A stretch of DNA of 32,697 nt, taken from a virus. The stretch spans positions 1 to 32,697 of IMG/VR virus record IMGVR_UViG_3300037189_009626; one strand, given 5' to 3'. Position numbers and translations under genes: made by a program. Each line of letters starts with the position of its first letter. Position 1 is the first letter of the stretch. The notes under the pieces are model-generated. The model was not told the origin of the DNA, ran no database searches, and saw only the letters and a list, made by a program, of their open reading frames with translations. Shown piece after piece: positions 1 to 32,697 of this stretch.

Positions 1-834
1 TGCGTAGTCTGCTTCTATCACTTGTCTATCCCCTGATTGTCCGTTTAGATAATATAATACGTAATTATCTTCAGATTGTACATATTGAATCCTCGGTGCT
101 TCAGTTAAAAATCTACTTGTTTCAGATTGTTCTGGTACTGTTGGATAATCCATTAAGAATTGTGCCATCGGTGACAATCTACGATATAAATCCACCGTAT
201 TAATTGTCATTCCTGTACCAACAACTGTTCCAACCTCTTGGTCAAAGTTGGGTAAAATGAAATGGTCATCAAATTGGAATTGACCACCCACATAATTAAA
301 TTCGTTACCTGTATTTGTAAATCCTGATGGTACAAATGAGGTATCGTTTTGACAAGCAACCAAGTTTGTATAATGGAAATATGGATTGGTTGGTTCAACA
401 TCATATTCTGTTACGGTTGTATTTCCAAGAATATATCTGTAACCATATTTTACATTTATGTTAATACTATTTGGATACGGATTATTCCAGTTGATTTGTT
501 CTGTTGTACTATACCAATCGTTTAACCAATAGTATGTGTAGTGTTGTGCTTTCACATAGTTGGATAAGTAATCATATGGTCTAATATTAAATCTGTATGT
601 GTATGTTAATCCACTCTGAGATATATTATAAGGGATTACTGACATACGACCAACTTTCTCATTATCTGAGTACAAATCAACATCTAACCTCATAGTTTGT
701 ACATAGGTGTCCCCTGTTAATACAACTTCATATGTTCCACCTCTTTGGTAGACCATATCTGTACTTCTTCTTAATTGTGTGTTACTATTTAGGTTATTAC
801 TATATAGTCTTTGGTATCCAAATGTATAACTCAT
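1..834 (-). CDS. Tail structural protein, N-terminal part (gene continues at 32697)
   Basis: This is an open frame of 278 codons from the ATG at 834-832 down to base 1, with no stop. The start overlaps the stop of the gene before it as ATGA (834-831). The N-terminus begins MSYTFGYQRLYSNN. The body is rich in Tyr, Asn and aromatic residues, as is usual for beta-rich tail proteins, and has no membrane segment. The frame continues without a break into the minus-strand ORF at 32697-32215, giving one protein of about 438 residues. Its neighbours are tail genes on both sides of the join: an HK97-gp10-like protein before it and the large tail tip protein after it. I infer a virion tail or tail-tip role but cannot name the family with confidence. 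Confidence 0.8.
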   Translation of the reverse strand, partial: MSYTFGYQRLYSNNLNSNTQLRRSTDMVYQRGGTYEVVLTGDTYVQTMRLDVDLYSDNEKVGRMSVIPYNISQSGLTYTYRFNIRPYDYLSNYVKAQHYTYYWLNDWYSTTEQINWNNPYPNSININVKYGYRYILGNTTVTEYDVEPTNPYFHYTNLVACQNDTSFVPSGFTNTGNEFNYVGGQFQFDDHFILPNFDQEVGTVVGTGMTINTVDLYRRLSPMAQFLMDYPTVPEQSETSRFLTEAPRIQYVQSEDNYVLYYLNGQSGDRQVIEADYA

Positions 835-1355
835 ATTCCCTCGATTACATTTAATAAATCTTCAAAAACTTGGTCTCCCAATATTTGAATTATTTTATCG
901 TTTTTCATTAACATATCAATTGATACTTCAATAAAATTTTCTGGTTTATTTTTAAATCCAAATTTTCCTATTGACCTTGCAATTACATATGCAACTCTTT
1001 TTATATTTTTATCAGACTTTTCTATAAACCTTCCAGTCTTAAAGTCTTTTATTCTAAAACTCCTTTTATTTCTAATCCAATTTTCAATAGCACCGATGTT
1101 CGCCCACTTACCAGGTTTTCTATCATTAATTAACCAATACGCATATGTGTTATTTAATGGTTGTCCGAAAGCTTGTAATTGAATAATTGTAATACCACCT
1201 TTGTCAACAGTTGTAACAGCTTTAATACTGTTTTTTAAATTACCTGTTGCAACTCTATTTGTCAAGCTTCCATTCTTACCATATTGGTAAACTCTGGCTT
1301 CAAGACTACTTTTTACAATTTCCTCAATTATTGGTTCTATCTTACTTAAATCCAT
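831..1355 (-). CDS. HK97 gp10-like tail completion / neck protein
   Basis: The gene encodes 174 residues. The middle of the protein has the pattern YWLINDRKPGKWANIGAIENWI: a Trp, a 'RKPGK' turn, then a short 'AIENWI' helix. This resembles the conserved core of HK97 gp10-type proteins, which sit at the head-tail joint. An N-terminal helix (MDLSKIEPIIEEIVKSSLEA) and a following 'TGNLKNSI' segment also fit. The start lies 1 nt after the preceding stop (TAATATG), and the stop overlaps the next start as ATGA, so translation is probably coupled. The family assignment comes from motif memory only. A generic minor structural protein is the alternative. Confidence 0.5.
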   Translation of the reverse strand: MDLSKIEPIIEEIVKSSLEARVYQYGKNGSLTNRVATGNLKNSIKAVTTVDKGGITIIQLQAFGQPLNNTYAYWLINDRKPGKWANIGAIENWIRNKRSFRIKDFKTGRFIEKSDKNIKRVAYVIARSIGKFGFKNKPENFIEVSIDMLMKNDKIIQILGDQVFEDLLNVIEGI

Positions 1356-1356
1356 A

Positions 1357-3924
1357 TTATATTATTTGTGTCCAAGCACCGTTATAAAAGAATAAGTTAG
1401 AACCACTTACCGCTAATGTTCCAATAGTTCCTGCTGGTAATGTTGCTTGTGGTGCTAATGACATTACTGTTGATATATTAACTGAACCTGTTACGTTTAC
1501 GTTTGTTGAACGTAATGTTGTTAATGAACCAGATACTGTTAATGAACCTGTCATTACTGTACCACCACCACCGCCACCACCAATAGATGGTTGTACTCTG
1601 AAATAATTATTTTGACCGTAATTCGCAATTATATCATTTTGACCTTGAATATATACATTTGGTAGTGCACCACTTATATATATTTGATAGTTTGTACCTG
1701 TTTGTTGTAAACTTAATGTACCACTAACATAAACGTTTGAGTTATTATCAACTCTTAAACCATTTGACCTTGCCGCAGCACTTGTACCAGTACCTACTGC
1801 AAATACAGTTGTTTGTGCATCTTCTTGGTTTGAACCTGTAGCATTAAATCTACCAAAGAACGCTGAACCACCGTTTGCTGTATGAGAACCTGAAACCGCT
1901 AATGTGTTACCATAAACAATTGTTGACACCAAGTTTGAGTTTGATGATGAAACAAATGATGATGATATTTGAAGACCATTACCTCCAAATAAGTTATTGG
2001 TAATATTTCTTGTAGTGTTTGATGATTGTGAACCTGAAACATAAATTACAGGACCTGTAGCACCTTGACCACCTAAGAATGTATTATTTGAAACTGTTAC
2101 TGTATTACCTGCAACTAAAGCTGAAGAACTTAAATGGTTATTAACAGTTATTGGTGCATTACTAAAATTGTTTTGATAAGTAATTGAACTACTAATATGG
2201 TTTAATGTAACTGCACCATTTACAATATTACTACCGATTATTGGTCTATTATTTGTAACAAAGTTTTGTGTTGTTGTTAAACCTGCACCATTTAATATAT
2301 TTGTTGAAATTGATGTAATTGAACCACTATTACTATTAACAGTTAAAGCACCACCATATAAAGTATTATTTGTTATAATTGGATGACCACCCGCTAAAGA
2401 TGAGGTAGTAAAGTTCATACTCAAAAATGAGTTATTACCAATATAATTGTTTGTTAATTTTGGATATAATAATGAACCTGTGTTCAAATATATACCTGAT
2501 GCATTTGAAGCAATTGTATTATCAGAACCTGAAATATAACCTTGTTGGTCAGTACCACCACCTAAACCTGTGGCCCTAATTTGTGGTAAAGATATAATAT
2601 TGTTTGAACCAGTTATTGCAACTGAACCTGTATAGTTTGCTTGTGAAGCACCTGCACCACCTGCTGATGGGTTTTCACTCCAACCCTTGATTAAATTAAC
2701 TTGTCCCGCTTGTGAACTTGTTAAATATAATGATGGTTGAACTGTTGTATTTAATGATAAGTTATATAAGTTACCATTAGAATATAATGAACCTGTAATA
2801 CCAACATTGTTTGTTGTGTTCCAAACTGAACCTGTTAAAGCAAAGATTGAATCACCACTTGTTCCTGATGTACCAGCGGTCCCTGAAGAACCACTACTTC
2901 CACTTGTACCAGACGTTCCACTAGTACCTGATGAACCATTTGAACCACTAGTACCAGACGTTCCACTTGAACCATTAGAACCTGAACTACCACTCGTTCC
3001 TGACGTACCAGATGTTCCACTAGTACCTGATGGTGTGGTTGTTATAATAAATAAAATTTGATTAGTATTACCAAATATATGTGTTGCTGAAACTAATGTA
3101 ACAGGATAAGTCCAATATGTTGTATTATCAACAGGTGTTCCTAACCTCCATACTTGTACATTATCTTGAAGTGTTTTATCTTGAATTGTAATAATTGAAC
3201 CTGAACCTAAGTTTCCTAAAAATATATCAACATTATCATTATTACCATCCCTATCACTTACACTAATTGATGTTGAACCTGTTTGTGATACATTATTCCA
3301 AATAATATTACCTGTACCAGGGTCACCTGTTTGTGTATTTGTTCTTGATTGATAATTGAAGAATGAGTTAGATATACCTGAAGAACCTGATGTTCCACTC
3401 GTTCCACTCACACCTGACGTTCCACTTGTTCCTGATGAACCATTAGATCCGCTTGAACCTGAGGTTCCACTAGAACCACTACTTCCTGAGGTCCCTGAAA
3501 TTCCACTTGAACCAGATGTACCACTACTACCTGAAGTACCAGCACTACCACTCGTTCCTGTTGCACCACTTGAACCTGAAGTTCCTGATGAACCTGAGGA
3601 ACCACTAGTTCCTGCACTTCCACTACTACCAGACGTACCTGAACTACCATTAGAACCTGAACTACCTGATGTTCCACTGGTTCCTGATGAACCATTTACA
3701 CCACTAGTACCTGATGTACCTGATGTTCCATTTGTAATAGGAACATTGTTTATATAAAATGAACCTGAGATATTAACCTCAGTTAAACTCATTTGTAAAG
3801 GAGAATTGTCACCGTCTCCCGTTTGTATTGTTTGTAATGTATTGGTTAGACCATTTGTACTATCGGTCATTTTTAAAAGACCTTGATAAGAACTACTTAC
3901 AAACTGATTAGTTAAAGCACCCAT
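1357..3924 (-). CDS. Tail fibre-like protein with collagen-like Gly-Thr-Ser repeats
   Basis: The protein has 855 residues. Residues 1-65 form a non-repetitive head ('NQFVSSSYQGLLKM'), presumably the virion anchor. Residues 66-184 and about 297-355 are uninterrupted Gly-X-Y triplets, nearly all GTS, GSS, GSN or GTS-like and lacking proline. About 110 non-repetitive residues separate the two blocks. Residues 360-780 are rich in Asn, Ser, Thr and Gly, with recurring short hydrophobic strands ('NNTLYGG', 'TNNLFGGNG') suggesting a right-handed beta-helix. The C-terminus ends in 'LFFYNGAWTQII', a common fibre ending. Collagen-like triplets form trimeric rods in phage fibres, but that fold is an inference here because Pro is missing. 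It lies between the duplicated structural protein and the gp10-like gene. It probably recognises the host surface. Confidence 0.8.
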   Translation of the reverse strand: MGALTNQFVSSSYQGLLKMTDSTNGLTNTLQTIQTGDGDNSPLQMSLTEVNISGSFYINNVPITNGTSGTSGTSGVNGSSGTSGTSGSSGSNGSSGTSGSSGSAGTSGSSGSSGTSGSSGATGTSGSAGTSGSSGTSGSSGISGTSGSSGSSGTSGSSGSNGSSGTSGTSGVSGTSGTSGSSGISNSFFNYQSRTNTQTGDPGTGNIIWNNVSQTGSTSISVSDRDGNNDNVDIFLGNLGSGSIITIQDKTLQDNVQVWRLGTPVDNTTYWTYPVTLVSATHIFGNTNQILFIITTTPSGTSGTSGTSGTSGSSGSNGSSGTSGTSGSNGSSGTSGTSGTSGSSGSSGTAGTSGTSGDSIFALTGSVWNTTNNVGITGSLYSNGNLYNLSLNTTVQPSLYLTSSQAGQVNLIKGWSENPSAGGAGASQANYTGSVAITGSNNIISLPQIRATGLGGGTDQQGYISGSDNTIASNASGIYLNTGSLLYPKLTNNYIGNNSFLSMNFTTSSLAGGHPIITNNTLYGGALTVNSNSGSITSISTNILNGAGLTTTQNFVTNNRPIIGSNIVNGAVTLNHISSSITYQNNFSNAPITVNNHLSSSALVAGNTVTVSNNTFLGGQGATGPVIYVSGSQSSNTTRNITNNLFGGNGLQISSSFVSSSNSNLVSTIVYGNTLAVSGSHTANGGSAFFGRFNATGSNQEDAQTTVFAVGTGTSAAARSNGLRVDNNSNVYVSGTLSLQQTGTNYQIYISGALPNVYIQGQNDIIANYGQNNYFRVQPSIGGGGGGGTVMTGSLTVSGSLTTLRSTNVNVTGSVNISTVMSLAPQATLPAGTIGTLAVSGSNLFFYNGAWTQII
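2857..3034 (-). repeat. Second Gly-X-Y coding repeat block (9-bp period)
   Basis: On the minus strand this stretch is made of tandem 9-bp units encoding Gly-(Thr/Ser)-Ser, Gly-Ser-Asn and similar triplets, about 59 codons. On the plus strand it reads as repeated 'ccactagtacctgatg'-like words. Synonymous variation between units is high, so this is protein-level repetition rather than a recent exact expansion. Confidence 0.9.
3374..3730 (-). repeat. First Gly-X-Y coding repeat block (9-bp period)
   Basis: About 119 codons of Gly-X-Y triplets (GTS, GSS, GSN, GSA, GAT, GIS) make up the longer of the two repeat blocks in the 855-residue fibre. The units differ at many synonymous positions. The opposite strand is open and would encode a Pro/Glu/Val/Leu-rich peptide, which is a by-product of the repeat and not a gene. 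Confidence 0.9.
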
Positions 3925-3935
3925 ATGTTTTTATT

Positions 3936-4949
3936 TTAAACGTTTTTCCATTGTTTATTAACATTCTTCCATAACTCAGATATTTCAGCCCAAGTTAAAT
4001 TTGGTAAGAAGCTAGTTATTGGTAACACACATCTGTTGTAATCATACTTCTGTTGGATACTAACAGTTAATGTCCATCCTGCTAATATTGTTTCTGTTTG
4101 TTCCAACCAAGGTTCTAATGTTGCATCCCACTCAACCTCGTAATCAGATAAATATGCTTTCGCATAAAAGTCTTTTGCAATTTCTAATGTGTCTGATAGA
4201 ACCTCAACCTGATTTGATAAATCATCTTCTAATTTATCTACAACAATAACCCTCCAAGTAATATGCATATGATTTGGATTCAATCTTGTTCTTTCAGGAA
4301 CAAAATATATACGAGGATATTTCGGTTCAACCTTGGTTTCAATATCATTTGTTAATAGATATTCATCACCATATCCAAAACTTCTAATCTGTTTGTGATT
4401 ATCAGCAAAACTTTTCCAATCATCTAAGATTTGTTTGTAACTTGAAAAGGATTCATCTTGTGGGAAGTTATAACCTGGTGTCATAGGTAACACACAAGAA
4501 TTATAATCAAATGGTGTACTCATCTTGATGTGCATCGTCCAACCACCTAAGATTGTTTCAAATCTTTCGGTAAATGGATGAACATCTGGTTCCCAATCAC
4601 CCACAATTATATTAGAAAACCATCCTTGTGATTCAGTATATGACTGCCAAAATACGGTCCAAACGTCTTGAATTATTTCTAACGTATCTGACATTACTTC
4701 TTGTAAGTTGGATAGGTCATCTTCAACTCTATCCATTACTACAACTGAGAAATTATAGTGTATGTGATTCTGATTAAACTCAACATTTGATGGAATTATG
4801 TACATTCTGGTGTACTTTGGTTCCTGTTTTGTTATAACATCGTTGGTTATTTGAGTAAAATCACCCACACCGAACGACATAATCTGTTCGTGATGGTACG
4901 CAATACTACTAAAATAGGATACAATTTGACTATATGTTATGTTGTTCAT
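3936..4949 (-). CDS. Structural protein with tandem internal duplication (tail completion-like)
   Basis: The protein has 337 residues in two homologous halves, roughly 6-156 and 170-311. Both carry 'H.QI.SFG.GD', 'TNDI.TK.EPKY.R.Y..P', 'NH.H', 'V.VVD..EDDLSN..EV.SDTLEI', 'T.ETIL.GWT' and 'YDYN.CVLPI'. The last 19 residues (TWAEISELWKNVNKQWKNV) resemble the opening helix of a third copy. No membrane segment or signal peptide is visible. It lies between the chaperone-like gene and the fibre gene in a structural block, so I infer a head-tail joining or tail-terminator type protein that went from a single-domain to a two-domain form. The exact function is not recognised. Confidence 0.7.
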   Translation of the reverse strand: MNNITYSQIVSYFSSIAYHHEQIMSFGVGDFTQITNDVITKQEPKYTRMYIIPSNVEFNQNHIHYNFSVVVMDRVEDDLSNLQEVMSDTLEIIQDVWTVFWQSYTESQGWFSNIIVGDWEPDVHPFTERFETILGGWTMHIKMSTPFDYNSCVLPMTPGYNFPQDESFSSYKQILDDWKSFADNHKQIRSFGYGDEYLLTNDIETKVEPKYPRIYFVPERTRLNPNHMHITWRVIVVDKLEDDLSNQVEVLSDTLEIAKDFYAKAYLSDYEVEWDATLEPWLEQTETILAGWTLTVSIQQKYDYNRCVLPITSFLPNLTWAEISELWKNVNKQWKNV

Positions 4950-4989
4950 CTAATATTAAATATAAAATCTACAGAAACGTATCGTGAAA

Positions 4990-5283
4990 TTATGATTGTC
5001 TCATCGCTTTTTTCTGTAATCGTTCCTGTTCCCTATCATATTCAATTAAGAATGACAACTGGTTAAGAACTTCGGTTATGTTTTTTTGATAGACTGATTC
5101 GTGCTTTGTAATATCATTGTCAGTAAGTCTGTTGGTGACAAGGAACCAACCGTAGACTTTTTGAAAAGTATTGCCCACATTATCTTTCTCATCTTCCATA
5201 TTAGTTTTATCTTCACCTTCAGGGGAATCTTCGGAATCAAAGACAGCTGGGAATAAGCTGAATATTTCTTTGCGTAGTTGATA
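4990..5283 (-). CDS. -1 frame extension of the tail assembly chaperone-like gene
   Basis: This is the -1 frame relative to the gene at 5810-5076. It stays open from the nine-T run (plus-strand A's at 5283-5291) to the stop at 4990, 97 codons, while a TAA lies just upstream of the run in this frame. The encoded tail is protein-like: 'YQLRKEIFSLFPAVFD', an acidic linker 'SEDSPEGEDKTN', then 'NTFQKVYGWFLVTNRLTDND' and an amphipathic 'VLNQLSFLIEYDREQERLQKK'. An internal ATG at 5199 could only make the last 69 residues. Slippage at the run would give a fusion of about 273 residues. This fits the G/GT scheme of siphovirus tail chaperones, or alternatively a one-base error in the run. Confidence 0.7.
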   Translation of the reverse strand, partial: YQLRKEIFSLFPAVFDSEDSPEGEDKTNMEDEKDNVGNTFQKVYGWFLVTNRLTDNDITKHESVYQKNITEVLNQLSFLIEYDREQERLQKKAMRQS

Positions 5284-5810
5284 AAAAAAAACTGTGCACC
5301 AAGTACAATATTAATATCTAATTTCTTTTTGAATATCTCAGCCCTTTTTTCTAAGGTTTTGACATCGTACTTTTCAATTTTAAACTTATGTTCTGTTTCT
5401 TCATCTACTATTGGTCTATACATTACCGCCATCAGAATATGTAATAAATCTAATAACTCCTTTTCCTTTTTGGTTGATATGGTATCCATATCCACAAACT
5501 CAGCAAAAGTTAAATCCCTCCAATTTGGGAAGAACCCATAATGAATACCATCAATTTCAAATCTTTCTTTTAATGGTTGTTTTGTATTGGATGGGAATAA
5601 CGACATTATGTATGACGCCAAATAATTAATCTGATTATAATCACATTCCAATAATTGTTCAACTGGTGCTTCTGTGAATATATTAATTAGTTTAGCTGCG
5701 TAATAGTCATCACTAAACATATCTTTCAACTTGTATAACTTAACGTAATTTTCAATTGAAATGTAATCTGGAATTTGATATTCCTTTTCTTCTATTTTAA
5801 AACTTATCAT
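5076..5810 (-). CDS. Tail assembly chaperone-like protein (zero frame)
   Basis: In the zero frame the gene encodes 244 residues. The N-terminal 176 residues look like an ordinary folded, mostly helical protein ('YVKLYKLKDMFSDDYYAAKL', 'WRDLTFAEFVDMDTI', 'LLHILMAVMYRPIV', 'LGAQFFF'). After Phe174-176, encoded by a nine-T run, the zero frame turns strongly basic and low in acidic residues ('PLKVKIKLIWKMRKIMW'), while the -1 frame becomes more plausible. The start is 10 nt after the terminase stop. The 'WRDLT..EF' and 'L..ILAV.YRP' patterns recall tail chaperone or baseplate-assembly proteins of large phages. That is an inference. Its place next to the terminase rather than beside the tape measure gene is unusual. 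Confidence 0.6.
   Translation of the reverse strand: MISFKIEEKEYQIPDYISIENYVKLYKLKDMFSDDYYAAKLINIFTEAPVEQLLECDYNQINYLASYIMSLFPSNTKQPLKERFEIDGIHYGFFPNWRDLTFAEFVDMDTISTKKEKELLDLLHILMAVMYRPIVDEETEHKFKIEKYDVKTLEKRAEIFKKKLDINIVLGAQFFFINYAKKYSAYSQLSLIPKIPLKVKIKLIWKMRKIMWAILFKKSTVGSLSPTDLLTMILQSTNQSIKKT
5283..5291 (-). other. Candidate -1 slippery run (nine T) in the chaperone gene
   Basis: On the minus strand the sequence reads CAG TTT TTT TTT ATC. A slip of one base back leads from 'QFFF' into 'YQLRKEIF' and a 97-codon open frame. No obvious strong stem-loop follows within about 15 nt. Homopolymer runs of this length are also typical places for sequencing errors, so both readings must be kept. 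Confidence 0.5.
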
Positions 5811-5819
5811 ATTCTATAA

Positions 5820-7151
5820 TTATACGGACCACACAGGAGAGTATCTTCCTGTTGATTTTAAATTCTTTATTTCGTAATACATCCTCATCATAATCGCATC
5901 AGATAAATCGGGAGACTTACCTAATATCTTTTTCATCTCATCTTTGGAATGTACAGTTACCTTATTGTCTTTGTCTGTGTCTTTTAATCTAACACTTAAT
6001 AATTCTTGTGTCAAGTCATCAATAATATTTGGGTCCAATAAGTTTATACTAATCTTTCCCTCCTTAAATAAATCAGATAGTTTAACGTAGCACTGAGATT
6101 TTATATTGTTAAAGTTTTGGTCGTGTAACGCTTTGGCGTTATTGACAAAGTTTGTTCCTTTAATCTGATCTGCTACACCGCCACCTACGCCATCACTATC
6201 CACAATAATATTGTTTGGATGGATTCCATACTTTTGAATTAACTCCCTTATTTCGGACGATAATTCTGTAGTTGATAGTTTGGTATAGATTAGTATTTCT
6301 GTGACCACCAGTCCCACCCAAATACAGATTACGGACCTATCTGTACCAAATCTTGCTACGTCAACTGACATATACTTCTTATCTTGAGGATTTGGTATGG
6401 ATTTATATAATGAATTGGATATTAAATCAAAGTCGAATAGACTATCTTCCACACTTTCGTAGTTCCAATCACCATCATATAAACGTTTCTTCTGTTTTAA
6501 TGGTAGTGATTTTAGAATATCGAGGTAACTCTGTGGTAGATTTTTATTATCTGTTGGGAGTGCTTGTATGAATATCTTGTTTTTTTCTATTGTTCCATTC
6601 ATCGTTGGTAGATAAAACTCTTGTTTCAACCAAGATTGTGATGGGTTACAGGACATAAATAGAGTTGGTTTTAGATTTAACTCCTTAATCTTGTAACGTA
6701 ATAGTGAACGTACCACATCATACGCTTGTCTTGACACCTGAGAAACCTCATCTATGAACGCTATTGTTAATTCCAATCCTCCTAATGAATCATAGTTGGG
6801 GTCTGATGGATTGAATTGTAAATCCCTGAATATTATTTCAGAACCATTCCAAAACTTTAATTCATTTGATTGTTGGTTGTAGGTATAATGTTCTTCAGGT
6901 TTGAATCCACAGTCCTTAAGTAATTCCAATAATGTTTTGATTGTAGTAACTCTTAGTTGAGTTAATACTGTACGACCTATGAGTGAACGTATGCCAGGAT
7001 AAGTAAGAGACATATATAAAATCCAAACACAACCCAAATAGGATTTTCCACTTCCTTTCGCACCACCATATAAAACTTCTGTATGAATCTCGTCATTTAA
7101 TATCTTGAATGTCTGACTTTGTTTCTTAGTTAGGTTTACATTAATTTCCAT
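5820..7151 (-). CDS. terL: Terminase large subunit
   Basis: The protein has 443 residues from the ATG at 7151; a longer frame to 7181 is open, but its start overlaps the upstream gene by 41 nt instead of 11. The N-terminal ATPase shows the Walker A P-loop 'YGGAKGSGKS' (residues 28-37) and Walker B 'LTIAFIDEVSQ' (Asp134, Glu135), with the motif III-like 'FMSCNPS'. The C-terminal RNase H-like nuclease shows 'MSVDVARFGTDRS' (Asp264), 'IVDSDGVGGG' and 'DLSDAIMM' (Asp415, Asp418). Length and motif order are those of a full, intact packaging motor. It acts with the small subunit at 9252-9650, from which it is separated by four cargo genes. Confidence 0.97.
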   Translation of the reverse strand: MEINVNLTKKQSQTFKILNDEIHTEVLYGGAKGSGKSYLGCVWILYMSLTYPGIRSLIGRTVLTQLRVTTIKTLLELLKDCGFKPEEHYTYNQQSNELKFWNGSEIIFRDLQFNPSDPNYDSLGGLELTIAFIDEVSQVSRQAYDVVRSLLRYKIKELNLKPTLFMSCNPSQSWLKQEFYLPTMNGTIEKNKIFIQALPTDNKNLPQSYLDILKSLPLKQKKRLYDGDWNYESVEDSLFDFDLISNSLYKSIPNPQDKKYMSVDVARFGTDRSVICIWVGLVVTEILIYTKLSTTELSSEIRELIQKYGIHPNNIIVDSDGVGGGVADQIKGTNFVNNAKALHDQNFNNIKSQCYVKLSDLFKEGKISINLLDPNIIDDLTQELLSVRLKDTDKDNKVTVHSKDEMKKILGKSPDLSDAIMMRMYYEIKNLKSTGRYSPVWSV

Positions 7152-7860
7152 ACATAAATTGATACGCCCATAGGTCTTCAACTTCGTTATTTATATTTAC
7201 CTCATTATCCCATCTGTGTTCATCGTGTGCAATATTACAATCAACTCTTCCTCTTCTACATCTATCCATCCAATCTTCTCTGGTCTTATTGTGATAATGG
7301 TTTAGGTAAGCAACATCCATCGGTCCGTTGTAATTAAATGGACCGTGGAATATCTTTCCGTTTGTATCCATCGATGGTTCGTGACAATTGTGTGGTAACA
7401 TAAATCTATTTCCACTATCAACTTTAACCATCACTTTGATATGTTCATTTGGACCTGGTCCTCTTTTGGTAAACTCTTTGATTAAACTGTTGGATGTTCT
7501 TTCCCTCTTTCCTAAATTCCCAAACATATGCCAGTTGAATGATAATACTGGATACTTTGGTCCATATTCTTCCAAAAACTCTTTAACGTTATTATGTTTC
7601 TTTAATACAAGAAACTCATCACAATCAAAGAACGCAGCCCAATCATATTCCTTATCTGTTTCTAAGAATGTATTATATACAGGTAATTGGATGGCTCTTC
7701 CATCCCATTCCCTTTTTTCTAAGAATGGTCTTTCAATATCTGTCCTCCAATCGTTTTGGTACATTATGATTTTATCAAATCCAATCTTATGGTTATAGTC
7801 CAACCATTCTTCTAAGTAGTGGTCTTCCCACTTTGCTACACATACTAAAGCTACTTTCAT
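7141..7860 (-). CDS. Glycosyltransferase, GT92 / DUF23-like
   Basis: The protein has 239 residues from the ATG at 7860, which follows the previous stop by 1 nt (TAATATG). The N-terminus 'MKVALVCVAKWEDHYLEEWLDYN', then 'GFDKIIMYQND', and the metal-binding 'FFDCDEFLVL' (Asp79-x-Asp81) are the hallmarks of the GT92-like branch of GT-A glycosyltransferases. 'NHYHNKTREDW' near the C-terminus is also typical. No membrane segment is visible, so it would act in the cytoplasm on a nucleotide-sugar donor. The acceptor is unknown: host surface glycan, DNA or virion protein are all possible. It is the last of three consecutive sugar-modification genes placed between the terminase subunits. Confidence 0.85.
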   Translation of the reverse strand: MKVALVCVAKWEDHYLEEWLDYNHKIGFDKIIMYQNDWRTDIERPFLEKREWDGRAIQLPVYNTFLETDKEYDWAAFFDCDEFLVLKKHNNVKEFLEEYGPKYPVLSFNWHMFGNLGKRERTSNSLIKEFTKRGPGPNEHIKVMVKVDSGNRFMLPHNCHEPSMDTNGKIFHGPFNYNGPMDVAYLNHYHNKTREDWMDRCRRGRVDCNIAHDEHRWDNEVNINNEVEDLWAYQFMYGN

Positions 7861-7861
7861 A

Positions 7862-8404
7862 TTATAATCTTTTAATCCAACTTGCGTCTTTATAAAACTT
7901 ATCAGGACTTTCAAACTTCTCATCCACAGCTTGTCTCACTCCCGCCCAAGGACCGATGTAATCGTGACCACCAATAATTCCACCAGGTTTAACTAATGGT
8001 AAGTAGTTTTCAATATCAATCTTAACTTGTTCATAAGTATGAATCCCATCTATATATATAAAATCATATGTCTCACTATCCAGTTCTTTAACTGCGTCAT
8101 CGGATGTTAATCGTAATGTCTTAATGTTTTTATATGGTGAGGTTCTTCTAATATACTCATCATATACCTCATCAAAGTTGAATTTGGATGTTGGGTCCTC
8201 AAGATGATAGTCAGCTTGGAATGGATCAATTGCAATTACTTGGTTGAAGTATTGTGCAAAGATGATGGTTGACTCACCGATGAATGAACCAATTTCAATC
8301 ATATTCATTTTGGATGTATCACCCAAATCTTTAATCATTTCAATTAATCCTTCTGTTGTTGTTTTGTCCCTCATTATGGACCTGTCTTTGTTAATTGTGT
8401 ACAT
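7862..8404 (-). CDS. Class I SAM-dependent methyltransferase
   Basis: The protein has 180 residues. Motif I is 'MIEIGSFIGEST' (residues 35-46), with acidic 'AIDPF' at the end of strand 2, then 'YDFIYIDGIHTYEQV' (Asp119, Gly120, His122), and 'VKPGGIIGGHDY' (residues 138-149). This set matches the Methyltransf_24/CmcI-like group, often found beside glycosyltransferases and thought to methylate sugars or small molecules. The start at 8404 overlaps the end of the GT2 gene by 14 nt. An internal ATG at residue 11 would remove the overlap. It probably works with the flanking glycosyltransferases on the same acceptor. Confidence 0.85.
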   Translation of the reverse strand: MYTINKDRSIMRDKTTTEGLIEMIKDLGDTSKMNMIEIGSFIGESTIIFAQYFNQVIAIDPFQADYHLEDPTSKFNFDEVYDEYIRRTSPYKNIKTLRLTSDDAVKELDSETYDFIYIDGIHTYEQVKIDIENYLPLVKPGGIIGGHDYIGPWAGVRQAVDEKFESPDKFYKDASWIKRL

Positions 8405-8978
8405 ATAGTATCTTTTCTATTTTAATTATTTTACCTTCTGTGAATCTGTTAAGATATTCCTCAACAAAATAATAGTCAGCTTGATTTATGTGTGATTTAA
8501 GTCTTAGTTTCTGTGCGTTGAAGGTTCTTGTCATAAAGTTTCCAACATCAATCTTACCATACTCTATGTCACATTTAACAGGAATATAGTCATCATTAAT
8601 CCAATTATGAACCATATTACAGAACACAAAGTTGACATCGTCTCTTACCACCGATAAGAAGTTTTCCACAAATGTGGGTGCGTAGTAATTGTCTTCACCT
8701 GTCATCACAATCCATTCCTCTGTGGCCTTTTCTAATCCATAGTTTCTTGGTGTGTGACCCCAATCGTTATATCTTTGATTCAATACTGAGAACTTAATCC
8801 TCGTATCTTCCTCGTAATAAACCGCAATCCAAGATAGTTTTTCCTTAACTTCTTCTGTTGGACAATCCGCTACTACGTGGATGGTCCAATTGGGATTGGT
8901 TTGTGCAACAATTGAACTGATGGTCGCCATTAACATATCTGTTCTTTCGTAGGTTGGTATTATAAACTCTATTTTCAT
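8391..8978 (-). CDS. Glycosyltransferase family 2 (GT-A fold)
   Basis: The protein has 195 residues. The opening 'MKIEFIIPTYERTDMLMATISSIVAQT' and 'WTIHVVADCP' are the nucleotide-sugar-binding start of GT2 enzymes. 'NDWGHTPRNYGLEKATEEWIVMTGEDN' holds the sugar-donor loop, with 'GEDN' (94-97) where the DxD metal site normally sits. This is a common variant. The protein is shorter than most GT2 enzymes and has no membrane segment. Its start overlaps the stop of the zinc-ribbon gene as ATGA. With the methyltransferase and the GT92-like enzyme it forms a three-gene sugar-modification set. Confidence 0.88.
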   Translation of the reverse strand: MKIEFIIPTYERTDMLMATISSIVAQTNPNWTIHVVADCPTEEVKEKLSWIAVYYEEDTRIKFSVLNQRYNDWGHTPRNYGLEKATEEWIVMTGEDNYYAPTFVENFLSVVRDDVNFVFCNMVHNWINDDYIPVKCDIEYGKIDVGNFMTRTFNAQKLRLKSHINQADYYFVEEYLNRFTEGKIIKIEKILYVHN

Positions 8979-9211
8979 ATATTAAATTTTCTATTTACTC
9001 CTTTCTTCTTTCCATATCTTGCACAACCACAAGACATTGTATTTCCTGATTTGACAAGATGTATCCTTAGTTCTTTGGTCTTACCACATTCACATTCAAA
9101 CATTCCATATCTAATTTTAACCCAATCACTATTGAATTTAATATCTGACTCTTCTAAGAAAGTTAGTTTATTAAACTTATCACCTGGTTTTATACTGATG
9201 GGTCTACTCAT
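8975..9211 (-). CDS. Small zinc-ribbon protein, like the N-terminus of AP2/HNH endonucleases
   Basis: The protein has 78 residues. The pattern 'GDKFNKLTFLEE...FECECGKTKELRIHLVKSGNTMSCGC' gives Cys40, Cys42, Cys61 and Cys63, probably binding one zinc. The same module begins many phage AP2/HNH homing endonucleases ('G..FG.LTVLE....C.CDCG......L..G.T.SCGC'). The nuclease part is absent here. Either a stand-alone DNA-binding protein or a remnant of a homing element at the terminase locus is possible. It overlaps the GT2 gene by 4 nt. Confidence 0.7.
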   Translation of the reverse strand: MSRPISIKPGDKFNKLTFLEESDIKFNSDWVKIRYGMFECECGKTKELRIHLVKSGNTMSCGCARYGKKKGVNRKFNI

Positions 9212-9251
9212 TTACGAAGTTTTTTACTTAGAATATAACAAAAAAAAAGGG

Positions 9252-9650
9252 TTAATCAAAGTTAATATTAATCTTAATTGGTTCCCCTGCTGATGTTATG
9301 TCCACCTTCTGTGGTGCATCCAATCCGTATATTTTACTTAAGTCTCTTAACACCTCTGCTTCCACTCTTCTGTTACCTGATTCCCTACATCTCATTAGAA
9401 GGTCATACAGACGTCCTAATTGTTCGGATAGTATTTCCTCTCGTTGTTGTTCAAATCGTTCCTTTAAACGGTCCCTTGCGTCTTTGTATAGGGACTCTGC
9501 TTGTCTGTGAGTTATTCCAAACATCTCAGCTGCTTGTGAACGAAATTCTGTATAAGATAATTTCTTGTAAAGTATTAATTCAAATACTTCAACCATTCGT
9601 TCTTCGTATTGTGCTACGTTGGTCTTACGACCTTCTTTTTCTTTAGCCAT
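9252..9650 (-). CDS. terS: Terminase small subunit
   Basis: The protein has 132 residues. The N-terminal part contains a helix-turn-helix-like segment ('LSYTEFRSQAAEMFGITHRQAESLYKDAR'), and the middle is a charged helical oligomerisation region ('RLKERFEQQREEILSEQLGRLYDLLMRC'). The C-terminus 'LDAPQKVDITSAGEPIKININF' is the ending typical of small terminases. It recognises the packaging site and recruits the large subunit. It is upstream in the same transcription direction, but four genes lie between the two subunits, which are normally adjacent. The start at 9650 follows the previous stop by 3 nt. Confidence 0.85.
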   Translation of the reverse strand: MAKEKEGRKTNVAQYEERMVEVFELILYKKLSYTEFRSQAAEMFGITHRQAESLYKDARDRLKERFEQQREEILSEQLGRLYDLLMRCRESGNRRVEAEVLRDLSKIYGLDAPQKVDITSAGEPIKININFD

Positions 9651-9653
9651 AGT

Positions 9654-9974
9654 TTATAATGTTTTCATATAGTTGGTGAACTTTCTAACTCTGTTACTTC
9701 CACATCCTCTACAATTGAAATTAAATTCTTCACCAAATAAAAATTTATGTACCTTATTGATAAATTCTTTTTTATCTTCTCTTACCCCACCGAATGATGT
9801 TAGTTCTGCGTATGCAAGTTTAATATCCTCTTTGGTAGGTATCCATATTTCCTCATAATCAATTGGAGGTAATGGTTCGTTTATTTCTTTCTTCTTCTTA
9901 CAATCTGAACATCCTCGTTTCTTTTTACCAGGATTTTCTATTGAGTTAAGTTTTAACTTTTCTAATCTATCCAT
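9654..9974 (-). CDS. Small Cys-rich protein with two CxxC pairs, unknown
   Basis: The protein has 106 residues from the ATG at 9974. A GTG at 9992 is also in frame but would add only six residues and a longer overlap. 'RGCSDCKKKKEINEP' near the N-terminus and 'CRGCGSNRVRKF' near the C-terminus could bind one zinc. In between lies 'PPIDYEEIWIPTKEDIKLAYAELTSFGG'. The start lies inside the last codons of the 49-residue gene. It shares the 'GC.C(K/R)KKK' and Pro-rich stretch with that neighbour, so the two may be duplicates. Function not recognised. Confidence 0.7.
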   Translation of the reverse strand: MDRLEKLKLNSIENPGKKKRGCSDCKKKKEINEPLPPIDYEEIWIPTKEDIKLAYAELTSFGGVREDKKEFINKVHKFLFGEEFNFNCRGCGSNRVRKFTNYMKTL

Positions 9975-10116
9975 TGTTTTCTGTTTGTCCACTTATTGGA
10001 GTTATTATATCAATATTATTAAACCAATCAATTTCTTCCTTGGTTAATTGTTTTGGTAATTCTTGTTGTGGTTCTGGATTATTCACCACTTTTTTCTTTC
10101 TGCAATCGCAACCCAT
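9967..10116 (-). CDS. Small Cys-rich protein (49 aa), unknown
   Basis: This short frame starts MGCDCRKKKVVNNPEPQQE and ends GQTENNG. It is supported by tight packing: it begins 38 nt inside the end of the 65-residue gene and its stop (9967-9969) lies just past the ATG of the next gene at 9974. The sequence resembles the start of that next gene (GC-x-C, a run of Lys, then Asn/Pro-rich). Without it there would be a gap in an otherwise fully packed operon. No function recognised. Confidence 0.55.
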   Translation of the reverse strand: MGCDCRKKKVVNNPEPQQELPKQLTKEEIDWFNNIDIITPISGQTENNG

Positions 10117-10276
10117 CTATTACTTGTTTTATATTATTATTATATGCGTCTATCACATCTGGTGTTACCTCAATATCCTTGCCAGACTTTTTGATTTGTT
10201 TTTCCAATTCCTCTTTAATTATCTTCTTCATCTTTAACTCTTCCCTTTCCATTAATCTTCTTTGTCTTCTGTTCAT
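10079..10276 (-). CDS. Charged helical small protein, unknown
   Basis: The protein has 65 residues and is very rich in Lys, Glu and Arg: 'MNRRQRRLMEREELKMKKIIKEELEKQIKKSGKDIEV' followed by 'TPDVIDAYNNNIKQVIDGLRLQKEKSGE'. It is probably a long alpha helix or coiled coil. The start codon shares its A with the stop of the sigma-factor gene (TAATG), so expression is tied to that gene. No function recognised. Confidence 0.65.
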   Translation of the reverse strand: MNRRQRRLMEREELKMKKIIKEELEKQIKKSGKDIEVTPDVIDAYNNNIKQVIDGLRLQKEKSGE

Positions 10277-10809
10277 TAGTCTTCTTTGTTGAATCTTGTT
10301 ATTGTATTGTATTTAACCGTTGCTTTGGTTTCCTTGACGTATCTTGCTATACTTGTGAGTGGAATGGTTGTATCGGTTGCAACCTTCTTTAAACTTCCCA
10401 ATAACATATACTTTGTGAATATTATCTTGGAAAACCAATTGAGGTCCTCAAATTCCATTTCAACAATACTCATCATCTTGTGAAGTTCCTCAATTTCATT
10501 ATCTGTATAAAACTGTGGGGCTTGTGATGGAAGGGTGGATAGTTCATTATATAAAGTACTTTCCCTTCTTACCTTCCTATAGAAAGGACTTGTCTCACTA
10601 AACCAATTGGTTATTATACATTTGAAAATATAATTCTTTATGGATTTGTTGTCAAGTACTTTAATCTTTATTTCTTTCTTTTCATATAATTGGATGATGA
10701 CCTCGTGTAAAAGATCCTCGGACCAATCGTTATGTTTTGTTAATCTCTTACAGAATGTTCTTAACTCTGTGTAGTTTTTAATTATACAATCCTCAACTTC
10801 TTTAAGCAT
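10276..10809 (-). CDS. RNA polymerase sigma factor-like protein (ECF type)
   Basis: The protein has 177 residues, the length of ECF sigma factors. The N-terminal half shows a sigma region 2-like pattern ('LRTFCKRLTKHNDWSEDLLHEVIIQLYEKK...SIKNYIFKCIITNWF'). The C-terminal half shows a region 4-like helix-turn-helix ('LGSLKKVATDTTIPLTSIARYVKETKATVK'). The linker between them is short, as in ECF members. Such proteins occur in many Bacteroidota phages and would direct host RNA polymerase to middle or late phage promoters. The structural genes here lack the host-type promoter motif seen in the plus-strand island, which fits that role. It overlaps the preceding gene by 8 nt. Confidence 0.7.
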   Translation of the reverse strand: MLKEVEDCIIKNYTELRTFCKRLTKHNDWSEDLLHEVIIQLYEKKEIKIKVLDNKSIKNYIFKCIITNWFSETSPFYRKVRRESTLYNELSTLPSQAPQFYTDNEIEELHKMMSIVEMEFEDLNWFSKIIFTKYMLLGSLKKVATDTTIPLTSIARYVKETKATVKYNTITRFNKED

Positions 10810-11092
10810 TAATTAATTGTTTAATATCGGTAAGAACCTGAACCACCAGATATTCTTCCTCTTCCAAATTGGTTATGATGGATGAATCTAAAACCTTATC
10901 CAAAAAACTAATTCTGTTTATATGTTGAGGTATTTGTTTATCTATGATATTCAATATATCATTCATCACCATTACACAAATGGCCTCCTTATCTGTTGAG
11001 GTCAATTTGAAGTAATCTTCTGGTACCTCAAAGTTTCCTATTTGGATTGACTTAGGTAATTTGCTATTACCTTTCTTATTGTTTGCTTGCAT
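10802..11092 (-). CDS. Hypothetical protein, 96 aa
   Basis: After a Lys/Asn-rich start ('MQANNKKGNSKLPKSIQIG') comes a helical body ('DYFKLTSTDKEAICVMVMNDILNIIDKQIP') and an acidic patch 'NLEEEEYLVVQVLTDIKQLINA'. The start lies 55 nt inside the upstream gene, a long overlap for this genome, and the next in-frame ATG is deep in the protein. No family recognised. Its place directly before the sigma factor suggests an early regulatory or accessory role, by context only. Confidence 0.65.
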   Translation of the reverse strand: MQANNKKGNSKLPKSIQIGNFEVPEDYFKLTSTDKEAICVMVMNDILNIIDKQIPQHINRISFLDKVLDSSIITNLEEEEYLVVQVLTDIKQLINA

Positions 11093-11772
11093 ACTGAATA
11101 TTTTTTTATTATATCTTTTTGAAAACTACCCTCTTTATACATTTCAATTATTCCCAATTGAATATCTTCTGGAACCCTTATTCCTCTTATAATTCCTTTA
11201 TCACCTCTAATTACTCTTCCCTTATACTTTCTTCCTTTATTATTCCTCTTCAACCATATACCTTCAGGTGTTTTAAATCCTTCTTTCCACCATACACCAT
11301 TTTCAGATTTTTTCCAACCCAGTGCTGTTAAAAAACCTTCGGTTTGTTCTTGTTGGTACTTATCAGCATAAACTCCAACTTTAACTGGACACATATCGTG
11401 GCCACCTTTGTCTTCAATTTCTTGTTCGTACTTCTGTTTTTCTATTTCTCTTTCACATTCCTTACATCTGGCGTTTGGCCATTTCTTTGAGTGCCTATAA
11501 AAATCTGTATCGATTAGCTTCCATTCACCACATTCTTTGCAACATTTAAATAAGTTGGTATCATATACTGGTTCAATTACCACTGGTGGGGTCATATCTT
11601 CGACTGGTTGAATTATCTTTTTATTCCTGATACTTTCCTTATATAATTTTTTTTGTTCGTAATAACAAGAAGTACAGTAACCTCTAGTTCTTTCTTTCTG
11701 TTGAGTTGAGTGCCAGTACTTTTGAAATTGGTCTAGTTCTTTTTCAACATTACATTTGGAACATATCTTCAT
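11038..11772 (-). CDS. Zinc-finger and HTH protein, probable DNA-binding regulator
   Basis: The protein has 244 residues. Two CxxC...CxxC modules are visible: Cys4/Cys7 with Cys33/Cys36, and Cys78/Cys81 with Cys103/Cys106. Both follow the 'KxCxxC....L..F' pattern of small zinc fingers found in HNH and phage DNA-binding proteins. No HNH catalytic motif is seen. The C-terminal 45 residues ('QLGIIEMYKEGSFQKDIIKKYSVCKQTIRKVIANYL') look like a resolvase/transposase-type helix-turn-helix. I infer a sequence-specific DNA-binding protein, possibly a phage regulator. A minus-strand terminator-like hairpin lies in its leader. Confidence 0.7.
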   Translation of the reverse strand: MKICSKCNVEKELDQFQKYWHSTQQKERTRGYCTSCYYEQKKLYKESIRNKKIIQPVEDMTPPVVIEPVYDTNLFKCCKECGEWKLIDTDFYRHSKKWPNARCKECEREIEKQKYEQEIEDKGGHDMCPVKVGVYADKYQQEQTEGFLTALGWKKSENGVWWKEGFKTPEGIWLKRNNKGRKYKGRVIRGDKGIIRGIRVPEDIQLGIIEMYKEGSFQKDIIKKYSVCKQTIRKVIANYLSQSK

Positions 11773-11792
11773 ATAAATATCAGGATTAAACG

Positions 11793-11831
11793 AAAAAACC
11801 CACAGGAAATGGGAGTCACAACCTATGGGTT
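11793..11831 (-). terminator. Rho-independent terminator (minus strand)
   Basis: Read on the minus strand, AACCCATAGG (11831-11822) pairs with CCTGTGGGTT (11806-11797) through one G-U pair, and six Ts follow. It lies after the gene ending at 11881 and only about 20 nt before the ATG at 11772. It could end the first early transcript or act as an attenuator for the genes that follow. Confidence 0.75.
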
Positions 11832-11860
11832 AATTCAATTAACAATTTTCACCTGTTAAT
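11829..11860. promoter_or_regulatory. Overlapping inverted repeats, operator-like
   Basis: A near-perfect palindrome GTTAATT-C-AATTAAC (11829-11843) overlaps a second inverted repeat ATTAACA / TGTTAAT (11838-11844 and 11854-11860). Four copies of the half-site GTTAA/TTAAC therefore lie within 32 bp, just upstream of the terminator and the zinc-finger gene. The arrangement resembles a repressor binding site. A weak TTTG at 11875-11872 (minus) has no good partner box. Confidence 0.45.
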
Positions 11861-11880
11861 AATAAATATATCAAATAAAC

Positions 11881-12414
11881 TTAAGTTTGTAAATATTTCT
11901 TATATATTCTAAAATAATTGCATAAATCACTATATGGTATCAAGAAGGCGTAACCAGTGTTACCATTCTTTTGACTTTCAATTGGTCTATCTATCATCAT
12001 TTTGTATTGAAGATTATATTCATATAACCAAACTAGAAATTCTTTTTTGAGTACAATAAATCCAATATCATCTATTCCATACCACCAGTATGCAGCTTTG
12101 GATACCAAAATACCTGATGGTTCAACTTCATCTTTGACCTTTCTGAATTGATGGTGTTCCACCAATATATTATGGGAATAAATTCCGTTAGTACCATTTT
12201 TAAATTCCCAACCTTGTTTATCAAATAAATCTTGAAGTAGTTTAATGGTAGATTCCTCCAGTATTCTGGTACGCATATCTGGATTAAAATCTGTTGAGGT
12301 TTCATCAAATTTAATTCCTACTGGTGATATATCGTAGTCCCAGTCACCATTTTCATTCTGTTGGATAGTTTTAGAATTAATTTCATACTGGTACAATATT
12401 TCTTCTAATGTCAT
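11881..12414 (-). CDS. Putative endonuclease-like protein (PD-(D/E)xK-type motif), uncertain
   Basis: The protein has 177 residues. The stretch 'GWEFKNGTNGIYSHNILVEHHQFRKVKDEVEPSGILVSKAAYWWYGIDD' recalls small phage proteins with 'E(F/Y)K..GKPSGI..T.ADYW' that are predicted to have a restriction-endonuclease-like fold: an acidic residue after a strand, then 'PSG.L.S.A.YW'. The rest shows 'FIVLKKEFLVWLYEYN' and 'NTGYAFLIPYSDL'. I infer a possible nuclease or resolvase. The typical Lys of the catalytic triad is not certain. It is one of three genes in the first minus-strand block and ends just before a terminator. Confidence 0.5.
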   Translation of the reverse strand: MTLEEILYQYEINSKTIQQNENGDWDYDISPVGIKFDETSTDFNPDMRTRILEESTIKLLQDLFDKQGWEFKNGTNGIYSHNILVEHHQFRKVKDEVEPSGILVSKAAYWWYGIDDIGFIVLKKEFLVWLYEYNLQYKMMIDRPIESQKNGNTGYAFLIPYSDLCNYFRIYKKYLQT

Positions 12415-12425
12415 ATTTGTTTTAT

Positions 12426-12644
12426 TTAATCTTCTAATGAGTAAAAATGATTTTCTTTTTGTACTAGTAAATTATGATACCTCAACAGATGTTTATCTAC
12501 ATCACCTAGTTCTTCTACTGGTATTTTAGTTAACTCAATTACATACTGGTCCTTTTCAATTCTTGAAAGCTTATTATATTCTTTCATAGATAGTGCACCT
12601 TTTCTAAACTTTGGTAGGAATTGTTCTAGTTCTTTCTTGTTCAT
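12426..12644 (-). CDS. Hypothetical protein, 72 aa
   Basis: A small, charged and probably helical protein ('MNKKELEQFLPKFRKGALSMKEYNKLSRIEKDQYVIEL', then 'VEELGDVDKHLLRYHNLLVQKENH'). It starts 1 nt after the preceding stop (TAATATG) and ends 11 nt before the next start, so it is co-translated with the other early genes. No family recognised. Confidence 0.65.
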   Translation of the reverse strand: MNKKELEQFLPKFRKGALSMKEYNKLSRIEKDQYVIELTKIPVEELGDVDKHLLRYHNLLVQKENHFYSLED

Positions 12645-12645
12645 A

Positions 12646-12948
12646 TTATTTACTTTTCTTATTACAATTTCTATATATTGCGCGTTGTTTACGCATCTTT
12701 CTAGTCATAATGGACTGGTGTTCTGTATTTGCGTATCCCATAGGTGCATATATAATTCTTTCAATAACTACTCGTTCTTCTAGTTTATATTTTTTCTTGA
12801 TATTATCAAATGTTTCAATTTGTTTACTGGTCCAGTCTTTTTCCCTTTTGAATAAAGAAGTAATAAATTCTTTTTCCCAAATAGTTAATTTCTTTTTAAT
12901 GTCTGGTGTAATATACTTTTTTACCTCAATTTGATTTTTAGTTGCCAT
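12646..12948 (-). CDS. Hypothetical early protein, first gene of the minus-strand programme
   Basis: The protein has 100 residues from the ATG at 12948 (MATKNQIEVKK). A longer frame to 12999 exists, but its extra 17 codons overlap an inverted repeat and read as leader. 'LTIWEKEFITSLFKREKDWTSKQIETFDNIKKKY' matches a short motif ('L..WE..F..SL......LS.KQ...L..I..K') that occurs in small phage and primase-associated proteins. The function of that motif is not known to me. The C-terminus is very basic ('RKMRKQRAIYRNCNKKSK'). It is the first translated gene after the structured leader. Confidence 0.65.
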   Translation of the reverse strand: MATKNQIEVKKYITPDIKKKLTIWEKEFITSLFKREKDWTSKQIETFDNIKKKYKLEERVVIERIIYAPMGYANTEHQSIMTRKMRKQRAIYRNCNKKSK

Positions 12949-13152
12949 ATATTTGTTTTTATATTTGCGTAATACTGGGTATAAAGGTCGGTAATTCATT
13001 TGGAACTTCCAAACTACTGTCCTGATGTTTAATCTAACATACCAACTTTGTGGCCAAAAAACTCCTACACACTCAAGACCAATTACCGACTGCTTCGTTC
13101 GGCTGTTGGGTAAGACTTACTATTTCTTACTAGGACCCATCAGGTGGATTTT

Positions 13153-13186
13153 GTAGTGATATACCGCACTACGAGATCTTCGGTAT
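13153..13186. ncRNA. Predicted H-type pseudoknot element
   Basis: On the plus strand, GTAGTG (13153-13158) pairs with CACTAC (13167-13172), and ATACCG (13161-13166), in the loop of that stem, pairs with CGGTAT (13181-13186). Stems are 6 bp each, perfect and directly adjacent. The linking loops are 2 nt (at) and 8 nt (gagatctt), ideal sizes for an H-type pseudoknot. The complement forms the same pairs on the minus strand with the loop lengths exchanged. Which strand is transcribed is not shown by the sequence. Confidence 0.45.
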
Positions 13187-13234
13187 GAATAATATAAATA
13201 AATATCTTCATTTTACGAAATGTTCACCCAAAAT

Positions 13235-13265
13235 TTTGTAATGTCAAATCTTTTTCTTAAATTTG
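13235..13265 (+). promoter_or_regulatory. Bacteroidetes-type promoter
   Basis: TTTG at 13235-13238, 19 nt spacer, TAAATTTG at 13258-13265. This matches the Bacteroidetes primary-sigma consensus TTTG / N19-21 / TAnnTTTG exactly. The implied transcript start is near 13271, about 15 nt before the ATG at 13286. It also rules out the longer ORF start at 13220. Confidence 0.8.
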
Positions 13266-13285
13266 AATATAAACAAAAAAACAAT

Positions 13286-13564
13286 ATGGCTAACAAACAA
13301 GACTATGAGAACCTTCAAATGGGATTTGATAGGACTCAATTGTACAAAGAGTACACACAACCTCAAATTAACCGTTCAACTGCGTTACAAGCAACTATGA
13401 ACTGGTGTAAAGTAAACCAATATAAATTGGAATTACCTGAGATTATTGCTTTAACCAATAAATTTGTTCAATATATTGAAACAGGTGATACCTCTTGGAT
13501 GAAGAAAACTGAAAAGTATTTAAAAGAAAAGGTACAGGAAATAGACGGGATATTTATAGACTAA
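13286..13564 (+). CDS. Hypothetical protein, 92 aa, first gene of the plus-strand island
   Basis: The start is set at the ATG at 13286 (MANKQDYENLQ) because the promoter lies at 13235-13265, downstream of the earlier in-frame ATG at 13220. An A-rich stretch (aaacaaaaaaacaat) precedes the start, the usual translation signal in Bacteroidota. The body 'INRSTALQATMNWCKVNQYKLELPEIIALTNKFVQYIETGD' is mostly helical and ends in a charged helix 'WMKKTEKYLKEKVQEID'. There is no membrane segment. A strong terminator follows at once, so it is a single-gene unit. The strong host-type promoter suggests immediate-early expression. Function not recognised. Confidence 0.75.
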   Translation: MANKQDYENLQMGFDRTQLYKEYTQPQINRSTALQATMNWCKVNQYKLELPEIIALTNKFVQYIETGDTSWMKKTEKYLKEKVQEIDGIFID

Positions 13565-13583
13565 CAAACCTAGACTGAAAATT

Positions 13584-13614
13584 GGGAACCCTGGTGTTGG
13601 TTCCCTTTTTTTTT
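13584..13614 (+). terminator. Rho-independent terminator
   Basis: A perfect 7-bp stem GGGAACC (13584-13590) / GGTTCCC (13599-13605) with loop ctggtgtt is followed by nine Ts. It ends the transcript of the 92-residue gene. Confidence 0.92.
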
Positions 13615-13622
13615 GCAATTAT

Positions 13623-13653
13623 TTTGACTTTTACATTTTTTTTATTATATTTA
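13623..13653 (+). promoter_or_regulatory. Bacteroidetes-type promoter, probably for a small RNA
   Basis: TTTG at 13623-13626, 19 nt, TATATTTA at 13646-13653. This differs from TAnnTTTG only in the last base. The implied start falls at about 13658-13660, exactly at the first G of the 10-bp stem described next. No ORF follows before the terminator at 13743-13773. Confidence 0.6.
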
Positions 13654-13657
13654 TATA

Positions 13658-13773
13658 GGTGACGGGGTTCATATTTTTTTTATTATACATTTGTGCCATA
13701 TCTGTTAGTTATAATCCCGTCACCTTTATTAATATTTTCAATAAATCCCCTTCTTTTTAGTTGGGGATTTTTT
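13658..13773 (+). ncRNA. Candidate small non-coding RNA, about 115 nt
   Basis: The stretch begins with GGTGACGGG, which pairs perfectly with CCCGTCACC at 13716-13724 (10 bp if 13657 and 13725 are included). This closes a large AU-rich loop of about 49 nt with no ATG. It then ends in a terminator hairpin (AAATCCCC / GGGGATTT plus T run). It has its own promoter-like site 5 nt upstream, a terminator of the previous gene before that, and the next gene's promoter after it, so it is an independent transcription unit. A structured regulatory RNA is the simplest reading. The target is unknown. Confidence 0.6.
13743..13773 (+). terminator. Rho-independent terminator of the small RNA
   Basis: AAATCCCC (13743-13750) pairs with GGGGATTT (13763-13770) around a 12-nt loop, with a run of six Ts at 13768-13773. 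Confidence 0.88.
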
Positions 13774-13822
13774 ATTGATAATCAATCAGTTATAATTTTT
13801 TTTTAAAATATTTCAAAAAATA

Positions 13823-13854
13823 TTTGGAATATATAAAATGTCGCCGTAACTTTG
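13823..13854 (+). promoter_or_regulatory. Bacteroidetes-type promoter
   Basis: TTTG at 13823-13826, 20 nt, TAACTTTG at 13847-13854, an exact match to the consensus. The implied start near 13860 leaves a leader of about 35 nt to the ATG at 13897. It would drive the 151-residue gene and the three microprotein genes after it. Confidence 0.8.
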
Positions 13855-13896
13855 TTCTATAATCAAATGGGGGACAGCTTACTGAACATAAAAGTT

Positions 13897-14352
13897 ATGA
13901 CAACAAAAGTAAAAACAGAATTGACACCAGCACAAGTTGTAATCAACACTTACCCAACATTCACAGAAATATTTGAGTACGCACTCAAAAACATCGGTGG
14001 TGTTAAAGGTAGTATGACACACAAATTTTACACTTCATTATCTGAAGAATATCGTTGGGAGGCGGTAAGTGATTTAGTTGACCTTATGCTAGAACAACAA
14101 CAAGGTAGACCATTCCACAAAACTTATGGTATTAAAGTTAATAAGAAGACAGGGTTCTCGTCAGACAAGACAGGTAGTGCTATTGTATATGATTTTATGA
14201 AACAAGAACATACCGTTAATGGTGATGAGTATCTTGCGTTACTTAAAATTATGTCAACACATTGGATGAACTACCAAGGTTTTACTAATGAGATGAATGA
14301 CGCTTACCTTGAGTTTAAATGTGATTTAAAAATTTATAAAATATTAGATTAA
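13897..14352 (+). CDS. Hypothetical protein, 151 aa
   Basis: The start is chosen at 13897 (MTTKVKTELTPAQ), preceded by 'ataaaagtt'. ATGs at 13852 and 13867 are in frame but lie inside or almost on top of the promoter. The protein is mixed helical with no membrane segment ('FTEIFEYALKNIGGVKGSMTHKFYTSLSEEYRWEAVSDLVDLMLEQQQGR' contains its best-structured part) and has a Lys/Gly-rich middle ('KVNKKTGFSSDKTG'). No known motif was found. It heads a four-gene unit with three microproteins and ends at the terminator at 14821. Early expression from host polymerase is likely. Confidence 0.75.
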   Translation: MTTKVKTELTPAQVVINTYPTFTEIFEYALKNIGGVKGSMTHKFYTSLSEEYRWEAVSDLVDLMLEQQQGRPFHKTYGIKVNKKTGFSSDKTGSAIVYDFMKQEHTVNGDEYLALLKIMSTHWMNYQGFTNEMNDAYLEFKCDLKIYKILD

Positions 14353-14356
14353 TATT

Positions 14357-14482
14357 ATGGCAAATATATTTAATGATTTTAATAAGTTAGTAAATGGTAT
14401 AGATAAAGCTATCAGAATTACTGATAAGTTATTGTCGGAAAAACCAAAACCCAAACCAAAACCCAAACCTAAAAAGAAATAA
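14357..14482 (+). CDS. Microprotein with Pro-Lys tail (41 aa)
   Basis: An amphipathic N-terminal half (MANIFNDFNKLVNGIDKAI, then RITDKLLSE) is followed by an alternating Lys-Pro tail (KPKPKPKPKPKKK). It starts 4 nt after the preceding stop, and the next gene starts 1 nt after its stop. The basic, proline-stiffened tail could bind nucleic acid, membrane phosphates or a protein partner. Nothing more can be said from the sequence. Confidence 0.65.
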   Translation: MANIFNDFNKLVNGIDKAIRITDKLLSEKPKPKPKPKPKKK

Positions 14483-14483
14483 T

Positions 14484-14633
14484 ATGAAAAAGATAATCTT
14501 CACTTCTTTGCTAATAATTTTCATAATTCAATTGGGGACATATGTTTATCTTGATAATAAATTGGAACAACACAAAGCAATATTAAACGATAAGATTAGA
14601 TTACAACAAAATTTATTAAACTTAATAAAATAA
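14484..14633 (+). CDS. Single-pass membrane microprotein (49 aa)
   Basis: MKKIIFTSLLIIFIIQLGTYVYL forms one N-terminal hydrophobic segment after a short basic start, followed by a charged amphipathic helix (DNKLEQHKAILNDKIRLQQNLLNLIK). It could be a membrane anchor or an uncleaved signal. Its stop and the next start share a base (TAATG), so the pair is co-translated. Paired one-segment membrane proteins of this size can be holin, antiholin or spanin components. That is only a possibility here, because no endolysin was recognised. Confidence 0.65.
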   Translation: MKKIIFTSLLIIFIIQLGTYVYLDNKLEQHKAILNDKIRLQQNLLNLIK

Positions 14634-14794
14634 TGGAAAAAGAAATAAAATCAGATATGGAATATATTGTAACCCTTATCTTAATCGTAGGTATTGTTAT
14701 TGCAAATATCTACCTATTCAACAAAAATATTAAATTAAATGAAACCATTAATGTTTATGAATCAAATGGATTTGGTTTTACAACAAAGAATTAG
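14633..14794 (+). CDS. Single-pass membrane microprotein (53 aa)
   Basis: After a charged MEKEIKSDMEY start comes one strong hydrophobic segment (IVTLILIVGIVIANIYLF) and a polar C-terminus (NKNIKLNETINVYESNGFGF). It overlaps the previous membrane protein by one base. Topology with the C-terminus either outside or inside is possible. It is a candidate holin-type or superinfection-exclusion membrane protein, by size and pairing only. Confidence 0.65.
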   Translation: MEKEIKSDMEYIVTLILIVGIVIANIYLFNKNIKLNETINVYESNGFGFTTKN

Positions 14795-14820
14795 TTAAGT
14801 TCTCATAACTCTTAACTATA

Positions 14821-14857
14821 AACCCCGTTCAGTTTTTTTATTCTGACGGGGTTTTTT
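14821..14857 (+). terminator. Rho-independent terminator closing the plus-strand island
   Basis: AACCCCGT (14821-14828) pairs with ACGGGGTT (14846-14853). CAG/CTG adds three more pairs across a one-base bulge, and Ts continue to 14857. On the minus strand the same hairpin lies beyond the last minus gene (stop at 14927) and may also slow polymerase there, but lacks a good T run in that direction. Confidence 0.9.
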
Positions 14858-14874
14858 AGATACCTACGCAAATA

Positions 14875-14926
14875 TTGTTTCGCATAGAAATAGATGTTGT
14901 TACATTAAAATGTTGTTTCGCATAGA
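14875..14926. repeat. 14-bp direct repeat between converging gene ends
   Basis: TTGTTTCGCATAGA occurs exactly at 14875-14888 and 14913-14926, with 24 nt between the copies. A small inverted repeat ACATT/AATGT lies in the spacer. The second copy ends directly at the stop codon of the 144-residue gene. Role unknown. A protein-binding iteron pair or a trace of duplication are both possible. Confidence 0.7.
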
Positions 14927-15361
14927 TTACTTACCTTCATCCCACTTACCCTTACATACGGCGTAGGCTTGACCTTCTTGGTCATATTCACCTGATATAT
15001 CACTAATACATCTACTGATGAATTTTGGTTCGTCCTCACCAGCTTCAGGTGATGGTATCACAAAATCTTCTTTTGAAGCTTTCACTGGTACACAGTTTGG
15101 AACCATCTTACCATCCTTTTCTTTCATTCCCGCAGGTTCGTAACCATCCCAACAAGGATTAGGTAAGTCTTCAGCCATTTCTTCTTTTGAACCATACATA
15201 GCTTTGATTGCACCACAAACTTTCTTTGCGGTTTCCTCATCACCATAACGTTCAGTTTGGTCAGCTACACACTGGTCCCAAGGATAATCAGCAAGATTAA
15301 CTTGTTTCTTAACTTCACCGAATGATTGTTTTCTTAATTTGATAATTTGTTCTAAATTCAT
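14927..15361 (-). CDS. Cys-containing head-associated hypothetical protein, 144 aa
   Basis: The N-terminal half has 'PWDQCVADQTERYGDEETAKKVCGAIKAMYG', a motif common near head genes of phages. 'PNPCWDGYEPAGMKEKDGKMVPNCVP' follows, and the C-terminus is 'FISRCISDISGEYDQEGQAYAVCKGKW'. Six cysteines are regularly spaced (31, 49, 70, 90, 118, 136). Residues 98-103 (EDFVIP) repeat a motif found near the N-terminus of the protease fusion at 21123-22973. It is the last gene of the minus-strand programme. Such modules are often fused to head proteins in other phages, so a capsid-associated role is inferred. Confidence 0.65.
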   Translation of the reverse strand: MNLEQIIKLRKQSFGEVKKQVNLADYPWDQCVADQTERYGDEETAKKVCGAIKAMYGSKEEMAEDLPNPCWDGYEPAGMKEKDGKMVPNCVPVKASKEDFVIPSPEAGEDEPKFISRCISDISGEYDQEGQAYAVCKGKWDEGK

Positions 15362-15367
15362 TTTAAA

Positions 15368-15730
15368 TTATTTTAAACTTAATTGATAAAGCGTTTCCGC
15401 AATTAATTGTGCAATCTCATCCACTTGGTTTTGAATCCAAGTCTCTGAACCTATCCCAACTCTTTCCTTCTGAACATAGTCATATAGACTCTTAAAATAC
15501 CCCACAGATTGTCCTTCTTTCCAATCAACCAGTGGTTTGGTAGTATAACCATCAACTCGTCCTTTAATCCCCTGTAATGACTCTATAAGACCATCTACAA
15601 GTTCAACTATCTCCTCATAGTAAGTTCCTAAAGCCAAATGTTCAGATAGTAATTCAGTTCTGTTATGCCAAGTCTTGGCTTGTGTATGTGATTGATGTAA
15701 TACTGAAATAAATTCCGCTACTGAAGCCAT
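15368..15730 (-). CDS. DUF5856-like helical protein (Dps/ferritin-like pattern)
   Basis: The protein has 120 residues. The pattern 'LHQSHTQAKTWHNRTELLSEHLALGTYYEEIVELVDGLIESLQG' has regularly placed His, Trp, Glu and Tyr residues on helices and matches, from memory, the DUF5856 group of phage proteins that look like short ferritin/Dps four-helix bundles. The second half gives two more helices ('SVGYFKSLYDYVQKER', 'WIQNQVDEIAQLIAETLYQL'). A role in metal binding or DNA protection has not been shown for the group, as far as I know. It is packed between two other small genes at the end of the late operon. Confidence 0.65.
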   Translation of the reverse strand: MASVAEFISVLHQSHTQAKTWHNRTELLSEHLALGTYYEEIVELVDGLIESLQGIKGRVDGYTTKPLVDWKEGQSVGYFKSLYDYVQKERVGIGSETWIQNQVDEIAQLIAETLYQLSLK

Positions 15731-15731
15731 T

Positions 15732-15947
15732 TTATTTAATTAATTTTCTAAATTTATGTAGAGGTAATTCCTCATTTGTTAAGAAGATAGAAGAGTAGTT
15801 ATGGTGAATCCAATTGTACAATTCTATTTCACTTATTTTATATTTTTTTTCTAAGTTCATATCCAGTAATCTATCATAATAACTGGCCTTTAAACCTAAA
15901 TTTAATTCATCTTCGGTTGGTGACGGTAATACGTAATCTACGTTCAT
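15732..15947 (-). CDS. Hypothetical protein, 71 aa
   Basis: The N-terminus 'MNVDYVLPSPTEDELNLGLKASYYDRLLDMNLEKKYKISEIELYNWIHHNY' begins with an acidic, Pro-containing segment and continues as helices. The start overlaps the upstream stop as ATGA, and the stop lies 1 nt before the next start. No family recognised. It lies in the head-gene operon between a membrane-anchored coiled-coil protein and the DUF5856-like gene. Confidence 0.65.
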   Translation of the reverse strand: MNVDYVLPSPTEDELNLGLKASYYDRLLDMNLEKKYKISEIELYNWIHHNYSSIFLTNEELPLHKFRKLIK

Positions 15948-16204
15948 AAACTATTTTTCTTTTTTAATTTTCTATTCTCTGCCATCAAGTCCTCTACTCT
16001 TTTTTCAAGATCTTGGACCTTAATGTTTAACTCGTGAATTTCTTGTTTTAAATCGTCTATAATGTTCTTGTATAAACTAATAGACAATTCAAGGTTTCTT
16101 AAAACCTGATTATCGGTTTCAGCAGTTTGTTTTCTTTTACCAACAAACCATCCTGCGATTCCCGTTAATATATTTGATATTAGTAATAATAATTCTGTGT
16201 TCAT
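15944..16204 (-). CDS. Membrane-anchored coiled-coil protein (lysis or spanin-like candidate)
   Basis: The protein has 86 residues from the ATG at 16204, 1 nt after the previous stop (TAATATG). An earlier in-frame ATG at 16225 would overlap the upstream gene. One hydrophobic segment (LLLLISNILTGIAGWFVG) is followed by KRK and then a heptad-rich coiled coil ('LYKNIIDDLKQEIHELNIKV', then 'LEKRVEDLMAENRKLKKK'). The design is that of an inner-membrane spanin or a holin-like membrane protein. Without a recognised endolysin the assignment is tentative. It could also tether to a membrane for other reasons. Confidence 0.65.
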   Translation of the reverse strand: MNTELLLLISNILTGIAGWFVGKRKQTAETDNQVLRNLELSISLYKNIIDDLKQEIHELNIKVQDLEKRVEDLMAENRKLKKKNSL

Positions 16205-16205
16205 A

Positions 16206-16409
16206 TTATAATTTATCCCAACCAAATTTTTTATTAAGTTCTTTTATATTTTCTTCAGTAACCATTCTATCGTGAAAAGGTCTTGGTTTTTTAATATAAT
16301 CTAGAGCTTCCCACATACATCCTCTAATCCACCAAAGTTCTTTTTTAGTAAATTTTACAGTATAAGTTTCTTCATTTTCACGTTCTATAAATTTAAAATC
16401 TTTTTTCAT
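16206..16409 (-). CDS. Hypothetical protein, 67 aa
   Basis: A small protein rich in Lys, Glu and Trp ('MKKDFKFIERENEETYTVKFTKKELWWIRGCMWEAL'), probably a beta hairpin followed by a helix ('VTEENIKELNKKFGWDKL'). It follows the upstream stop with the TAATATG junction. No family recognised. Confidence 0.6.
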   Translation of the reverse strand: MKKDFKFIERENEETYTVKFTKKELWWIRGCMWEALDYIKKPRPFHDRMVTEENIKELNKKFGWDKL

Positions 16410-16410
16410 A

Positions 16411-17028
16411 TTAATAGCAATCTTGACAAGGAGGGTTCTCGTGTTCTAATTCTGAGTAAACGTTAAATTGTTTACTTATATTTTTAGTTGAATATCCTTT
16501 ACGAGTTGTATGACGTAAGAATATACCATTATTGTATTTCTGACTTCTATCAGGTATCATACCATCAATAGTAGATTGAGTAACATAATCAGGGAATTGA
16601 TTTTGACCTCTACCGATTAATAGATAATCCTGTAAACGAGTCATATAAAAGTCTGCACGCTGTTTCTGAATCGTTCTAAGATACTTCATCGTATCTATCG
16701 TAACTGAGGTAGCTGACTCCATCTGTCCTTCTACTATGCCGCGATTCATCGTTCTGTACATCAAATTCGGAATTGCTTGAAAATAGGCTTGTTGAATCAA
16801 GAATGGTTGAATATAATCATTTACTAAAATCGTTTCTGCTGCGTTGAATGTGTTACCTGTTGCAGATACTTGTGACAATAGATGATTATAGAACTTAGTA
16901 CCTAACAAAGTTTGTAAGTCTATATCTTGTGCGATTTGAACTTCCGATTTAAGAATGTCCATATCTACGTTTTTATTGATTGAACTGAAATTTTTCAGCT
17001 TCGTTTCACTTATTAATAATACACCCAT
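16411..17028 (-). CDS. Head-tail connector / head completion protein (DUF6712-like)
   Basis: The protein has 205 residues. It opens with a short strand and then mainly helices ('SETKLKNFSSINKNVDMDILKSEVQIAQDIDLQTLLGTKFYNHLL'), 'VNDYIQPFLIQQAYFQAIPNLMYRTMNRGI', and a C-terminal tail ending in 'ENPPCQDCY'. This sequence and its place directly after the portal match the DUF6712-type head-tail connector proteins of Bacteroidota phages, from memory. It would bind the portal ring at the neck. The junction to the portal gene is TAATATG with 1 nt between stop and start. Confidence 0.7.
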   Translation of the reverse strand: MGVLLISETKLKNFSSINKNVDMDILKSEVQIAQDIDLQTLLGTKFYNHLLSQVSATGNTFNAAETILVNDYIQPFLIQQAYFQAIPNLMYRTMNRGIVEGQMESATSVTIDTMKYLRTIQKQRADFYMTRLQDYLLIGRGQNQFPDYVTQSTIDGMIPDRSQKYNNGIFLRHTTRKGYSTKNISKQFNVYSELEHENPPCQDCY

Positions 17029-17029
17029 A

Positions 17030-18184
17030 TTATACTTGTGTTGTTGTTACTGGTTTATCATCCACTACTGGATTTTCTTGAACATCACCTGTTAAGAATA
17101 GACTTAATGGTTTAACTTCAAATGTTGTTGGTCTTTCAAATTTAAGACTTACCAATTTATCGAAAACAGGTAACAGACAATTTTGATATGGCATAATAAC
17201 CATCTTACGGAAATATTCAGAATGTTCTGTAATCTCATTAGCACCACCCAATTTACCTGCTGTTGCAATACCAAATAACTCAGCACTTGAAACTCTATGA
17301 GATGATAAGATTGAACGGGTAATGTCGTCTGTAATTTGTGAATAATATGTATCGTTGTCGTTTCTTTGAATTTGTGTAATCACAGGAGATTGTTCTTGTG
17401 ATTCGTTGAATGAAATAATTGCTTGACCTGCGTTGTCAGTTCCACCATATTGGGATTCTAACGCCCTTACCAAATCTCTTTGTTCTTCTTCACCAGGGAT
17501 TCCGTTATTATAATTAATCCAAAGACTTGGCATCATTCCTTTTCTTAAGTTGTTCATATAGAAGTTCTTAATTTCTATATCTGTTTCCATACTTCTTTGA
17601 CCAGCTGACCAGTCAGGAATTGGATAATAAGACATAGATGGAATATAGTTCTTGTAATAGTAAATTTGATTTGGGTCCTTCTCGTTTTGTGAGAACGCTT
17701 TAATTTCTACAGGTGGATATTTTCTGATGTTTTTCCATTCAGGTGAATAGTAATAACAATCAACCTTATCTTCATCGTTTAACTTACCACTACGTACTCT
17801 TGAAAAATCTAAGTGATAAATTTCAGCAATTGTTTTTCTATCTTTGGACCAAATAACATTCAAACTAAATCCTCCAAATAACATAAAGTCCAAAGCACAT
17901 TTTCTCATTACTTCAGATACGTTTTCAGACTCATTAATTAAATTAACTGTAGCCATAGGATTGTTTAAAGAAACAACACCATCACCCATTATTTGGTTTA
18001 CCTTAGAAATTACAACAGCTTTGTGGATTGCACAGTTGTCAAATAATTCAATAAAATATTGAGGTAACAAATTATTCTCACCATAATAAACCCAAGGTGA
18101 TCTTTGTAGAACCTCCGCATATACTGGTACTGTGGCTTTTTCGAATTTAATATTTTTAAATTCTGATTTTTTTATTTCACTCAT
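17030..18184 (-). CDS. Portal protein
   Basis: The protein has 384 residues, at the short end of the family. Features are 'SPWVYYGENNLLPQYFIELFDNCAIHKAVVISKVNQIMGDGV' at the N-terminus, 'DFMLFGGFSLNVIWSKDRKTIAEIYHLDFSRVRSG' in the middle, and the C-terminal helical 'LFGIATAGKLGGANEITEHSEYFRKMVIMPYQNCLLPVFDKL', typical of portal clip and stem regions. It forms the dodecameric DNA entry ring that the terminase docks on. Unusually, it lies after the protease, scaffold, capsid and tail tube genes instead of before them. Confidence 0.85.
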   Translation of the reverse strand: MSEIKKSEFKNIKFEKATVPVYAEVLQRSPWVYYGENNLLPQYFIELFDNCAIHKAVVISKVNQIMGDGVVSLNNPMATVNLINESENVSEVMRKCALDFMLFGGFSLNVIWSKDRKTIAEIYHLDFSRVRSGKLNDEDKVDCYYYSPEWKNIRKYPPVEIKAFSQNEKDPNQIYYYKNYIPSMSYYPIPDWSAGQRSMETDIEIKNFYMNNLRKGMMPSLWINYNNGIPGEEEQRDLVRALESQYGGTDNAGQAIISFNESQEQSPVITQIQRNDNDTYYSQITDDITRSILSSHRVSSAELFGIATAGKLGGANEITEHSEYFRKMVIMPYQNCLLPVFDKLVSLKFERPTTFEVKPLSLFLTGDVQENPVVDDKPVTTTQV

Positions 18185-18186
18185 AA

Positions 18187-18555
18187 TTAATCTTCTATAT
18201 ATATGTAATTTTCATTTACTTCATTCGGAGAGATATATTGTGTAAATGGATGACTTTCTTGAGTACCTTGCAATATTGCAATCCCCTTGAAAACATTTGT
18301 TGTCTGATCCCCGTAAATGTTTAGTTGATACTCACCCAAATAGTTTAAATCGTCTGTGTTTAGTGGTAACACTATTTCACAGTAACGAATATTCTGTCCG
18401 TATTGGGTCGGGTCTGAGGTTGAAACCGTATAGGATTTGGATTCCTTACTCATAATATGAACAAAGTTCAAAGTATAACCAGTAAAAGTATCCCTACTAT
18501 TATTGTTTATATTAAGAACTAATGTGTTTTGTTCGCCTTTATTGATGTATAACAT
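18187..18555 (-). CDS. Hypothetical structural protein, 122 aa
   Basis: The start is placed at 18555 (MLYINKGEQNTLVLNINNNS). The open frame extends to 18624, but the extra 23 codons are Phe/Lys-rich and run into the terminator hairpin at 18609-18640. The sequence is beta-rich with evenly spaced hydrophobic residues ('YTLNFVHIM', 'RYCEIVLPL', 'GEYQLNIYGDQ'), like an Ig-like or jelly-roll domain. It sits between the tail tube and portal genes and might be a capsid decoration or tail protein. It is not recognised as a family. Confidence 0.65.
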   Translation of the reverse strand: MLYINKGEQNTLVLNINNNSRDTFTGYTLNFVHIMSKESKSYTVSTSDPTQYGQNIRYCEIVLPLNTDDLNYLGEYQLNIYGDQTTNVFKGIAILQGTQESHPFTQYISPNEVNENYIYIED

Positions 18556-18608
18556 ATTATCTTTCTTATTATTAAATATAAAAAAAATGAATTTGAATTG
18601 GTATAGAT

Positions 18609-18640
18609 AAAAAAAAGAGGACATAAAGTCCCCTTCTTTT
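18609..18640 (-). terminator. Rho-independent terminator after the tail tube gene
   Basis: On the minus strand AAAAGAAGGGGAC (18640-18628) pairs with GTCCTCTTTTTTT through two G-U pairs around the loop TTTAT, and the U run overlaps the 3' arm (18609-18616). It should end most transcripts of the capsid and tail tube genes and lower expression of the portal genes that follow. Confidence 0.8.
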
Positions 18641-18677
18641 AGATAGAGTATAGAAATTCGGTCACCAGACCTACGAT

Positions 18678-19247
18678 TTACGCCTCTATGATGTTTCCAA
18701 AGATTGAAGCTAAGTAAACATCACCAGTTACGTTGTTAGCATCTAAAGTAGTACTAACTAAAGTATTTGCTGGAGTATTTTCTTGACCTGTGAAGATTAA
18801 TTCAAATCCGTTTCTATCACCATACGCTGTACCCGTACCTGCAGAACCACCACTTAAATACATTCCGTGAACTTGACCTAACAAGTAGAACGCATTATTT
18901 TGGTCTTGTGCTACGATTTGGATATGGTCGTTTTGTGATAAGACTTTCAATTTATTTCTCTTTTCTTGGTCGTAACGGAACAAGATAGCTGTAAGAACTT
19001 GTTCAAAATAGATTGTACCATTTTCAAAGTTCTTTTGTACGTTTTGTGCTAAAGAAGAAGTATTTCTTTTTAACTCAAAACCATAAAGTGTTGTACCAGT
19101 TGTGTGAGTTGCACCAGTGATTGCGCCATCAGCATCATATGTGTAACCAGTAACAGCACCACCGCCACCAACTACCCAAATCTTCTTGACACCACCAATA
19201 CCATCTGAACATCCGAATATTTCACCTGAAGTTATATAACAAGACAT
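18678..19247 (-). CDS. Major tail (tube) protein
   Basis: The protein has 189 residues. It contains a Gly/Ala-rich start ('GCSDGIGGVKKIWVVGGGGAVTGYTYDADG'), 'NVQKNFENGTIYFEQVLTAILF', and 'IQIVAQDQNNAFYLLGQVHGMYLSGGSAGTGTAYGDRNGFELIFTGQEN'. This alternation of strands and a Gly-rich loop is characteristic of siphovirus tube subunits of Bacteroidota phages. It lies between the capsid gene and the portal gene and is flanked by two RNA hairpins, consistent with high, separately controlled expression. The tail tube assignment rests on context and general pattern rather than on a named signature. Confidence 0.7.
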   Translation of the reverse strand: MSCYITSGEIFGCSDGIGGVKKIWVVGGGGAVTGYTYDADGAITGATHTTGTTLYGFELKRNTSSLAQNVQKNFENGTIYFEQVLTAILFRYDQEKRNKLKVLSQNDHIQIVAQDQNNAFYLLGQVHGMYLSGGSAGTGTAYGDRNGFELIFTGQENTPANTLVSTTLDANNVTGDVYLASIFGNIIEA

Positions 19248-19282
19248 ATTTTATATGTTTAATTTTTTGTGTTTATTTTTAT

Positions 19283-19305
19283 TAAAGGGGACTTTCACCC
19301 CTTTA
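19283..19305 (-). promoter_or_regulatory. Stem-loop between capsid and tail tube genes
   Basis: TAAAGGGG (19283-19290) and CCCCTTTA (19298-19305) form a perfect 8-bp stem with a 7-nt loop. In the minus-strand transcript it lies 25 nt after the capsid stop but is followed by AATAAAAATA rather than a T run. It is therefore more likely a processing or stability hairpin than a full terminator. Confidence 0.65.
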
Positions 19306-19330
19306 GTTTTTATAATTTGTGTTTCTTAGA

Positions 19331-20293
19331 TTATGCTAAGTTGTTTGTTGCGAAGTAAGCAGTTGAACCAAATGTTGCAATTTGTGCACCATAGTTATAG
19401 TTCGCTCTTAAACGTAATTCATCAAAATCCTTAGAGTACCAGATTACTAACTTTTCGTGATCTGACAATAAGTCAAAACCTACTACGATATATTCTCTTG
19501 GTCCAATTACTACTTGGTTAGAACCGTTCAAACCGATAGTTGGAACAATTTTAACGTTAGTATTTGGATGAGTAGCTTCCATCATCGCTGTAATATCACT
19601 TGAACCGATATAGTTTGCGAAGAAGTTTGCTCTGGTTAAAGCTTGTACATACAATCTGAAGTTTGCATAAGACATAAACACTACTAAATCTTCGCGACTC
19701 ATAGCGTTGTCGTCTAATACGTTGATTAACTTGTCAACTTCTGTGATTGGGTTACCCGCTGAACCGTAAGTTGCAGATGAACTGAAAGTTGTACCAGTTG
19801 AGTTAGCAACACCAGTATGACCTGTTGAAATTAAGGTTTTGAAACCGTTAAAACAAGAAGTACCAGTTGTAGCTTGCCACAATTGTTGTTCAATTCTTTG
19901 TTGGATTTGTTTAACTTTTAAATCAGCAATTTGTTGTTCAAATGGAACTGACTCAGATGTTTGACCTGGAGCCATTAACATAGACTGATATGTGTCATAT
20001 AAATCTTTGTAACATAAAGCTTCATTATATTTTTCAGGACAAGTTGTGATATTAGCTTGTGTGAAAGTTGTAGTACCAGATGGTTCCCATCCACAAGTAC
20101 CGTCGTTGAAATACGCTGTAGAGTTTAAAAGGTTCAACGCTTGTGTTCCTTTGATACCTAAACGTACGTTTGCGTAACGTGCAGTTGTACCGCCGATTAA
20201 CGCTTTTGAAAGCAATTCTCCGCCTACTTGGTCAACATATCCACCGATACTCGCGACGTTGTATGCAAATTCTTCTTTTGATAAAATTTTCAT
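19331..20293 (-). CDS. Major capsid protein (HK97 fold)
   Basis: The protein has 320 residues. The N-terminal arm has 'FAYNVASIGGYVDQVGGELLSKAL', then 'IGGTTARYANVRLGIKG' and a spine helix region ('FEQQIADLKVKQIQQRIEQQLWQ'), 'DLVVFMSYANFRLYVQALTR' and 'IGPREYIVVGFDLLSDHEKLVIWYSKDFDELRLRANYNYGAQIATFGSTAYF' at the end. This order of arm, spine and C-terminal P-domain strands is that of small HK97-like capsid proteins. It follows the scaffold gene by 18 nt. The N-terminal arm shares a 13-residue motif with the protease fusion. Confidence 0.9.
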   Translation of the reverse strand: MKILSKEEFAYNVASIGGYVDQVGGELLSKALIGGTTARYANVRLGIKGTQALNLLNSTAYFNDGTCGWEPSGTTTFTQANITTCPEKYNEALCYKDLYDTYQSMLMAPGQTSESVPFEQQIADLKVKQIQQRIEQQLWQATTGTSCFNGFKTLISTGHTGVANSTGTTFSSSATYGSAGNPITEVDKLINVLDDNAMSREDLVVFMSYANFRLYVQALTRANFFANYIGSSDITAMMEATHPNTNVKIVPTIGLNGSNQVVIGPREYIVVGFDLLSDHEKLVIWYSKDFDELRLRANYNYGAQIATFGSTAYFATNNLA

Positions 20294-20311
20294 TTTCTTA
20301 TTTTTTTTAAA

Positions 20312-21049
20312 TTATTTGTTATTTCTTAATGACATAATCATCGCTAATTTAGCGTCTACATCATCAACTTTTTCTTGTTTATTAAAATCTGTTTTACCAT
20401 TAGCAATTGGTTTTGCTGCTGGTTCTTTTTTGAAAGCCTTAAATTCGTCTTGTAAAGCTGAGTAACTTGATTCCAATTGTGACATCTTTTCACCCATTTT
20501 GCTTACAAACTCTTTTAACATTTCCATCATTTCGTGAGACATACCCATTGCAGGTACTTCAACTTCTGGATTTTCAGGTCCTTCAGTAACTTCAACATCA
20601 CCAGGATGTTCAACATAAGCTACAATACCATCTTTGGTTTCTACTTTAGTTCCGTCTTCAAGTTCGTGAACACCATCTGGTGCAGGTATTTCTGCATCAG
20701 GAGTTACCACAACTATTTTAGCACCTTCTACTAAACTATCACCTTCAACTTTAATGACTGTTCCATCAGCCAATTTTGCATCAAGGAAAATTTCTTTTAC
20801 TGCCTCGATTGAACCGTCTTTAACTTCTATTTCAAAGTTTTCAACTAATCTGTATGAACCATCTTCTAAAGCCACTTGTTCAAAAGCATCGTTAATCTTT
20901 ACGATTGACTTACCTACCTCTAACTTCTCAGCTTGAAGGATAGTATTATCTTCTAATTTAAATGACAATAATGTTGGTTCATCAGCTAAAAATCCAAACT
21001 TAACCATTAAAGATTTAATCTCTTGAATCGCGTTTTTAGAATTTGACAT
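20312..21049 (-). CDS. Capsid scaffolding protein with beta-repeat domain
   Basis: The protein has 245 residues. Residues about 25-150 hold repeated short 'DG(T/S)' beta units ('LEDNTILQAEKLEVG', 'LADGTVIKVEGDSLVEGAKIVVVTPDAEIPAPDGVHELEDGTKVETKDGIV'), a domain found in scaffold or head-vertex proteins of Bacteroidota phages. Residues 165-245 are a charged coiled coil ('MMEMLKEFVSKMGEKMSQLESSYSALQDEFKAFKKE') with a basic end ('IMSLRNNK'), the usual scaffold end that binds the capsid protein. Its place between the protease fusion and the capsid gene supports the role. Confidence 0.75.
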   Translation of the reverse strand: MSNSKNAIQEIKSLMVKFGFLADEPTLLSFKLEDNTILQAEKLEVGKSIVKINDAFEQVALEDGSYRLVENFEIEVKDGSIEAVKEIFLDAKLADGTVIKVEGDSLVEGAKIVVVTPDAEIPAPDGVHELEDGTKVETKDGIVAYVEHPGDVEVTEGPENPEVEVPAMGMSHEMMEMLKEFVSKMGEKMSQLESSYSALQDEFKAFKKEPAAKPIANGKTDFNKQEKVDDVDAKLAMIMSLRNNK

Positions 21050-21122
21050 AATTGTTTATTTGTTTTATTTTATTATTCTCTTATATATTAATATCCATTT
21101 TTATATATATTACCATTTGGAT

Positions 21123-22973
21123 TTAATATTTTTTCAATATCTCAGCAACTTGGTATAAAAACATCTCTTCTTTTGTGAACGCAGATACTTCTTCAAAAAA
21201 CCCTGATACACTAAATCCGTTCAATACACCCTCTTTTACTTTGTTCCAAATTTGGTCATTCTTAACCTTCATTGATACAAACCAAGTTCCCACAGGTAAT
21301 TCACCATAACCATATTTTACAGACTTATCGTTCTCATCTTCCTTAATCCAAGACTCAATAACGTAAACATCTTTTACAGCTTTCCCATCGTGCATCTGGT
21401 CGTTATTATCTGTGTATTTGTTTCTCATATACTTTTCAGCAATCATCTTGATTGTATCAGCACTGAAGAAAACATAGTACGGATTACCCATAGCATCCTT
21501 ACGGAATATCTTCATATCAGGAATCATCGCTGGTCCTAATACCACTCTTTTTTCTTCACTATCAATTTGGAAATATTGTTTGGACATTTTTTCTGATTGA
21601 TTAATTTTAGATTCAGCCCAACTTAAAGCAGACTTTCCTCCCCAACTATCATACATCAATTTACCACATCCATCACCATATCCCTTTGAACTTTGTAAAT
21701 CAACCTCGTGTCTTGAAAGGTAACTATACATACGTTTTACGGTATCCAAAGATATTGGTTCACCATTAGCTAACTGATTAGCACGCTGTTTTCCCACATC
21801 CGTTCCACAAGAACCCCATCCATTTTCATCAACCCATTTTAATACGGCTTTTGCGTTGTTTTTAACTGAATCAGGATAATCTGAATAACTGTCAGCAAAC
21901 TCTTCAGGATGTAGGTAACTGAATAAGGTTGGTTCAACCAAACTCTTTTCAAGAACTGGTTTCTTTTTCTTTTTACCAATACCAGGATCAACATAACCAC
22001 CAATTGAACCCACATCATAACCAAATTTTATGGCTTCAACATCAGGTGAATTTTTCTTAATCTCAGCAATTACATCAGGATTATTATCGTAATGTTTTTT
22101 AATTCCTATTCTATTTAAAACTTCAGATTTGTTACCTCCACTTGTAAATAAAACTTTATCTTGTGGGATTCTTAATTCTTTTGCAACATCAAGAACTTGT
22201 TGACCTTCTTTTTCATTTCTTGCTGTAACGATATAAACATCATTACCCGCATCAACCAATTCTTTATATAATTCTTTTCCTTTATCTGTTGATAATACAC
22301 CATCGTAATCTAATGATACTTTTGGTTTATCAGCGAACTTTTCTTTGTTGAATGAAGGATTAGAAGTTCTTGTATCTGGTTGAGGGATTCCCATCACATC
22401 TAAACTTTCAGCACCATCTACTCTTCCTTTTGTAACTGAACTTTTATTTATAATATCAGTTCCTCTACGATAAGTAATTTGTTGCCAAATGTGACGACAA
22501 TTATAAGAACCTCGCCATACCATAGCAGATGAACCTAAATCATTTGTGATTGATTCCAAATCTTCAACTCGATAAACTAAATTCTTACTCAATAAATCCC
22601 TACAAAATTCTCTTGTAGTTGCTTTAACAGGTGCACCACTAGCTTGAGGATTTAGAATATACTTATATCTGATTAGATATTCAGCACTATCCTCGAATGA
22701 TGGTTGATTTGGTGATGATGAAACAAAGTCTTGTTTAACCATTTCCCATCCGTCAGCAAACAATTCTTCTTCTGACTGACCTTTTTGGGTAATCATTTCA
22801 GAATAGGTCATATCTTGACCATCAGGAATTACAAAATCTTCAGGTTTTACCTTATTAAAAAACATCCAATTGACCTCAATTGCTGGTTCGTCAACTAAAG
22901 ATATGCTGTCGATACCTGAAATATCGTCATCCTCTTCTATCTTAAGTTCAAATATTTTATCTTTCTTTATCAT
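21123..22973 (-). CDS. Mosaic head protein: MuF-like segment, HAD phosphatase domain, XkdF-type prohead protease
   Basis: The protein has 616 residues. Residues 18-40 hold 'ISGIDSISLVDEPAIEVNW', a common protease opening. Residues 97-170 have 'TREFCRDLL...VWRGSYNCRHIWQQ', like the C-terminal end of MuF minor capsid proteins. Residues 217-305 form a HAD-type domain: 'VSLDYDGVL' (Asp222, Asp224), 'VTAR' (Thr250), Lys282, 'HYDNNPD' (Asp296). Residues 363-450 carry the 'KNNAKAVLKW...GTDVGKQRANQLANGEPIS' helical module seen in head proteins. Residues 466-595 are an XkdF-like serine protease ('VVLGPAMIPD', His528, 'VIESW', 'GTWFVSMKV', 'GFSVSG' with Ser588). It would mature the prohead. The HAD insertion is unexpected and its substrate is unknown. 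Confidence 0.8.
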   Translation of the reverse strand: MIKKDKIFELKIEEDDDISGIDSISLVDEPAIEVNWMFFNKVKPEDFVIPDGQDMTYSEMITQKGQSEEELFADGWEMVKQDFVSSSPNQPSFEDSAEYLIRYKYILNPQASGAPVKATTREFCRDLLSKNLVYRVEDLESITNDLGSSAMVWRGSYNCRHIWQQITYRRGTDIINKSSVTKGRVDGAESLDVMGIPQPDTRTSNPSFNKEKFADKPKVSLDYDGVLSTDKGKELYKELVDAGNDVYIVTARNEKEGQQVLDVAKELRIPQDKVLFTSGGNKSEVLNRIGIKKHYDNNPDVIAEIKKNSPDVEAIKFGYDVGSIGGYVDPGIGKKKKKPVLEKSLVEPTLFSYLHPEEFADSYSDYPDSVKNNAKAVLKWVDENGWGSCGTDVGKQRANQLANGEPISLDTVKRMYSYLSRHEVDLQSSKGYGDGCGKLMYDSWGGKSALSWAESKINQSEKMSKQYFQIDSEEKRVVLGPAMIPDMKIFRKDAMGNPYYVFFSADTIKMIAEKYMRNKYTDNNDQMHDGKAVKDVYVIESWIKEDENDKSVKYGYGELPVGTWFVSMKVKNDQIWNKVKEGVLNGFSVSGFFEEVSAFTKEEMFLYQVAEILKKY

Positions 22974-22988
22974 ATTAATTAATATAAA

Positions 22989-23120
22989 TTATTTTCCTTG
23001 ACCTCTGTAGGCTTTAGGTTTTTGTGCTTTTGGACCATATGATTTTTTACCATTTATCTTTCCACACTTCCTCTTTCCAAAAGAGATTTTATTGTTTGAT
23101 TGTGATTTTCCTTTAGCCAT
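22989..23120 (-). CDS. Very basic 43-residue protein, unknown
   Basis: The protein starts MAKGKSQSNNKISFGKRKCG and ends PKAYRGQGK, with about one third Lys and Arg and only one Cys. The start lies 1 nt after the tape measure stop (TAA-A-ATG). No other frame is credible in this 148-nt gap. Short Lys/Arg-rich proteins with a 'KxYRGQGK' end are common next to head genes of related phages and may bind DNA or capsid proteins, which is an inference. Confidence 0.75.
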   Translation of the reverse strand: MAKGKSQSNNKISFGKRKCGKINGKKSYGPKAQKPKAYRGQGK

Positions 23121-23121
23121 T

Positions 23122-26100
23122 TTATAAAGTTGATAGGTCCTTTAACCTAGTTTGTTTTTCTACTTCTGATTGCATATCTTTTGATACTACATAGGTTTTT
23201 AATACTAATGGTGTTTGTTCTTTTGCATAGTCAGATACTTTTGGATTATCAAATCTTGCAGCACCTGTTGCACCTTTACTGAATGATGTTCCTCCACCCA
23301 TTACGTTCATAGCTGATAATAATGGTGCAAACATACTTACCGCACCTCTTGTCATAACAGCTTCACCACCTTCAGCGGTAATTGGAACACCACCTTGTGA
23401 ATGTCTTGGTCCATCAATCATACCACCATCACCGTAGTTTCTACCCAAATTGTTTGATGGAGGTGCACTTGAACCACCACCGTCACCACTATCGTAACTT
23501 GTACTCTTGATTAACGCAACCTTTTTATAACCGAATATTAAAGCGGCAGCCGCTGCAGCAGCACCCAAAGCAGGTCCCACAATTGGAATAACCGCTAATG
23601 ATTGATATGCTTGAACTGCACCTTGTAATGTACCGATAATTGCTTGTGCAATTTGGATATTCTTATTCTTTTCAAAATATTTCTTCTTAATCTTATCTTC
23701 TTCCTCAGCGTTTCCTTTAACGTGCTTCAATTCCTGTTCCATTTCCATCTGGTTGTTTTCACCAACCTGACTGAACACATTATTGACAGCACCTAAACCT
23801 GCGGTAATATAACCTAAATAAGCATCTAATTTTTCCTTCTGTAAATCCTTTGAAAGTTGTGCATATTTCTTTTCAATTGCAAGTTTTTCTGCTTCAGTTA
23901 AATCTGTTTCCGCTAACTCTCTTTCTTTGGCTTTATCTAATATCTTTTGTCTATCTTCCCAATATGCAACAAAACTATTTTTTTCAGCGTTTGCAATAAT
24001 ATCTAAGAACTTTAATTCATCATCAAGTTTCTTAAGTCTTTCTTCTTGTTCTTTTTTCTTTTGGTCATCATTAATTTTTTTAATGTCCAAATTGTAAGCT
24101 TTCAATAACGCAGCCCTTAAATCCGCCTTTTCTTTTTCACTTGCTTTGATAAAGTTTTTATCCGCTTCAAGTGCTGATAAGTCATCGTTATATTTGGTAA
24201 GTCTTTGTGCCTTAGCTTTTGCTACTTCATTTTCACTTGCACTATCTAAAATTTCTTGTTTCTTCTTTTGATAATTCTTTAACGCTTCAGCTTCTTTATC
24301 TGAAGCTTCTTTCATCTTTGCTAAATCATCTGTAGTTCTTTTTTCATTTAATTGAAGTATCTTTGCAGCATACTTCTTGAATATTTCAAGTTTAAGTTCT
24401 TCTTTTCTTTTTTCTGAGATTAATAATTGGTCAACCTTCTTAGCTTCTGCTTCTGCTTGAAGTTGAATTTCCTTATCTTCCCTTTCCCTTTCAGTCTTTA
24501 ATAGTTGAACAGCGTTATTTTGTTTTAAATCCAATAACATTTTTTCAGCTTCTTCACTATCCTTTCTTCTTTGTTCACCTATCTCAGCACCTTTTTCAAG
24601 ACCTTTTAATTCAATATTGTTTCTCGCATCTACATAGTTTTTAGTTGCGGTATTAATCTCTTTGTCAATATTGGAAATGGTTTCTTTTTTCTTTTCTGCG
24701 TCAAGTCTTGTATCTTTAGCAGCTTTGGCCCTAAGACCTTGTAAAAACGCAATCTGTTCTGAATATAGTTTCTTTTGTTTTTCAAACGCACCAGTTTCAA
24801 TATTTCTAATTTCTTCATTAAGAGTTTTAGTATTTTCTGCTGTTGCTTTCGCTATGGCTTGTCTTTTCTTTGAGTCGTAATCAAGTGCTTGTAAATTCTT
24901 ATCTAAAGCAGTACCATTCTTTTCAATTGCTGCAGTATATTCTTTGGTATAGTCAGTTGCTTGTTTAACTTCTTTACCCCACCAACCCATCTTTTTACCA
25001 AAAGCGTCAATCTTTTCGTATAGATATTGAATTGCAATACCAATTGCAATCCATAAACCAGCACTTAAAGCAGCTTCTAATGTGGCTACTGCAACCTGTG
25101 CAGCCCTTGCAGCAATCGTAACACCCTCTAATGATAAACCAAATGTTCTTGCGACAATACCCGCCCTTGCATAAGCTGCGATACTATCCATTAAAGTAAC
25201 ATTATTTAATTTGTTTACAACAATTTCACCTTCTGTTGTTACAATTAAATCCTTTTTTGACCTAATTAATTTGGTTTCAGCTTCGGTTAATGTCCTCCAT
25301 TCTTTTCCTTGTAAACGAATTTGGGCTGTACCATTATTCATTCTTGTTTCTAAATTGGCATTAGCTTCTTCTAATCTATCTAATCCAACTATAGTTTTAA
25401 CAAGTTCAGGGTTTCTTGTTTTTAAGGCTGCTAAGTTTCTTGCGTGTGCTTCAGTATTGACATTTTCTGATACCGTTTCTCTGTCAACAGCTATACTTTC
25501 GGATACTGCCTCTTTTGCGTTTTTTGATCTTGTTGACGCGTTGGTTACTTGTGCTGCGGAGTTGGTAGATAAAGCACCTGTTTCTGTTCCCACAGCACCT
25601 GCACTTGCACCTGATACTCCACCAGTTACTCCTGCACCCCCACTAACATTTGTATTAATCTTAGGTGTAGATTGGAAAATCTTCAACATATTTTTTGGAA
25701 TTTCCAATATGTCTTTACCTAATTCTTTAAATTGGTTTTTTAAATCAGTTAATTTAAAACCTGATAATAGTTTGATTGCACTTAACGCACCATTAGCCCT
25801 ACCAGCAAATTCACCGACAGGACCAGGTATTAACGCTAAGGTTGCAAATAAATCCTTAGATTTTTGGTTTACTCTTTCTAACTCATCTTGAGTCTCATTA
25901 ATCTTATTGGCTAATAAAGTAAATTCCGCTGTACCTTCTGCAGTTCTTCTAAATTCAGATTGTAAAGCCCTAAGTTGAGTACGTAAGTTTAAGGTACTCG
26001 TTGTAAGTACCTCAATTGGTTTACCATTAATGTCGTATTTTATCTTAACATCTTTACTCAGTTGTTTGGTGGTTCCCGCCAGTTTTTCAACTTTCTGTTC

Positions 26101-26160
26101 CGCACTATCAACCTGAGTTGAATCGACATTAATATTAATATTTAAATTCTTATCAGCCAT
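23122..26160 (-). CDS. Tail tape measure protein
   Basis: The protein has 1012 residues. The N-terminus is a coiled coil ('STQVDSAEQKVEKLAGTTKQL'), and residues about 330-380 hold hydrophobic segments ('GLSLEGVTIAARAAQVAVATLEAALSAGLWIAIGIAIQYLY'). A long Lys/Glu/Gln-rich helical middle follows. Near residues 850-900 comes a second hydrophobic, Ala/Gly-rich stretch ('VIPIVGPALGAAAAAAALIFGY'). The C-terminal 'GGMIDGPRHSQGGVPITAEGGEAVMTRGAV' is a typical tape measure ending. By the usual rule of about 1.5 angstrom per residue this predicts a tail near 150 nm, an inference. No sheath gene was found, so a siphovirus-like tail is likely. Confidence 0.92.
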   Translation of the reverse strand: MADKNLNININVDSTQVDSAEQKVEKLAGTTKQLSKDVKIKYDINGKPIEVLTTSTLNLRTQLRALQSEFRRTAEGTAEFTLLANKINETQDELERVNQKSKDLFATLALIPGPVGEFAGRANGALSAIKLLSGFKLTDLKNQFKELGKDILEIPKNMLKIFQSTPKINTNVSGGAGVTGGVSGASAGAVGTETGALSTNSAAQVTNASTRSKNAKEAVSESIAVDRETVSENVNTEAHARNLAALKTRNPELVKTIVGLDRLEEANANLETRMNNGTAQIRLQGKEWRTLTEAETKLIRSKKDLIVTTEGEIVVNKLNNVTLMDSIAAYARAGIVARTFGLSLEGVTIAARAAQVAVATLEAALSAGLWIAIGIAIQYLYEKIDAFGKKMGWWGKEVKQATDYTKEYTAAIEKNGTALDKNLQALDYDSKKRQAIAKATAENTKTLNEEIRNIETGAFEKQKKLYSEQIAFLQGLRAKAAKDTRLDAEKKKETISNIDKEINTATKNYVDARNNIELKGLEKGAEIGEQRRKDSEEAEKMLLDLKQNNAVQLLKTEREREDKEIQLQAEAEAKKVDQLLISEKRKEELKLEIFKKYAAKILQLNEKRTTDDLAKMKEASDKEAEALKNYQKKKQEILDSASENEVAKAKAQRLTKYNDDLSALEADKNFIKASEKEKADLRAALLKAYNLDIKKINDDQKKKEQEERLKKLDDELKFLDIIANAEKNSFVAYWEDRQKILDKAKERELAETDLTEAEKLAIEKKYAQLSKDLQKEKLDAYLGYITAGLGAVNNVFSQVGENNQMEMEQELKHVKGNAEEEDKIKKKYFEKNKNIQIAQAIIGTLQGAVQAYQSLAVIPIVGPALGAAAAAAALIFGYKKVALIKSTSYDSGDGGGSSAPPSNNLGRNYGDGGMIDGPRHSQGGVPITAEGGEAVMTRGAVSMFAPLLSAMNVMGGGTSFSKGATGAARFDNPKVSDYAKEQTPLVLKTYVVSKDMQSEVEKQTRLKDLSTL

Positions 26161-26368
26161 TATAATTTGTTATTAGACTTAATTCTTTTTGTTCTTGAAA
26201 TGTTGTTTCAAGAATTATGGATTCCCCTTTTAATAATTTTATAGATTCAAATTCAATTTCAACCCCATCTAATCTTTGACGGTCAATTTCTAATTCCTTT
26301 CTATAATCTATCAATTTTAATGGTTCAAAATTGATTAAAACCTCGTCATAAAAAATTTCTATATTCAT
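26153..26368 (-). CDS. Small tail gene, 71 aa
   Basis: The protein is acidic and beta/helical mixed ('MNIEIFYDEVLINFEPLKLIDYRKELEIDRQRLDGVEIEFESIKLLKGES') and ends 'TTFQEQKELSLITNYNG'. Its stop lies 8 nt inside the start of the tape measure gene, so the two are translationally coupled. No family recognised. A tail assembly helper or small tail protein is suggested by position. Confidence 0.65.
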   Translation of the reverse strand: MNIEIFYDEVLINFEPLKLIDYRKELEIDRQRLDGVEIEFESIKLLKGESIILETTFQEQKELSLITNYNG

Positions 26369-26378
26369 ATTCTATATT

Positions 26379-27437
26379 TTAAATTCCACATAATGAACTA
26401 CAGTTGTTAGTTCCCAATCCACTCATATCTGTATATAAATATGGTCCTGTTCCACCACTACTTACGATATTGAAGATATATCCATTTATATTATCTAAGT
26501 AGAATTTACCACCAATTAATGTTGTTGGGTTTGCAATTGAAATTGTTTCAATATATGTACAAGGACCTGTTGGAGTATCACACTCGTATCTATCGGCTAT
26601 GTATATTTGATAAGTTGAACCAGTTGGAGTATGAGATGGTGTTGGAGTTGGTGATGGACTTGGTCCTCCACAACTTGTACCACAGTTTGTTACCGTAAAG
26701 TTTGCAATATCAGCAAATGGTACACCAACTGCAATAGTTCCACAAACCAAACAGTTTGTCAATACAACCGTTCCTAATGAACTAATAAATTGATATGTAT
26801 CACCTGTTGAAGCTGTATATTTAATCCAACCTGTATCCGTAACATTTAACGTTGCACCACTTGTGAAATTACCAGCAGGTGTTGGCGTTGGGGTCGGAGT
26901 TGGGGTTGGTGTTGTATGTGTCGGAGTCGGAGTTGGGGTTGCAGTCGGAGTTGGAACTGGTGGTGTAATCGTACTTATTGTAGAACTTACACATATAGGA
27001 GATATTGCCCTTTTACCAATCATTCTTACTTCAAACACATATGTTCCATTTGTAAATCCTGCAATTCCAAACTGAGATGGTAACATAGTAAAGGTAAACG
27101 TACCACTACTTGATGTACTACCAGTTGTTGATATGGATTTAAAACTCATCAACCTCCAAGGTTTGAAATATGTTCTTGAAGGTTCCATAGCGTGTACAGA
27201 AAATAGATTTAATTGATTTGATTGTGAAATAAAAGGTTCCGCACCATTTTTAGCCCAAGTATAATTAAATTGAATTGTTATACCTGTATAGTTAATAGAA
27301 GTAGCTGAAAAGTTCGTTACCGTACCACTAACCGAATTATTATTGATGTCGTGGATAATTTCAACATCGTACTCCGCAATTGTGTTATTCGGATATACGA
27401 AATTTTTACTATCTATCTGTTTTATATATTTCCTCAT
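26379..27437 (-). CDS. Tail protein with two Pro-Thr linkers
   Basis: The protein has 352 residues. A beta-rich N-terminal domain (about 1-155) is followed by a Pro-Thr linker (TPPVPTPTATPTPTPTHTTP), a second beta domain of about 75 residues containing Cys pairs ('TNCLVCG', 'TNCGTSCGG'), a second linker ('[13 protein letters not shown]') and a C-terminal domain also rich in Cys ('DRYECDTPTGPCTYIE', 'NNCSSLCGI'). The linkers look like flexible or O-glycosylated spacers. It belongs to the tail tip block between the tape measure and the large tail protein. No membrane segment. It probably has a surface-binding or carrier function. This is an inference from architecture. Confidence 0.7.
   Translation of the reverse strand: MRKYIKQIDSKNFVYPNNTIAEYDVEIIHDINNNSVSGTVTNFSATSINYTGITIQFNYTWAKNGAEPFISQSNQLNLFSVHAMEPSRTYFKPWRLMSFKSISTTGSTSSSGTFTFTMLPSQFGIAGFTNGTYVFEVRMIGKRAISPICVSSTISTITPPVPTPTATPTPTPTHTTPTPTPTPTPTPAGNFTSGATLNVTDTGWIKYTASTGDTYQFISSLGTVVLTNCLVCGTIAVGVPFADIANFTVTNCGTSCGGPSPSPTPTPSHTPTGSTYQIYIADRYECDTPTGPCTYIETISIANPTTLIGGKFYLDNINGYIFNIVSSGGTGPYLYTDMSGLGTNNCSSLCGI
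26877..26963 (-). repeat. Pro-Thr coding repeat
   Basis: On the minus strand this is a 6-bp period encoding alternating Pro-Thr. It joins two domains of the 352-residue tail protein. Confidence 0.85.
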
Positions 27438-27475
27438 ATTATTTAATATAAATTTTCATATTTGTCATTACCAAA

Positions 27476-28435
27476 TTAACTAAACGTATCTGTCCATACG
27501 ATTAATATTGTATCCCCATTATTAATTGTTATAGATGGTCCACCGTGAGAATGATTAGTTGTTGATGGACAAGATGCAATTGTAAAATTGACATTTGTAC
27601 TACCCGAACCAATTAAATTTCCATTTTGATATAAATCATATTTATATTGATTTATAACTGCGACACCACTTCCTTTACAAATACTTCTACTAATGTTTAT
27701 TGCACCAGCTGTATATGTTCCAGCAATAAACGCAGTCGTTGAATTTGTTGTATTACGAGATGTTGTCCAACTTGTTGACGGTCCATTAATTATTGCAATA
27801 CTATCAAAATTTGCTTGATAGTTAGAAACAGTTTTGTTTGCTGTTGATGAACTTGCACTACCAATATATCTCATTTGAATTGTTACAATTGGTTTTGTTG
27901 GTGTAGGAGTTGGTGTTAATGTTCTTGTTGGTGTTATACTTGGTGTTACACTTGGTGTTACCGTATTAGTTGGTGTATTAGTTGGTGTTACACTTGGTGT
28001 TACAGTATTTGTTGGTGTATTAGTAGGCGTTACACTTGGAGTAATTGTATTTGTAGGTGTATTAGTTTGAGTTGGCGTATTGGTAGGCGTACCGCTTGGT
28101 GTAACAGTATTAGTCGGAGTATTTGTAGGTGTATTTGTTGGTGTAACAGTTGGAGTTGGAGTTGGAACTGGATATGACGTTATAGTTATACCAGTATTTG
28201 GAATTAACCCACAAGTATATGTAACTGCACTACTATTAATTTTTAATTTTGTTGCGTTCAAATTTACCCAAACAGATATACCGTTTTGTAAATCAGTTTT
28301 ACTTGGTGTATATATTTCACCACCAGGATCTCTTAATGAGGTAGTATAATTATCACTATCTTGATAAATTTCACAACCTCCAAAAACTATATTCGGACTA
28401 AAATAATTTATTTTTAAATCAACTAATTTATTCAT
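27476..28435 (-). CDS. Tail protein with long Pro-Thr-Asn linker
   Basis: The protein has 319 residues. An N-terminal domain of about 85 residues ('[20 protein letters not shown]') leads to about 90 residues of tandem [16 protein letters not shown] units, then a C-terminal beta domain of about 135 residues that ends '[19 protein letters not shown]'. The same ending architecture, with identical 'TINNGDTI', closes the 1256-residue neighbour. I infer a tail-tip or receptor-binding accessory with a detachable binding head on a flexible stalk. The stop is 38 nt before the next gene. Confidence 0.7.
27897..28170 (-). repeat. Pro-Thr-Asn linker repeat (12-bp higher-order unit)
   Basis: Tandem minus-strand units encode [14 protein letters not shown]-type motifs, with plus-strand words such as 'gttggtgtattagttggtgt' recurring. 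Several segments are nearly identical at the DNA level, so repeat number could change by slippage or recombination. Confidence 0.9.
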
Positions 28436-28440
28436 AATTT

Positions 28441-31400
28441 TTAATATATATTATCAACCCAGTGTATTTCAATTGTGTCCCCGTTATTTATTGTTAATGG
28501 TTCATTTCTAGTATTTGTTACACCTCCTCCTGGTGGTTGACTTGAATAATAAACAATTGTATTAAACAATATACCATTTATGTATATTTCATAAGTTCCA
28601 TTTATACTATGTGTAACACCTGGTGGGAATGAACCTACCGATAAACTTCTACTTGTTTGTAATGTAAATGTTTTCGTATCTCTCACTATATCACTTATGT
28701 CAGTAAAACTATAATACGTAAATGGTGAATTATTTCGTCCCCAACCTGTATTAATTGTTATTAAATTAGTTGAATCTGTTAAGTTATTTTCTAATAAAGT
28801 TAGACCATATGAACTTCCTGCTTCACTAGTATTACCAGTATAATAAACTATTAAACTTGTTTTTTGATAAGCAGTATAACCACTTATTGTACAATAATTT
28901 GGAGTTGGTGTAGGAGTCGGTGTTTTTGTTGGTGTAGGAGTTTGAGTAGGCGTACCAGTTGGTGTTTGAGTTGGTGTATTAGTAGGCGTACTTGTATTAG
29001 TAGGTGTATTAGTAGGTGTATTTGTATTAGTAGGTGTATTTGTTGGAGTTGGTGTTGGTGTTACAGGGAATAAAGTAATAGCATTAACTCTATATTCAAA
29101 ATTATAATCTGATGATACAGTATTTGCAGTAAAAGTTATTTGATAAATATCCGCAATTGAAGTACCTGTTGTTCCTGTAATGAAAGTATCTCTTATTCCA
29201 TTATCACCACCTTGGTCATCAGTTGTATAATCTCTTCTAACTACATCAATTGAATTATAATTAGAAGTTGTGTTCATTTTAACATTAACCACATCACCTG
29301 AATAAATGTATGTTGTATATACATTATCAATTGGGTTATGGATTAATTTTCTATTGACGCCATTAACATAAGCTTCAAGATAAGGTGAATTTTCAAATAC
29401 GTTTGGTTCAGTATAAGATATAATCAAACTACCTCTCATTCTACTTGAACTATTAATTGATGGAGTATGAGATGGCGTTGGAGTAGGAGTTGGAGTTATA
29501 GCTATTCCAAAGTAAGTTGATGAACCTGTTACAATTCCCCAAGATGTTGCAGTAGAATAGAAATTAGCACAATCAGTAAATAAGTTTACACCCTCTCTGT
29601 TTGAACTACCATTTAACCAGAAGGTTGGCATAGAATATTGGAACGGACCACCAGGTTCGTCATTATAAATATGATTATGTAATGTATCACTATCCCAATC
29701 TATTCCTGAACTATTGTATGTGTCTTCACTAACCTCAAACATAGTGTATGGACAGTAAACAGTTGTTGATGTTCCTTGTACGTATTTGAATGATGAAGTG
29801 AATCCTGAAGTTTGACCACTTAAGTTACCAACCTGATGGTCATAATAAATTGACCAACCAAAATTGGAATCCAATAGATTTGGTTCGGTGAAATAAGTTT
29901 TAAATTTATAAATTTTAGATGGATTATCACAATAGAAATATTGGAAGTATCTATCTGTATATGTTTTCGGAGAATTGTTAAATTGAATTAATTCAACACT
30001 ACTTAATTCTCTGTTTGTTAAGTTAAAATCATTAATTTTACTAACCACAAAATACTGTTCATTTACCTTGATTAAATCTTGTGGTTCTAAGTTCTTTATG
30101 TCTGAGTAATTCAGGTCAAAATAACCCGATAAAACTCTTGTATTAGGGTCATATAAGTTAGATATTCTACCTTGGTAAAAAGTAGAATATGCGTCGTTTT
30201 CTGTGTATGTGTTATAAACTTGAACACCAATATTTGTATCTGTTGGTAATTCTGAATTGAATAGGATACACTGGTTGTCATTATTAATCTTATCCGCATC
30301 ACTTAAACCCATCGGCATAGTGTGGGATATTACAGGTAACCTATCAAATTTGTTATATGTATCACCACTTGAATTAGAAATATATATACTAAATGTACTA
30401 TAATAATATGTTGCGTTATAGTTTTCACCTACAGCATCTAAGAATGGATTGAACGCACCTAAGTACCAAAACAATTTTGGTTTAGTTTTCACACCATTAT
30501 ACTGCCAGTTTACCTGATTTGACGCAGCTTCACTACTATTACCTACATAGTTAATACCTAATGGAAGACTAATATTGTTTGTATTATCAGCATCCCACTT
30601 TCTAAGTAACTGTGGTCCGAATATAGTAGAAATTTCTTTGTTCTGTGATTTAAAATCTGTTGGGTTATAGACAATATTCTGTCCATAAATTCTATTGTTA
30701 CTCTTCTTAAACTGTGCGTTACCTTCATCATTATCCTCTGAATCTGTAATCTTAATCTCACTTTCAATAAAGTTTAACGCAGGTTGAACTGAGAATCCTT
30801 TATCAAAACTTAATTTATTGGTCCAATTGTGAACTTTTCCTGTTCCAATAAAGTAATCGTATGGTTCAATTCTAATTTTGTATCCGTCATTTGGGTCTGG
30901 TATTAATACCAAATTAAATTTCTTTGCAATTGACGATAATAAATCTATCTGTTTTATATTTTGGTCAATTACTAAACTAAAGTCAACAAAGTCACCATCA
31001 ACAAATGTAACACTATCACCTACCGCCCTTGGAAGATATGATAATGTTGAACCATTAGGAACTTGTGATGATGTACCATAAGCAAACGGTAAACCAATAT
31101 CACTAACTGTTTTACCTGATGTACCATAAGGAATGGTTATATTAACAGGATAGTAATCATAATAATATTCATCATAATAAAATAATGTTGCGTTAATATC
31201 TGAATCACAATAACAAGGAATACCAGTTCCTAATTTTGCAACAACAGCATAAACGTTTCCACCTTCAGCCACAAAGAAAATTTCAACACCTTCAATTGGT
31301 AATGTTTGAATTGAATAAACTGTCCAACTAAATTTAGTTTGGTCTGAAGAAAAATATCCATACAGATATAATGTCTTCATCCAAGGCGTATTGAAAAAAT

Positions 31401-32211
31401 CAGATGATATTTGGTAACCATAAGTTTTAAACATCAACTTCAATAAGTTCCATACACTTAAACCAGGTTTTAATTGGTTGTTATAAGGTCCTTGAGTTGG
31501 TGAGTTAATCCTAAATTGTTGAACACCTGCAGCATAAGCTGCTGATAATGTTGCATATGAATTTAATGGACTTGTTGAAGTATATAAACGAGTCCTTTCA
31601 ACTATTGTTCCACCTGTAAAGTTTACAGTATTTCCTGAGTTATATAAATAACCATTATGAACTACAGGATAGATATATGGATATGGTTGTTCACCATCGA
31701 TTGTATAGTTAGAATATGTAAACGCTTGGGTTACATTATTTAAATTGAATATATGGTTAAATTTATATTCACTATCAGAATAGTTTAAATCTTTTAATAA
31801 GTTGTTACCAATTGAACCGTATAATTCAGCTGGTGTTGAAAACAAAGTAACATCATATTCAACAGCAGAATTTTTTACACTAATTTTATTTAGTCTTAAA
31901 TAACCTGTGAAATATGGTTCATCATTAATCAATACATTACAAGGAACCCTTTTATTTGGGTTGAAATATAATGATTGTGAATCTACGTTAAAGAAGTTTT
32001 CAAAGAAGGCGTTATTCTTTTTGGAACCAGGTAATAAAACTCCAACTGAATAGTCTGAGTTTCTTTTTCCTATATCTCCCAATTCAGCAAACGACTTTGT
32101 TACAGCAATAGGGATACTACTATATAAATCCAAAAAATCATAAGCTGTTATACCAGTATTGGTATTAACATTATCTAATTGAACCCTTAATACGGTTTGT
32201 TGTGCACTCAT
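28441..32211 (-). CDS. Large tail tip / hub-like protein with C-terminal linker and binding domain
   Basis: The protein has 1256 residues. The first about 250 residues match a tail tip pattern frequent in Bacteroidota phages ('[23 protein letters not shown]...[22 protein letters not shown]', then '[28 protein letters not shown]'). Residues about 250-900 are beta-rich and Tyr/Asn-rich, including '[29 protein letters not shown]', which is like a hub or distal tail domain. A first Pro-Thr linker lies near 905-920, a second at about 1049-1103, and a C-terminal beta domain closes the protein, ending '[18 protein letters not shown]'. It is the longest gene in the window. I infer the central tail tip protein carrying an exposed binding module. 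Confidence 0.8.
28901..29065 (-). repeat. Pro-Thr-Asn linker repeat in the large tail protein
   Basis: About 55 codons of [17 protein letters not shown] units form the stalk between the body and the C-terminal domain. It closely resembles the linker at 27897-28170 in both protein and DNA period. Confidence 0.88.
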
Positions 32212-32214
32212 ATA

Positions 32215-32697
32215 TTAGAAACCTTTATTTGCAAAGAAAGTATTAGCAGTCTTTAATGTAATTCTATACTTATTAAGTTTTTTATGTTTTTGAGTTATAT
32301 GGTCTACCTCAGTTGATAATATCTGAACTGGTGTTAAATCCTTATATAACTTATCTTGTCTATCTATTAAAGAAATGTAATCTTTCCTCATAATATAAAC
32401 TTGTGGTGAAGTAAATAAACCTTCAATCCAATTGGCTAATGGATTACTTAGGTAATTACTTTCTAACACTATTTCCTGATCAACATCTGTTGCAAATGTC
32501 TTAACAGTTCTACCCAAATCTCTGTCGGGACTAGACAAATCGGTAGCATAATATCTACTATCATATGTTTGTGATTTAAATTTAGAAGTATCTTGTCTAT
32601 AAGATGTGAATGTATAATAATCATATCCACCTCTATTATTCAACCACACAATTCTTGTATCTTCAGGTCCACAATTTGTATCCAAATAGAAATAAAA
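32215..32697 (-). CDS. Tail structural protein, C-terminal part (continues from base 1)
   Basis: This is an open minus-strand frame of 160 codons plus stop, reaching the window end without a start (FYFYLDTNCGPEDTRIVWLNNRGGYDYYTF...). The TTG at 32685 is in frame but is only an internal Leu codon. The sequence continues the gene of 834-1 in frame: '...QVIEADYA' then 'FYFYLDTNCG'. Its C-terminus 'KHKKLNKYRITLKTANTFFANKGF' is basic and helical or beta mixed. Its stop is 3 nt before the start of the large tail tip gene. The combined protein of about 438 residues is a tail component, family not named. Confidence 0.8.
   Translation of the reverse strand, partial: FYFYLDTNCGPEDTRIVWLNNRGGYDYYTFTSYRQDTSKFKSQTYDSRYYATDLSSPDRDLGRTVKTFATDVDQEIVLESNYLSNPLANWIEGLFTSPQVYIMRKDYISLIDRQDKLYKDLTPVQILSTEVDHITQKHKKLNKYRITLKTANTFFANKGF

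Follow-up and report, generated by a model that had tools for sequence, protein, structure and literature searches.

A hairpin small RNA family of flavobacterial-type phages predicted to pair with the start codon region of the adjacent operon

Results

The window (the whole 32.7-kb stretch of DNA analyzed here) is the record of an uncultured virus carrying a terminase, portal and tape-measure set. On its plus strand, at positions 13658-13773, it encodes a predicted small RNA (sRNA) of ~116 nt, delimited by promoter position, terminator and fold, with a loop that complements the start codon of a neighboring gene, so that translation of that gene is probably lowered. As judged from sequence comparisons, this hairpin RNA is a member of a previously undescribed sRNA family, of which the window holds one copy. 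Our reading, to which we assign a probability of roughly two in three, is that it represents a phage antisense sRNA blocking translation initiation of the neighboring operon. The reading rests on a promoter pattern, covariation of the plus-strand stem, a conserved loop core and an excess of complementarity to the phage's own operon. A preliminary description of this DNA had proposed that the phage encodes a regulatory RNA of ~115 nt as an independent unit, complete with promoter and terminator, a proposal that the comparative evidence strongly supports.

The closest cultured relative of the window's terminase belongs to Flavobacterium phage 11b (43% identity), a phage in which covariance model R2 found no hairpin element. 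For host assignment, genome contigs were searched with the P0001-type protein and the terminase, and no relatives were recovered. The sRNA unit sits between the P0001-type gene (13286-13564, +), which is the predicted target, and the next plus-strand gene (13897-14352). A terminator of the upstream gene (13584-13613, +), kept in relatives, separates the P0001-type gene from the sRNA unit; its loop is UGGUGU in most relatives and its stem is variable. The P0001-type gene has homologs in 78 viral loci and its product, a small four-helix protein (AF2 pLDDT 79), had no family match and no fold match. The product of W, the gene one further upstream, was modeled as a winged-helix protein with PadR, MarR and Fur as Foldseek neighbors (E about 1e-3) and corresponds to PHROG 9069, of unknown function; searches with P0001, P0002 and the winged-helix proteins gave no named function. 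Since W is modeled as a winged-helix protein and the P0001-type protein is without a match, the sRNA seems, as far as the sequences indicate, to control a small phage operon that is possibly regulatory.

The stretch 12941-13210 (230-270 nt), 5' of the P0001-type gene, has 82-89% identity in L030, L040 and L020; it has no Rfam match and no convincing ORF, and we regard it as another candidate for a structured RNA or a regulatory element. The region 13755-13870, ahead of the gene at 13897, contains TTGATAATCAATCAGTTA followed by a promoter-like pair (TTTG / TAACTTTG); it is 75-90% conserved in many relatives, and one portion has matches in Prevotella Lak phages as well. No tRNA or tmRNA was found in the window.

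A Bacteroidota-type promoter (13623-13653, +) lies directly 5' of the sRNA and consists of TTTG (13623-13626), a 19-nt spacer and TATATTTA (13646-13653). This promoter, the start at G13658, the stem, the AU-rich loop and the terminator were all found where the preliminary description had placed them. The gap between the box and G13658, the first base of the stem, is 4 nt, and applying to TATATTTA the numbering of the F. johnsoniae -7 element (T-12 to G-5, PMC6847099) places the predicted +1 exactly at G13658. Among 36 relatives (6 of them recovered by a pattern that included the box, TTTG being part of no search pattern), the spacer between TTTG and the box is 19 nt in 15, 20 nt in two and 18 nt in one, with no other spacings, and the box-to-stem gap is mostly 4-7 nt. 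Such a conserved promoter directly 5' of the element (TTTG-N19-TATATTTA) is consistent with an intergenic bacterial sRNA. At its other end the predicted transcript closes with an intrinsic terminator (13743-13773, +), of which the hairpin, AAATCCCC/GGGGATTT, occupies ~13743-13770 and the following T-run reaches 13773.

The stem is formed by the arms GGTGACGGGGTT (13658-13669, +) and AATCCCGTCACC (13713-13724, +). It is GC-rich, as had been described, and at 12 bp is longer than the 9 bp originally noted. The arms close an AU-rich loop of 43 nt (13670-13712, +) that is predicted to be largely single-stranded. The 118-nt strand has a folding energy of -33.6 kcal/mol, compared to -16.8 +/- 3.1 kcal/mol for shuffled sequences (z -5.5; none of 200 shuffles was as good). 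Covariation in relatives had been suggested as a check on the RNA, with a stem lacking conservation as the result that would speak against it; the stem proved to be conserved by pairing. The proportion of paired stem alignment cells is 91.6% vs. 66.1% with partners shuffled, a percentage that is lifted by the use of a covariance-model alignment of the hairpins, which is fitted to the structure; this hardly accounts for the 79 two-sided cells. Two-sided changes occur in 11 of the 12 stem pairs, pairing being kept while the letters drift, and the covariation score is 0.634, vs. 0.209 for shuffled partners and 0.13-0.17 when the partner is slid. Covarying conserved secondary structure of this kind is likewise consistent with an intergenic bacterial sRNA.

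It is very improbable that the inverted repeat represents no separate regulatory RNA but a DNA element or else a terminator or leader of unusual type. The T-run found behind the stem in 20 of the 36 relatives and, in one subgroup, the small ORF that begins directly after the hairpin would both fit such an element, but the outer nine stem pairs of the 36 elements include 21 G-U and two A-C, which is indicative of a plus-strand RNA as opposed to a DNA palindrome. In addition, the conserved promoter is directed at the base of the stem, a terminator of its own closes the preceding gene and the motifs of the loop are conserved.

The hairpin is present in ~50 IMG/VR contigs from uncultured phages of flavobacterial type, 3' of the same small-gene cluster and with one main copy per record. 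A search with the neighbor protein led to relatives L002 and L003, in which a stem of different letters, equally paired, occupies the same place; from the homolog of the upstream gene in L003, eight loci were reached, and from its profile the 78 viral loci. Most members of the closer P0001-type group carry the hairpin, and no convincing element was found in the more distant group (L053-L086). A hairpin at the same place in L066 (3249-3304; also in L067 and L069) of the distant group, with the stem GGGGGAG/CTCCCC and a U-rich loop without GCCAU, is possibly a diverged family member (model E 0.48). The covariance model, built from 7 and then 23 hairpins, picked out a single main element in each virus record, the per-genome E reaching 1e-13 at best. 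When the virus collection was searched by RNA pattern alone, with no use of the protein, further elements were recovered, and most of those whose upstream side was checked adjoin the same cluster, with distant P0001-type proteins. One element (L272, 5503-5568) is on virus contig 2651869531, which, judging by its name, may be an isolate genome and hence offer a possible culturable host. None of the Rfam 15 covariance models had a hit in the window, the best matches being below the gathering threshold (RsaE, 24.6 bits vs. 79; Yfr10, 25.3 vs. 43), which places the RNA outside the Rfam 15 families, and no conserved phage sRNA family of Bacteroidota was found in Rfam or in the literature searched.

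Within the loop, the sequence UGCCAU is kept in nearly all relatives while the stem letters vary, the exceptions being AGCCAU (L002), CGCCAU (L015) and UGCCAA (L025). In the window this near-invariant core (13694-13699) is part of a predicted antisense segment, UUUGU-GCCAUAU-(C)-UGUU (13690-13706, +). A second motif, UAUUC, is present in 18 of 28 loops vs. 2.6 expected, is sometimes double and is usually located 10-20 nt 5' of UGCCAU (e.g., L035, 3307-3372); pairing to AUGGC leaves this motif unexplained. An RNA in which UAUUC and UGCCAU are bound by a phage or host protein, thereby titrated or guided, would account for it; however, we consider a protein-binding loop quite unlikely, as it predicts neither complementarity to gene starts nor the tracking of target changes seen in the swap and shuffle tests and in L229 (below).

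The preliminary description had also suggested that the 5' arm could pair with the terminator at 14821. An 8-nt complementarity (ACGGGGTT/AACCCCGT) does exist, but the terminator's role as a target is unsupported, because ACGGGGTT is in the 5' stem arm, the stem letters vary freely and L003 has no such terminator. An AACCCCG terminator was found elsewhere only in the near-identical sister phage L002, beyond which the complementarity is not kept; the arm is closed in the stem, and ACGGGGTT also occurs at 14846, in the other arm of the 14821 terminator itself. This candidate was rejected. It is the loop, with UGCCAU, that forms the conserved pairing surface, and the start codon region of an upstream gene is the best supported of its targets.

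UGCCAU is the reverse complement of AUGGC(A), with which one of the two genes immediately upstream begins. In the window, the predicted target site (13280-13297, +) covers the 5' UTR, the start codon and codons 2-4 of the P0001-type gene, and its duplex with the antisense segment has an energy of -13.9 kcal/mol, a value which, as for all duplex energies here, leaves loop accessibility out; for the window alone, the match of the flanks outside GCCAU falls short of significance (p 0.11). The sister phage L002 has 12 nt of perfect pairing (GCCAUAUUGUUA). The best case, L229 (CUAAUUGCC..GUAUAUUG), pairs over 19 bp (-24.2 kcal/mol) with the start of the winged-helix gene, and this locus came from those examined after the hypothesis and resembles L183, where the W target was first noticed. 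W, one gene further upstream, is the best target in other contigs (e.g., L183, L178, L030/G020 and L042/G026). Weak second matches of the hairpin-only model R2 in several records correspond to the antisense of the P0001-type gene start. AUGGC starts are found in 35 of 80 upstream genes vs. 68 of 821 genes elsewhere, a difference whose p-value cannot be read literally because the upstream genes are homologous. Coding reasons make AUGGC frequent in this gene family, so the match could in part be coincidental.

Target prediction on phage mRNAs, as had been recommended, favored the phage's own upstream gene start, which, in a set of 778 starts from 28 contigs, came first in 13 contigs and was among the best three in 20. 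A duplex scan of whole contigs, not limited to gene starts, was set aside as uninformative because the U-rich loops match A-rich DNA everywhere. Swap and flank-shuffle tests were devised to remove the effect of GCCAU, with relatedness represented by 22 hand-made groups. When loops were swapped between the 22 groups, the own start was the better fit (p 0.0086 by energy, 0.0049 by rank), with p 0.61 for unrelated control starts. Shuffling the flanks only gave a Fisher value of 1.7e-4 (control 0.93) and, for nine held-out loci examined after the hypothesis had been formed, 0.0027 (control 0.08). These tests lend moderate support to the own-operon start as the predicted target; the seed's complementarity to the initiation region exceeds chance with moderate significance, as expected of a GibS-type sRNA.

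An RNA directed mainly at host mRNAs, or at many phage mRNAs, as a general decoy or repressor of AUGGC start codons, with the neighboring operon as just one target, is unlikely. Such a role would be consistent with the 12% share of AUGGC among phage gene starts, with the good scores of other phage starts in certain contigs (the gene downstream in G018 and G025, for example) and with the retention of the core in L012, L034, L052 and L231, and also L144, where no upstream gene begins with AUGGC, but the excess flank match is specific to upstream same-strand genes (controls p 0.61 and 0.93). As the core is kept in those five loci, the RNA must have different targets or a different role in them, and additional targets, host ones included, are likely.

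Discussion

In the antisense mechanism that we favor, a host sigma-ABfr-type promoter would start transcription at the first G of the GC-rich stem, and the stem would hold ~40 nt of AU-rich loop open as a single strand. The UGCCAU core and its flanks would pair with the AUGGC start region of the mRNA from the cluster immediately upstream, the paired gene being the P0001-type gene in the window and the winged-helix regulator gene in some relatives. The duplex would cover the start codon and the A-rich leader used by Bacteroidota ribosomes in place of a Shine-Dalgarno sequence, so that initiation should be blocked and expression of the operon lowered. We infer transcription of the sRNA, and likewise repression as the direction of its effect, its timing and its role in the phage cycle. 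Bacteroidota mRNAs are without Shine-Dalgarno sequences, and leader adenines and low structure tune their initiation (PMC6847099); GibS, an sRNA that pairs over the start region, represses in Bacteroidota (PMC7366714), and by analogy the hairpin sRNA may repress its neighboring operon as GibS does.

A broader reading, on which we place even odds, is that of a widespread, unnamed phage sRNA family whose stem-closed loop carries a hard-wired anti-start-codon core, UGCCAU against AUGGCA, and exploits the missing Shine-Dalgarno sequence. The start codon and codon 2 would form the seed target, and the flanks would re-tune to whichever gene of the operon begins with AUGGC.

To our knowledge, few sRNAs are known in Bacteroidota. 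With its clear promoter, covarying structure, conserved seed and adjacent predicted target, the family offers a directly testable system, one that bears on RNA regulation without Shine-Dalgarno sequences and obvious Hfq or ProQ, and on phage control of its own regulatory genes.

The plasmid copy-number RNAs CopA, RNAI and ctRNA are stable hairpins in which a loop pairs with a neighboring mRNA, and, lying on the opposite strand, they overlap their target and are perfectly complementary to it. The window sRNA is predicted to resemble them in presenting the loop of a stable hairpin to a neighboring mRNA, and differs in being on the same strand as its target, downstream of it and non-overlapping, an arrangement that sets it apart from cis-encoded antisense RNAs of the CopA or sok type. 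Among phage RNAs, c4 and sar/sas pair with a phage transcript and thereby control the gene; c4 is processed out of the very transcript under its control, and the P22 RNAs are located opposite the gene they target. The window sRNA is alike in its predicted pairing with a phage gene and differs in that it is not transcribed across its target, its pairing is short and imperfect, and it belongs to a conserved family. Both c4 of P1/P7 and sar/sas of P22 are on record as phage antisense RNAs (listed in the review PMC12197685). GibS of Bacteroides thetaiotaomicron (PMC7366714) is similarly a Bacteroidota sRNA with a single-stranded seed that pairs around the start codon of mRNAs without Shine-Dalgarno sequences, in a phylum without obvious Hfq or ProQ. 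However, GibS is host-encoded, has its seed in an unstructured 5' end and targets distant metabolic genes, whereas the window sRNA is phage-encoded, has its seed inside a stem-closed loop and has the neighboring operon as its predicted target.
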